From an uncultured Bacteroidota bacterium (GTDB lineage: Bacteria; Bacteroidota; Bacteroidia; Chitinophagales; Saprospiraceae), in NCBI GenBank assembly GCA_903933805.1, contig CAIZLM010000220.1, positions 1-48,169 on the forward strand: a DNA stretch of 48,169 nucleotides, in the 5' to 3' direction. The number at the start of each line of letters is the position of its first letter. Within the stretch, counting starts at the first letter, position 1. This document shows, piece by piece, positions 1 to 48,169 of this stretch. Position numbers and translations under genes: made by a program. The notes below the pieces were generated by a model. The model saw nothing but the letters and a program-made list of their open reading frames with translations, had not been told where the DNA came from and made no database searches.

Positions 1-80
1 CACAGTACAAAAAAGCCTGTCTGGTAAAAAATACGACCATCAATCGATTTTAACATACTTTAAAATCGGTTTTTGGGATG

Positions 81-114
81 GCCTCTCCCCTGAAGTAGGG
101 GGGGGGCTTTTTTT
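81..114 (+). terminator. Rho-independent terminator of an upstream gene outside the window
   Basis: A C-rich arm at 81-90 can pair with the G-run at 98-106 across a short loop, and a run of seven T follows at 108-114. No gene of this window ends before it, so it most likely ends a transcript entering from the left edge. Confidence 0.6.
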
Positions 115-184
115 ATTGGGGAGGTGGGGGTGAAGGGAGCTGTTCAATGCGCCACTTGCATGACGCGAATGCAGGCTAAATGAG

Positions 185-192
185 TATCTTTG
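185..192 (+). promoter_or_regulatory. Bacteroidota -7 promoter box TATCTTTG
   Basis: TATCTTTG matches the Bacteroidota sigma-A -7 consensus TAnnTTTG exactly. It lies inside the longer possible reading frame that begins at 180, which argues that translation really starts at the ATG at 249, downstream of the transcription start. Confidence 0.5.
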
Positions 193-248
193 CGATTTCA
201 AAGGCAGTGTGTGCCTATTTTATTGTTGAAGCCCTCAGAAAGCACCCT

Positions 249-665
249 ATGCGCGACATCACAGACTTAATAGGTAGGATTTGTTTATCTGCAATTTTTA
301 TTTTTGAAGCAATAGACTCCACATTTTTTTTCGACAAGACGAGGGATGCCATGACGGAACATGGTTTGCTCTGGTCGCAGGACACATTGTTGTACTGTTC
401 AATTTTTTTGTTGTTCGTTGGGGGTTTGATGGTACTGTTGGGCTATCGTTCAACGCTTGGCGCAATCATGCTGTTAATCTATTGGGTTCCAATCACCTTT
501 ATCATGTACGATTTTTGGAATTGTGAGAACAGAAGTGAACTCCGTTTACAGAGTGTGCTGTTCATGAAGAATGTTGCCATCATTGGAGGATTGCTGATGT
601 TGGTCGGGAAGGGTAGTGGTCGATACAGTATAAAAAGATTGCTTGCTACCACGCGGGTACATTGA
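249..665 (+). CDS. DoxX-like small membrane protein
   Basis: A 138-residue integral membrane protein with about four hydrophobic segments. The GR...FIFEAI opening, the LLGYR segment followed by a hydrophobic helix ending in W, and the FMKNVAIIGGLLML C-terminal helix are typical of the DoxX/SURF4-like family (usually 130-150 residues). The biochemical role of this family in bacteria is poorly fixed; roles in redox balance and quinone-linked processes have been proposed. I chose the ATG at 249 and not the one at 180 because a consensus -7 promoter box at 185-192 would otherwise lie inside the coding sequence, and the shorter form has the family length. It stands alone, convergent with the SDR gene that follows. 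Confidence 0.75.
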   Translation: MRDITDLIGRICLSAIFIFEAIDSTFFFDKTRDAMTEHGLLWSQDTLLYCSIFLLFVGGLMVLLGYRSTLGAIMLLIYWVPITFIMYDFWNCENRSELRLQSVLFMKNVAIIGGLLMLVGKGSGRYSIKRLLATTRVH

Positions 666-678
666 GGCAAGTTGAAGG

Positions 679-1482
679 TTATCGAACAGTTGCTTTGCTG
701 ATTATTTTTGAGAAGTAGGTTGGGACAAAGCGTTTGAGGTACACCCCCAATACTTCTTTGCCTCCGAAATAAGCTTCTTCGGTGTTGTTTTTAATTGCTT
801 GTAGTATTTTTCTAGCCAATCTATCTGGACTCATACCTTTGCCTGTTGTTTCATCCATTGTTCCAAGTTTCGCGCCGGTACCGGTGAGAGCGTTTACACT
901 CACATTGGTGCGCACAAACCCGGGGCAGATGAGCGTTATTTTTATGGAAGAATCAACAAGTTCTGCCCGGAGGCTGTCAAAAAAACCGTGAAGTGCGTGT
1001 TTTGAAGCGGCATAAGCAGAGCGGTATGGGGAGCCAAATTTGCCGGTTAGGCTGGTAATGGTTACAATGTGCCCTAGTTGGTGCATCAGCATACTGGGCA
1101 ATATTGCCTTTGTGAGTGCTACCGTGCCAAAAAAATTGACCTCCATAATTTTTTTGTCAACATCCAGCGATGTATCTTTAGCCAACGAACGTTGTGATAT
1201 GCCGCCATTATTGACCAAAATATCCACTTTTCCGACCTTTGTTAGGACATTTTGTACGATTTCTGGAATGTTATCCTGCACTGAAAGATCAAGTGTTTGG
1301 ATGATGACAATGCCAGCCCCGGCCTCGCGACACTTTGATGCTACCCCGAGCAGGGCGGTTTCATTTCTGGCAGACAGCACCAGTTGGGCGCCATGAGTAG
1401 CAAATTCCAGTGCCAATGCCTCTCCAATGCCGGAAGAGGCTCCTGTGATCCAGACGCGTTTGTTGTTGAAAAAATTGGACAT
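679..1482 (-). CDS. SDR family NAD(P)-dependent oxidoreductase
   Basis: A classical short-chain dehydrogenase/reductase of 267 residues. The sequence shows the Rossmann TGASSGIG nucleotide-binding motif close to the N terminus, NNGG (the NNAG-like structural motif), a catalytic Ser in TSLTGKFG and the catalytic YAASK. The C-terminal region with LICPGFVRTN is the usual substrate-loop part. The substrate cannot be read from the sequence; the closest general resemblance is to DHRS7-like, lipid- or ketone-reducing SDRs. The start at 1482 (MSNFFNNKR) puts the Rossmann motif at the usual distance from the N terminus; an upstream TTG/ATG would add about ten residues without family support. It is transcribed from a consensus box at 1548-1555, divergently from the Pfk-2 type gene. 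Confidence 0.85.
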   Translation of the reverse strand: MSNFFNNKRVWITGASSGIGEALALEFATHGAQLVLSARNETALLGVASKCREAGAGIVIIQTLDLSVQDNIPEIVQNVLTKVGKVDILVNNGGISQRSLAKDTSLDVDKKIMEVNFFGTVALTKAILPSMLMHQLGHIVTITSLTGKFGSPYRSAYAASKHALHGFFDSLRAELVDSSIKITLICPGFVRTNVSVNALTGTGAKLGTMDETTGKGMSPDRLARKILQAIKNNTEEAYFGGKEVLGVYLKRFVPTYFSKIISKATVR

Positions 1483-1547
1483 GGTCAAGTTTGTTCGGTT
1501 GTAAAGATGCAATGAAGGGCCAAAATGTATTAAATCAAAATCAGACG

Positions 1548-1555
1548 CAAAGATA
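1548..1555 (-). promoter_or_regulatory. Bacteroidota promoter for the SDR gene
   Basis: On the minus strand the sequence reads TATCTTTG, a perfect TAnnTTTG -7 box, with a TTG 18 nt upstream (1574-1576) that can act as the -33 element. It lies 66 nt upstream of the SDR start. Confidence 0.6.
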
Positions 1556-1627
1556 AAGATGCTTATTACAACTCAAGCAGCAGGATAGCGTAGGATACAA
1601 CTTGTGAAGATTTTAAAGTAGAAATTC

Positions 1628-2578
1628 GTGCGCATAACGACCTTAACACTCAATCCTGCATTGGATAAAAGTACGTCAACCGACAAACTTCAGCCTGAAC
1701 AAAAACTTCGGTGCGCACCAGTGCGCCTGGATGCAGGAGGAGGAGGTATCAATGTTTCAAAGGGCATTCATAAACTTGGTGGACAAAGTACGGCTGTTTT
1801 TCCAATAGGCGGGCAAAACGGGGAGATACTCCAGCAAATATTGACGACGATCGGGATTCATACAGCTGTGCTGAAAGTGGCTGGAGAAACCCGTGAAAAT
1901 TTTTCTGTGACGGAGACCAGCAGCAACAACCAATTCAGATTCACCATGCCGGGTATTGAATTGTCTGAGCAAATGGCCGATGAATGCTTGCGAATGATTG
2001 AACAGCAGCGCCCTACTTACCTCGTGGCCAGCGGAAGTCTGCCGCCTGGACTGCCAGTGACGTATTACGAAAAGGTGGCTGCTTTTGCCAAAAAAATTGG
2101 TGCACGCTTCATTCTGGATACTTCAGGAGCGGCATTGCAAGCAGCAGCAGACGAAGGCTTGTATTTATTAAAGCCGAATTTATCTGAATTGAGCGCGTTG
2201 GTTGGTGTTGACAAACTTGAAATGCAGGAAGTTGACGATGCTGCGTTACAGATTATCCGACTCGGGAAATGCGAAGTCGTTGTTGTCTCCATGGGGCCAC
2301 AGGGCGCACTGCTTGTTACACAAGATCAAACCATGCATATTCCCGCTCCGCCCGTTAAAAAACTGAGCACTGTTGGTGCAGGAGATAGTATGGTAGCAGG
2401 GATGGTTTGGGGACTCTCAAACGGGTACCCGCCGATAGAAATGGCGCAGTTGGGTGTTGCCTGCGGTTCTGCTGCCACTTTGAATCAGGGTACGGAACTA
2501 TTCTTGCGTGAAGATGCTTTCCGCTTGTTGGATTGGATTAAATCGTACGGAGAACGGTTTAGGCTTCGTGATTTGTAA
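1628..2578 (+). CDS. pfkB: 6-phosphofructokinase, PfkB (Pfk-2) type
   Basis: A ribokinase/PfkB-family sugar kinase of 316 residues. It follows the E. coli Pfk-2 pattern almost throughout: TLTLNPALD near the N terminus, the GGGGINVSKGI substrate-binding segment, SGSLPPG, the KPN motif, VSMGPQGAL and the GAGDSM anion-hole/catalytic Asp motif, then CGSAATLNQGT. By this likeness it phosphorylates fructose 6-phosphate with ATP in glycolysis; 1-phosphofructokinase or tagatose-6-phosphate kinase activity is the main alternative. Translation starts at a GTG (1628), as the first residues RITTLTLNP align with the family start. It is divergent from the SDR gene, and the AT-rich 242-bp gap after it separates it from adk. 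Confidence 0.88.
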   Translation: MRITTLTLNPALDKSTSTDKLQPEQKLRCAPVRLDAGGGGINVSKGIHKLGGQSTAVFPIGGQNGEILQQILTTIGIHTAVLKVAGETRENFSVTETSSNNQFRFTMPGIELSEQMADECLRMIEQQRPTYLVASGSLPPGLPVTYYEKVAAFAKKIGARFILDTSGAALQAAADEGLYLLKPNLSELSALVGVDKLEMQEVDDAALQIIRLGKCEVVVVSMGPQGALLVTQDQTMHIPAPPVKKLSTVGAGDSMVAGMVWGLSNGYPPIEMAQLGVACGSAATLNQGTELFLREDAFRLLDWIKSYGERFRLRDL

Positions 2579-2640
2579 ATCACGCATTTTCATCGAAACA
2601 CGATCAATCCCACGAGCATTGAACATCAAAAAACAGATTA

Positions 2641-2673
2641 TTATATTTATTTTTTATCAATAAATAAATATAA
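2641..2673 (+). terminator. AT-rich hairpin after pfkB
   Basis: Arms 2641-2651 and 2663-2673 are perfect 11-nt inverted repeats made only of A and T, with T-rich sequence between them. It may end the pfkB transcript, but the lack of G/C pairs makes it a weak terminator; it could be just AT-rich spacer. Confidence 0.3.
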
Positions 2674-2710
2674 TTTTGTGATGTAAATTATAATCAATTA
2701 ATAATACTGA

Positions 2711-2740
2711 TTTGAGAAAGAATTAATATTCTTTCTCAAA
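2711..2740. promoter_or_regulatory. 13-bp inverted repeat upstream of the adk promoter
   Basis: TTTGAGAAAGAAT at 2711-2723 is repeated exactly in inverted form at 2728-2740 around a TAAT centre. It ends 15 nt before the adk -7 box. It could be an operator or a transcript-end hairpin (on the minus strand it would be followed by T-rich sequence); the position just upstream of a promoter favours a protein-binding site. Confidence 0.4.
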
Positions 2741-2755
2741 AAAATGACACCGTTC

Positions 2756-2763
2756 TACCTTTG
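2756..2763 (+). promoter_or_regulatory. -7 promoter box for adk-moaC-mobA
   Basis: TACCTTTG fits TAnnTTTG exactly and lies 57 nt upstream of the adk ATG. The three following genes are closely spaced and probably share this promoter. Confidence 0.6.
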
Positions 2764-2820
2764 CAGTCGCGTAAAAGTATGATTTTCACCTGCTCATGAA
2801 GCAAGAAGCAATTTTTTGAA

Positions 2821-3393
2821 ATGAAAAATCTTATTCTCTTTGGTCCTCCCGGTTCCGGAAAAGGCACTCAAGCCGCCAAAATCATTGAAAAATTCGCATT
2901 GGTTCATATCAGTACTGGCGATCTTTTTCGCTACGAAATGAGCAACGATACGCCCCTTGGTCAACAGGCCAAGGCGTTTATGGCCAAAGGAGAATTGGTG
3001 CCTGATAGTGTGACTATTGCTATGCTGCGCAACAAGGTGGACGCTCATCCCGATGCAAAAGGATTTATTTTTGACGGATTTCCCAGAACCATTACGCAAG
3101 CACAGGCACTCGATGCGTTGTTGTCGGAGCAGGGTTCTGCCATCCACGCACTCATTGCTTTACAAGTGGAAGACGCAGAAATCGTCGAGCGAATTAAAAA
3201 AAGAGGCGTAACCTCCGGCAGAACAGATGACACGAATGAGGCCATTGTACGCAACCGCATTGATGTCTATAAAAGTGAAACAACGCCAGTTTACGACTAT
3301 TATGCTCAACAGCAGAAGAGCCACAGTATTCATGGGGTTGGTGAAATCGACGAAATTTTTGAGCTGATTTCCGGGGTGGTTGAATCATTGTAA
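2821..3393 (+). CDS. adk: Adenylate kinase
   Basis: Catalyses ATP + AMP to 2 ADP in the cytoplasm and keeps the adenylate pool in balance. The 190-residue protein has the P-loop GPPGSGKGT at residues 8-16, STGDLFR for AMP binding, the DGFPRT motif at about 83-88 and the RGVTSGRTDD segment of a short LID. The short LID without the zinc-finger cysteines is the usual Bacteroidota form and explains the 190-residue length compared with about 214 for the long type. The start is the first ATG after the promoter box at 2756-2763. MoaC follows after 30 nt, so adk, moaC and mobA look like one transcription unit. Confidence 0.95.
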   Translation: MKNLILFGPPGSGKGTQAAKIIEKFALVHISTGDLFRYEMSNDTPLGQQAKAFMAKGELVPDSVTIAMLRNKVDAHPDAKGFIFDGFPRTITQAQALDALLSEQGSAIHALIALQVEDAEIVERIKKRGVTSGRTDDTNEAIVRNRIDVYKSETTPVYDYYAQQQKSHSIHGVGEIDEIFELISGVVESL

Positions 3394-3423
3394 GGAAGTT
3401 TCGAGCCGTTATCTCATGGTGAT

Positions 3424-3906
3424 ATGTCTAAATTCTCTCATATAAATGCCGATGGCCTTGCTGCCATGGTTGGTGTTCAACACAAACAAGCTTCTCTGCG
3501 TACAGCAACAGCCCGAAGTGTGGTTGAATTTCCACCGGATGTAATCTCCGAACTGTACGAAATGGGCGATCTGAGGTCTCCAAAAGGCAGTGTTTTTCAA
3601 ACAGCAATTCTTGCCGGTATTATGGCATCCAAAAAAACAGGCGACCTCATCCCACTCTGTCACCCCATTACACTGGATCATTGCCAAGTTGAAATTCACC
3701 TAGACGACCTCCAACGGGTGATTATTGATTGTACGGCCACTGTTGTCGCCAAAACAGGGGTAGAAATGGAAGCCATGATCGGGGCAAGTATTGCCGCGCT
3801 TACTGTTTACGATATGTGTAAAGCACTTTCACACGACATCGTGGTTCGGGAAACCAAACTTATGTCCAAAACAGGCGGAAAACGTGACTTCAAAAGACCA
3901 TCATAA
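3424..3906 (+). CDS. moaC: Cyclic pyranopterin monophosphate synthase MoaC
   Basis: Second enzyme of molybdenum cofactor synthesis, acting after MoaA to form cyclic pyranopterin monophosphate from the GTP-derived intermediate. The 160-residue protein is full length. Recognisable segments are the IPLCHP motif with the conserved Cys-His, TGVEMEAM, the MCKA helix and the C-terminal KTGGKRDF tail with the essential lysine. The stop overlaps the start region of the next gene by 23 nt, which suggests translational coupling to MobA, a later enzyme of the same pathway. MoaA, MoaD, MoaE and MoeA are not in this window. Confidence 0.95.
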   Translation: MSKFSHINADGLAAMVGVQHKQASLRTATARSVVEFPPDVISELYEMGDLRSPKGSVFQTAILAGIMASKKTGDLIPLCHPITLDHCQVEIHLDDLQRVIIDCTATVVAKTGVEMEAMIGASIAALTVYDMCKALSHDIVVRETKLMSKTGGKRDFKRPS

Positions 3907-5044
3907 ACACCCAAAACTCGCCAAACCACTACTTGGTAACTTTGGCCGAAACGAGTGGGCTATCTTAGGATCGTCTTGTGCTGTCGTTCAGTCTGTGGCC
4001 CAAGATGTTATGGCACATCTTTCCCCCAATCATCGTTGTGCATACGTCGATGCCACGCATCATTCCACTTCGAATCCGGATACTTTGCCAGCGATGTTAC
4101 AAGCTGGCGCGGAAATAGCATACACCACGGCCACAGACCATGATCAATGGATCATGAAGCCAACAGTCGGAAATCATTCAGCCCGCATATTGTTGCAGGA
4201 TTGTGATGTAGTACTGGTCAACGGCAATCACCATCCCTCCACCGCTCAGGTCTTAATTCTGGATTCTGCCAAATTGGAATCACTGAAACGAAGGGTGAAA
4301 CAGCTGACCAATGTCGTACTACTCCTTGTGAAAGACGGATCAGAAGATGTTATAGCCTTTCTGACGGACGTGTTGCCCGATATACAGCATATTCCCAGTG
4401 TTTTATTGCAGGACAAGTCGGCCATCAATCAGTTTTTTGAACAGGAAATTAAAAAAAAGGAACCGCTGTTGAATGGACTTGTGCTGGCAGGCGGGCACAG
4501 TCGCCGAATGGGGCGTGATAAAGGCGCTATTCCATGGCATGGCATACCCCAACGAGACCACATGGTGCAAGTTTTGCGCCCATTTTGTGAGGAGGTTTTC
4601 ATCTCTTGTCGCCCAGAACAGCAGCAGGATGTTGGCACGGACAATATTGCGCTGCCCGATACGTTTCTGGACCTCGGCCCATTTGGGGCGCTATTGTCTG
4701 CCTTCAGGGCGCAGCCCAACCGTGCCTGGCTCGTGGTTGCCTGTGATTTACCTTTGTTGGGTTCCGATACCATTGATTTTCTTTCGCACCAGCGCCGAGT
4801 CAGCAGTACTGCCACCACCTTTAGGAGTCCTTCAGACCATTTACCCGAACCGCTTATTACCATTTGGGAACCTCATGCCTACCCGTTGCTGCTCTCTTTT
4901 TTGGCGCAGGGATATTCCTGTCTCAGAAAAGTGTTGATCCATTCGGATGTACACATCGTAGAGCCACCCAGTCCAGATGCCTTGCTGAATGTCAACACCC
5001 CGGATGATTTGGACAGTATGCGTCAGCGCCCTGAATTTGGTTGA
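3884..5044 (+). CDS. mobA: Molybdenum cofactor guanylyltransferase MobA with an N-terminal MobB-like domain
   Basis: A two-part protein of 386 residues. Residues about 196-386 form the MobA nucleotidyltransferase, with the signature LAGGHSRRMGRDKG (201-214), VACDLPLL and NVNTPDDL; this part attaches GMP to molybdopterin. Residues 1-190 look like a Rossmann/P-loop-type domain resembling MobB, but where a P-loop should be there is ILGSSCAVVQ, without the GKT/S lysine, so nucleotide binding there is doubtful. I chose the GTG at 3884 because a good Shine-Dalgarno-like AGGCGG lies just before it, and because reading further upstream would only translate the moaC gene out of frame. It overlaps moaC by 23 nt. 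Standard bacterial MobA is only about 190-200 residues long. Confidence 0.85.
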   Translation: MTSKDHHKHPKLAKPLLGNFGRNEWAILGSSCAVVQSVAQDVMAHLSPNHRCAYVDATHHSTSNPDTLPAMLQAGAEIAYTTATDHDQWIMKPTVGNHSARILLQDCDVVLVNGNHHPSTAQVLILDSAKLESLKRRVKQLTNVVLLLVKDGSEDVIAFLTDVLPDIQHIPSVLLQDKSAINQFFEQEIKKKEPLLNGLVLAGGHSRRMGRDKGAIPWHGIPQRDHMVQVLRPFCEEVFISCRPEQQQDVGTDNIALPDTFLDLGPFGALLSAFRAQPNRAWLVVACDLPLLGSDTIDFLSHQRRVSSTATTFRSPSDHLPEPLITIWEPHAYPLLLSFLAQGYSCLRKVLIHSDVHIVEPPSPDALLNVNTPDDLDSMRQRPEFG

Positions 5045-5054
5045 AAAACAGCCG

Positions 5055-5675
5055 CTACGGCAGGCCAATGATCAGCCCATACAGTAGTTTAATACTTAAT
5101 CCAAAAAATATCAGACCGATTAGTCGGTTCGCGTAACGGGTGATGTTGTGTGAGCGGCGAACAATGGTCATACCAAGCCACGCATACACAGACAGGGTGG
5201 CCATCGTTCCGAAGGTAATACCTAGGCAAAAAATAAAAACGCTGAATGGGCCATTTTGCCACCATCCTTCTATCCGAAGCCAACTACAATACGTAAACCA
5301 ATACGGAATTGCCATCAGATTAAAAATACTGATACCCCATCCGCGGATAAATTGCCGGGACAACGAGATGCTTGCAACAGCCGTATTGGTTTGCGGGGCT
5401 TTCGCAAAAAAGAACATATAAATTGCCAATCCCAAAAATACCATTGACATCGTCCACTGTAACAGGTGTTCGAATGAAAGGTGGTTCAAAAACCAATCGG
5501 AGAGGACCACCGCGATCCAAGCCTGAAAAAACTCGGCTGTAGCAGCGCCCGATGCGAATACCAAAGCTGCTATTATGCCCCGCATTAGAGCGGTATGTGC
5601 CACCGCCAGACTGATTAGGCCGGGTGGTATAGATCCCAAAAAACTGAGGATAAAACCTGCAAGAAGGAGTGTCAT
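5055..5675 (-). CDS. LysE-family amino acid exporter-like protein
   Basis: A 206-residue inner-membrane protein with about six hydrophobic helices. The N-terminal GSIPPGLISLAVAHTALMRG segment is the conserved G-x-x-P-P-G start of the LysE/RhtB translocator superfamily, whose members export amino acids or their derivatives. The substrate cannot be told. The ATG at 5675 is used because it is the first in-frame ATG; a TTG lies two codons upstream. A 79-bp repeat copy (5691-5769) lies 15 nt upstream of this start, between it and a near-consensus promoter box, so it would be part of the mRNA leader. The gene ends 10 nt from the end of mobA (convergent). Confidence 0.82.
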   Translation of the reverse strand: MTLLLAGFILSFLGSIPPGLISLAVAHTALMRGIIAALVFASGAATAEFFQAWIAVVLSDWFLNHLSFEHLLQWTMSMVFLGLAIYMFFFAKAPQTNTAVASISLSRQFIRGWGISIFNLMAIPYWFTYCSWLRIEGWWQNGPFSVFIFCLGITFGTMATLSVYAWLGMTIVRRSHNITRYANRLIGLIFFGLSIKLLYGLIIGLP

Positions 5676-5690
5676 GTCCAAAAAATAAAC

Positions 5691-5769
5691 GTAACTGGTT
5701 AGCGTGGTCGAGTCTGAGACAAAAAAATGGGCCTTTTTGGGCCAGACAGCGTGCCACCTAACCAGTTAC
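5691..5769 (-). mobile_element. MITE-like element, short form (copy A), perfect 8-bp TSD
   Basis: 79 bp, starting GTAACTGGTTAG and ending with its reverse complement CTAACCAGTTAC. It is flanked by perfect direct repeats AAATAAAC at 5683-5690 and 5770-5777, taken as a target-site duplication. Orientation is defined by the arm carrying CTGTCTGGC, here on the right. It lies in the probable 5' leader of the LysE-like gene. Confidence 0.9.
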
Positions 5770-5776
5770 AAATAAA

Positions 5777-5784
5777 CAAAGATT
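5777..5784 (-). promoter_or_regulatory. Near-consensus -7 box for the LysE-like gene
   Basis: Reads AATCTTTG on the minus strand, one base from TAnnTTTG. It directly abuts the target duplication of copy A, so the transcription start would fall at or within the element. Confidence 0.35.
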
Positions 5785-5839
5785 GTTGTTTTTTTCTGCT
5801 ACGCAGGCACCTATTACCGTCTACGCTATTTTCTTGGAT

Positions 5840-5847
5840 TAACTTTG
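5840..5847 (+). promoter_or_regulatory. -7 promoter box for the SH3-domain gene
   Basis: TAACTTTG matches TAnnTTTG. It lies 17 nt before repeat copy B and 109 nt before the ATG at 5956, so copy B would be transcribed in the leader. Confidence 0.5.
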
Positions 5848-5863
5848 TGCCTTAATTTCTACC

Positions 5864-5940
5864 GTAACTGGTTAGTTGGTCGTGTTGGAGACAAAAAGGT
5901 GACCATTTTGGACCAGACAGCGTGCCACCTAACCAGTTAC
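5864..5940 (-). mobile_element. MITE-like element, short form (copy B)
   Basis: 77 bp with the same GTAACTGGTTAG...CTAACCAGTTAC ends and in the same orientation as copy A. Flanks are TTTCTACC (5856-5863) and ATTCTACC (5941-5948), a 7/8 direct repeat. It lies between the promoter box at 5840 and the start codon at 5956. Confidence 0.88.
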
Positions 5941-5955
5941 ATTCTACCAATACGT

Positions 5956-6954
5956 ATGTTAAGAATAAATCGCACTGTTCTTTTTTTATCCATATTGATG
6001 CTTTCAACAGTTCTTTTTGGGCAATCAACCCCTTTTTTCCCCGACGAAATGGTGGTCTCGTCGAATACCCTCGCCCTTCGGGAGGCGCCAGATAACAGCG
6101 CCAAGCAGGTTGCTGCCCTGCGCAAGGGGATGGTTGTTCAATTTGTGGAAGCCTGGAAAAACGGAGAATATGTTCAATTGGATACCACTGACCCTGAATC
6201 TCCCTATGCTCCATGGCTCAGGGTGCAAGTTGAGGGAAAAAAAGGCTGGGTCTTCGGTGCATATCTTACATCTGCCATTGGTTTGTTTTACGAAAACGAT
6301 TACACTTTCGATCGGAAAGTGTTGCCACCAAGCTATTGGTATGGTGTGTATGCACGCGATTCTTTTGCCGATGAAGTTAGAAAAATAAATGTAAGACAAG
6401 AGGAAGAGCAGAGTGAAGTCTATGATACCAAAGTGGGTGTGCTGAAAACAGACCAACAAGAGATCAGCAAGTTCTTGATAGCCAGTATTGTGCCTCTTCA
6501 AACAGGCTATTGTGGGTCGCTCGGCATTTTTGAAATGCGTGATTTTTTCGGAACAGCTACCTTGGGACCGGGTAGTCAAATTGCCATATACCCGGGCAAC
6601 GACCTCACGGATACCTTGATGAAGCCCTCTTATGGATTTGCTGCAACCGGATGTGCAGTATTAGAGGAAGGTTACGTACAAGTGCATGATTATAAATTAT
6701 TACTGTTGGATTTTTCAACAGAACCGCCCTTTCGTCAAGATCTGACGGATTGGGTAAAACCCGAGAATATAGACATCAATCCCACTGTCAATGTGTTGTG
6801 GTTTGGCGATTTGGACCGCGACAACAAACCGGATGTTATTCTGCAGGATTGCCCTTACGAGGCCGGCTGTCGGGCATCCCTGTTCTTATCCTCAAAAGCA
6901 AAAAAGGGCGAATTGCTCCGAAAAGTGAGTGAACATTTTTGGCCCGGAGATTGA
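5956..6954 (+). CDS. Secreted SH3-domain protein
   Basis: A 332-residue exported protein. Residues 1-22 are a signal peptide (hydrophobic stretch ending in FGQ). Residues about 31-106 form a bacterial SH3-type domain: VSSNTLALREAP, then VAALRKGMVVQFVE and KKGWVFGAYL, the pattern typical of SH3b modules in cell-wall-associated proteins. The C-terminal 220 residues contain LWFGDLDRDNKPDVILQD, which resembles an FG-GAP/calcium-loop like segment. No catalytic motif is visible. The start is the ATG at 5956, since an upstream frame would run through the repeat copy B. It faces the LysE-like gene, with two repeat copies between them. Confidence 0.75.
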   Translation: MLRINRTVLFLSILMLSTVLFGQSTPFFPDEMVVSSNTLALREAPDNSAKQVAALRKGMVVQFVEAWKNGEYVQLDTTDPESPYAPWLRVQVEGKKGWVFGAYLTSAIGLFYENDYTFDRKVLPPSYWYGVYARDSFADEVRKINVRQEEEQSEVYDTKVGVLKTDQQEISKFLIASIVPLQTGYCGSLGIFEMRDFFGTATLGPGSQIAIYPGNDLTDTLMKPSYGFAATGCAVLEEGYVQVHDYKLLLLDFSTEPPFRQDLTDWVKPENIDINPTVNVLWFGDLDRDNKPDVILQDCPYEAGCRASLFLSSKAKKGELLRKVSEHFWPGD

Positions 6955-7008
6955 AGCACTACTTAGGCGACCTGCATTGTTATATCATTGGAAAAATTTA
7001 AATCACCC

Positions 7009-8196
7009 ATGAAAATAGATTCCCTTACGGCAAGAGAAATGCCGGACAATAGGACTACGGCACCCCATATCCTGCCCATTTACGCCACTTCTTCTTTTGT
7101 TTTTGAAGATATTGATCAAGGTATAGATATCTTTAAAAATATTGAAAGTGGCCATGCTTATAGTCGATATGCCAACCCAACAGTGGATACCGTTGCTGCT
7201 AAAATTGCGGCGTTGGAGACATTTGGCTTGGGCATCGAGGCGACTGCAGTGATGACCAGCAGTGGTATGTCTGCCATTGCTACTTTGTTGATGGGGGTGT
7301 TGAAATCGGGTGACAAAGTGCTTTCGCAGGGGAATTTGTATGGTGGTACCACCGAGTTATTGAAGGGTATATTGGGCCAGATGGGTGTAGAAACAGTGTT
7401 TACAGACTTGCGCGACTTGCCTACTGTGGAAGCAATTTTTCGCGGAGATAGCGCCATTAAAATGCTCTACTGCGAGACACCCGCCAACCCAACGCTTGCC
7501 TGTGTGGACATTGCTGCATTGTCGGCTATGGCGCATCAATATGGCGCTTATTGCGCCATCGACAATACTTTTTGCACGCCACTTCTCCAGCAACCTTTTG
7601 CGTTTGGGGTAGATTTTATTGTACATTCTACCACAAAATTTCTCAATGGCCACGGTAATTCCACAGCTGGGATTGTCGTGGGCCTCGACCACAAAATAAT
7701 GCGGGAGGGCGTGTGGCGCGCCATGAAACTGGTGGGTACAAATTGTTCACCTTTTGAGGCTTGGCTCACATACAATGGCTTGAAAACCCTCGCCTTGCGC
7801 ATGGAAAGACACTGCCAAAATGCACAACAACTGGCCGATTTTCTGGAAAAGCATCCGGCTGTTGAAAAAGTTAATTATCCGGGCTTAGACACGCATCCCG
7901 ATCATTCATTGGCCAAACGTCAAATGCCGGGCGGCTTTGGTGGCATGCTGAGTTTCGAGTTAAAAGGTGGTTACGATGCTGGCATTGCTTGTATGAACCG
8001 GATTCAATTTTGTACCCTCGCACCTACCTTGGGTGATGTTGACACCCTTATATTGCACCCTGCTTCCTCTTCGCACCTCGCAGTGCCCAAGGAAGCCCGA
8101 CTCCAAAATGGAATTACCGATGGTTTAATCCGAATTTCTGTTGGCATCGAAAACATTGCGGACATCAAGGCTGACCTCGTTCAGGCCATGCTGTAA
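7009..8196 (+). CDS. Trans-sulfuration family PLP enzyme (cystathionine gamma-synthase / methionine gamma-lyase type)
   Basis: A 395-residue member of the Cys/Met metabolism PLP-dependent family. Visible motifs are YSRYANPT (phosphate/PLP site of the neighbouring subunit), SSGMSAI, AIDNTF with the PLP-binding Asp, and HSTTKFLNGH with the Schiff-base lysine K210. Family members work on homoserine esters, cystathionine or methionine. In methionine gamma-lyase a cysteine lies in the LYGCT motif; here it reads LYGGT (Gly113), which argues against a classical lyase and leaves cystathionine gamma-synthase or O-acyl-homoserine sulfhydrylase as likely roles. The ATG at 7009 is preferred over an upstream TTG. 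It lies 54 nt downstream of the SH3-domain gene. Confidence 0.88.
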   Translation: MKIDSLTAREMPDNRTTAPHILPIYATSSFVFEDIDQGIDIFKNIESGHAYSRYANPTVDTVAAKIAALETFGLGIEATAVMTSSGMSAIATLLMGVLKSGDKVLSQGNLYGGTTELLKGILGQMGVETVFTDLRDLPTVEAIFRGDSAIKMLYCETPANPTLACVDIAALSAMAHQYGAYCAIDNTFCTPLLQQPFAFGVDFIVHSTTKFLNGHGNSTAGIVVGLDHKIMREGVWRAMKLVGTNCSPFEAWLTYNGLKTLALRMERHCQNAQQLADFLEKHPAVEKVNYPGLDTHPDHSLAKRQMPGGFGGMLSFELKGGYDAGIACMNRIQFCTLAPTLGDVDTLILHPASSSHLAVPKEARLQNGITDGLIRISVGIENIADIKADLVQAML

Positions 8197-8225
8197 TAGG
8201 TTTTGCCTTTAAATATTCGAAAACA

Positions 8226-8942
8226 ATGCAGATAACATTACTAAGCATGTTCCTCAGCGCAACGGTGCTGGCCTCGGGCAGCTGTTCTCACAAGACAAAG
8301 CCATCGGCCCCAGATCACACTGCGTTGGTGCAGTTGGAAACGAGGGGTTGTAGGGGGTATTGTCCGGCTTTTGTATTGCTGTTTCGAAACGATGGTGTGT
8401 TGGAATACGAAGGCATCCGCAGCGTGGAAAAAATCGGTCGCGATACGGTGCAATTAAGCGAACAGGAACTCCGGCAACTACAGGTGGCCGTCAGGGCACT
8501 GGGCCTACGGCAATATCCCGAGCGCATTGAAAGCCAGGTGGCGGATGCCCCTACTTCGACCATCACTGTTTTTGATGGAAACAGTCAATATGGGGTGACG
8601 GGCTCGATGGATCGGCCCAAGTCAATTTTGGATTTCGAGTTGCTGCTAAAAAACCTGGCGGAGTCGAAAGGCCTCAGGGTAGTAGCTGGTTTTGAGCCTT
8701 TGGAACAAACCTCCAACCAAGCTGAAATAACCATCATGTTTTCGCCCGAGGTGAATCCAGGAAATTTTTTGATGCAATTTGAAGAGGTGAAATTGCAAAT
8801 AGTGCGCCGGGTTTCGGCGGAAAACAACTGGCTTGTGGGTTATAATCCAAGTCAAATCACTGAAACACAATTGTTGGAGATGTTGAAGGGTATGAAAGGC
8901 GTTCAGAACGCCGCTCCAGTGTTGAAAAAAAAGCAGCACTAG
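8226..8942 (+). CDS. DUF6438-type lipoprotein
   Basis: 238 residues. The signal peptide ends in LASGSC with the lipid-modified Cys20, so the protein is probably membrane-anchored. Residues about 33-150 carry the DUF6438 pattern: LETRGCRGYCPAFVLLFRNDG, with two conserved cysteines in a CxxxC arrangement, then the VRALGLRQYP segment and TITVFDGN. The domain is common in Bacteroidota, and its function is not established. The last 80 residues have no recognised domain. It lies 29 nt after the trans-sulfuration gene, so the two may be co-transcribed, though nothing links their functions. Confidence 0.75.
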   Translation: MQITLLSMFLSATVLASGSCSHKTKPSAPDHTALVQLETRGCRGYCPAFVLLFRNDGVLEYEGIRSVEKIGRDTVQLSEQELRQLQVAVRALGLRQYPERIESQVADAPTSTITVFDGNSQYGVTGSMDRPKSILDFELLLKNLAESKGLRVVAGFEPLEQTSNQAEITIMFSPEVNPGNFLMQFEEVKLQIVRRVSAENNWLVGYNPSQITETQLLEMLKGMKGVQNAAPVLKKKQH

Positions 8943-8951
8943 TGTTATTTT

Positions 8952-9114
8952 GTAACTGGTTAGCGTTGTCGCGTCTGAGACAAAAAAGTGGCCATTTTTT
9001 GCCAGACGAAGCAGATTTTTGTAGGCCGTAGCAGCGCTAGGGTCAAAAAAATCTGCGAAGTATGGCGGAAAATGGGCCTTTTTGGGCCAGACATTGTGCC
9101 ACACAACCAGTTAG
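8952..9114 (-). mobile_element. MITE-like element, long form (copy C), perfect 8-bp TSD
   Basis: 163 bp between perfect direct repeats GTTATTTT at 8944-8951 and 9115-9122. The ends are GTAACTGGTTAG and ACAACCAGTTAG. The core carries the inner palindrome GGCCGTAGCAGCGCTAGGGTC that distinguishes the long form. It lies in the leader region of the GtrA gene and starts 9 nt after the DUF6438 stop. Confidence 0.92.
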
Positions 9115-9181
9115 GTTATTTTAATGGAATAGGGTGGTGTTCACTACAAGTACAACAATATTTTATGAATCCAATTTACAC

Positions 9182-9571
9182 ATGAACATGAATGATGTAA
9201 TATTCAAGTTTCTGAAATTCGGCATTGTCGGTGTTTCCGGCGTGGCAGTTGATTTTGGTATAACATGGCTATTGAAAGAAAAGGCCAAGTTTAACCAGTA
9301 CTTTGCTAACAGCGCAGGCTTTTTGTGTGCGGTGTTTAGCAATTATCTGCTGAATCGTATGTGGACATTTCAGAGCCATGATGCCGCTGTTGGGGTTCAA
9401 TTTGCGAAATTTTTTTTCGTAGCCCTGGTTGGTCTTGGCATGAACAACGCATTGATATACTTTTTCAATGAGCATCAGAAATTCCCGTTTTATTTTTCGA
9501 AGGCCATCGCGACGGGTATTGTCATGCTTTGGAATTTTGTCGCCAATTATCTCTATACATTCTCAGGATAG
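9182..9571 (+). CDS. GtrA-family membrane protein
   Basis: 129 residues with four predicted transmembrane helices. The opening FLKFGIVGVSGVAVDFGITWLL, the FLCAVFSNYLLNRMWTF loop and the closing WNFVANYLYTF are typical of the GtrA family, small flippase-like proteins that help move lipid-linked sugars across the inner membrane for polysaccharide or O-antigen modification. The start is MNMNDVIF at 9182, which places the first helix at residue 8. An alternative ATG two codons further on is equally possible. No glycosyltransferase partner is adjacent. The long repeat copy C lies directly upstream. Confidence 0.85.
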   Translation: MNMNDVIFKFLKFGIVGVSGVAVDFGITWLLKEKAKFNQYFANSAGFLCAVFSNYLLNRMWTFQSHDAAVGVQFAKFFFVALVGLGMNNALIYFFNEHQKFPFYFSKAIATGIVMLWNFVANYLYTFSG

Positions 9572-9750
9572 GTACCGCTTCTCTCAGAGCGCTTCTTTAG
9601 GAATTGGATTTTGACCTACAACCGGCAAATTTTATTTCAGGCAGCATTAAATTTGCGCAGGATCTTCCTTCCGCATATGACTGTAATATTTGCCTTGCCG
9701 GTAATAATTTTTTTACGCACGGATCTCGATCCCAATGTCGAAACAAACAC

Positions 9751-10743
9751 TTAGCTGCCATACAGCCAATTCAGCGTATTTTTGTAAAAGATCCGCTCCA
9801 CTGTTTCAATTGGCAGGTTCATTTTTTCGATGAAACGGCCAATTTCCAAGTCGCCCAGTGGAAATGGATAATCCGATCCAAGGCAAATTCTTTCATCTCC
9901 CACGATGTCGAGGATATACTGCAATAGTTGAGGATCGTGCGTAGCCGAATCTACCCATATTTTTTTCAGGTACTCCCGTGGAGGCACAGGGTTGTCAGCG
10001 GCCACCAAGTCGGGCCGACAGTTGAAACCATGTTCAATACGCCCCATCGTTGGAATGAGGGAACCTCCTGCATGGGCGAAGCACACACGCAAAGCAGGCA
10101 GGCGTTCCAAAACACCTCCAAAAATCATAGAACAGGCTGCTCGGGCAGTTTCAGCGGGCATACCCACCAGCCATGGCAACCAGTATTTGCGCATGTCCGC
10201 TTCGCCCATCATTTCCCAAGGATGCACAAATACCGCCATGTTGAGACGTTCACAGGCCTCAAAAATGGGAAAAAATTGAGGCTCCCCCAAGTTTAGTTGG
10301 TTCACATTGGATCCAATTTGGATGCCGGGGAAACCGAGGTCTTTTATCCTTTCCAATTCTTGTATTGCCAAGTCTGTATCCTGCATGGGAATCGTGCCCA
10401 AGGCGATATAATTTTCTGGAAAATCATCCACAATGCCCGCCAAGTGGTCGTTGAGAAACATGGACAGATCTAGGCAATCTGCTGGCTTTGCCCAGTAAGA
10501 AAACATCACTGGAATGGTACAAACCACTTGTACGGGGGTGTGGTACAGGGCATACTCCGGAATACGCACGGTAGGATCCCAGCAGTTTTTCGCGATTTCA
10601 CGAAAAAATACCCCCCCCTTCATCATATTCGCGAAGCCCTCCCTTTCGTGCACAAGGTGGATAAAATCGCCGTACCCGAACTTTTCCGCAAAATTTGGCA
10701 GCCGTTCGGGCAGGATGTGCGTGTGCATGTCTATCTTTTTCAT
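9751..10743 (-). CDS. Amidohydrolase of the ACMSD type (2-amino-3-carboxymuconate-6-semialdehyde decarboxylase)
   Basis: 330 residues with a TIM-barrel amidohydrolase fold. The metal-binding KIDMHTHILPE (H7, H9), FVHPWEMMG, FAHAGGSLIPT and GSDYPFPLGD motifs follow the ACMSD pattern closely. The enzyme decarboxylates the ring-opened product of 3-hydroxyanthranilate in the kynurenine route of tryptophan breakdown. The start is the ATG directly before KKIDMH. No other kynurenine-pathway gene is next to it in this window, so in this genome the pathway would have to be dispersed. It is followed by a 179-bp gap to GtrA (convergent). Confidence 0.85.
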   Translation of the reverse strand: MKKIDMHTHILPERLPNFAEKFGYGDFIHLVHEREGFANMMKGGVFFREIAKNCWDPTVRIPEYALYHTPVQVVCTIPVMFSYWAKPADCLDLSMFLNDHLAGIVDDFPENYIALGTIPMQDTDLAIQELERIKDLGFPGIQIGSNVNQLNLGEPQFFPIFEACERLNMAVFVHPWEMMGEADMRKYWLPWLVGMPAETARAACSMIFGGVLERLPALRVCFAHAGGSLIPTMGRIEHGFNCRPDLVAADNPVPPREYLKKIWVDSATHDPQLLQYILDIVGDERICLGSDYPFPLGDLEIGRFIEKMNLPIETVERIFYKNTLNWLYGS

Positions 10744-10777
10744 CGCCTTGTTTTTGGGTACAACTGGTTTGTTTCTA

Positions 10778-12571
10778 CTACTGTTTCACCAATTTTCCGC
10801 TTACCACCCCACTTTCAGAAGTTAATTGCCAAAAATATACGCCATTGGTACATGATTCCAAAGGTGCACGAACAATTTCATGGCCAAGAGCAGACCATTT
10901 TTTTGAAAAAACAACACGACCATCGGTGTGGAACACTTCCAAGCTGGATTTGCCCACCAAGTTTTCCAGGTTAAATTGTGCCTCTCCAAGAACAGGATTT
11001 GGGGTGATCGTAGCCGCTGCAATAGGCGTTGAGGGCGTAACGACAGGGCTAAAAGCGAGCGCCTCTTGAAGCGAAGCCAGTGCATCTATTCGGCCGAACC
11101 CATAGGCATTGTTGGGAATGGCCGCTGCCGGCAGGTTGCCGCAGGCCACGTCGTCATAAGCGGGTATGGCCTGATGTTCCAAGATGTCTTCCAACAAAGC
11201 TACTTCGCCGGCCAAATCAGGTCGCGCGGAAAGTATCAGGGCGACGACGCCCACAACGTGTGGACCGGCCATACTGGTTCCACTATAATTTTGATAACCG
11301 CCATTCAGTACGGAGGAACGCACATTTTGTCCCGGTGCTGAAATATTTGGTTTAATCCGGTTGCTTTGGTCGATTGTGACGGGTCCACGGCTGCTAAAAC
11401 CTGAAATGGTATCGTTGCTGCGAAATGAGCCAACACTAAAGCTCTCTTCGAAATACGCAGGAGCGCCATAGGTGGTGGCACAAGCCGATCCAAAGTTGCC
11501 ATTGCTCACCACCACCATCACCCCGGATGCCCGAAGATTGTTCACCGCGACATGCAGTAATTCATTGATCGTTGTATCAGTACAGCCTTCTACATAATCA
11601 CAATACCAAGAGTTGTTGATCACATGGGGCGCTTTTTCGGGATTGGGGTTTTGCCCGTCGAGGTCGGTCGGCGCGAGGAACCATTGGAAGCACTCAAGGT
11701 ACGTGGACGGCCGTCCCCAACCGCGTTCCATGTTGCGGCATCCGATCCATTTTGCACCGGGCGCCACGCCAATTTGGTTGCCCAAACCGTCGTCACCGGT
11801 CATGGTCCCCATGGTGTGGGTGCCGTGTGAGTTGTCGTCGCAGGGCGCTTGAGCGCTCAGTCCGCAAGGATTCAGCCCCACAGGATTGCCTAGGGTATCG
11901 AGGTTCAAAGGACTGTAATCGTGGATGGCATCGTGCCAATTGTATGGGTGTTCGGCGCTGTTGTTGGCGGCATTCCAGCCCCGGTAATGGGGTTGAATGG
12001 CAGGGTGTGCCCATTCGTAGCCGGTATCGGCGCCCCCGACGGTAATACCTTGTCCGGTATAACCAAGTGCCCACACCGCAGGCGCATTTACGCGCTCCAC
12101 GCCCCATTCGATTCCGTTCCGTTCTTCCAGCGATTCATCGGAAACACTTTCTGGGCCGGAGAAGAAAATCCAAGGGTCATAGCCCACAAATTGCACCTCC
12201 GGCAGTTGTGCCAATTGGCGTATCACTGTTTCGGACGCGTTTTTTATGGCCAGCGCATTTACCAGAAAAAGGGTATTGCCACCGGTGTTGTTTTCTTGTA
12301 AAATGTGCATGGCATGTGCCTGCGTGCGCTGAGCGGTCTGCTGTAATTGTGAAAAGACATACTGTGCTTTGGCAGATTTGCCGTGGATATGGTTGACGTT
12401 TTTCAAGTCAGATTGTGCACCAAATGCCACCAAAACATCAGATTGCGCTGACCGATTCAGTGCTGCCAGGACTTCCGGAGCTACTTTGTTGCGCCAAGCG
12501 TGGTCGTTTTGTCCAAAAAGTTGAAGGCATAATCCTTGAAAGAGCAGGCATGTCAGGATAATATTTTTCAT
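10778..12571 (-). CDS. Secreted S8 (subtilisin-family) serine peptidase with type IX sorting domain
   Basis: 597 residues. Residues 1-20 are a signal peptide. Residues about 25-130 look like an inhibitor/propeptide region. The catalytic domain covers about 150-520, with the triad Asp182 (GGADTG), His249 (SHGTHTMG) and Ser433 (SGTSMAGPH). The last 80 residues (ATITPNPVLGEAQFNL ... GVYFWQLTS ... GKLVKQ) have the shape of a type A C-terminal sorting domain used by the type IX secretion system, so the protease is probably exported to the cell surface or medium. The start is MKNIILTCLL at 12571; the upstream frame has no signal-peptide logic. It is separated from the ACMSD gene by 34 nt and may be co-transcribed with it. 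Confidence 0.92.
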   Translation of the reverse strand: MKNIILTCLLFQGLCLQLFGQNDHAWRNKVAPEVLAALNRSAQSDVLVAFGAQSDLKNVNHIHGKSAKAQYVFSQLQQTAQRTQAHAMHILQENNTGGNTLFLVNALAIKNASETVIRQLAQLPEVQFVGYDPWIFFSGPESVSDESLEERNGIEWGVERVNAPAVWALGYTGQGITVGGADTGYEWAHPAIQPHYRGWNAANNSAEHPYNWHDAIHDYSPLNLDTLGNPVGLNPCGLSAQAPCDDNSHGTHTMGTMTGDDGLGNQIGVAPGAKWIGCRNMERGWGRPSTYLECFQWFLAPTDLDGQNPNPEKAPHVINNSWYCDYVEGCTDTTINELLHVAVNNLRASGVMVVVSNGNFGSACATTYGAPAYFEESFSVGSFRSNDTISGFSSRGPVTIDQSNRIKPNISAPGQNVRSSVLNGGYQNYSGTSMAGPHVVGVVALILSARPDLAGEVALLEDILEHQAIPAYDDVACGNLPAAAIPNNAYGFGRIDALASLQEALAFSPVVTPSTPIAAATITPNPVLGEAQFNLENLVGKSSLEVFHTDGRVVFSKKWSALGHEIVRAPLESCTNGVYFWQLTSESGVVSGKLVKQ

Positions 12572-12754
12572 AGTAGCAATTGCGTGTAAGCCGATAGATG
12601 AAGAAATGAAGAGACCTCGAGGGTTGAACGGCTTGTTTTTCAGCTTGTTATCCAACCGTTGGGGCTGTAAAGATCGGGTAAGTCTGCTGGATGTCTCGGT
12701 TGAAAACCAACATTTTGTCGAAGCAAGACAGTTAGGCCATCCGGAGCATCGGGA

Positions 12755-13651
12755 TTACAACTTTGGGCGTTTGGCCATGGCATCCTGGATAATCTGCCAA
12801 ATGCGTGCTCGTTCATGGGTGTCCAAGGGGAGTCGTGGTGCGCGAACGTGTTCTGTGCCGAGGCCGGTTGCAACTTCAGCAAGCTTGATATACTGCACCA
12901 ATTTGGGGTGAATATCGAGTTCGAGGAGGGGTAGAAACCAGCGATAGATGGCAGCGGCCTCGGCGTATCTGCCTGCCTGTGCCAGTTCGTAAATGGCGAC
13001 GGTTTCCTTGGGGAAAGCATCTACGAGTCCGGCAACCCAACCATGCGCGCCGAGGAGGAGACTTTCCAAGGCAATGGTATCAACACCGCACAGTATCTTG
13101 AACCGGTCGCCGAACCTATTGAGCATACGGGTGACATTGCTGACATCTCGGGTGCTTTCTTTTACCGCTTCAATGGTCGGCCACTCGGCCATTGTTTCAA
13201 ACATGTCAAGGGTGACCAGAATTTTGTAATCCACCGGATTGTTGTAAATCATGATGGGCAGAGAAGTTGCATTTGCGACGGACTGAAAATATGTGAGTGT
13301 CTCGCGTGCATCGGCGTTGTATCGCATGGGTGGCAGCAGCATCAGCCCGGATGCACCGCATCGTTCGGCTTCTCGTGCCGCTTCCGTGGCAGCGCGTGTG
13401 GTTTGTTCCGCGATGTTCATCACAACGGGGACTTTGCCGCCTACTTTTTCGACGGTAAAACGTACAAGGTCGTATTTTTCTTCGTTCAGCAGGCTACTTG
13501 CTTCTCCAAGGGTACCGCCCAACACAACACCGTGTACGCCGGCATTCAGTTGCGCCTGGAGGTTGCTTTCAAAGGTGGAGAAATCAAGGGAATCATCGTC
13601 TGTGAAGGGCGTTGTAAGCGCTGGATAAACGCCTTGCCAAAGGACTTTCAT
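12755..13651 (-). CDS. Dihydrodipicolinate synthase (DapA) family protein
   Basis: 298 residues, a TIM-barrel class I aldolase. The Schiff-base lysine is K164 (EAVKEST), with the catalytic tyrosine Y136 (IYNNP) and GGTLGE in place of the usual GTTGE. Family members include DapA of lysine synthesis, N-acetylneuraminate lyase and the deaminase of hydroxyproline breakdown. The GGTLGE variant and the LLELDIHPKLVQYIK tail differ from canonical DapA, so a catabolic role such as hydroxyproline use is a reasonable alternative; the sequence does not decide. The ATG at 13651 is chosen over a GTG at 13708, because the promoter box at 13681-13688 lies between them and the GTG lies inside a repeat remnant. 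Confidence 0.85.
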   Translation of the reverse strand: MKVLWQGVYPALTTPFTDDDSLDFSTFESNLQAQLNAGVHGVVLGGTLGEASSLLNEEKYDLVRFTVEKVGGKVPVVMNIAEQTTRAATEAAREAERCGASGLMLLPPMRYNADARETLTYFQSVANATSLPIMIYNNPVDYKILVTLDMFETMAEWPTIEAVKESTRDVSNVTRMLNRFGDRFKILCGVDTIALESLLLGAHGWVAGLVDAFPKETVAIYELAQAGRYAEAAAIYRWFLPLLELDIHPKLVQYIKLAEVATGLGTEHVRAPRLPLDTHERARIWQIIQDAMAKRPKL

Positions 13652-13680
13652 GGTATAGCTGATTTGAGTGATGTAAAGCT

Positions 13681-13688
13681 CAAAAGTA
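13681..13688 (-). promoter_or_regulatory. -7 promoter box for the DapA-family gene
   Basis: Reads TACTTTTG on the minus strand, an exact TAnnTTTG match, 30 nt upstream of the ATG at 13651. It rules out the longer GTG start at 13708. Confidence 0.6.
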
Positions 13689-13699
13689 CCATTTCCCAA

Positions 13700-13720
13700 G
13701 CGTGCCACCTAACCAGTTAC
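13700..13720 (-). repeat. Terminal fragment of the MITE-like element (copy D)
   Basis: Only one end of the element remains: GCGTGCC joined to ACCTAACCAGTTAC, matching the right end of copies A and B exactly. The other half is missing. It lies just upstream of the DapA-family promoter. Confidence 0.75.
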
Positions 13721-13738
13721 CGCAATGATCAAAATACA

Positions 13739-13777
13739 ATGCCCCTTGTTGGTGTTTCTAACACCAACAAGGGGCAT
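13739..13777 (-). terminator. Strong hairpin after the Asp-box lipoprotein gene
   Basis: Arms 13741-13756 and 13760-13775 are perfectly complementary over 16 nt with a TCT loop (18 nt with the flanking AT). It lies 15 nt downstream of the stop of the minus-strand gene ending at 13793. On that strand only a weak T-rich stretch (ATTGTATTTT) follows. Confidence 0.6.
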
Positions 13778-13792
13778 CATAAGGGCTGTTTT

Positions 13793-14860
13793 TCAACAAC
13801 CTACCACGTGGATGGCGTATAGTATTTGGCCTGAAACCACCAATTCGAACATCTCGTTTCCGATGGATAGGCTCATAAGCGCCCAGTTTTTACCCATGTT
13901 ATCGGAGCGGAAAATGCCGGCATTTGTGCTACAAAAAAGGTATTTGCCAGCCTGTTCAATGGCGTAGATCCGTCTGGAAGACGGGCCGCTTTCGTCCATC
14001 TGGTATAAAAAAGGAACCTGCGGAAGGTCCTCATCCATACGCTGCCAGGTTTTACCACCGTTGGTGGATATTCGCATTCTGTTTGATCGGCTGGGGTCTT
14101 TCCAGGTTCCGCCCTCTGTAATGGTAACCAAACCGCCCGCGACGCGTTTTGAATGCCAGGCTCCAAAATCTTCGGTCAGCACCAAAGTCCAATGCTCGCC
14201 GCCATCGGCAGAGTGCATTAAGCCTTCGTAGGTGCCACAAACCAACTCCGTTCCCGACGCATCCGCCGCGACAAGGCTGTTGATGCCCGTGTCATTGATC
14301 ACCTGTTTCCAACTTACACCGCTGTCCACAGATTTGAAAAGGCCGCTTTCAACGCCGACGAAAAGCGTTCCGTCGGAAATTTCTAAAACACTGCGTATCG
14401 TTTTGTCTTTCAGGGTATTGTGCATCGGTATCCAAAGATCACCTTGGGGTATTTCTTTAAAAAAACCTTTTTCGTAACAACTGACATACAGCCCAGTTTG
14501 ACCGAGAAAAATATTGGTAATTTCCATGTTTTGGAGTACCTCCGTTTCCCATATCGGATCTTTGGTGGTGGTGCTGCTCCGGAACAATTTGCTGCCGGAT
14601 GCCAGCACAATTTCACGACCGTCTGCAACAACGCGACCGACCGACAAAGAGTCTGGCAAACCAGCACTGACATCTTCCCAGGTCTGGCCAAAATCGCGGG
14701 ATTGAAAAACGATGTTTTTTGCCGCAGGAATGGATTTTGCAGGGATGATTTTGGGTTGGGTATTGCCCTTGGTTTCAGTTAATTGGGTTGTCTGTTCAAG
14801 TTGGTCACAAGCAAAAAAGGATTGAGCCAGCAGTATAAGGGATAAAATATGGAGGTACAT
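13793..14860 (-). CDS. Asp-box (BNR/sortilin-like) beta-propeller lipoprotein
   Basis: 355 residues. The start MYLHILSLILLAQSFFAC gives a lipoprotein signal with the lipid-attached cysteine at residue 18; an upstream TTG would bury this signal. The body carries at least five Asp-box motifs of the S-x-D-x-G-x-x-W type: SRDFGQTW, SVDSGVSW, SADGGEHW, STNGGKTW and SDNMGKNW, spread as expected for a sortilin/WD40-like beta-propeller. Such propellers bind proteins or sugars; no sialidase catalytic residues are evident, so a binding or assembly role on the cell surface is more likely. It is monocistronic, with a hairpin at 13739-13777 after its stop. Confidence 0.82.
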   Translation of the reverse strand: MYLHILSLILLAQSFFACDQLEQTTQLTETKGNTQPKIIPAKSIPAAKNIVFQSRDFGQTWEDVSAGLPDSLSVGRVVADGREIVLASGSKLFRSSTTTKDPIWETEVLQNMEITNIFLGQTGLYVSCYEKGFFKEIPQGDLWIPMHNTLKDKTIRSVLEISDGTLFVGVESGLFKSVDSGVSWKQVINDTGINSLVAADASGTELVCGTYEGLMHSADGGEHWTLVLTEDFGAWHSKRVAGGLVTITEGGTWKDPSRSNRMRISTNGGKTWQRMDEDLPQVPFLYQMDESGPSSRRIYAIEQAGKYLFCSTNAGIFRSDNMGKNWALMSLSIGNEMFELVVSGQILYAIHVVGC

Positions 14861-14962
14861 ACTGTAATTTGGTAGGTGAAATTGATGGGTCAAAGATGCG
14901 GGTCGGCAATGATCAGGCAGTATTTTGGGTGTAAAAGAATGTAAAGGAATTGTAAAAAGGCC

Positions 14963-15076
14963 GTTACGGGTTAGGTAGCGCCCCGTCTTGCCCTAAAAAG
15001 CGGTTTTTTTGTCTCAGAAGACGACTGCCCAACTGTTTGCAAAATTGGTCCAGATAGCATACCAACTGACCAGTTA
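14963..15076 (+). repeat. Degenerate MITE-like element(s) (copy E)
   Basis: 14963-15040 follows the short form from end to end (GTTACGGGTTAGGTAG..., TTTTTTTGTCTCAGA, ...CAACTGTTTGC) with many substitutions. 15041-15076 repeats the right-hand part (GTCCAGATAGCATACCAACTGACCAGTTATT), so two old copies may be merged here. No clear target duplication is left. It lies between mvaS and the Asp-box gene. Confidence 0.65.
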
Positions 15077-15099
15077 TTCGCAATAATTGTTGTAATCAG

Positions 15100-16479
15100 C
15101 TACGCTTGTATTTCGTAATACCGGGCGCCCAAGGTGACGCCTTCTTGACCGATGTGATCCAGGGCCCAACGGCCCTTTTGGGTCAGGACGGTTGTTTGCT
15201 GTGTTCCCTTGTGCAGTGCTTCGTACTGATCATAGTCAATAGCCTGTCGCTGTGCTATTTTTTCAAAGACTTTGAAATGTCGCACCACGTTTTGCCAATC
15301 TTTTTGGACAGTGGCCTCAAATACTTTTGCTTTGGATCCGCTGCCGTAGGCGATAAATCCGAATCTTTTTTTGTCTAGGGCGGTATTTTCTGCCAAGTCG
15401 CACTCGAGGGTGCTCATCAATGCCAGGAAAATGGAGGCGGTGTAGAGGTTGCCTGTTTCTTGGCTTGCGCGCTGCGCTTTTTCGAGTTTTTCGGCCACGA
15501 ATTGTTTGTAAAGTGCTGATTCACTCACAGATTTCATGAAAGCGGCTTTGGCTTTTTCTTGGTTTTTTGGATCTGGGTCGGAGGATATATCTGGTATTTG
15601 GAGATTAAATTTTTGAACATCTTTGTCCCAGGAGCCTTTTTCCATGCGTTCGGTTACGAACTGTTCTACGAACATCCGTTTGGCATGAAAAGCGTAGGGC
15701 AGGTGAAAAATCATGCGGGCCCAGCGTTCGGATAGTGCCGGAAATTGTCCGGTTTTCATGACGCCATCTTGGGTTGCGCGGCGGCGGAAATCAGCCAGCG
15801 CTTCCACCATACGGTTTTGGTAGCATTGGTTGGAATATTGGCCGTCGAAAACAGGGGTTTCGCAATATTGTTCTCGGCGGGGTTTGTAGAAGTCGTGGAC
15901 ACTTTCCATGGCCACTCCGAAGGTACGTTGCACAGCCAAAAGTCGTGGTTGGGCTTTGATCAACATGGCTACGGCACCGGCGCCCTGGGTATATTCTCCG
16001 GTGGATTGTAATTCGTATTTTGCGATATCGCTGGCGACCACAATGCCGATGTTCCGTTGGTCGGCGGCTACCCAGTCGAGGGTAATGTTTAGGGCATCTA
16101 CCGCACCGATGCAGGCGAAGGTCATATCCAGGACGTCACAGTGTCGGAAACAATCAGCGCCCCATTGTTTTTCCAGTCGTTTTTGTGCCATTTCAACGGC
16201 ATAGGTTGCGGTGGGCTTGGCGCCGTCGAGGGCGCTCTCAGTCCCGAGGTAAACGCGTCCAATTTGGCGAGGATCGAGGTTGTTGCGTTCGATCAGCTCC
16301 ACAATGGCTTCGGCGGCCATGGTGGCGGCATCTTCATGAACATCGCAAATAGCCATTTTGTACAATCCCAGTCCGCGGGACAGTTTTTCGTAAGGTATTT
16401 CGCGTTTTTCAGCGAGCGTGCGGATGTCCAAGAAAAGTTTCGGCACATAAAGCGCCATGTCGTCGATACCGATGGTCAT
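15100..16479 (-). CDS. mvaS: Hydroxymethylglutaryl-CoA synthase
   Basis: 459 residues, thiolase fold. It condenses acetyl-CoA with acetoacetyl-CoA to HMG-CoA, the entry to the mevalonate route for isoprenoids. The N-terminal MTIGIDDMALYVPK start, HEDAATMAAEA, the nucleophile segment TFACIGAVDAL (Cys123), SDIAKYELQSTGEYTQGAGAVAMLI and the C-terminal GFIAYGSGSKAKVFEA are all typical of the Bacteroidota branch of the family. The active-site context ACIGAVDA differs from the ACYGAT/ACYGGT of firmicute and animal enzymes. PksG-type beta-branching enzymes are related, but no polyketide gene is nearby. It is divergent from the gene at 16713. A near-consensus TAACTTCG box at 16609-16616 may serve it. 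Confidence 0.88.
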   Translation of the reverse strand: MTIGIDDMALYVPKLFLDIRTLAEKREIPYEKLSRGLGLYKMAICDVHEDAATMAAEAIVELIERNNLDPRQIGRVYLGTESALDGAKPTATYAVEMAQKRLEKQWGADCFRHCDVLDMTFACIGAVDALNITLDWVAADQRNIGIVVASDIAKYELQSTGEYTQGAGAVAMLIKAQPRLLAVQRTFGVAMESVHDFYKPRREQYCETPVFDGQYSNQCYQNRMVEALADFRRRATQDGVMKTGQFPALSERWARMIFHLPYAFHAKRMFVEQFVTERMEKGSWDKDVQKFNLQIPDISSDPDPKNQEKAKAAFMKSVSESALYKQFVAEKLEKAQRASQETGNLYTASIFLALMSTLECDLAENTALDKKRFGFIAYGSGSKAKVFEATVQKDWQNVVRHFKVFEKIAQRQAIDYDQYEALHKGTQQTTVLTQKGRWALDHIGQEGVTLGARYYEIQA

Positions 16480-16517
16480 GGTTTGATTTTTATTGTCGGT
16501 TACTGATTAGAATTTTT

Positions 16518-16540
16518 GGCAGCAGTATTACCTTGCTGCC
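16518..16540. other. Inverted repeat in the mvaS leader
   Basis: GGCAGCA (16518-16524) and TGCTGCC (16534-16540) form a 7-bp stem upstream of mvaS. It could be an operator or leader hairpin; no family is recognised. Confidence 0.25.
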
Positions 16541-16712
16541 AGATGAAACGAATGGTGAATGTTGGAGAGGGCTGAATAAACCGGTGGTGTCGGCAATGGT
16601 ACGGGGTGCGAAGTTAAGTCGCTCAATTGATTTGTCGGTAAGTCGAAATGAACGAACGTTTTTTCGGTTCTTTGCGCTGCCAAACAGTTTTTATTGCTAA
16701 ATTGTTTACATT

Positions 16713-17282
16713 ATGCCAAAACTTGATGATCAAATGAAGGTTGCCATTGTAAAAATGCCGGCGACTGAGAAAGACAAGTTGTTGTTGCGGCTCATAGCCA
16801 AGGATGAAAAATTGGTACAGCGACTAATATTTGAACTCTTGGAGGGGGGGGCGACTTGTGATGCGCGAGCAGCGGCATTAAAAAGTCAAATACAGGAAAG
16901 TTTGCAGCAGGGTAGGGAGTACCAATTGTCTCCGGGATTGCTGTTGATGTACCTGCGCAACTGGAATGCTCGCATTGCAGAACACGTTCAAGCAACGAAA
17001 GATAAGTCAGGCGAGGTATCGCTTACCTTGTTTATGTTGGCAGAAGCGTTTCGCATCCACCGGAGTATGCTCGATGGCTTTTCAGATTTCCGCAGCGATA
17101 CGTTGGCGCCGTATGTGGTAAAACGGACCAAAACGATCCTCGGTAAGGCCCAAAAACTCCATGAGGATTATTATATTGAGTTTCGCCGTGACGTTCAGGA
17201 ATTGCTGCAACAGATCTGGTCCTTTCGTCCTACGGCGAATTATGCTAAAAAAGAAGGGCTACCCAAAAGTTGGGATTATTAA
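16713..17282 (+). CDS. Conserved helical protein of unknown function
   Basis: 189 residues, no signal peptide or membrane segment, rich in Leu, Lys and Glu and predicted by eye to be almost all alpha-helical. Segments such as LLLRLIAKDEKLVQRLIFELLE and AQKLHEDYYIEFRRDVQELLQQ suggest a cytoplasmic repeat-like helical protein. I do not recognise the family. It lies 33 nt before the pyrR start on the same strand and may be co-transcribed with it, although a promoter-like box lies in between. The ATG at 16713 is the first good start after the divergent mvaS gene. Confidence 0.6.
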   Translation: MPKLDDQMKVAIVKMPATEKDKLLLRLIAKDEKLVQRLIFELLEGGATCDARAAALKSQIQESLQQGREYQLSPGLLLMYLRNWNARIAEHVQATKDKSGEVSLTLFMLAEAFRIHRSMLDGFSDFRSDTLAPYVVKRTKTILGKAQKLHEDYYIEFRRDVQELLQQIWSFRPTANYAKKEGLPKSWDY

Positions 17283-17301
17283 AATTGTGCCCGAAACCCC
17301 G

Positions 17302-17309
17302 TACTTTTG
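17302..17309 (+). promoter_or_regulatory. -7 box directly at the pyrR start
   Basis: TACTTTTG matches TAnnTTTG exactly but ends only 6 nt before the ATG at 17316. If used, the mRNA would start at or very near the ATG (leaderless). Confidence 0.4.
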
Positions 17310-17315
17310 CATCCA

Positions 17316-17879
17316 ATGCAAGCTGGAAAAATACTGCTAAACCACGATCATTTTGCCCTCGTTATCGAGCGCCTTTGCCACCAGTTGCTGGAAGACTGGG
17401 GTGATTTCTCCCACGCCTGTATCATTGGCATCCAACCACGTGGTGCTCTGCTTGCCAACAGGATTCACGTGCGACTCCAGGAGTTACTCGGCAATCAGCA
17501 CATTGAATACGGGAAATTAGACATCACATTTTACCGAGACGATTTTCGCATGGCGGAGGGAGGCCCCTTGATGCCTCATCCCAACGAAATTGATTTTGTT
17601 GTCGCCAATAAAAAAGTACTGCTCATTGACGATGTGCTTTACACCGGCCGGACGATTTCAGCGGCCTTGTCGGCCCTCCAACATTACGGGCGCCCCAACG
17701 CTGTGGAACTGCTGGTACTGGTTGATAGGCGCTTCAACCGCCAGCTACCTGTTCAGGCCGATTACGTGGGTATCAGCGTGGATGCGCTTGATGAGGCATA
17801 CGTCAAGGTGCGGTGGCAGGAAAAGTATGGCGAAGATGCAGTGCTACTGTTTGACAAAAAACAGGACGCTGCGCACTGA
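17316..17879 (+). CDS. pyrR: PyrR-type phosphoribosyltransferase
   Basis: 187 residues, type I phosphoribosyltransferase. The PRPP loop VLLIDDVLYTGRTISAAL (residues 101-118) with DDVLYTGRT, the IIGIQPRGALLA segment and LDITFYRDDF follow PyrR closely. In firmicutes PyrR binds pyr mRNA as an attenuator and has weak uracil phosphoribosyltransferase activity; in Bacteroidota the regulatory role is not well established. No pyrimidine biosynthesis gene is adjacent. The ATG at 17316 matches the family N terminus; the TTG at 17307 overlaps a promoter-like box. Confidence 0.88.
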   Translation: MQAGKILLNHDHFALVIERLCHQLLEDWGDFSHACIIGIQPRGALLANRIHVRLQELLGNQHIEYGKLDITFYRDDFRMAEGGPLMPHPNEIDFVVANKKVLLIDDVLYTGRTISAALSALQHYGRPNAVELLVLVDRRFNRQLPVQADYVGISVDALDEAYVKVRWQEKYGEDAVLLFDKKQDAAH

Positions 17880-17935
17880 TTTTTTACACCTGCTCATATT
17901 TCAGGCTTTTGTAGGAAGACTTACTAGACGGAGCA

Positions 17936-18490
17936 CTAGGATCTTTGTTTCCAGATGACCTCTTCTGCTTTTAATTCTTGCGCCAATTTCCTGGCCAGTA
18001 CAAAAAACCAGTCAGAAAGTCGGTTCAAGTACCGCAGTACCACATCGTCCACTGGCTCACCGGCTTGCTCCAAAGCAACCGTCAGCCGTTCAGCGCGGCG
18101 GCAAATGGTGCGGCAAAGGTGGCAGTAAGACACGGTTGTATGCCCCCCTGGTAGGATGAAATGCCGTAGTGGGGGGAGGGTTTCATCCATGTCATCCATG
18201 TCTTTTTCCAGCAATAAAACATCGGTTTCAGTCAAATCGGGAGCAGGGAGGCTTTTTGATGGGTCGGATGCCAAATGTGCACCGACGGAAAAAAGGCGAT
18301 GTTGCACCGTTTCGAGCATGGTTCGAACGTGTGTCAATGTGGTGCCATCGCGCAAGAGCCCGATGAACGCGTTTAATTCGTCCACCGTACCATAAGCATC
18401 TACCCGCAAATGGCTCTTGGGCACACGACGCCCCCCAAACAGGGCTGTTTCTCCGTTGTCTCCAGTTTTGGTGTAAATGCGAAAAGCCAT
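17936..18490 (-). CDS. Cob(I)alamin adenosyltransferase, PduO type
   Basis: 184 residues. It transfers the adenosyl group of ATP to cob(I)alamin to make coenzyme B12. Motifs: YTKTGDNGETALFGG (ATP loop) at the N terminus, the AYGTVDELNAFIG helix, FILPGG, CRRAER and the C-terminal YLNRLSDWFFVLAR. These are the diagnostic PduO/MMAB features, and the length is normal. The start is the ATG before AFRIYTKTG. A short repeat copy (18537-18613) lies 46 nt upstream, between the start and a possible promoter box, so it would be in the leader. It is convergent with pyrR. Confidence 0.92.
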   Translation of the reverse strand: MAFRIYTKTGDNGETALFGGRRVPKSHLRVDAYGTVDELNAFIGLLRDGTTLTHVRTMLETVQHRLFSVGAHLASDPSKSLPAPDLTETDVLLLEKDMDDMDETLPPLRHFILPGGHTTVSYCHLCRTICRRAERLTVALEQAGEPVDDVVLRYLNRLSDWFFVLARKLAQELKAEEVIWKQRS

Positions 18491-18536
18491 AGTAGGAATT
18501 TTTGGAGTGGTCAGTTGCTAGTAGGAAATATTCAAG

Positions 18537-18613
18537 GTAACTGGTTAGGTGGTCGCGACGGAGATGAAAAAGTGGGCCTTTTGGGCCAGAGAGCGTGCCT
18601 CCCAACCAGTTAC
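18537..18613 (-). mobile_element. MITE-like element, short form (copy F)
   Basis: 77 bp, ends GTAACTGGTTAG and CCAACCAGTTAC. Flanks TATTCAAG (18529-18536) and TATTTGAG (18614-18621) match at 6 of 8 positions, an aged target duplication. It lies in the probable leader of the cobalamin adenosyltransferase gene. Confidence 0.85.
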
Positions 18614-18620
18614 TATTTGA

Positions 18621-18662
18621 GAAGGGTTGACAAACAACCGCGAAGTTATTTGTCAACCCTTC
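18621..18662. promoter_or_regulatory. 14-bp inverted repeat enclosing a promoter-like box
   Basis: GAAGGGTTGACAAA (18621-18634) is perfectly complementary to 18649-18662. The 14-nt loop contains TAACTTCG on the minus strand (18641-18648), one base from TAnnTTTG. It could be the terminator of the minus-strand gene ending at 18698, or an operator around the promoter of the adenosyltransferase gene. Confidence 0.45.
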
Positions 18663-18697
18663 CCAGTGCCGTTAAAAACGAAGTGCGGCACAAAAGA

Positions 18698-19300
18698 TTA
18701 CTGGTTGCCTTTCCCTTGTTCCTCCTTCGCTGCTTCTTTGGTGGAAGGTGTTGTTGGGTTGATGCTTAGTTCGAGCGCTTTCACTTCTTTTTCTTTTCCG
18801 CTGTGTGGATTGGAATTGAGGCAAGAGCTGTCCATATTCGAATAATTGATGGGAGCAAAAGGTTCTCCATGGAGTACGGCCCAAGTGGTGGGCGCCCATT
18901 CAGCGATGGGTTTGCGGAGTTCAACCTTCTGGGTGCGAGCCTGAGCCAGTTGGAGGCGATCGAGGAGGACTGATTTCAGTTTGGGTTTTGCCATGTTGAC
19001 GGCTGCTGCAAAAGGCAAATCGCCACCGGAAAGCAGGAGCTCCAACAGGGTAACGCTGTGGTCCAGCGCAGCTTTTCCATCAACTGTTCCGCTGAACTCC
19101 AGCAGTTTGAGGGTAGCTTTATAGTCGCCTTGTTTGGCTTGGCTGAGCTGATCTACGTATTTAAAATTGGCCCAACCGGCGGTACTGAGTACGGATTCAA
19201 AAACAGTTACATCAACGTCGGTATTGTTGTTTTGAGCCACCAATGATTGCGTGGTGAAACAAAAAAAGCAGAGCGTGATGGCTAGGAAATTAGCGTTCAT
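18698..19300 (-). CDS. Secreted protein of unknown function
   Basis: 200 residues. Residues 1-22 are a signal peptide ending in SLVAQ. The middle part is helical; the last 45 residues are polar with Lys, Glu and Pro and look disordered. No catalytic or binding motif is seen and I do not recognise the family. It stands alone between the adenosyltransferase gene and yebC, with a hairpin after its stop and a degenerate repeat copy upstream. Confidence 0.6.
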   Translation of the reverse strand: MNANFLAITLCFFCFTTQSLVAQNNNTDVDVTVFESVLSTAGWANFKYVDQLSQAKQGDYKATLKLLEFSGTVDGKAALDHSVTLLELLLSGGDLPFAAAVNMAKPKLKSVLLDRLQLAQARTQKVELRKPIAEWAPTTWAVLHGEPFAPINYSNMDSSCLNSNPHSGKEKEVKALELSINPTTPSTKEAAKEEQGKGNQ

Positions 19301-19328
19301 AAAAACGATTTTGGATGATTATTAGATT

Positions 19329-19380
19329 GTAATTACTCAGAGGGTATGTTGTCTGGCCCAAAAAAGCCCATTTTTTCGAC
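19329..19380 (+). repeat. Left half of a degenerate MITE-like element (copy G)
   Basis: After a decayed GTAATTACTCAGAGG end, the stretch TGTTGTCTGGCCCAAAAAAG and CCCATTTTTT matches the left arm of the element almost exactly. The right arm is missing. Confidence 0.6.
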
Positions 19381-19505
19381 TTAAAATCAATCAAGTAATG
19401 AGACGTACAAGATTTTAGAATGCAAATGTGCACGTTTTTTTTGAAAATATTTACCTTACAACGTTGGCTATTGCCAGTATGTTTTTTTGTTGCGAACGAA
19501 AAGCA

Positions 19506-19513
19506 TACTTTTG
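19506..19513 (+). promoter_or_regulatory. -7 promoter box for yebC
   Basis: TACTTTTG is an exact TAnnTTTG match, 42 nt before the ATG. Confidence 0.6.
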
Positions 19514-19555
19514 CGCCACTTTAACAGTATTCACCCTTTCAAATAACAACTTCGT

Positions 19556-20272
19556 ATGGGACGCGCGTTTGAATTCCGCAAAGAAAGAAAATTTAAGCGT
19601 TGGGCCGGCATGGCCAAGACTTTCACCCGAATAGGCCGCGAAATCGCGCTAGCTGTAAAATCCGGCGGCCCCAATCCTGAGTACAATTCCCGTCTTCGGG
19701 TAGCCATTCAGAATGCAAAGTCGGCCAACATGCCCAAGTCAAACGTGGAAAGTGCCATCAAAAAAGCTTCTGGCAAAGAAGCTGAAAATTTTCAGGAAGT
19801 ACTGTACGAGGGCAAAGGCCCTTCCGGTATTGCGGTGTTGGTTGAAACAGCCACAGACAATCCCACCCGTACGGTTGCCAACGTGCGCATGTATTTTGAT
19901 CGCTGTGGCGGAGCACTCGGCACCTCCGGCAGCGTTACTTTTTTGTTTGTCCATAAAGGCGTTTTTAAAGCAAAAGCAGAAGGCCATGATTGGGATATGC
20001 TGGAATTAGAACTGATTGACGCTGGATTGGAAGAAATTCGCCGCGAAGAAGACGAGGTCGTTTTGTATGCTGATTTCAAGGATTTTGGCACTTTGCAAAA
20101 AGCGTTGGAAGACCGCGGTATCGAAACAACCAGCACGGCACTGGAGTACCTGCCCACCACCACCAAAAAATTGGATGATACCGAAATTGAACAGGTCATC
20201 AAACTCATCGATCGTCTCGAGGAGGACGATGATGTACTCAATGTGTACCACACCATGGACATGTCGGAGTAG
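19556..20272 (+). CDS. yebC: YebC/PmpR family DNA-binding regulator / translation factor
   Basis: 238 residues, full length. The N-terminal MGRAFEFRKERKFKRWAGMAKTF, then GREI, GGPNPEYNSRLR, AKSANMPKSNVESAIKKA and the EGKGPSGIAVLVE strand are the family hallmarks. YebC proteins bind DNA in some species and have been linked to relief of ribosome stalling at proline runs in others. The Bacteroidota version starts MGRAFEFRK, not MAGHSKW as in E. coli. It has its own promoter box and a strong hairpin 24 nt after its stop, so it is monocistronic. Confidence 0.93.
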   Translation: MGRAFEFRKERKFKRWAGMAKTFTRIGREIALAVKSGGPNPEYNSRLRVAIQNAKSANMPKSNVESAIKKASGKEAENFQEVLYEGKGPSGIAVLVETATDNPTRTVANVRMYFDRCGGALGTSGSVTFLFVHKGVFKAKAEGHDWDMLELELIDAGLEEIRREEDEVVLYADFKDFGTLQKALEDRGIETTSTALEYLPTTTKKLDDTEIEQVIKLIDRLEEDDDVLNVYHTMDMSE

Positions 20273-20296
20273 TACCGTTTTTTATTCGACAGATAA

Positions 20297-20344
20297 CAAA
20301 ACAACGATCGCCATTCAGCTTGCTGGGTGGCGATCGTTGTTTTG
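20297..20344 (+). terminator. Terminator after yebC
   Basis: Arms CAAAACAACGATCGCCA (20297-20313) and 20328-20344 are perfectly complementary over 17 nt with a 14-nt loop; the right arm ends in TTTTG. Confidence 0.75.
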
Positions 20345-20387
20345 ACATATAACGCAGCAGCTTGGCTTCAAACGGCAACTTTATTAA

Positions 20388-20403
20388 CTACCCAACCAGT
20401 TAC
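20388..20403. repeat. Terminal remnant of the MITE-like element (copy H)
   Basis: CTACCCAACCAGTTAC differs from the element end CCACCTAACCAGTTAC at two of 16 positions. Nothing further inward is conserved. Confidence 0.4.
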
Positions 20404-20518
20404 TTATTTTGTAAATTTTCATTTATCAATAAACAGAATTTAATGTTGTATTGAACGATTATTGTCATCGTTTACAGAATATTAATTTAAAAAATTCGTT
20501 TTAAAGCCTAATTAACCG

Positions 20519-20526
20519 TATTTTTG
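20519..20526 (+). promoter_or_regulatory. -7 promoter box for the CBM48 gene
   Basis: TATTTTTG fits TAnnTTTG and lies 55 nt before the ATG at 20582. Confidence 0.55.
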
Positions 20527-20581
20527 CAGCCTTGAAAACGATTCGAATATTTTTATCAACCTAAACTTGAAAACAACGCTT

Positions 20582-21010
20582 ATGACAACGAAGAAAGTAA
20601 CCACCAAAACAGTAGCCGCCGAACAACTGGACACTCCAATCAAAGCAACGAAACAAGCCAAAACCCAAACGATAGCAACGGTAGAAAAAGCAATAACACC
20701 CGCGTCTGGCAAGAAGGCCGCGGCAGCCCCAAAATCAGTGCCCACGTCAAAAGTTACATTTACATTGCCAAAAGAAGCGGTTGAACAGGCAGAGACAGTA
20801 GCCGTTTTGGGCGACTTCAACAACTGGCAAAACGGCGTGACCCTCAAGAAACAAAAAGACGGATCTTACGCGGCGTCCATCGAACTCGAAAAAGGCCGTA
20901 CCTACGAGTACCGTTTTCTCATCAACGGGGAAAAATGGGAGAATGCCTGGAACGCAGAAGCATACAAACCAACACCTTTTGGCGCATTTAATTCCGTCGT
21001 TACAGCCTGA
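20582..21010 (+). CDS. Stand-alone CBM48 (AMPK glycogen-binding-like) domain protein
   Basis: 142 residues. Residues 1-60 are rich in Lys, Thr and Ala and probably disordered. Residues 61-142 form a carbohydrate-binding module of the CBM48/AMPK-beta type: VAVLGDFNNWQNG, KKQKDGSYAASIELEKGRTYEYRFLING and the closing FGAFNSVV. The two tryptophans and the GDFNNW motif are those used for binding alpha-glucans such as glycogen. No enzyme domain is attached, so it may be a glycogen-binding adaptor. Glycogen genes are not in the window. The ATG at 20582 follows a promoter box; a TTG at 20567 is less likely. Confidence 0.82.
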   Translation: MTTKKVTTKTVAAEQLDTPIKATKQAKTQTIATVEKAITPASGKKAAAAPKSVPTSKVTFTLPKEAVEQAETVAVLGDFNNWQNGVTLKKQKDGSYAASIELEKGRTYEYRFLINGEKWENAWNAEAYKPTPFGAFNSVVTA

Positions 21011-21058
21011 TTTTGTCCAGATAACGCCCTCAACAGAAAAGCTACCGATTTCTATTGC

Positions 21059-21066
21059 TATCTTTG
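21059..21066 (+). promoter_or_regulatory. -7 promoter box for the Nfu-type gene
   Basis: TATCTTTG, exact TAnnTTTG match, 28 nt before the ATG at 21095. Confidence 0.6.
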
Positions 21067-21094
21067 CCCTTTATTTTTTAAGTTTACGGACAAC

Positions 21095-21343
21095 ATGAGG
21101 GACAGACAGATATTACTAAACCGCATTGAAGACGCACTCAACAGTATTCGTCCGCACCTTTTGGTAGATGGTGGGGACGTTGAGTTCGTGGAGCTTACTG
21201 ATGATATGCACGTGAAAATAAAGTGGTTGGGCATGTGTGAATCTTGTAATATGTCGTCCATGACCCTTCGTGCCGGTATCCAAGAAGCTATTTGCGGAAA
21301 TGTACCGGAAGTGGTGGGCGTTGAAGCGGTGAATGGTATTTGA
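21095..21343 (+). CDS. NifU C-terminal-domain (Nfu) iron-sulfur carrier
   Basis: 82 residues, just one Nfu domain. LVDGGDVEFVEL and the cluster-binding CxxC of GMCESCNMSSMTLRAGIQEAI (Cys48 and Cys51) define the family. Such small proteins hold a [4Fe-4S] cluster between two subunits and pass it to target enzymes; iron-sulfur targets in this window include the KOR-associated flavoprotein. It has its own promoter and ends directly at the stop of the next, convergent gene with no spacer. Confidence 0.92.
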   Translation: MRDRQILLNRIEDALNSIRPHLLVDGGDVEFVELTDDMHVKIKWLGMCESCNMSSMTLRAGIQEAICGNVPEVVGVEAVNGI

Positions 21344-23413
21344 TTACCATTTCAATCGTGCCTGAACTTTCCACACACGCTCTTTTCCAATGGTTCCGCT
21401 GTCTGTGACAGTGCGTCTCGTATTGGTTTGCTCCATCCTGCCCTCCAGTCTTAAATTTCTGGTTATATTCCACTGTAGGTTGATGTAATATCGGGTTCCA
21501 CCACCAGCGAAAGCTGGAATGGATACGGCGGAGAACAGGTCTTTTTCAAAGGCATATACCCTGGTATCGTAGTCTTCTGTATCAAAAACGGTGTATCGTA
21601 TTGAACCAGAAACAGGTGATCCCATTATTTTCACGACGGCTTCCTGATAGGCGATATACCCTTGTGATGGTTTCAATGATGCTACTTGGAAGGTGGTCCA
21701 TTCCACGCGTGAACGAAGTTCCAAGGATCGGTTCACCTTGCTGATGGCATGTAATCGGATACGATCTCTTCGGTTTTCTATCAGGCCTGTGATGCCTTCC
21801 AAGTTGCTGTCGTGTTCCTTTGTTTCTGATTGCCACAAGATGTAAGCTGAAAATGTTTTGCTTTTTTGCCATTGCAAACGCGCCAGAAATTCGCGGCCCC
21901 TCGAAGGAGCGCTGACGCCAAATCTAAGCCAAGGGTGTTGCCAGGCATCTGCGTAAAAGTTTAATTGCCAACGTCTTATCCACCGTATATCTGCACCAAG
22001 GAATAGTCCATGTTCGTTGTTGGCCCCGGAGGACTCAGCGAATGGGGCCGCATAAATGGATTGGTAGTCTCTGGCAAGCGATCGATGCACGGCACTGAGG
22101 GTTACATTGCGGTGCGCTGAGAGCAACAATCCATTCACGGTGGCCAGTCCACCGTTATCGCTGCGGGCACTTTCTCCAAACACAAAAAAATTATGCCAGC
22201 GCCAGTTGTAGTCAACACTTGCGCTGGCCAGCTTTTTTCCGCGGAAAGCGAATTTTCGGTAGGCTGCCGGCGCGGGATTCCAAGGTTTGTCGTAGGCAAT
22301 GAGCAGCCCGTTGGCGCTGATTTGCCCACTGTGCCAGCGGTAGGTGGAGGAAATGCCTCCAACGCGTTCATGCAGTGATTTTTCGTCGGCAATTTCACTG
22401 CTGTTACGGTGGTATCCGGAGGTTTGTAAGGAGGTGAAGAGAATATCTGCGGCCTCTTGGTCTGTGGAATCCGGGTATTGCACGTTGCCATCGCGTCGGC
22501 GGTCGGAAAAAAGGGCGGTAATTTCCAGGTGTTTTCCGAGTGAAAAAGTACTGGCAGCTCCTCGAAAGAAGAACGTTTCACCAAAAGCCCCATAAGCGTT
22601 TATTTTTCGTCCTCCGCGGGCTACGGACACCGTTTCGGCTGATTTTCCGGGCGAAAAACCGGTTTGTAGGAGTAGTCCCTGCCCAAACCGAGCAGAAAAA
22701 TCACCCAGTGCGAGGGTTTTTACCCGGGAATTGAGCGGTTGGACAAATAAATGGGCGCTGTAAAAGTCGAATCCTTTGGGATTGCTTTTGTTGAACATAG
22801 CTTCTCCGGGATCGCTTTCTGCGGTAAATCCGAAGCGCATTCGCCCATCAAAGGTGTGGCGATAGCGAATGGCCAGGGCAAATGGCCCGCCTTCCACTTG
22901 TCTGCTCTGGCCAAAAGTTGAATAATTGGGTGGGTCGGGAAAGCCACCGCGCAGAAGCAGTTCGTTTTCGCCCGTATAAAAGCCATTCCACCATGGCGTG
23001 TTACGGGTATCCAACCCAGTTGTTATCGTTGAATAGGGTAGGATCCGCCGAATGTCGCTGAGTTCCCAAGTGGGGATTGCCTGTAATTCGTACACATTGA
23101 GCAGCGGGCCAAACTGGTCGCGATAGGCAAAGAAGTTTTCAATCTGAATTTCCTGGAGGAGGTGGAGGGCTGTGATGTCTTCCCGAGAAGCCTTGTTGAG
23201 ATCGAGTGGATGGTCTAAGAGCAGATCCAGATTTTCTAAAAACTGTTGGGCGTCGGATTCAGAAGCGGCTTCATTGTCGCGGAAAAAGTTTTCGAGTAAT
23301 TCCGAGGATGCGGGCTCGTCGTCTTGTGCAGCCACAGAAAGTGGGGCAAAACAGAACAGCACCACCAGGGCCATCAGCAGCTGTTTGTATGCGAAATGGG
23401 GAAATTTGGGCAT
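21344..23413 (-). CDS. Helix-hairpin-helix domain outer-membrane barrel protein
   Basis: 689 residues. Signal peptide at 1-29 (ending SVAAQ). Residues about 70-127 hold helix-hairpin-helix units of the ComEA type (PLDLNKASREDITALHLL, FGPLLNVYELQAIP). From about 150 to the C terminus the sequence alternates aromatic and polar residues in beta-strand fashion (RYRHTFDGRMRFGFTAESD, LALGDFSARFGQGLLLQTGF) and ends KVQARLKW, as expected for an outer-membrane beta-barrel. HHH units usually bind DNA; their presence in an exported barrel is notable but is a known Bacteroidota arrangement without a settled function. It is convergent with the Nfu gene and abuts its stop. Confidence 0.72.
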   Translation of the reverse strand: MPKFPHFAYKQLLMALVVLFCFAPLSVAAQDDEPASSELLENFFRDNEAASESDAQQFLENLDLLLDHPLDLNKASREDITALHLLQEIQIENFFAYRDQFGPLLNVYELQAIPTWELSDIRRILPYSTITTGLDTRNTPWWNGFYTGENELLLRGGFPDPPNYSTFGQSRQVEGGPFALAIRYRHTFDGRMRFGFTAESDPGEAMFNKSNPKGFDFYSAHLFVQPLNSRVKTLALGDFSARFGQGLLLQTGFSPGKSAETVSVARGGRKINAYGAFGETFFFRGAASTFSLGKHLEITALFSDRRRDGNVQYPDSTDQEAADILFTSLQTSGYHRNSSEIADEKSLHERVGGISSTYRWHSGQISANGLLIAYDKPWNPAPAAYRKFAFRGKKLASASVDYNWRWHNFFVFGESARSDNGGLATVNGLLLSAHRNVTLSAVHRSLARDYQSIYAAPFAESSGANNEHGLFLGADIRWIRRWQLNFYADAWQHPWLRFGVSAPSRGREFLARLQWQKSKTFSAYILWQSETKEHDSNLEGITGLIENRRDRIRLHAISKVNRSLELRSRVEWTTFQVASLKPSQGYIAYQEAVVKIMGSPVSGSIRYTVFDTEDYDTRVYAFEKDLFSAVSIPAFAGGGTRYYINLQWNITRNLRLEGRMEQTNTRRTVTDSGTIGKERVWKVQARLKW

Positions 23414-23516
23414 TCCTGACAGGTTTTTTTATTTCGGTAACAATGATAAGACAAAAAATTCGTTTTAACAACAATTTTGGTCCGTATAAAAGTGCCAAAT
23501 GAACCGCTACAACCGC

Positions 23517-23524
23517 TACTTTTG
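23517..23524 (+). promoter_or_regulatory. -7 promoter box for the small lipoprotein pair
   Basis: TACTTTTG, exact TAnnTTTG match, 39 nt before the ATG at 23564. Confidence 0.6.
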
Positions 23525-23563
23525 CGCACAATCTTTTTAACCAGTAAAAAATATTTTCTCATC

Positions 23564-23824
23564 ATGAAAAAAACTGTTTTGGGTATTCTCGCAGGCTTGG
23601 CCCTGACTTTTTCGATGACTTCCTGCGGTGAAAAACTGCTCACAGAAGATCAGGTTCAAACCGAAATTCAGAAAGGTTACGACGCCGGAAAGGCTGCTGT
23701 CGAAACTGAAATGGATGCAAAATGCCAGGCCGATTTCGAAACGCGTGTTACCGCTGAAGTGGATCGCTTGAAAGCAGAGGCCGATGCCGCCGCTGCTGAA
23801 ATGGCGCCTGCTGCGGGTAAATAA
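23564..23824 (+). CDS. Small lipoprotein
   Basis: 86 residues. The signal MKKTVLGILAGLALTFSMTSC gives a lipid-modified Cys21. The mature part is a single charged, Ala- and Glu-rich helix (probably coiled coil) with one cysteine in DAKCQADFETRV. I do not recognise a named family. It resembles the next gene in the segment around its cysteine and may be an old tandem duplicate of it. The ATG at 23564 is chosen because it gives a proper lipoprotein signal and follows the promoter box. Confidence 0.65.
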   Translation: MKKTVLGILAGLALTFSMTSCGEKLLTEDQVQTEIQKGYDAGKAAVETEMDAKCQADFETRVTAEVDRLKAEADAAAAEMAPAAGK

Positions 23825-23883
23825 TACCCCCGATTTATTCTTACAACATTACATCACCATTATCAATCGAAAAATTCTGAACA

Positions 23884-24339
23884 ATGAATAAGAAAATGAT
23901 CCTTTTCGGTGCTGCTGCGTTGGTTGGCAGTTTTGTACTTGCTTCTTTCGATAAAAAAACCCTGGCACAACAAAAAGAGGAAATCGCGCAGTCGGTGACC
24001 ACCAAATTGGATGGCTTGCGCTCAGAAAAAGAAACGGCTTGTACTGAAACCGTGAACGCAGAAGCCAGCACCCGCTACCAAACATTTGTTGCCGAAGCCG
24101 CAGCAAAAGAAACCACCAAACCAGTGGTGGCAGGTAAGAAAAAGCCGGTAAGCAAGGGCCCGAAAGTTGACCCGAAACCAGTGCCTACAAAACCTGTTGA
24201 CCCACAAAAAGGTCGTGGTGGCGCAGTACAACAAGGCAACGTTGAACAACAAAAAGAGCGCGGTGGCGCTGTAGAAAAAGCAAATCCGGAACAGCAGAAA
24301 AAACGTGGAGGCGCTGTTAAACAAGGCGGCGGCAAATAA
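23884..24339 (+). CDS. Small envelope protein with RGGAV repeats
   Basis: 151 residues. Residues 1-22 are a hydrophobic signal or anchor. A charged helix follows (23-78) with the segment ACTETVNAEASTRYQTFVAEA, similar to the preceding lipoprotein. Residues 80-107 are Lys- and Pro-rich, and the tail holds three copies of RGGAV at 111-115, 126-130 and 141-145, an exact 15-residue period (consensus EQQKxRGGAVxxxNP). The tail is very basic and probably disordered. No known domain. It lies 59 nt after the lipoprotein gene and shares its promoter; a perfect terminator follows. Confidence 0.62.
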   Translation: MNKKMILFGAAALVGSFVLASFDKKTLAQQKEEIAQSVTTKLDGLRSEKETACTETVNAEASTRYQTFVAEAAAKETTKPVVAGKKKPVSKGPKVDPKPVPTKPVDPQKGRGGAVQQGNVEQQKERGGAVEKANPEQQKKRGGAVKQGGGK

Positions 24340-24360
24340 TACCAACGCCCTTACGGCAAC

Positions 24361-24400
24361 AAAAAATAGGGGTATGGCGCAAGCCATACCCCTATTTTTT
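24361..24400 (+). terminator. Perfect terminator after the RGGAV gene
   Basis: Arms of 18 nt (24361-24378 and 24383-24400) are perfectly complementary, with a GCAA tetraloop, an A-run at the 5' side and a T-run at the 3' side. By symmetry it can act in both directions. Confidence 0.9.
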
Positions 24401-24406
24401 AATATC

Positions 24407-24486
24407 AACCAGTTCGGTTGCACGCTGTGTAGCCTTCAAAAGGCCCACTTTTCGTTTCAAACGTGGCTGCTCAACCTGGTTAAGGT
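24407..24486 (+). repeat. Degenerate MITE-like element (copy S)
   Basis: The order of blocks follows the short form: ACCAGTTCGGTTGCACGCTG, then CAAAAGGCCCACTTTT and a right end CTCAACCTGGTTAAGG. TTTAAT occurs on both sides as a possible trace of a target duplication. It lies between two convergent genes, after the terminator. Confidence 0.65.
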
Positions 24487-24502
24487 TTAATCATGCACCC
24501 GT

Positions 24503-25027
24503 TTATTTTGAGTACGAAAAAGTTGCGGTGTCCGTTGTGTTGTCGGAAAATGTTACAACATAGCTGCCCGACAATGTTGTGCCGGAAATGCTTGCCGTAC
24601 CCACAAATTTGCGGCCCGTAGGATCCACATAATCAATGGACAACGTTGTGGCGGAAGCAGTGGAAGTGGCAGGACGGTCGATGGTCGCGTCACAGATGGA
24701 ATCAAAACCGCCAAAATTAGAAATAGAAATCACGGTTTCGCTTTTACGCGTTACAATAGCAGGACTAGCCAAGTTGTACGTACCCAATGGAGTACCGGCT
24801 GTGCTCGCTGTAACCACGTCGGAACCAAGGTAAGAACCCAAGAACTTGGTTGTCCATTCCGCTTCGCAGTTAGTACCTTCGTAACCATCCCCACATTCGC
24901 ACGTGCCGTCAAGACAAGTGCCGTTTCCACAGTCAACATCTTTGCAATTGTCACCACAAGAGGTGATGGTAGTTGTCATAAAAGCAGCAACCAGCAGCGC
25001 CGGAAGGATGAAAAGTTTTTTTAGCAT
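24503..25027 (-). CDS. Lipoprotein with an EGF-like module
   Basis: 174 residues. The signal ends in ITSC with lipid-modified Cys24. Residues 28-54 form one EGF-like module with the spacing C28, C33, C38, C43, C45, C54 (VDCGNGTCLDGTCECGDGYEGTNC). The rest is a beta-rich, Thr- and Ser-rich domain (TLSIDYVDPTGRKFVGTASISG, GSYVVTFSDN) that resembles small lipocalin-like Bacteroidota domains, but I cannot name it. It is probably surface-exposed. It has an exact promoter box at 25084-25091. Confidence 0.75.
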   Translation of the reverse strand: MLKKLFILPALLVAAFMTTTITSCGDNCKDVDCGNGTCLDGTCECGDGYEGTNCEAEWTTKFLGSYLGSDVVTASTAGTPLGTYNLASPAIVTRKSETVISISNFGGFDSICDATIDRPATSTASATTLSIDYVDPTGRKFVGTASISGTTLSGSYVVTFSDNTTDTATFSYSK

Positions 25028-25083
25028 GGTTTTGAAATTTTTTGTGATGTTAGAAATATTGAGTTTTGTAATTTAATTTCACG

Positions 25084-25091
25084 CAAAGGTA
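25084..25091 (-). promoter_or_regulatory. -7 promoter box for the EGF-like lipoprotein
   Basis: Reads TACCTTTG on the minus strand, an exact TAnnTTTG match, 56 nt upstream of the ATG at 25027. Confidence 0.6.
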
Positions 25092-25272
25092 ATGCCTTGT
25101 AACACTCTTTGGAAGTAAACAATACGTTATTGCAGGCAAAAGCTAGTAAACGTGCTGTTGGACAAATAATTGTTGTTTTTTTTAACAATTTTGTTGGGGT
25201 CAATCGGGTTGATAATATGGCTCCAGCCTAGGTTGAGGACTTTTTGGAAGTTTTTTTTTGGACTAGCACAAA

Positions 25273-25312
25273 AAAACCCACGAAAATTCGCTTAGAATTT
25301 TCCGTGGGTTTT
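25273..25312 (-). terminator. Terminator of the KOR operon
   Basis: Arms 25273-25289 and 25295-25312 pair over 17 bp with one bulge and a 5-nt loop. On the minus strand the hairpin is followed by a T-run. It lies 66 nt after the korB stop. Confidence 0.8.
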
Positions 25313-25377
25313 GTGTGCAAAGGCCGTGTTCTGCAAATGAATACTGCGGACTAATTGGTCATTTTTCAGCGTTTTTT

Positions 25378-26430
25378 TCAGCGCAGTCCGGCATTGATTT
25401 GTTCGAGCACGGTAGATCCTGGGCAAAGTTGGTGTTGTTCCACCAGGTTGAGGGGCTGTTCGGTTGTGTGAAGGATACTGTGTAAATCGCGGCTTTCTGT
25501 GTCAATGTAAATCAGTCCTGTGAGTATTTCCCCTTGTGCTTTGGCCTGATACAACCGGTTGACAGCTGATTGCCGGTCGCGCGGATCCCAGTCTTTGGCC
25601 AACTTGCTGAGATGAATGAGCGATCCATCGTGCAAGGGCACCGTTACGGCGTCTCCTTCGTTGTATTCGGTTGTAATTTCTGTCATCATGGGCACAAAAT
25701 CTACAGCAGCCGTTGCTTCCATGTGTTCCCGGGTGTAGTCGTAGGATTTTGTGGAACCGACGTTGTTGTTGAAGGTGACGCAGGGAGATACGACGTCGAT
25801 CAGTGCGAAACCGGGGTGAGACATTGCCGCTTTTATCATGGGGATGAGTTGTTCTTTGTCGCCCGAAAAACTGCGCGCAATAAATGTTGCGCCCAATTCC
25901 AGGGCAAGGCCTGCCATATCAATGGCGTTGTACATATTGGCGGCCCCAGTTTTATTCACAGATCCCTTGTCGGCAGTGGCAGAGTCTTGGCCTTTGGTGA
26001 GGCCATAACATCCGTTGTTCATGATGATATAGGTGATGTTGAGGTTTCGGCGTATGGCGTGGACAAATTGGCCCATACCAATGGAAGCCGAATCGCCATC
26101 ACCTGAAACGCCGATGTACATCAAGTCTCTGTTGGCGAGGTAAGCGCCGGTGGCCACGGAGGGCATCCTGCCATGTACGGAATTGAATCCGTGTGAATTG
26201 GCCAGGAAATAGGTGGGCGTTTTGGAGGAACAGCCGATACCGGAAAGCTTGGCCACTCGATGGGGTTCAACCGCCATTTCGAAGCAGGCTTGTATGATGG
26301 CGCCACTGACAGAATCGTGTCCACAACCTGCACAAAGGGTGGATAAAGCACCTTCGTAGAATTTACGGGTATAGCCGAGTTTATTTTTGGGGGATTCCGG
26401 GTGTCGAAAAACGGGTCTTACGAATGTCAT
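25378..26430 (-). CDS. korB: 2-oxoacid:ferredoxin oxidoreductase, beta subunit
   Basis: 350 residues, the thiamine pyrophosphate-binding subunit. CAGCGHD (Cys33, Cys36) contributes to the cluster region, SGIGCSSKTP follows, and the TPP/Mg motif runs from GDGDSASIG (110-118) to MNNGCYGLTKGQ (137-148). With the alpha subunit it oxidises a 2-oxoacid, probably 2-oxoglutarate, to the acyl-CoA and passes electrons to ferredoxin. Substrate assignment (2-oxoglutarate, pyruvate or branched-chain acid) cannot be made from sequence alone. The start is an ATG at 26430, 93 nt after the alpha subunit stop. It is the last gene of the operon and is followed by a clear terminator. Confidence 0.9.
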   Translation of the reverse strand: MTFVRPVFRHPESPKNKLGYTRKFYEGALSTLCAGCGHDSVSGAIIQACFEMAVEPHRVAKLSGIGCSSKTPTYFLANSHGFNSVHGRMPSVATGAYLANRDLMYIGVSGDGDSASIGMGQFVHAIRRNLNITYIIMNNGCYGLTKGQDSATADKGSVNKTGAANMYNAIDMAGLALELGATFIARSFSGDKEQLIPMIKAAMSHPGFALIDVVSPCVTFNNNVGSTKSYDYTREHMEATAAVDFVPMMTEITTEYNEGDAVTVPLHDGSLIHLSKLAKDWDPRDRQSAVNRLYQAKAQGEILTGLIYIDTESRDLHSILHTTEQPLNLVEQHQLCPGSTVLEQINAGLR

Positions 26431-26523
26431 TGTGTTGTGTGTTGTTGTGTAAAGCCAGCAAAAGTTGTTGTTACGCTGCTATTGGTGCGATGCTGTGATC
26501 AGCATGATTGGCGGGGGCATCGC

Positions 26524-28377
26524 TTACTCACTGGACTCAGCACCGGGAGGCCCTATTTTTTCCGGTACAAAAGGCGGGGGTAATTTTCCGACCAGATTTT
26601 TGAATATTTTTTGGCGAATCAAATCGGCTGTAATGGGAAAACCATCATAGTTTAATATCGAGTATAAATCTGACGAATCTGTGCCCAGTTCATTGATCAA
26701 CAAGGATTTAAACTGCGCATCTCTATTTTGTTCAACCACAAAAACCCTTTCGTGCTCGTCAATGAATGTTTTTACGGCATCGCTGAACGGGAACGCTTTC
26801 ACCCGCATGACATCGAGGGGGATTCCCTGTTCTTCCAGCAAGTCTTTGGCTTCCAGTGCTGCATAGGTTGTGGTACCGAAAAATATCATGCCAACATTGC
26901 TTTGTTTTTCCTGTTGGTAAAATTCCGGTGCGGGCACGTATGTTTTGGCGGTCTCCCATTTTCGGGCCAATTTGTCCATATTGCGCACGTAGGCAGGGCC
27001 TTCTTCTGTGTAAGTTGCGTATTCATCGCGGGAGGTACCGCGGGTAAAAAACGACCCTTTGGTGGGGTGGGTACCCGGAATCGTGCGGTAGGTGATGCCG
27101 TCGCCATCCACATCGAGGTATCGACCGAATCGCTCGATTTTTTCGAGTGCCTCGGCGTCTAGTACTTTTCCCCGTTGGTACACCTTGTTGTCATCCCAAT
27201 GGAGGGGTGGCGACATGTTATCGTTCATGCCCAGGTCAAGGTCAGTCATCACCAGAACTGGGGTTTGTAGCTGTTCTGCCAAATCAAATGCAGTGGTCAT
27301 GTGTTCAAAACACTCAGCCGGTGTACTGGGGAAAAGCAATACTTGTTTGGTGTCGCCATGGGAGGCATAAGCGGCTGCAATAAGGTCGGATTGCTGGGTT
27401 CGTGTTGGCATACCGGTGCTGGGTCCGCCCCGCTGTACATCAACGAGCACGGTGGGTATTTCAGCGAAATAGGCGAGTCCTAAAAACTCGCTCATGAGGG
27501 AGATACCGGGACCGCTGGTGGCGGTAAAAGAACGAGCGCCATTCCAATTTGCGCCGATGACCATGCCAATAGCCGCCAGTTCGTCTTCCGCCTGAACAAT
27601 CGCGTAATTGTTCTTTCCAGTATGGGGGTCCACGCGGAGTTTTTTGGCGTATTTTCCAAAAGCATCGGCCAAGGAAGTAGAGGGGGTGATGGGATACCAG
27701 GCCAACACGGTTGCGCCTGCGTACACAGCGCCAAGTCCGCACGCGCTGTTTCCATCCATCAAAATCCAGTCTCCCACGTTGTCACGCCTTTCGACCCGAA
27801 GGTGTGGGAAAGGGCATTGGAAATGTTCTTTTGCGTATTGAATACCCATTTCCAGCGCTTCAAAATTGGCGGTGATGAGTTTTTCTTTTCCCTTGAATTG
27901 TTCGGTGATGATCTGGTGGAGCACCGGCACCTCGATATCGATCAGCGCAGCGATGGCGCCAACGTACACCATATTCTTGAGCAATTGTCGCTGCCGAGGG
28001 TCGGCAAACTTGTCCATGCACAATTGCATCATGGGCACTCCCAGGAAGTGAATGTCATCGCGCAACAAATCTTTGTGCAAATCTTTGGTGCTGTCGTACA
28101 AGAAATAGCCGCCAGGCTTTACGTTGGCGATGTCTTTTGGGATACTTTGCGGGTTGACGCTCAGCATCAAATCGATGCCTTCCCGTCGGCCCAGGTAGCC
28201 TTTTTCACTGACGCGTACTTCATACCAGGTGGGTAATCCTTGGATGTTGGAGGGAAAAATATTCTTTGGTGACACGGGAATACCCATGCGGAAGATAGCC
28301 TTGGCAAACATGGTGTTCGCACTGGCTGATCCAGTGCCGTTTACATTGGCGAAGCGAATGACGAAGTCGTTGAGCAC
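26524..28377 (-). CDS. korA: 2-oxoacid:acceptor oxidoreductase, alpha subunit
   Basis: 617 residues: a fused gamma-alpha subunit. The N-terminal 190 residues are the gamma domain (FANVNGTGSASANTMFAKA, GLPTWYEVRVSEKGYLGRR); the rest is the pyrimidine-binding alpha domain (WYPITPSTSLADAF, QAEDELAAIGMVIGANWNGARSFTATSGPG). The gamma opening reads NVNGTGSASA where classical enzymes have GxGGQG-like sequence. No ATG exists between the upstream in-frame stop and the family start, so the GTG at 28377 (VLNDFVIRF) is the likely start. It lies 113 nt after the GltD-like gene and 93 nt before korB. Confidence 0.9.
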   Translation of the reverse strand: MLNDFVIRFANVNGTGSASANTMFAKAIFRMGIPVSPKNIFPSNIQGLPTWYEVRVSEKGYLGRREGIDLMLSVNPQSIPKDIANVKPGGYFLYDSTKDLHKDLLRDDIHFLGVPMMQLCMDKFADPRQRQLLKNMVYVGAIAALIDIEVPVLHQIITEQFKGKEKLITANFEALEMGIQYAKEHFQCPFPHLRVERRDNVGDWILMDGNSACGLGAVYAGATVLAWYPITPSTSLADAFGKYAKKLRVDPHTGKNNYAIVQAEDELAAIGMVIGANWNGARSFTATSGPGISLMSEFLGLAYFAEIPTVLVDVQRGGPSTGMPTRTQQSDLIAAAYASHGDTKQVLLFPSTPAECFEHMTTAFDLAEQLQTPVLVMTDLDLGMNDNMSPPLHWDDNKVYQRGKVLDAEALEKIERFGRYLDVDGDGITYRTIPGTHPTKGSFFTRGTSRDEYATYTEEGPAYVRNMDKLARKWETAKTYVPAPEFYQQEKQSNVGMIFFGTTTYAALEAKDLLEEQGIPLDVMRVKAFPFSDAVKTFIDEHERVFVVEQNRDAQFKSLLINELGTDSSDLYSILNYDGFPITADLIRQKIFKNLVGKLPPPFVPEKIGPPGAESSE

Positions 28378-28490
28378 TTGTTTGGAAGGGTAATGTTCGA
28401 TGAAATGAATCAGTGCTAAAAGTGATTTGGGTGGTGATGTCTCTTGTTTTGGGGTTTAATGGTAACGCGTACGTTCAACGCCAATAGACA

Positions 28491-30278
28491 TCAGGAATAT
28501 TTTATGCCACCTGCTTTTGCAGTGTTGTATAAATATTTTTGCATATCCCAAGCGGCCGTTGGACATCGTTCTGCGCAGAGTCCACAGTGGAGGCACACAT
28601 TTTCATCTTTGATCATGACGCGTTTGGTGGGTAGTTCGGTTGAAACATACAAGTCCTGGCTCCATTCATGTGCGGGAGCGTTGAGTTGTGTTCGCAACGT
28701 TTCTTCCGTATCATTTTCTGTGAAAGTAATACAGGAGGTAGGGCAAATATCGACACAGGCATCGCATTCGATGCAGCGTGCGGTGGTGAATATTGTTTGC
28801 ACATCGCAGTTGAGGCAGCGGTGTGCTTCTTTCAGCGCTGTTTCTGGGTTGAAACCCAGTTCGACTTCCAGCAGACGGTCTTTCAGGGACTTTGCCTTGT
28901 CAGCGTGGGGTACCTTGAAACGCAGATCGGGCGCTACATCGCTTTCATACATCCATTCGTGGATGCCCATTTTTTGGTGGATGAGGTTGGTATAGGGTGA
29001 TGGCCGCTGTTGGATATCTTTTTCTGAGCAATACAAATCAATGGAAACGGCTGCGGAGTGGCCTTGGGCGACTGCGGTGATCACGTTTTTAGGGCCCATG
29101 GCGGCATCACCACCAAAAAACACCTGGGGCAGGGTGGATTGGAACGTTTTTTTGTCCAATACCGGTATTTCCCATTTATCGAAGTCTATTCCCAGATCGC
29201 GTTCGATCCAAGGGAATGCGTTTTCTTGTCCCACGGCGATGAGTACATCATCGGCTTCCAAAAACACTTCCGGCTCACCGGTGGGCACCAGGTTTCTTTT
29301 GCCATTTTCACCGTAAACGGCTTGTACTTTTTCGAATTTCATGCCCACCAATTTCCCATTTTCTATGACAAAAGATTTTGGGACATGGTTTTCGTAGATG
29401 GGAATACCTTCATGCTCGGCATCTTCAATTTCCCAAGGAGAGGCTTTCATATCGGTTTTGGGGCTTCGAACCACTACTTTCACGGCATCGCCACCCAATC
29501 GAAGCGAGGTGCGGCAACAGTCCATGGCCGTATTGCCTCCGCCGAGTACGATTACTTTTTTGCCAATGTTGGTGGTGTGTTCAAAGGCTACGCCGGCGAG
29601 AAATTCAATGCCGATGCGAACATTGGCGCCGGCCTCCATACGTCCGGGGAGGTCAGCCAAGTCGCGCCCACGTGGGGCGCCGGTGCCTACAAAAATGGCA
29701 TCGTACCCTTGGCGCAGTATCTCCCGCATGCTCGAAACATAGGTAAGAAACTGGGTATGAATACCGAGGTCCAGAATGTACCCCACTTCTTCATCCAGCA
29801 CACTTTCTGGCAAACGGAAGGAGGGTATTTGGCTTCGCATCATACCGCCACCGGCGGGTTGTTCGTCGAACAAGTGTATTTCATAGCCCAAGGGTGCGAG
29901 GTCACGTGCCACGGTGAGCGATGCAGGCCCGCCGCCAATGAGGGCGATTTTTTTTCCATTCGGGGTAAATGGTCCCTGGGGCATCAGCGCTTTTACATCA
30001 CCTTTGAAATCAGCGGCAACACGTTTCAAGCGACAAATAGCCACCGGTTCTTCTTCCACGCGCACGCGGCGGCATGCAGGCTCACAGGGGCGGTCGCAGG
30101 TACGTCCCAAAACGCCTGGGAACACATTGGATTCCCAATTGATCATATAGGCCTCAGTGTAGCGTTCTGCAGCGATGAGTCTGATGTACGCGGGGACGGG
30201 GGTATGTGCCGGGCAAGCGTATTGACAGTCCACTACTTTGTGGAAGTATTCGGGGTCTTGAATATTGGTTGGATTCAC
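28491..30278 (-). CDS. GltD-like FAD/NAD(P) oxidoreductase with 4Fe-4S domains
   Basis: 595 residues. An N-terminal glutamate-synthase-type Fe-S domain (Cys18, Cys22, Cys61, Cys65, Cys69) is followed by an FAD site IALIGGGPASLT (about 111-122) and an NAD(P) site VIVLGGGNTAMDC, then GGDAAMGPKNVITAVAQG. The C terminus adds two ferredoxin-type clusters: CIECDACVDICP from about residue 502 and CLHCGLCAERCP from about 562. The extra ferredoxin part is not in ordinary GltD. As first gene of the operon with the two KOR subunits, it probably moves electrons between the oxidoreductase (through its clusters) and NAD(P). The start codon is GTG, since a stop lies four codons upstream. Confidence 0.85.
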   Translation of the reverse strand: MNPTNIQDPEYFHKVVDCQYACPAHTPVPAYIRLIAAERYTEAYMINWESNVFPGVLGRTCDRPCEPACRRVRVEEEPVAICRLKRVAADFKGDVKALMPQGPFTPNGKKIALIGGGPASLTVARDLAPLGYEIHLFDEQPAGGGMMRSQIPSFRLPESVLDEEVGYILDLGIHTQFLTYVSSMREILRQGYDAIFVGTGAPRGRDLADLPGRMEAGANVRIGIEFLAGVAFEHTTNIGKKVIVLGGGNTAMDCCRTSLRLGGDAVKVVVRSPKTDMKASPWEIEDAEHEGIPIYENHVPKSFVIENGKLVGMKFEKVQAVYGENGKRNLVPTGEPEVFLEADDVLIAVGQENAFPWIERDLGIDFDKWEIPVLDKKTFQSTLPQVFFGGDAAMGPKNVITAVAQGHSAAVSIDLYCSEKDIQQRPSPYTNLIHQKMGIHEWMYESDVAPDLRFKVPHADKAKSLKDRLLEVELGFNPETALKEAHRCLNCDVQTIFTTARCIECDACVDICPTSCITFTENDTEETLRTQLNAPAHEWSQDLYVSTELPTKRVMIKDENVCLHCGLCAERCPTAAWDMQKYLYNTAKAGGIKYS

Positions 30279-30382
30279 GATGCAGGTTCTTTATGTCAAC
30301 GAATCGGAGTGCCAATGTAGGGGGTTACCCCAAGTTTTTCAAAAATATTTTTTTAGAACAAAACAAATGATTGAAAAAAAGC

Positions 30383-30421
30383 AAAAACCGGGAGAAAGCA
30401 GCCTGCTTCTTCCCGGTTTTT
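30383..30421 (-). terminator. Terminator after the M16 peptidase gene
   Basis: AAAAACCGGGA and its complement TCCCGGTTTTT form the outer arms around an imperfect inner stem. On the minus strand a T-rich run follows (30373-30380). It can also act on the plus strand. Confidence 0.75.
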
Positions 30422-30569
30422 TCAGGTAATTATTTCGAATATTGAGTCTTAATAAGAATAAGAAACTGTTTAATACAACCAAATATGAAGGGTTTTCAGG
30501 GATTAATGGTGTATTAACGGTTGAAAATACCCTGAAAACAATTTAATTTTGACTGTATGGCAACCGATA

Positions 30570-33338
30570 TTAAGGTTTTGATTTTTTGCTGATCACTTTT
30601 CCATTGGCATCAATTTGGATCACTTCCATTCCGAGTTCTTGCAACCCCGGCAATGTTTTTGCGGCATCGCCGGCGAGGAACCAACCGAGGTTGTCGGGTT
30701 GAACGATGGATTTTGCTGTCAGTTGAACGTCTTTCAGCGAAAGGCCTTGCACCTTACCGCCGTATTTTTTCCAATAGTCATCGGGTAAATTGTATTTGAT
30801 TACATCGCGTAAGCTACCATTAACAGCGGCGTTGGTTTCCCACATTCCACTCATCCCAAGCACGGTATTTTGTTTTGTTTTGTCAAACTCTGCCTGGGTC
30901 ATTTGTTTGTCACCGACGAATGCATTGACTTCTTTTACGACTTCTTGGATGCTTTCTTTTGTTTTGTCGGTTTGTACAGGCGCCATCACCAGAAATGGGC
31001 GTTGGCCCCGGGTATTTTGTATCAGCGACCGTGATCCGTAAGACCAGTGCTTATCTTCTCGGATATTCATGTTGATACGGCTGGTAAAATCGCCACCCAG
31101 CACATTGTTCATCTGCTCAATGGCCATTTCATCCATTTGTCCGTATGGTTTGGTGAGGTATCCGGCGACGATGACGCTTTGTTGGCTTTCCGGGCGGTCG
31201 ATGAGAAATATTTTATGGGCGGCTGCAGATGTTTTGACTTCTGGGATGATTTTTTTGGGTACATCTCCTTTTTGCCAGGTACCGAAGCGTTTTTCCAGTT
31301 TTGCGGTTAATTCTTCGATGGTAATGTCTCCGGTGACCACCATGGTTGCGTTGTTGGGCCGCATCCAGCGGTTGTAGAAGCCCTTGATATCCTCTAGGCT
31401 GATACTGCCAACGGATTCTTCTTCGCCGCTACCGCTCATGGGCATGGCATAGGGGTGTCCTTCACCGTACAACAAAGTGGGCATAACGCGCATGACCATA
31501 CTTTGAGGATTCTTTTTTTCATTTTGAATACCACTTAATTGTTGTGCTTGTAGGCGTTTGAAATCGGCGTCTGGGAAGGAAGGGTTCAATACAACATCGG
31601 CCATCAGGTCAAAACTCAGGTCTAGGCTTTGTTTGAGCGTATTGAGGTTTACGTAAGAGTTGTCCAGATCGCTGTTGGTGTTGAGGGATGCGCCGAGCAA
31701 TTGCAGGCGTTCGTTTATTTGCAGGGCGTTCAGCGATTTGGTTCCTTCGTCCAGCATGTTCATACCCAAACTTGCGAGGCCCAATTTGCCGCCGAATTTA
31801 TCGGTGCAATAACCGGCATCAAACATGAGGCTTGCGGAGACGGTGGGGCTTTCCGTGCGTCGGGCGAGTACTACTTTCATGCCATTTTTGAGTGTGGCGC
31901 GCTGTAATTCCGGGAACGAAGCCATGGCTTTGGTGTCCACTGTTGGTGGTTTGCTGCGATCAACTTCGGAGTTGGTGACGGAATATTCTGGAAAGGGGTC
32001 GCAGATCAGGGTGATGTCGCCGTCTGTGAGCCACTTTGAAGCGGTCATCTGGACATCTTTTGCGGTAGCGTCGTTGAACCACTGGTTTGTTTTTTTGTAG
32101 AAATCAGGGCTTCCGCCGAACACTTCATTTTCGGCGAGGAGGTCACTTTTGCCACCGAATCCGCCAATTCGTTCCAGACCTTTGATGAAGCCGGCGAAAT
32201 ACGCTGCTTTGACCCGGCGCATTTCATCTTCTGTTGGGCCGTTGAGGAGGAAATCCTGAAGGATTTCATGGATGGCTGTTTCTACTTCCGCTACGGTTTT
32301 GCCTTTTTTTACATTGGCGATGATGGAGAAAGTACCACCGATTTCGGAAGGGCCGTTGTATGCCTGTACACTGGTGCAGATTTGTTTTTCGTACACCAGT
32401 TTTTTGAACAAACGGCTGCTTTTCCCAGAAGCCAGTGCACTGGCAGCGAGGTCTAGGGCTGCATTTTCGCGGTTCCCCCATTCAGGGGTGTTCCAAGAAA
32501 GCACCACGCGGGATTCAGGGACACGGTCTTGGTAATGCAAGCGTTTGCTGCCGGTTCGTTTTGCGACGTTACTCTCAGGACGCGCGATGACCGGTCCAGC
32601 CGGGATATTGCCAAAGTATTGCAGCACTTTTTCATACGCGGCATCAGCAGTAATGTCACCGGTGACCACCACTACGGCATTGGCAGCGCCGTAGTAGGCT
32701 TTAAACCAAGCGTGCACATCCTCCACAGAGGCAGCATTGAGGTCTTCCATTTCACCGATCACCGTATGTCCGTACGGGTGATAGGGTGGGTACGACTCTT
32801 TTTGTAGGATGTCCCAACCAAGGGAGTAGGGTTGGTTTTCCCCTTGGCGCTTTTCGTTTTGCACCACGCCACGTTGTTCATCAAGTTTAGCCTGATCGAT
32901 GGCTCCCAGGAGGTGCCCCATCCGATCACTTTCCAACCAGAGCACTTGATCGAGTGCTCCGATGGGGATGTTTTGAAAATAGTTTGTTCGGTCTTCGTTG
33001 GTGGTTCCATTGAGGTCTGTGCCGCCGATGGCCTCCAAGGCTTGAAAATAGTCGGTATTGAAATGCTCAGAGCCGTTGAACATGAGGTGTTCGAACAAGT
33101 GCGCGAAACCAGATTTCCCCAGTTTTTCATTTTTTGAACCGACATGGTACCAAACATTTACAGCAGCAATGGGTGCTTTGTGGTCTTCGTGCACCACCAA
33201 GTGAAGGCCGTTTGGCAGGATGTATTTTTTATAGGGAACATCAATCGTTGCAGGGTTGTACACGGGGTAATCTTGAGCATTAACCAATGTAGGCGCGAGC
33301 AGCGCTAGTAAATAGATAAAAAAATGGGCTTGTTTCAT
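30570..33338 (-). CDS. Secreted M16-family zinc metallopeptidase
   Basis: 922 residues, a pitrilysin-type peptidase with two tandem M16 halves. Signal peptide 1-21 (ending VNA). The inverted zinc motif HLFEH is at 80-84, and the downstream glutamate of the active site lies in the NEKRQGENQPYS region. The second half (from about 470, TLKNGMKVVLARR) lacks HxxEH, as expected for the regulatory half. It probably degrades peptides in the periplasm. No second M16 gene is adjacent, so both halves are on one chain. Monocistronic, with a terminator after it. Confidence 0.92.
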   Translation of the reverse strand: MKQAHFFIYLLALLAPTLVNAQDYPVYNPATIDVPYKKYILPNGLHLVVHEDHKAPIAAVNVWYHVGSKNEKLGKSGFAHLFEHLMFNGSEHFNTDYFQALEAIGGTDLNGTTNEDRTNYFQNIPIGALDQVLWLESDRMGHLLGAIDQAKLDEQRGVVQNEKRQGENQPYSLGWDILQKESYPPYHPYGHTVIGEMEDLNAASVEDVHAWFKAYYGAANAVVVVTGDITADAAYEKVLQYFGNIPAGPVIARPESNVAKRTGSKRLHYQDRVPESRVVLSWNTPEWGNRENAALDLAASALASGKSSRLFKKLVYEKQICTSVQAYNGPSEIGGTFSIIANVKKGKTVAEVETAIHEILQDFLLNGPTEDEMRRVKAAYFAGFIKGLERIGGFGGKSDLLAENEVFGGSPDFYKKTNQWFNDATAKDVQMTASKWLTDGDITLICDPFPEYSVTNSEVDRSKPPTVDTKAMASFPELQRATLKNGMKVVLARRTESPTVSASLMFDAGYCTDKFGGKLGLASLGMNMLDEGTKSLNALQINERLQLLGASLNTNSDLDNSYVNLNTLKQSLDLSFDLMADVVLNPSFPDADFKRLQAQQLSGIQNEKKNPQSMVMRVMPTLLYGEGHPYAMPMSGSGEEESVGSISLEDIKGFYNRWMRPNNATMVVTGDITIEELTAKLEKRFGTWQKGDVPKKIIPEVKTSAAAHKIFLIDRPESQQSVIVAGYLTKPYGQMDEMAIEQMNNVLGGDFTSRINMNIREDKHWSYGSRSLIQNTRGQRPFLVMAPVQTDKTKESIQEVVKEVNAFVGDKQMTQAEFDKTKQNTVLGMSGMWETNAAVNGSLRDVIKYNLPDDYWKKYGGKVQGLSLKDVQLTAKSIVQPDNLGWFLAGDAAKTLPGLQELGMEVIQIDANGKVISKKSKP

Positions 33339-33652
33339 GCGTTGTTTTGATGTTGAATTGGTGAAAAGCGTGACAATTAGGTTATAAAAAAGCCACTGGA
33401 ATCAGCCATGCTATGGTCTGATTTCAGTGGCAAATGTCTGAAAATTGTCCTATGGTTCTCCAATAATTCTGCTAAAATAGAAATTATTAGACGAAAAGTT
33501 TGAAATAAGGGGTGAATATTGTGCGTGACAACGAATAACATGTTGTTATGGATACGTCAGTAAGGGCAGCGAAATGTCATGTATTCCCCCTTTGCGCGCA
33601 TCCTGCTAATGGTAAAATATAGCGCTTTAAAAACGCAACCAGATATCAAACA
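33339..33652. other. Intergenic region between the M16 peptidase and purH
   Basis: Contains the purH terminator hairpin (33385-33431), an AT-rich inverted repeat near 33470-33490 and a perfect palindrome ATAACATGTTGTTAT at 33535-33549. I see no coding region or RNA gene. Confidence 0.6.
33385..33431 (-). terminator. Probable purH terminator
   Basis: Arms 33392-33405 and 33418-33431 pair at 13 of 14 positions with a 12-nt loop. On the minus strand TTTTTTA follows. It is 222 nt after the purH stop, so the transcript would have a long 3' end. Confidence 0.65.
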
Positions 33653-35188
33653 TCAATGCCGAAAATGCCTGATGCCAGTCATGACCATGGCCATACCGCG
33701 TGCATCGCAGGCCTGAATGGAGTCTTGGTCTTTCATAGATCCGCCGGGTTGTACCACAGCCGTGATACCGGCTTCGTGGGCGATGTCAACACAATCTGGA
33801 AACGGGAAGAAGGCATCACTGGCCATAACGGCGCCATTCAAATCAAATCCGAAAGCGTGTGCTTTGGCGATGGCCTGACGCAGCGCATCTACCCGGCTGG
33901 GTTGTCCGCAGCCCATACCGATGAGTTGGCGGTCTTTCACCAGCGCTATGGCATTGGATTTCAGGTGTTTGCAGCATTTTGCAGCAAACAGGAGCTCCCC
34001 GGTTTCATCGGGTGTAGGCACGCGTTTAGTCACGGTTTTGAGGTCTGCCTCGGTTTCGGTCTTGAGGTCGGTATCTTGTTCGACAACACCGTTGAGTAGG
34101 CTTCTGAAAGAGCGTTTGGGCACGTCGAATCCCTTTATTTTGAGTAAAATACGGGGTTCTTTCTTTTTAAGCAGTTCCAGCGCATCTTGATCGAAGTCTG
34201 GAGCGATCAGTACTTCGTAGAAAAGCTTGTTGATTTCTTGGGCTGTGGGCAGGTCAACTTTGGTGTTGGTTACGAAAATACCACCGAAAGCGGAGGTTGT
34301 GTCACAGGCGAGGGCGGCTTGCCAGGCTTCGTGCAGGGTATTTCGTCGGGCGATACCACAGGCATTGGTGTGTTTGAGGATAGCGAAGCAGGGTTTTCCG
34401 ACTTGAAATTCGCGCATCAATTGGACAGCGGCATCGATGTCCACGAGGTTATTATAGGAAATAGCTTTACCATTGAGTTTGTCGAAAACTTTCTCGAATT
34501 CGCCAAAAAAAACGCCATTTTGGTGGGGGTTTTCACCGTAACGCAGGATATCAGAACGGTGGATTGAATATTTGAAGGAAATATCGGTTGTTCCTTCGTT
34601 GAACCAGTTAAAAATAGCGATGTCGTAATTGGACGTAACCTTGAAAGCGCGTCTGGCCAATTCGCGGCGATTTTCAGGGGTAAAAGCGCCTTGTTGCGTC
34701 GTCAGTAGGGTATGAAACAAACTGTATTCCTCTTTTGAGGCCACCACCACGACATCGCTCCAGTTTTTTGCTGCTGCCCGAATGAGTGAAACACCGCCGA
34801 TGTCAATTTTCTCAATAATTTCCGCTTCATCGTGGGTTGTGGCGACGGTATCCTCAAAGGGGTACAGGTCAACGATTACGCAATCTATTTCGGGAATTTG
34901 ATAGGCTTCGAGTTGTGCCAGATGATCAGGTTCGCGCCGTGCCAGTAATCCACCAAATACAGCCGGGTGGAGGGTTTTCACCCGGCCATCGAGGATACTT
35001 GGGTATCCAGTGATGGATTCTACGGGAATGACCGGAATACCGAGTTTTTGAATGTAAGATTGGGTTCCACCGGTGCTGTAAAGTTGCACCCCCAAGGCGT
35101 TTAGTTGTTGGATAATCGGCTCGAGTCCGTCTTTGGAATAAACAGAGATGAGCGCTGATTTGATTGGTTTACTGTTGTTTGCAGGCAT
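33653..35188 (-). CDS. purH: Bifunctional AICAR formyltransferase / IMP cyclohydrolase
   Basis: 511 residues. It performs the last two steps of IMP synthesis in purine biosynthesis. The N-terminal 200 residues are the IMP cyclohydrolase (MGS-like) domain with SALISVYSKDGL, LYSTGGT, and DGRVKTLHP. The C-terminal part is the formyltransferase with KHTNACGIA (Lys-His catalytic pair) and SDAFFPFPD. Length is normal. The start is an ATG at 35188. A consensus promoter box lies at 35290-35297, and half of a repeat copy (35221-35279) sits between box and start. No other purine gene is adjacent. Confidence 0.95.
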   Translation of the reverse strand: MPANNSKPIKSALISVYSKDGLEPIIQQLNALGVQLYSTGGTQSYIQKLGIPVIPVESITGYPSILDGRVKTLHPAVFGGLLARREPDHLAQLEAYQIPEIDCVIVDLYPFEDTVATTHDEAEIIEKIDIGGVSLIRAAAKNWSDVVVVASKEEYSLFHTLLTTQQGAFTPENRRELARRAFKVTSNYDIAIFNWFNEGTTDISFKYSIHRSDILRYGENPHQNGVFFGEFEKVFDKLNGKAISYNNLVDIDAAVQLMREFQVGKPCFAILKHTNACGIARRNTLHEAWQAALACDTTSAFGGIFVTNTKVDLPTAQEINKLFYEVLIAPDFDQDALELLKKKEPRILLKIKGFDVPKRSFRSLLNGVVEQDTDLKTETEADLKTVTKRVPTPDETGELLFAAKCCKHLKSNAIALVKDRQLIGMGCGQPSRVDALRQAIAKAHAFGFDLNGAVMASDAFFPFPDCVDIAHEAGITAVVQPGGSMKDQDSIQACDARGMAMVMTGIRHFRH

Positions 35189-35220
35189 ATTTTAGCTGAA
35201 AGAGATCAATTGAATGTGAA

Positions 35221-35279
35221 GCAACTGGTTGGGCGGCACGCTGTCTGGCAAAACATGGCCACTTTTTTGTTTCAGATGT
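35221..35279 (+). repeat. Truncated MITE-like element in the purH leader (copy I)
   Basis: Starts GCAACTGGTTGGGCGGCACG and continues CTGTCTGGCAAAACATGG to TTTTTTGTTTCAGATG, matching the left 59 bp of the short form. The right terminal repeat is missing. It lies between the purH promoter box and ATG. Confidence 0.75.
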
Positions 35280-35289
35280 TTTTTCGGCG

Positions 35290-35297
35290 CAAAAATA
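35290..35297 (-). promoter_or_regulatory. -7 promoter box for purH
   Basis: Reads TATTTTTG on the minus strand, an exact TAnnTTTG match, 101 nt upstream of the ATG. Confidence 0.5.
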
Positions 35298-35362
35298 CCA
35301 TTTCAACAGCGTAGTTTTCCCAGGTTATCCGTTGAATTCGACAGTTACAGAGATGAATTGGA

Positions 35363-36787
35363 TCAAATGACCCATTTTTCAATTTTCACCACCGGTTTGG
35401 GATAATCAGACAAGCCCATTTGGTGTCGTTCGGCAGCGTTGAACAAATCGGGGCGGTGTACTTTTTCCGGGGGGACATTCGAAAATTCTGGGCACCAGTG
35501 GCGGACAAAATCTCCCGATGGGTCGTAGGTTTTTGCTTGGGTCAAGATATTAAACACACGGTCTTCGCGTGGGTCGCTGCCCACCCCGGCTACATAATTC
35601 CAGTTGCCCCAGTTGCTGCACGGATCGTAGTCAATCAATTGACTTTCAAAGTATTCAGCGCCCATTTGCCAGTTTACTTTCAAGTCTTTCACCAAGAAAG
35701 AAGCCACGTTTTGGCGGCCTCGATTGCTCATCCATCCGGTGTTTTTCAGTTCACGCATGTTGGCGTCAATGAAGGGGATGCCGGTTCGTCCCTCTATCCA
35801 CAGGTAGAGCAAATCCCGGTTGTTTTTGAGTTGTCGCAGTGGTTTGTTTTGTACGCCACCCTTGAGAAAAATCCTGTTTCCGTGTTTTTTTCCCATCAGC
35901 CGAAAAAAATCGCGCCAAAGCAATTCAAAAAAGAGCCAGTGTGTACTTTCGTTGGCGCCACGTTCGTTTTCGAATTGTTTGAGTTCTTGGTAAATCAGCT
36001 TAGGAGAGAGGCATCCTTGGGCAAGCCAAGGTGAAAACCGGGAGGAATAATCAGCGCCAAGCAGTCCGTTTCTGGTTTCTTTGTAAGTAGAAACGAGGTT
36101 CTTTCCCCAAAAATAGTAGTGTAGCCGGCGCAGGGCTTCTGTTTCACCGCCTTTAAATGCGAAGCCTTCGCGGGGGTCTCGTACGGCTGGTTGAAGGTTG
36201 AAATCTTCGAGGGTAGGCAGTTTGCCGGGTTCTATGCCAACAGGCAAAGGCGGAATTATCAACGGTGCTGGCAGGGGTTCTCTGACCGGCGTAATGTCCT
36301 CGTTTTCCTTTCGGAACTGAAAAAAATAGTCGGGAGTATGCTGCACCGGCATGGGCAAATCCTGGGTATGGTACAGCATTTTTCCACGGGTGTAGATGAG
36401 TTCCACGCCGAATCCCCATAATTTTGTTTCGAGGCCGTCTTGTACGAGTACTTCCTCTTGGGTACGTTCGCGGTTGCAAATCACCCAAGAGGCTTTCAAT
36501 TCTTGGGCAAGTTCGGATAGGATCGTCTCTGGTCGTCCGACCCGTATGATGAGGTCGCCGCCAATTTTCTGAAGGTTTTTCCGGAGATCATCTACGCTTT
36601 CCAAGATGAATTGTGCTCGGGTACTGCCTGTTTTTCGAAATCCAAACCGCGACGCGCCTTTGAAAATTCTTTCGTCAAAAATATAGACAGGCAACACTTC
36701 ATCACCCATTCGGAGCGCATTGCAGAGCGCCTCGTTGTCGTGAAGCCGTAAATCTTGTCGGAACCATACGATGGCGCGGCGTTTCAT
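35363..36787 (-). CDS. DASH-type cryptochrome / deoxyribodipyrimidine photolyase
   Basis: 474 residues. The N-terminal photolyase alpha/beta domain starts VWFRQDLRLHDNEAL, binding an antenna chromophore; the helical FAD domain holds STYKETRNGLLGADYSSRFSPWLAQGCLSP, ELLWRDFFR, RTGIPFIDANMRELKNTGWMSNRGRQNVASFLVKDL and DYDPCSNWGNWNYVAGVGSDPRE. The YSSRFSPWLAQG and SNWGNWNY forms are those of the Cry-DASH branch, which repairs UV-induced dimers in single-stranded DNA. Start at the ATG before KRRAIVWFR. It stands between kdsB and purH on the same strand, with larger gaps, so it is probably transcribed alone. Confidence 0.93.
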   Translation of the reverse strand: MKRRAIVWFRQDLRLHDNEALCNALRMGDEVLPVYIFDERIFKGASRFGFRKTGSTRAQFILESVDDLRKNLQKIGGDLIIRVGRPETILSELAQELKASWVICNRERTQEEVLVQDGLETKLWGFGVELIYTRGKMLYHTQDLPMPVQHTPDYFFQFRKENEDITPVREPLPAPLIIPPLPVGIEPGKLPTLEDFNLQPAVRDPREGFAFKGGETEALRRLHYYFWGKNLVSTYKETRNGLLGADYSSRFSPWLAQGCLSPKLIYQELKQFENERGANESTHWLFFELLWRDFFRLMGKKHGNRIFLKGGVQNKPLRQLKNNRDLLYLWIEGRTGIPFIDANMRELKNTGWMSNRGRQNVASFLVKDLKVNWQMGAEYFESQLIDYDPCSNWGNWNYVAGVGSDPREDRVFNILTQAKTYDPSGDFVRHWCPEFSNVPPEKVHRPDLFNAAERHQMGLSDYPKPVVKIEKWVI

Positions 36788-36922
36788 GGGCAGGTAGTGT
36801 TGTGGGTAACAGAAGGGCTGGATGTAAAGAACATAGGAGCGTATCGCAAAATGAAGACTGTGACTATAAACTTTAGGATTCGCCTTTTGTTTGAAAAACG
36901 CCTGTTTATAATGCGACTATTT

Positions 36923-37675
36923 TCAGCCTATATTCAGCCGAAGCATATCGTCGGGGACATCAATACCGATTGTTTCCAATTCTGTTATTCCGATGGCAAT
37001 TCTGATACCTTTTTCCATCCAACGCAGTTGCTCCAGGGATTCTGCTGTTTCCAGAAGTGAGGGTTTAAGTGCAGCGATTGTTTGCAGGGTGTCATGCCTG
37101 AAGGCATAGAGGCCAATGTGTTTGAAAAAATCATGGTATTGGAGCCAGTCTTTTGTTTCTTGGCCTCTTACAAAGGGAATTGGGTGGCGACTGAAATAAA
37201 TGGCTTCTCTTTTTTCAGAAAAAACCACTTTTACCACGTTGTTGTTGAACAGTGTTTCTTCTTGGGTAATTTTTTTTGCGAGGGTTGCGATTTGGACATT
37301 GGGTTTTGTGCGCAGTGTTTCGGTTAGTAGGTCGATTTGCTCGGGTTGAATAAAGGGTTCATCTCCTTGAACGTTGACTATAATTTCTGCTGTGGGGAAC
37401 AAAGAGGCCACTGCGGCACAGCGGTCGGTGCCACTTGGAAGATCGCTGTCTGTCATGAACACGGTACCGCCCATTGCCTGAATGTGATCGTAAATTCGGG
37501 CATCGTCGGTGGCTACAACCACGGCATCCACCACCTTCGACTTGCGAACTTGTTCCAACACCCTGGATATCATAGATTGTCCCTGAATGATTGCCAGGGG
37601 TTTTCCGGGAAAGCGGGTGGATCCAAATCTTGCGGGAATGACAGCAAGAATTCGGGGGTTGTTTTCGTTAACCAT
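36923..37675 (-). CDS. kdsB: 3-deoxy-manno-octulosonate cytidylyltransferase
   Basis: 250 residues. It activates Kdo as CMP-Kdo for the inner core of lipopolysaccharide. The N-terminal VIPARFGSTRFPGKPLA nucleotide motif, ATDD, SGTDR, VNVQGDEPF, the YFSRHPIPF segment and HIGLYAF are diagnostic. Length is normal. Start is the ATG before VNENNPRILAVIPAR. It is divergent from the LysM gene. Other Kdo genes are not in the window. Confidence 0.95.
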   Translation of the reverse strand: MVNENNPRILAVIPARFGSTRFPGKPLAIIQGQSMISRVLEQVRKSKVVDAVVVATDDARIYDHIQAMGGTVFMTDSDLPSGTDRCAAVASLFPTAEIIVNVQGDEPFIQPEQIDLLTETLRTKPNVQIATLAKKITQEETLFNNNVVKVVFSEKREAIYFSRHPIPFVRGQETKDWLQYHDFFKHIGLYAFRHDTLQTIAALKPSLLETAESLEQLRWMEKGIRIAIGITELETIGIDVPDDMLRLNIG

Positions 37676-37717
37676 TTGTCAAAAATCGAAAGTTGCTAGA
37701 TTGAGGCGTATAGGCTT

Positions 37718-37725
37718 TATTTTTG
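37718..37725 (+). promoter_or_regulatory. -7 promoter box for the LysM gene
   Basis: TATTTTTG fits TAnnTTTG and lies 23 nt before the ATG at 37749. A TTG at 37693-37695, 22 nt upstream, may be the -33 element. Confidence 0.55.
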
Positions 37726-37748
37726 CGCCAGAAAAAGACTGCATTGTT

Positions 37749-38603
37749 ATGAAGATGTACTTGCCCCTTGTTACGCTTTTGTTCTTTTATTTCACCCACA
37801 ACGGCGTTGCTCAGGAATCTGTGGAGCCTTTGAGGCTATTATCTTCCCGTGATTCGCTGTTGTTGAGGGTGGATAGCGGGAAAAAATACGTACTTCACCC
37901 AGTAAAGCCCAAGCAAACACTTTTCTCCATCGCCCGTTTCTACAACCTGAGCTTGGAAGAATTAATTGAAAATAATACCAATCTCCGAGATGAACCAACC
38001 CTTAAAACAGGCACACAGCTAAGCATCCCGACGCCCAATAAAGCCATCAGACGCTACAAAGGTACTGGTTTCAAGTCGGCTGATTTTAGCTCAATTTACT
38101 ACGTTGTGCAGCCCGGTGACAATCTTTACCAAATATGCAAACGGTATTTCGACATGCCTGTTGACAGCATCGCCAAGCGCAACCGACTAAAAGATAACAA
38201 TATTAAGCCGGGACAACGCTTGCATGTTGGCTGGATGGGCACAGAAGGTATTCACGCTGATTGGCGGCCTACCATCGCGGGCACAGCGTTGGTCACTTTG
38301 AAAGAACGCTTTTTGAATGATCAACAGGAACACCATGTAATAGAGGGCCAAGGTGTTTGTTTTTGGCAAAAGAACAGCAAAGAAAAGGGGGATTTGTATG
38401 CTTTACACCGTGATGCTGCGATTGGCACGATCATTTCTGTAACAAACCCCATGAGCAATCGAACGGTGTATGCCAAGGTAATAGCCCGCGTGCCAGATGG
38501 CTATGAACGGAATGTTGAGGTGATTCTTTCGCCTGAAGCCGCCAGAAAAATTGGCGCCCTTGATCCAAAATTTTTTGTGAAAGTTAAATATTTTAAAAAA
38601 TGA
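37749..38603 (+). CDS. Secreted protein with two LysM domains and an RlpA-like end
   Basis: 284 residues. Signal peptide 1-22. LysM domains at about 47-93 (KPKQTLFSIARFYNLSLEEL) and 117-161 (VVQPGDNLYQICKRYF) should bind peptidoglycan. The last 90 residues (GQGVCFWQKNSKEKGDLYALH, NPMSNRTVYAKVIARVPDG) look like a double-psi beta-barrel of the RlpA type, though the catalytic residues of lytic RlpA are not obvious. The ATG at 37749 follows the promoter box; an upstream ATG in the kdsB overlap is not credible. The stop overlaps the next start (ATGA at 38600-38603), so the two genes are coupled. Confidence 0.82.
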   Translation: MKMYLPLVTLLFFYFTHNGVAQESVEPLRLLSSRDSLLLRVDSGKKYVLHPVKPKQTLFSIARFYNLSLEELIENNTNLRDEPTLKTGTQLSIPTPNKAIRRYKGTGFKSADFSSIYYVVQPGDNLYQICKRYFDMPVDSIAKRNRLKDNNIKPGQRLHVGWMGTEGIHADWRPTIAGTALVTLKERFLNDQQEHHVIEGQGVCFWQKNSKEKGDLYALHRDAAIGTIISVTNPMSNRTVYAKVIARVPDGYERNVEVILSPEAARKIGALDPKFFVKVKYFKK

Positions 38604-39460
38604 ATAAAGCCAGTTTTCTTCTGCTCAACGTACTGATTGTTGCATTTTTCTCCTGTAAAACGGATGTTAAAAATTCAGACCCCAACCGCCCCCAGGGTTT
38701 TCAACCTGGCGATCCAGCAAGCCCCACAGTGCTTGCCGGCCACTGGATTAACCTCGATTTTTGTGCCCGGGCCTCCCAGTATGGTTCAGTTCTTCAAACA
38801 ATGAACAACTCCCACTTGCCTTACGCTTTCGCCTTTTCTTTCAATCCGGGTAATCCGGACAGTGTAACCTGCTACAACGCCCGTGAAATTTGGACTTTGC
38901 CAGTTAAATACAAGCAAGATACCCTAGAAGTTGTGGGTGCCGCCGCCGGTAAATCTGTTTTCCTTATTTATCACTCCCAAGGAGATAAGGACATGACAAT
39001 GTTTGACAACACCGGTGGACGCACACGCATGGACAATTTTATCAAGTCCAGGGCGGGTACCAAGGACGGTTATGCAGCGTTCACTACGGCCTTGAATCAC
39101 CATGTTTTCAATGGTGAATTTACGCCCATTGGAAAGGGTGGCACTGCCAAAGTATCCTTTACACCCGGCGGTTTTTTGCAGGGCATGAAGGATTTTGACC
39201 GCTATGAAATTTGCACCGGAGGCGATTGTTTTGTGGCCGGACAGGAAATGGATGTGGTAACTTTTTACAATGCAAAAAAGGGGAAAGAGGCATCTGAAAA
39301 GATGTTTGGCTACCACTACAACGGCGGGAATGATACACTCTCCATTTTCAACCTGATTCCCGCCAAGCCAGCCGGAGAAGCAACGGCCAAGGTCGGTACG
39401 GTGGCGTATAAATATCTGCGCACGATCAGTATGCCAGCGATAGCAAAACCGAAAAAATAG
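38600..39460 (+). CDS. Lipoprotein of unknown function coupled to the LysM gene
   Basis: 286 residues. The signal MNKASFLLLNVLIVAFFSC gives lipid-modified Cys19. The mature protein is beta-rich (GHWINLDFCARASQYGSV, FTPGGFLQGMKDFDRYEICTGGDC) with four further cysteines. I recognise no family. The start overlaps the stop of the LysM gene by four bases (ATGA), so the two proteins are probably made together and may act together in the envelope. Confidence 0.7.
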   Translation: MNKASFLLLNVLIVAFFSCKTDVKNSDPNRPQGFQPGDPASPTVLAGHWINLDFCARASQYGSVLQTMNNSHLPYAFAFSFNPGNPDSVTCYNAREIWTLPVKYKQDTLEVVGAAAGKSVFLIYHSQGDKDMTMFDNTGGRTRMDNFIKSRAGTKDGYAAFTTALNHHVFNGEFTPIGKGGTAKVSFTPGGFLQGMKDFDRYEICTGGDCFVAGQEMDVVTFYNAKKGKEASEKMFGYHYNGGNDTLSIFNLIPAKPAGEATAKVGTVAYKYLRTISMPAIAKPKK

Positions 39461-39463
39461 GGG

Positions 39464-39513
39464 GTTGCGTCTGAGACAAAAAAGTGGCCTTTTTTTGCTA
39501 CTTCACCAGTTGC
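39464..39513 (-). repeat. Shortened MITE-like element (copy J)
   Basis: GTTGCGTCTGAGACAAAAAA, GTGGCCTTTTTTTGC and TTCACCAGTTGC follow the element with an internal deletion; the left terminal repeat is gone. It begins 4 nt after the stop of the lipoprotein gene, in a convergent gap. Confidence 0.65.
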
Positions 39514-39608
39514 AAGATCGTTCTTGAACGGCGTAATTTTTCCTTTGGGGGGAATGGGCATTGTCGGTCCATTCCCCCCAACAATGCCTGATCGTCAGGT
39601 AACGGGTA

Positions 39609-40838
39609 CTAATGGATTTTGGAACGCACTGCATCCCATCGATCGAAAAAGGCAGGCACAGCGGTGCTGCACAAATCGGTGGAAGCATTAAATAGTATAC
39701 AAATACCGATATTGTCGCGGCGGTTGAACGCAATTTCACTCCGAAATCCATTGACATATCCACCGTGGTAGATGATGGTGTCATTGTTGTGGTGTAGTAC
39801 CCGCCATCCCATGGCGTAGGAGGCATCTTCTCGGTTGATCCACCGCGGAAAAGTTCTGCGTTCTTTGCCTGTCTGAACAACCGGAGAAAACACTTTTTCC
39901 AGGGTGTTTAAAGAGATAATTTCCGGTTTGTGACCCAGCAATAGTTTCAGCCATTCGCCCATATCAGCAATACTCGCATTCACGCCACCAGCTGCAGCGG
40001 CATTGTAGTAAGCCCGTGAAATGGTGTCACTGCGCCAGGTGTTGCCTATCCGAAAGTGGGGTAGGGCCTTGTCTTGGCAATTTTGCATAGACTGAAAGTC
40101 GCAGGAGGCGAAGCGCATTTTTGCTGGGGAGAGCACGTTTTCCTGCAACAGCTGTGGGTATGTTTTTTGTGTAGCGCCCTGCATAACCTCTTCAATAACG
40201 CAAAAAGCGGCGTTTTGATAGCTGAAAAAGACGCCTTCTTTCCCACTAATTGGCGCTTGGGGGAAATACTCTGCCACAATTTTTTTCGTGTCAAATCCGC
40301 GTTCGATTAGGTTGGTAAATGCGTGGTACGGCAAACCAGTGGTGTGAGACAGGAGGTGCCATAGTACCATTCTTTTGGCTTGATTATGATCGCGGAGGGT
40401 GAATGCTGGATAATAATGCTGAACGGGCTCATCCCAGTGCAACAGGCCTTTTTGCACCAAAATCCCTGTCAAAATACCGGCAAAGCCCTTGGACAAGGAG
40501 CCAATCCGAAAAACGGTATGAAGGTCAACGGAATCAGTGACGCCGATTTTTTTCACCCCAAACCCTTGTTGAAAAATGATGGAATCCCCCTTCACAACGA
40601 CAACAGCCGCACCGGGTGTTTGGGTAAGCGCCATGGAGGCTTCAAAGAATTGCCGATAATCCTTTAAAAACGCTTGCAATTCGGGGTCAGCGGGCGGCGA
40701 AGCATGGTGAACCGGGTTCACAGGCTTGGAAGCGACACCTTCAATACACCCATGTTGGCTAAATGCAAGTGCGAAAAGCCCCGAAAAAAAAGCCAATCGG
40801 GAAATTATTGTTGATACCGTGAAGTCAAATAATACCAT
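39609..40838 (-). CDS. Serine hydrolase of the beta-lactamase/DD-peptidase (class C-like) family
   Basis: 409 residues. A hydrophobic N terminus (about 10-27) is followed by Cys31; a lipoprotein or plain signal is possible. The catalytic SLSK motif (Ser114, Lys117), SYQN (the Tyr-x-Asn motif) near 208 and YHGG (the Lys/His-x-Gly motif) near 364 define the family. Members include AmpC, D-amino-acid peptidases and esterases; the HGG end motif suggests a peptidase or esterase rather than a true beta-lactamase. Start at MVLFDFTV (40838), as the upstream extension adds a hydrophilic stretch before the signal. Its 3' end converges on the lipoprotein gene. Confidence 0.85.
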   Translation of the reverse strand: MVLFDFTVSTIISRLAFFSGLFALAFSQHGCIEGVASKPVNPVHHASPPADPELQAFLKDYRQFFEASMALTQTPGAAVVVVKGDSIIFQQGFGVKKIGVTDSVDLHTVFRIGSLSKGFAGILTGILVQKGLLHWDEPVQHYYPAFTLRDHNQAKRMVLWHLLSHTTGLPYHAFTNLIERGFDTKKIVAEYFPQAPISGKEGVFFSYQNAAFCVIEEVMQGATQKTYPQLLQENVLSPAKMRFASCDFQSMQNCQDKALPHFRIGNTWRSDTISRAYYNAAAAGGVNASIADMGEWLKLLLGHKPEIISLNTLEKVFSPVVQTGKERRTFPRWINREDASYAMGWRVLHHNNDTIIYHGGYVNGFRSEIAFNRRDNIGICILFNASTDLCSTAVPAFFDRWDAVRSKIH

Positions 40839-40984
40839 TGAACGTGTTAGATTAATGAAATATTCAGCCAGAGCAGGCCACAATAGAATGTCCAAATTGG
40901 AACATTATTTTACAAACGCAACCAGTTGCGTACAAACAAGGCTTTCGGGCTATTATTCCAATCACTACATTTTATGCGCAGCAT

Positions 40985-41026
40985 AAAATAGACCTGTAAG
41001 GATTGGCACCTTACAGGTCTATTTTT
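40985..41026 (-). terminator. Terminator of the ftsB-sucD transcript
   Basis: Arms 40985-41000 and 41010-41025 are perfectly complementary over 16 nt (AAAATAGACCTGTAAG) with a 9-nt loop; T-rich ends on both strands. Repeat copy L lies between the sucD stop and this terminator. Confidence 0.8.
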
Positions 41027-41034
41027 AGACAACA

Positions 41035-41113
41035 GCAACTGGTTAGCGTGGTCGCGTCTGAGGCAAAAAAGTGGGTCTTTTTGGGCCAGACAGCGTGCCA
41101 CCTAACCAGCTAA
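41035..41113 (-). mobile_element. MITE-like element, short form (copy L), perfect 8-bp TSD
   Basis: 79 bp, ends GCAACTGGTTAG and CTAACCAGCTAA, flanked by perfect direct repeats AGACAACA at 41027-41034 and 41114-41121. It has inserted between the sucD stop and the terminator, so it is transcribed in the 3' end. Confidence 0.9.
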
Positions 41114-41147
41114 AGACAACAGTCATTTTTTTCGCTGAACAATTGGC

Positions 41148-42026
41148 TTAAGCTTCGCGCATCACCCGGGCCATGGTTGCCCCAATTTGGGCTGGCGATT
41201 CCACGACGACAATGCCGTTTTCTTCTAGGATGCGCATTTTGGCAGCGGCTGTATCATCGTCGCCGCCCACAATAGCGCCTGCATGGCCCATTTTGCGGCC
41301 TTTTGGCGCTGTTTGTCCGGCAATAAAACCTACAACGGGTTTTTTGTTGCCGTTGGCACGGACCCAACGTGCGGCTTCGGCTTCTAATCCGCCACCGATT
41401 TCGCCAATCATCACGATACCCAGTGTTTCAGGGTCATTCATAAACATTTCTACGGCTTCCCGGGTGGTTGTTCCGATGATGGGATCACCACCAATACCGA
41501 TGGCGGTTGAAATGCCCAAGCCTGCCTTGGCGATTTGATCCGCAGCTTCATACGTGAGGGTGCCTGATTTAGACACCAGCCCAATGGGCCCGCGTTTGAA
41601 CACAAAACCTGGCATGATGCCAACTTTGGCCTCGTCGGGTGTAATGATTCCGGGACAGTTGGGGCCAATGAGTATAACGCCCTTATCGGAAATATAAGCT
41701 TTTGCGCGCACCATATCCTGAATCGGGATACCTTCTGTGATGGCGACAATGACTTTTATGCCAGCAGCAGCAGCCTCTATGATTGCGTCAGCGGCAAAGC
41801 CAGGTGGTACAAAAATGATGGAGGTGTCGGCACCGGCTATTTTTACGGCATCTTCAACGGTGTTGAACACCGGTAGGTTTAGGTGGGTTTGACCGCCCTT
41901 GCCGGGGGTTACGCCACCCACCACATTGGTTCCGTAAGCGATCATTTGTTCGGCGTGGAAAGTTCCCTCTTTACCCGTGAAACCCTGTACGATGATTCTG
42001 GAATTTTTATTGACTAGGACAGACAT
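41148..42026 (-). CDS. sucD: Succinyl-CoA ligase, alpha subunit
   Basis: 292 residues. The ADP/GDP-forming ligase of the citric acid cycle makes succinate and ATP from succinyl-CoA. Motifs: [27 protein letters not shown], the CoA-binding EGIPIQDM and [10 protein letters not shown], the [11 protein letters not shown] loop and GHAGAIVGG with the phosphorylated histidine. The length is that of the family. Start at MSVLVNKNS (42026); the upstream extension has no family match. The beta subunit SucC is not adjacent. It lies 55 nt downstream of the FtsB/DivIC-like gene, so they are probably co-transcribed. Confidence 0.95.
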
Positions 42027-42081
42027 TAAAAGTGTTGCTTTATGTAAATGGAAAATATGACTTACTGATAGACAGGCAACT

Positions 42082-42399
42082 TTATTTTTCCGGATCCTTG
42101 ATGATGAATACATCTTCGTTGGGCCGTTTCATAAAGTAGTGTTCCCGTGCAAATTTTTCTTTGGTTGACTCAAAATCTTCGGCTTCTTCTTTGGCCTCTT
42201 TGATTTTTTCTTCATAGAACTGGCAGTCTTCTTGAAGCCGCTGTTGGGCCCTGTGGAGGCGGTATTGCGTCCATAAGCTGTGTCTGTCTAAAAAGATCAG
42301 GATAAAAAAAAAGACAAAAAGCGTTAGGTTATAGCGATTTTGAAGCGGTTTTGGCAGCCGCGTCCAAATAAACTGCCATGGATTGGATGAAAGCGCCAT
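42082..42399 (-). CDS. FtsB/DivIC-type septum formation initiator
   Basis: 105 residues, a bitopic membrane protein. One membrane helix at about 23-38 ([12 protein letters not shown]), then a coiled coil at about 44-82 rich in Glu and Lys, and a short tail with [16 protein letters not shown], the pattern of the DivIC/FtsB family. It acts in the division complex with FtsL and FtsQ. The start is [10 protein letters not shown] (42399), which follows an exact promoter box at 42421-42428. SucD is the next gene on the same strand. Confidence 0.85.
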
Positions 42400-42420
42400 T
42401 GTGCCTTGTTTTTCGACCCT

Positions 42421-42428
42421 CAAAAGTA
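42421..42428 (-). promoter_or_regulatory. -7 promoter box for ftsB/divIC-like and sucD
   Basis: Reads TACTTTTG on the minus strand, an exact TAnnTTTG match, 21 nt upstream of the ATG at 42399. It excludes the TTG at 42423. Confidence 0.6.
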
Positions 42429-42538
42429 GCGTGTTTTCGGAGATTATACTTTGATTGGGGTGATTTGAATGTTACAAATGTGTGATTTTAAAAGGACACA
42501 TACCTTTAACGTTTAAAACCACCCTGTTTTGTCTTTAA

Positions 42539-42699
42539 GTCACTGGTTAGGTGGTCGCTTGTGATATAAAAAAGCGACCATTTTTTGCCAGGCGAAGCGG
42601 ATTTTTGCAGGCCATAGCAGCGCTACGGTCAAAATAATCTGGAAAGTATTGCGAAAATGGCACTTTTTTGGTCAGTTACATTGCCCCTGACCAACTTGC
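42539..42699 (-). mobile_element. MITE-like element, long form (copy M)
   Basis: 161 bp with diverged ends GTCACTGGTTAG and GACCAACTTGC. Flanks GTCTTTAA (42531-42538) and GTCAATAA (42700-42707) match at 6 of 8. The inner palindrome GCCATAGCAGCGCTACGGTC of the long form is kept. Confidence 0.85.
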
Positions 42700-42727
42700 G
42701 TCAATAACACGATTTTAACCATCGTTT

Positions 42728-43708
42728 TTACAAAACGGCGTATTGCAGGAGCAAAACGAATCCCAGTATGGTTGCGTGAAGCAATTCGGCGAATAAATTG
42801 CGCATGTTGTGCAGGGCCATCCCCAAGAAAATGCTGGCAGGTGTTACCGCCAGCAGAAATGCTTCCCAGCGCCACTCAGATCGAAACAATAGTACAGCGA
42901 CACCCACGAACATGGTCCAATACAACACGGTCACAAATTTCTGTCCTTGCATGGATTTGTTGCAGAAAAATGAGGCGTAATTCAACACAAAAAACAACAA
43001 TAGAAGGACCCAGAAAAGACAAGACAGTATAAATTTAGTGTTTATAAAGGCGTCAAATGAGCCCAGCCGAAAAATTTCACTCAAATGTCGCTGCCGAAAT
43101 ACGCCCCCGGAATCTTCCCAAAAATACCACAGCCAGCCCAAAAAAATCGGCACAAAAATGCCTAAAATAAAAGCAATTCTATCCTTTATCGTCCAACTGC
43201 GCATCACTGAAATCCCAAAATACACGGCAATGGTCAGGAGTAGCGCCTTGGGATAGAAAAGGCTGCCGACTGAAATCCAAAATGCAGTATCAAACACCAA
43301 AATGGATGATTTTGGCGATTTATACGTCTGGAAAACAGTCCGGAGGGCAGGTATTAAGCACGTGATAGCAACCAAGGGGCCAGAAAGAAATTGAAAATCG
43401 GGTAATACGCTGGCCATCAAAGCGTAGCACATGCCCGGCAGCCAGTTTCGGTCGTTCATAAGTCTCATGGAATCAACCAAACTGTTGACCAGGACCGCTT
43501 GAATAAAAACCAAAACAGTTGCCATGTACGAGGACCAAATGGGCTGATCTTTGGTCCACCCGAAAATCCTTTCGTACAGGAAACCTGCATCAGCCATGGG
43601 GGGCAGGGGTGTCAGGTGACCGGAAATGGCTGCAAAATGCAGCAGCCCAACATACAAGGCTAAGCCAATGGCGGAGGTAAATTGAATGTTGCGAAAGAAG
43701 AAGAGCAC
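42728..43708 (-). CDS. Polytopic membrane protein, DUF6427-like
   Basis: 326 residues with about nine to ten hydrophobic segments. It resembles the Bacteroidota DUF6427 family in overall shape: an N-terminal helix, a loop with DSMRLMNDRNWLPGMCYAL, then the PLVAITCLIPALRTVFQTYK and FDTAFWISVGSLFYPKALL helices, and RSEWRWEAFLLAVTPASIFLG near the C terminus. No function is known. The start is a GTG at 43708, the first in-frame start codon. It is alone on the minus strand, divergent from rfbC. Confidence 0.65.
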   Translation of the reverse strand: MLFFFRNIQFTSAIGLALYVGLLHFAAISGHLTPLPPMADAGFLYERIFGWTKDQPIWSSYMATVLVFIQAVLVNSLVDSMRLMNDRNWLPGMCYALMASVLPDFQFLSGPLVAITCLIPALRTVFQTYKSPKSSILVFDTAFWISVGSLFYPKALLLTIAVYFGISVMRSWTIKDRIAFILGIFVPIFLGWLWYFWEDSGGVFRQRHLSEIFRLGSFDAFINTKFILSCLFWVLLLLFFVLNYASFFCNKSMQGQKFVTVLYWTMFVGVAVLLFRSEWRWEAFLLAVTPASIFLGMALHNMRNLFAELLHATILGFVLLLQYAVL

Positions 43709-44037
43709 GACAGATGGTTTGAATACAGGCGTAAAGGTCGGAAATTGACAGCACTTTTTAGATTTCTTCTCGTGTACTGTGTCTGTCAGTAAATAAACAT
43801 ACGGTTTGCTGGCATATTTTTTCTGTTGTAGTATTGTTCGACAGATAAAGTGATCCGAATTTTTCTCGATTAAGCCTTATAATTCTGTCGCGCACGGCTC
43901 CCTTTTTTGTCTCAGACTCGACCAAATAACCAGTTAGGCGGTTTTTACATGCTTAGTTTCACACGTCAGCCCAATATTTTTCCTGTTCTTTGCGAAAATT
44001 GGTTCACGAATAGCTTTTCATTGAGCATAACTATAGA
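43709..44037. other. Intergenic region between the DUF6427-like gene and rfbC
   Basis: Carries the right half of a repeat copy (43890-43937) and two T-rich stretches; no exact TAnnTTTG box is seen. Both genes start outward from this space. No gene is visible inside. Confidence 0.55.
43890..43937 (+). repeat. Right half of a MITE-like element (copy N)
   Basis: CCCTTTTTTGTCTCAGACTC followed by GACCAAATAACCAGTTAG matches the right arm and end; the left arm is lost after GCGCACGGC. Confidence 0.7.
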
Positions 44038-44583
44038 ATGGCACTACTTGAAACACCCATTTCTGGTCTTTTTTTATTTGAACCCAAGGTTTTCGCCGAT
44101 GAGCGTGGGTATTTTTTTGAGAGTTACAACCAACGTACTTGGGAAGAAGCTGGCATAACGACTGTTTTTGTGCAAGACAATCAGGCGCGTTCTACCCGGG
44201 GCGTATTGCGGGGGCTTCACTACCAAGTGGGCGAGATGTCGCAGGCGAAGTTGGTGCGTGTGACAGAAGGGGAGGTGCTCGATGTCGCCGTTGATTTACG
44301 AGAAGAATCGCCCACATTTGGACAATCTTATGCGGTTTTACTCTCAGCGGAAAATAAACGCCAGTTGTTTGTTCCCCGCCGTTTTGCCCATGGCTATCTG
44401 GTAACAAGTCCAACGGCAGAATTCTTTTACAAATGCGACAACTATTATTCAAAAGCGCATGAAGGCGGCGTGCGGTTCGACGACCCAACATTGGCCATTG
44501 ATTGGCAATTTGATCTATCGGAGGTGTTGGTCTCTCAAAAAGATATGGTTTTGCCTCACTTTGGGCATCATAGACCGCTTTAA
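44038..44583 (+). CDS. rfbC: dTDP-4-dehydrorhamnose 3,5-epimerase
   Basis: 181 residues, cupin fold. It epimerises dTDP-4-keto-6-deoxyglucose on the way to dTDP-L-rhamnose for surface polysaccharides. Motifs: DERGYFFESY, the LRGLHYQ with the catalytic base His61, QAKLVRVTEGEVLDVAVDLR, VPRRFAHGYLV and EFFYKCDNYY with the catalytic tyrosine. Length and motif order are those of RmlC. The other rhamnose genes are not adjacent. RimM starts 57 nt later on the same strand and may be co-transcribed. Confidence 0.95.
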   Translation: MALLETPISGLFLFEPKVFADERGYFFESYNQRTWEEAGITTVFVQDNQARSTRGVLRGLHYQVGEMSQAKLVRVTEGEVLDVAVDLREESPTFGQSYAVLLSAENKRQLFVPRRFAHGYLVTSPTAEFFYKCDNYYSKAHEGGVRFDDPTLAIDWQFDLSEVLVSQKDMVLPHFGHHRPL

Positions 44584-44640
44584 CCATGGTAATTGCCCTT
44601 CTAAAACGTAACCAGTTACTCCAAAACACTTTACCATCGC

Positions 44641-45180
44641 ATGGCCATCAAGGAACAAGTTTTTGTCAACATCGGGCACACCAAAAGAGCCCACGGCCTG
44701 ACGGGCGAGATCAAAGTTTCCATTGAAGACCAGTATCTCGAAGATTTTCTAAAGAACGAGCGCATTTTCATCGCGGTTAAAAGTTCAAAAATTCCTTATT
44801 TTATTGCCAACGTGCGCGGAAAAGGAGAACTGATTGTTCAGCTGGAGGATGTGGTAGGCCGCGATGCCGCCCAAGTGTTGCAGTCCAAGGAGATTTTTTT
44901 ACGGGAACAAGACATCCTGCACGAGGAGGAACGTGAGTTGGAAGTGCCGGACGATTCCCTAGAATATGAGGGTCTTACTGGTTTTTTTATCCTAGATAAA
45001 ACCCTGGGAGAAATTGGCGTCATCAACGAGGTGCTCGAGATGCCCCAACAGGAGATGGCTTTTATGGTGTACAAAGGTCGCGAAGTGTTGGTTCCCCTCA
45101 ACAAACAACTGATAGTTGAAGTGGATGAAGAAAAGCGCATTGTACACATGGACCTGCCAGAGGGGTTACTGGATGTATAA
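44641..45180 (+). CDS. rimM: Ribosome maturation factor RimM
   Basis: 179 residues. It helps mature the 30S subunit head and binds S19. NIGHTKRAHGLTGEIKV at the N terminus and the PRC-barrel C-terminal half (LTGFFILDKTLGEIGVINEVLE, VYKGREVLVPLNKQLIVEVDEEKRIVHMDLPEGLLDV) are the two RimM domains. In many Bacteroidota it stands near rpsP and trmD, but neither is here; instead it follows rfbC. An exact 12-nt terminus-like sequence, GTAACCAGTTAC, lies 21 nt before its start. Confidence 0.95.
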   Translation: MAIKEQVFVNIGHTKRAHGLTGEIKVSIEDQYLEDFLKNERIFIAVKSSKIPYFIANVRGKGELIVQLEDVVGRDAAQVLQSKEIFLREQDILHEEERELEVPDDSLEYEGLTGFFILDKTLGEIGVINEVLEMPQQEMAFMVYKGREVLVPLNKQLIVEVDEEKRIVHMDLPEGLLDV

Positions 45181-45253
45181 CTGAATTGGGGGCTGAGTTG
45201 CGCATGATGGGTATTTTTTTGCTGAAAGCGGTCCCAGTAACAAGGTTTTTGCG

Positions 45254-45261
45254 TAAATTTG
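45254..45261 (+). promoter_or_regulatory. -7 promoter box for the symporter gene
   Basis: TAAATTTG fits TAnnTTTG and lies 39 nt before the ATG at 45301. Confidence 0.5.
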
Positions 45262-45300
45262 TGGCGAAACAAAACTTTTTGCCATTTTCTGGCTGTGTTT

Positions 45301-46815
45301 ATGGCGCATCTTACACCTTCCCTCGTATTGATTGTCTTGTTGCTCTACTTCGCCATGCTTGTTGGTGTGGCTTGGTTTACCGGTCGTAATGTAGGCAATG
45401 AGGGCTTTTTTTTGGCAAATAGAAAGGTGCCGTGGTGGGTGGTGGCGTACGCGATGATTGGTACCAGTATCAGCGGCGTTACCTTCATCAGCATTCCGGG
45501 TAAAGTAGGTGGTACAGGTTTAAACATGGCCTTCTCCTACATGCAAATGGTGATGGGGTACTTGGTTGGCTATTTGGTTATTGCCACGGTGTTGATGCCC
45601 ATGTATTACCGGATGAATCTCACGTCTATTTACGGGTATTTAGAGCAAAGATTTGGCTATTGGTCGTACAAAACAGGATCTGCTTTCTTTTTGCTTTCCC
45701 GCACCTTGGGTTCTGCGGCGCGCATGTTTCTCGCGGCCAGTGTGCTGCAAATGTTTGTTTTTGGCCCATTGGGTGTTCCTTTTCCCATCACCGTCACCTT
45801 GATGCTCGCGTTGATCTATGGATACACGTTTAAGGGGGGATTGAAAACCATCATTTGGACGGATACGATCATGACCACCTTTTTTCTGGCAGCACTGTTT
45901 TTTACGGTGATCAATATTGGGAAAGCACTGAATATGGGGCTTTGGGATATTGTTCCATCGATCACCAGCGGTCGGTATGGGCAGGTCTTCTTCTTTGATA
46001 ATTTCCTGAGCAACCCCAACCATTTTGTCAAGCAATTCATTGGAGGCGCCTTGGTGGCGATCACCATGACGGGACTTGACCAGGACCTGATGCAAAAAAA
46101 TCTCGCGTGTAAAGATATCCGGTCTGCGCAAAAAAACATGCTGGTTTTTTGCTTTTATTTGGTGATCATCAATTTTCTGTTTTTGGTGCTCGGTGCGCTG
46201 TTGTATCAGTATGCCGGCTCCATTGGCATTGAATTGCCGGCACGAACCGATTTGTTGTACCCACAAATTGCTTTTAACCACCTTGATACAGCTGCCGGGA
46301 TCTTCTTTATTTTGGGCCTTATTGCCAGTACATACTCCAGCAGCGACTCAGCCTTAACGGCATTGACCACCAGTTTTTGTATCGATTTTTTGAATTTTGA
46401 AAAGCAAAAACCTGGCGCATTTGATTACGACGATCAACGTTTGGCGCAAGCTAAAAAAATAGACGCTGTACAGCGTAAGCAAAGAACCTTTGTCCACCTG
46501 GCATTCTCACTGGCGTTTGTGCTGATTATTCTCGTGCTCAACGCCCTGAGCAACGATGCCGTGATCAACCTGATCTTCAAAATAGCGGGTTATACGTATG
46601 GCCCTTTGTTGGGGCTGTTCTCCTTTGGACTATTTACAGCTTGGTCGTTGCGCGACCGTTTTGTTCCAATTGTATGTGTATTGGCTCCTTTTCTGACGTT
46701 TCTTTTCGAGACGATGTGTAAACAGTGGATTGATGTTGGGTTCTTGACCATCCTGATCAATGGAATGTTCACAGCTTTTGGGTTGTGGTTAATTTCGTAC
46801 AAAGCAACATCGTAA
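45301..46815 (+). CDS. Sodium:solute symporter family transporter
   Basis: 504 residues with about 13 membrane helices. The SSS-family pattern is clear: a helix-1 start, GFFLANRKVPWWVVAYAMIGTSISGVTFI, the YGYLEQRFG loop, IWTDTIMTTFF, the long segment GGALVAITMTGLDQDLMQKNLACKD and LGLIASTYSSSDSALTALTTSF at the sodium site. Substrates in the family are sugars, amino acids, vitamins or sialic acid, and cannot be set here. Start at MAHLTPSLVL, consistent with the promoter box at 45254-45261; the earlier in-frame ATG at 45259 overlaps the box. Confidence 0.88.
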   Translation: MAHLTPSLVLIVLLLYFAMLVGVAWFTGRNVGNEGFFLANRKVPWWVVAYAMIGTSISGVTFISIPGKVGGTGLNMAFSYMQMVMGYLVGYLVIATVLMPMYYRMNLTSIYGYLEQRFGYWSYKTGSAFFLLSRTLGSAARMFLAASVLQMFVFGPLGVPFPITVTLMLALIYGYTFKGGLKTIIWTDTIMTTFFLAALFFTVINIGKALNMGLWDIVPSITSGRYGQVFFFDNFLSNPNHFVKQFIGGALVAITMTGLDQDLMQKNLACKDIRSAQKNMLVFCFYLVIINFLFLVLGALLYQYAGSIGIELPARTDLLYPQIAFNHLDTAAGIFFILGLIASTYSSSDSALTALTTSFCIDFLNFEKQKPGAFDYDDQRLAQAKKIDAVQRKQRTFVHLAFSLAFVLIILVLNALSNDAVINLIFKIAGYTYGPLLGLFSFGLFTAWSLRDRFVPIVCVLAPFLTFLFETMCKQWIDVGFLTILINGMFTAFGLWLISYKATS

Positions 46816-46857
46816 CATTGTCACTGGGTTGTGGGCACTCTTTTAGACAAAATTAAC

Positions 46858-46865
46858 TATTTTTG
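46858..46865 (+). promoter_or_regulatory. -7 box adjoining repeat copy P
   Basis: TATTTTTG fits TAnnTTTG; its last base is the first base of copy P. If active, it would transcribe the whole element into the leader of the gene at 47112. Confidence 0.4.
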
Positions 46866-47025
46866 TAGGTGGTTGGTTGACACGCTGTCTGACCCAAAAA
46901 GGCCCGGTTTCCACCATACTTCGCAGGTTTTTTTGACAGTAACGAGGCTATGGCCTGCAAAAATCTACTTCGTCTGACAAAGAATGACCACTTTTTTATC
47001 TCAGATGCGACCACTTCACCAGTTA
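46865..47025 (+). mobile_element. MITE-like element, long form (copy P)
   Basis: 161 bp, with a diverged left end (GTAGGTGGTTGGTTGACACG) and a right end TTCACCAGTTAT. The long-form core is present (inner palindrome around GTAACGAGGCTATGGCC). Its flanking 8-mers match poorly, so the duplication has decayed. It lies between the symporter gene and the PorV-like gene. Confidence 0.82.
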
Positions 47026-47111
47026 TTTGTTAACTTCGTAAATGGTTGGCTGGCATGCCAACGTAATTTTTCAACAAATTAACCCTGCTTTGCGCACCAA
47101 ACCCCTTCACC

Positions 47112-47939
47112 ATGCGCTATTTGCTACTGTTTTATTTTTTGGCTGTTTCAGCCACCATGAATGCGCAGGTTTTCATGCGACCATTTGACAACGCCGCGGC
47201 CATGGGCATGGGCGGTGCAAACATCGCGATGCCTGATTTCTCTGCCGGGCTTTCCAATGACGGTCAGCTTGGCTTGGGACGTGATTTTTTGGTGATGGCT
47301 GGGAGTTCTATACCCTATAGCCTTACCGGTTGGCAAACGGCCTTTGTTCAAGGTGTATTTGGCCTTGACAAGTCGAGTGGGGTAGGGCTAGGGGTTTTCT
47401 ACAATGGGACTGATTTGTATGCAGAGCAGCGGTTTGAGGGTTCTTATGGAAGGCGGCTTGGCGATAAATTTTTCTTGGGCGGCGCATTGGATGTGTTCCA
47501 CAACAGCGCCAGGGAATACGGTTCCAGCACGGCTGTATCCCTGGGTATTAGCTTGCTTGCGCAGGTGCTGCCACAGGTTTGGATGGGCATGAAAATTCAA
47601 AATCCATTTCAACAAAGGATGGGCGCAGATCCCATACCAACCATTTTTCGCGTTGGCGCCTGCTGGAAACCTACGGAGATATTTCTCATGGCCTTAGAAA
47701 CCGAGAAGGACCTCGACCGTCCGACTCAAGTGAAAATGGGTGTTGAATACCGCCCGATGTCCGCGCTGGCTATTCGTGCGGGCACCCGCGCGGGAAAAGT
47801 AGCCCGAATGTCCTTTGGCGTCGGTCTTCGATTAAAACACGGCATCTCCATCGACGTTGGGTCTGAATGGCACCCAACGCTGGGCGTAACACCCGCCGCT
47901 TCGGTTTTGTGGCACAAAAAGCGCTTTAAAACATTGTAA
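47112..47939 (+). CDS. PorV/PorQ-like outer-membrane beta-barrel protein
   Basis: 275 residues. Signal peptide 1-19 (ending MNAQ). The mature part begins with AAAMGMGGANIAMPD, the start pattern seen in PorV/PorQ and FadL-like barrels of Bacteroidota, and continues as alternating amphipathic strands with repeated glycine and aromatic residues (GVGLGVFYNGTDLYAEQRFEGSYGRRLGDKFFLGGALDVFHN). PorV acts as a shuttle for type IX cargo; this protein is shorter than PorV (about 380 residues), so PorQ or a general barrel is as likely. A type IX cargo protease is encoded at 10.8-12.6 kb. Confidence 0.65.
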   Translation: MRYLLLFYFLAVSATMNAQVFMRPFDNAAAMGMGGANIAMPDFSAGLSNDGQLGLGRDFLVMAGSSIPYSLTGWQTAFVQGVFGLDKSSGVGLGVFYNGTDLYAEQRFEGSYGRRLGDKFFLGGALDVFHNSAREYGSSTAVSLGISLLAQVLPQVWMGMKIQNPFQQRMGADPIPTIFRVGACWKPTEIFLMALETEKDLDRPTQVKMGVEYRPMSALAIRAGTRAGKVARMSFGVGLRLKHGISIDVGSEWHPTLGVTPAASVLWHKKRFKTL

Positions 47940-47942
47940 AAC

Positions 47943-48020
47943 GTAACGACTCGGGTGACACGTAGTCCGTCCAAAAATGGTCACTTTTTTGTCTCAGACG
48001 CGACCACGCTAACCAGTTAT
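47943..48020 (+). mobile_element. MITE-like element, short form (copy Q)
   Basis: 78 bp with a diverged left end GTAACGACTCGGGTG and an intact right half (TTTTTTGTCTCAGACGCGAC and GCTAACCAGTTAT). Flanks TGTAAAAC (47935-47942) and ATTAAAAC (48021-48028) match at 6 of 8. Confidence 0.85.
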
Positions 48021-48028
48021 ATTAAAAC

Positions 48029-48169
48029 GTAACTGGTTAGGTGGCACGCTGTCTGGCCCAAAAAGGCCCATTTTCCGCCATACTTCGCAGATTTTTTTGA
48101 CCGTAGCGCTGCTACGGCCTACAAAAATCCGCTTCGTCTGGCAAAAAATGGTCACTTTTTTGTCTCAGA
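48029..48169 (+). mobile_element. MITE-like element, long form (copy R), cut by the window end
   Basis: Starts GTAACTGGTTAGGTGGCACG, 8 bp after copy Q. It holds both internal direct repeats (GTCTGGC at 48051 and 48136, 85 bp apart) and the inner palindrome CCGTAGCGCTGCTACGG. The window ends at GTCTCAGA, about 22 bp before the expected right end. It is the cleanest long copy and was used as the reference orientation. Confidence 0.9.

Follow-up and report, generated by a model that had tools for sequence, protein, structure and literature searches.

MITEs derived from an IS are an already known kind of element, and two described families are among the closest comparisons for those analysed here, which were first noted in a stretch of 48,169 bases corresponding to the whole of contig C220 (the window). 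According to the accessible text of its description, MITECca01 of Cardinium is derived from IS982 and amounts to 169 copies and 3.5% of the chromosome (PMC9769881). As described there, it resembles the window MITEs in being IS-derived, gene-less, abundant and mostly intergenic, but it belongs to another IS family, has an intact parent IS present and reaches a lower copy number. MITEPsy1 of Pseudomonas syringae, as far as the available portion of its description goes, shares with the window MITEs a length of about 100 bp and the lack of genes and has been shown to move in vivo, whereas it differs in its 4-bp duplication, its probable relationship to IS5 and its total of six copies (PMC3189936). 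An IS66-derived MITE was not found in the literature covered, which included the accessible parts of these two papers and of PMC12888890 and PMC3281130, with subscription papers and ISfinder outside this scope. Within IS66 itself, ISBst12 is listed as a subgroup in the available text of PMC8024623. The single-ORF tnpC group of IS66 agrees with this system in its TnpC (DDE_Tnp_IS66 together with zf-IS66 or DUF6444), its GTAA.. ends and its 8-bp duplications, but the elements in the window encode nothing, their partner being a separate element in relatives and present as fragments in the host. The likeness to classical IS66 (tnpA-tnpB-tnpC), of which the host has an example on contig C216, is limited to the GTAA ends and the TnpC domain; it is about 2.4 kb long with three ORFs, and the MITE ends do not match it, differing from the fifth base onwards.

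The feature in question, at 48029..48169 on the forward strand, comprises bases 1-141 of a 163-bp palindromic MITE and is truncated by the contig end. It matches the 163-bp consensus at 140 of these 141 bases and begins with the 12-bp end GTAACTGGTTAG at 48029-48040; as it stops after base 141 of 163, no target duplication can be looked for around this copy. The description of this element in an earlier note stands, with one detail to be amended: its neighbour at 47943..48020 is a second, older element, located exactly 8 bases away. This neighbour is a short-form MITE of 78 bp in the same forward orientation (profile hit 47951-48019), whose right-type end faces the left-type end of the truncated copy (L177) across the spacer ATTAAAAC (48021..48028), which is also the left flank of the cut element. 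Allowing up to 2 mismatches, GTAACTGGTTAG has 21 matches in the window, compared with a mean of 2.28 and a maximum of 8 in 100 shuffles. Profile hits and flank comparison locate further short-form copies, all on the reverse strand, at 5691..5769 (perfect 8/8 duplication of AAATAAAC), 5864..5940 (flanks 7/8), 18537..18613 (flanks 6/8) and 41035..41113 (8/8 duplication of AGACAACA). A long-form copy at 8952..9114 (reverse strand; profile hit and sequence) is flanked by an 8/8 duplication of GTTATTTT, and two diverged long-form copies are found at 42539..42694 (reverse strand; profile hit 42540-42693, right limit approximate) and 46865..47026 (forward strand; profile hit 46866-47025, ends judged by eye). 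The profile also detects a partial copy at 35222..35277 and a partial or decayed one at 14966..15032, both on the forward strand, the latter with a 0/8 flank match for the bounded 115-bp span. There was no Rfam match in the window at the gathering level.

The host genome (G000; 4,206,178 bases in 336 contigs, 97.43% complete) contains 597 copies of the exact end GTAACTGGTTAG (302 forward, 295 reverse) against 2 for a reversed-pattern control. A stricter 17-mer, GTAACTGGTTAGNNTGG, occurs 252 times in this genome (133 + 119) and once in the relative G025, and is absent from the remaining 58 members of a 60-genome set. Element anatomy was studied in 407,679 sampled bases, made up of the window and 20 stretches picked on contigs known to carry ends; within this sample 40 full elements are bounded by GTAACTGGTTAG-type ends with up to 2 mismatches. 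Twenty of these belong to a long form (161-165 bp, mode 163) and 17 to a short form (77-84 bp) whose consensus is that of the long form without its centre. Their 8-bp flanks are identical in 19 of the 40, agree at 7/8 in 6 and at 6 or fewer positions in 15; at control lengths of 5, 6, 7, 9, 10 and 12 bp the corresponding score was 0/40, with 3/40 at 4 bp and 1/40 at 11 bp. No frame of the 163-bp consensus is open throughout, each of the six being broken by one or more stop codons. These data confirm what the earlier note had observed, namely that the elements start with GTAA, generate 8-bp duplications and contain no coding sequence.

Many of the MITE copies are old, because 15 of the 40 flank pairs match at only 6 or fewer of 8 positions. 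A profile search of the sample recovered 91 full or partial copies covering 9,392 of the 407,679 bases (about 2%), with identities to the consensus ranging from 80% to 99%; the family has therefore been active for a long time and until recently. Two scalings of the sample give an estimate of 876 to 939 copies, which is possibly high as the stretches were pre-chosen for ends, while the 597 exact ends set a floor of about 298 elements, and the family thus amounts to several hundred copies. Only 11 of the 91 hits lie mostly within simple ORF calls, which cover 87% of the sample. A preference for a particular gene context was considered and none is clear, the 72 intergenic hits being divided into 45 tandem, 14 divergent and 13 convergent against a background of 165, 48 and 53 in the simple ORF calls. 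In summary, the elements are short and gene-less, have terminal inverted repeats, a high copy number and a duplication of fixed length, and share their ends with IS66 elements in four relatives (G009, G020, G016 and G025) and with fragments in the host, as is expected of MITEs. The family also breaks the host assembly. In two other genomes, palindromes of ~45 bases bounded by GTAACTGGTTAG and a near complement (L046 in G006, L044 in G030) are perhaps the smallest members.

The earlier note had proposed an IS66-like partner carrying matching ends elsewhere in the genome, and had suggested looking for a TnpC-like gene between such inverted repeats. A partner of this description is present in the genus (G009, G020, G016 and G025), with an IS66 TnpC bounded by GTAACTGGTTAG in G009, G025 and G020, but the host genome itself yielded only fragments and nothing intact. 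The exact end was found in 14 of 42 genus genomes (host counted), although a reversed control also matches in 17 of the 42, so that some single exact 12-mers in relatives could be chance; a PF03050 match was obtained in 11 of the 42. The clearest case is G009, where just two exact copies of GTAACTGGTTAG, 3,130 bp apart, bound one IS66 element with the identical 8 bases TTTTCAGA outside both ends (duplication 8/8). Its TnpC is a 423-codon frame matching DDE_Tnp_IS66 (PF03050) with E=1.6e-32. Two IS1 copies in the same orientation break the tnpC of this element (L089:579-3708), close to either end of the gene, and the IS1 domain was detected in one of them. The ORF list for the locus comprises tnpC and the two IS1 copies only, without the neighbouring tnpA and tnpB of classical elements. 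Since related elements in G007 measure only 1,471 bp, the partner is of the tnpC-only kind of IS66 and not classical. It combines a TnpC of the IS66 family with GTAA ends and 8-bp duplications, and presumably belongs to the ISBst12 group.

The other relatives contain the partner in varying states. G025 has a 1,050-bp element with GTAACTGGTTAG ends and flanks matching at 6/8, whose TnpC (PF03050, 5.1e-21) is internally deleted and 79-82% identical to that of G009 over two aligned blocks. In G020 all 12 exact ends run into tnpC and all are 116-127 bases from contig ends; six enter tnpC at its start, where 20 aa are 100% identical to G025, and the remaining six at its end (38 aa, 89%). Six end pairs are possible, and in five of them, paired by eye, the 8-bp flanks are exact reverse complements of one another. 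This is the pattern expected from some six copies of a single element that carries 8-bp duplications and was left unresolved by the assembly. All nine ends in G016 share an IS66-like continuation (CCTGATT.., CCTCTGG.. and one ACTCTGG..); eight of the contigs stop within 23 bases of the end and one reaches tnpC. A fifth genome, G032, was rejected as a source of the partner: it has an exact end with an IS66-like continuation, but the tnpC match behind it is untrustworthy (E 0.27). Among these genomes no intact tnpC with exact GTAACTGGTTAG ends was read, the G009 and G025 copies being broken and G020 providing contig ends only. The genus thus displays intermediates of the partner, from intact-looking multi-copy ends (G020) through an IS1-interrupted copy (G009) and a deleted one (G025) to fragments (host).

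In the wider order, 10 of 396 genomes have a TnpC match with an E-value no higher than 1e-40. Seven of the 24 loci scanned have GTAA ends and 8/8 flanks, the rest having weaker bounds or none. Bounded TnpC-only elements with 8-bp duplications end in GTAAAAACTTAG (G007), GTAACTATTCAG (G157) and GTAACTACTCAG (G192), and a further bounded element has ends GTAACTATTTAG/GTAACTGTTTAG with flanks matching at 6/8. Because these ends differ between relatives, this IS66 group has a characteristic 12-bp end that varies among its members, GTAACTGGTTAG being the variant of the elements in G009, G025, G020 and G016. The G007 genome carries six 1,471-bp TnpC-only IS66 copies (L132, L142, L145, L148, L081 and L082). 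A perfect 8-bp duplication was seen in four of these six, and the element is a good candidate for an active relative.

Traces of IS66 in the host are of more than one type. PF03050 has three matches there, on contigs C216, C186 and C180. The first is the classical 2.4-kb element, with ends GTAAGCCTCCCACGAACCCC, and was discarded as a mover of the MITEs on account of the difference from the fifth base on. The second is a fragment resembling it (L032:936-1350), with an end GCAAGCCTCCCAAGAACCCC, that begins within a MITE starting GTAACAGGTTAGGTGG; apparently an IS66 element of one type inserted here into a MITE belonging to a different type. The third is a TnpC-only element with ends GTAACTATCCAG. 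Searching with the G009 TnpC revealed four more tnpC fragments, one on C332 (63% identity over 68 residues), two on C104 (58% and 56% over 36 residues) and one on C274. The last scored only E 0.6 with the G009 TnpC but E 8e-14 with that of G025, and was confirmed by 81% DNA identity over 226 bases to a C104 fragment. All four fragments abut GTAACTGGTTAG or a one-mismatch form of it, and no clear 8-bp duplication was found around them. The C104 copies retain the tnpC start together with a piece resembling the tnpC end, which we read as what an internal deletion would leave. At the right end of the C274 fragment, 39 bases are identical to the MITE end, providing a direct link between tnpC and the MITEs. 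The MITE interior is not tnpC-derived; with the exception of C274, the 12-bp end alone is common to the MITEs and the IS66 elements read.

The window element is thus very probably a copy of a non-autonomous MITE family spread by the TnpC of a single-ORF IS66 element, a reading that rests on the ends, the 8-bp duplications, the copy number, the genus IS66 element with the same ends and the tnpC fragments in the host. In this scheme the 12-bp end would serve as the recognition site of the TnpC, elements of roughly 79 bp and 163 bp would be excised or copied, and their joining to staggered cuts in A+T-rich intergenic DNA would give rise to the 8-bp duplications. Because no intact IS66 element with GTAACTGGTTAG ends was found in the host assembly, we infer mobilisation in trans by the partner's TnpC, and the partner would now be lost from the host genome or unassembled.

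A different mover would have to account for the same ends. Duplications of 8 bp are also made by other transposase families, and one of these could move the MITEs if GTAACTGGTTAG were shared with IS66 by convergence or chance. The earlier note had named the discovery of another transposase with these ends as a result that would count against IS66, and none was seen, PF03050 being the one transposase family model with which G000 was searched. That single-model search leaves this explanation some room, but every exact 12-mer end in G009 (2/2) and in G020 (12/12) belongs to an IS66 element, and the tnpC fragments of the host adjoin ends of the GTAACTGGTTAG type, so that we regard it as very unlikely. 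Similarly improbable is that the C180 element moves the MITEs. Its TnpC (453 aa) is the sole intact-looking one of the group found in the assembly, its ends agree with GTAACTGGTTAG at 8/12 positions and its flanks recur at two further contig ends, which may indicate several copies. However, the four mismatched positions are central and set it apart from hundreds of MITE ends, the genome has only four exact copies of GTAACTATCCAG, compared with two hits for the control, the flanks of the element itself agree at 3/8, and its TnpC is 29% identical to the G009 protein, which does have exact ends. Near the ends of contigs C49 and C63 an exact GTAACTATCCAG is present (L183, L184), which points to another copy of the C180 element that the assembly missed.

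Both size forms of the MITE are near-complete palindromes and fold as full-length hairpins (short form z -7.7 and -6.6 on the two strands). A related family of 161-162 bp is found in G014, of the same genus, with the same ends and a similar hairpin but a much changed sequence (L063, L170, L171). Comparing one copy per family, 30 of 46 predicted pairs are unchanged, 8 are changed on both sides, 3 on one side, 4 are broken and 1 is gapped; as this alignment also served for predicting the structure, the comparison is biased towards pair retention. A secondary role for the hairpin is possible. To our knowledge, REP elements moved by Y1 proteins make no target duplications. The view that these are REP/RAYT-type or other structural repeats acting through RNA or DNA hairpins, and not transposons, draws on the folding, the intergenic placement and the pairs kept between two species, but is hardly credible given precise ends with 8-bp duplications and IS66 elements that carry the same ends. 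The outcome that the earlier note had said would count against the IS66 reading, the absence of any IS66-like element from the genome and its relatives, is not what was found.

The spacing of exactly 8 bases seen at the end of the window recurs elsewhere in the genome. Exact ends facing each other across 0-30 bases occur at five places in G000, all spaced 8. When up to 3 mismatches were allowed and spacings of 8 and 9 were searched, there were 21 junctions at 8 bp, that in the window among them, versus 0 at 9 bp. Orientation was examined for 16 of the 21: ten could be fully typed by their inner sequence and all ten are head-to-tail (left-type with right-type), while the other six could be typed on one side, several having a bare 12-17-base end with no recognisable body behind it. 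A flank test of 15 junctions showed that in 10 the spacer equals the other flank of one member (7 or 8 of 8). Both members are bounded in five of these ten, and in all five the flank-matching member is the less diverged one, which indicates that the later copy inserted exactly 8 bp from the older end. The exceptions are L176, L182, L121 and L179, without a spacer-flank match, and the window junction, where the element is cut; L176 and L182 have no duplication on either side. A further pair (L110) is spaced about 19. On contig C63 (L112:3184-3350) two MITEs are separated by 11 bases and each is followed by the 11-bp direct repeat GTAAAATCATT, the single case of a longer repeat.

The target itself is weakly defined. 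In 25 rebuilt target sites, counting outward from the duplication, T is favoured at -4 (0.64) and A/T at -2 (0.92) and -1 (0.88), with the mirror image on the other side and a preference for A+T-rich DNA. The terminal TTAC of the element agrees with this preference at positions -4 and -2. Half-sites of this kind are too frequent, however, to account for 21 junctions versus 0, and a weak target sequence was therefore rejected as the full cause of the tandems. Movement of the pairs as a composite unit is likewise disfavoured, since the outer flanks agree at 7/8 in only one of seven fully bounded pairs, and in that pair (L180) all three flanks are T-rich. It appears that an incoming copy integrates at a distance of one duplication length from an end already in place. 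Tentatively, and with slightly less than even confidence, we propose an end-directed mode of target choice in which a resident end, possibly no more than the bare 12 bp, is occupied by a transposase that captures a target 8 bp away in head-to-tail orientation. A literature search on target choice by IS66 transposases found nothing. Across the genus, these MITEs would represent an IS66-type family tied to a defined partner. The head-to-tail rule is the unexpected part and is worth testing, as a fixed 8-bp distance in a single orientation leads to a specific prediction for target selection by IS66 transposases.
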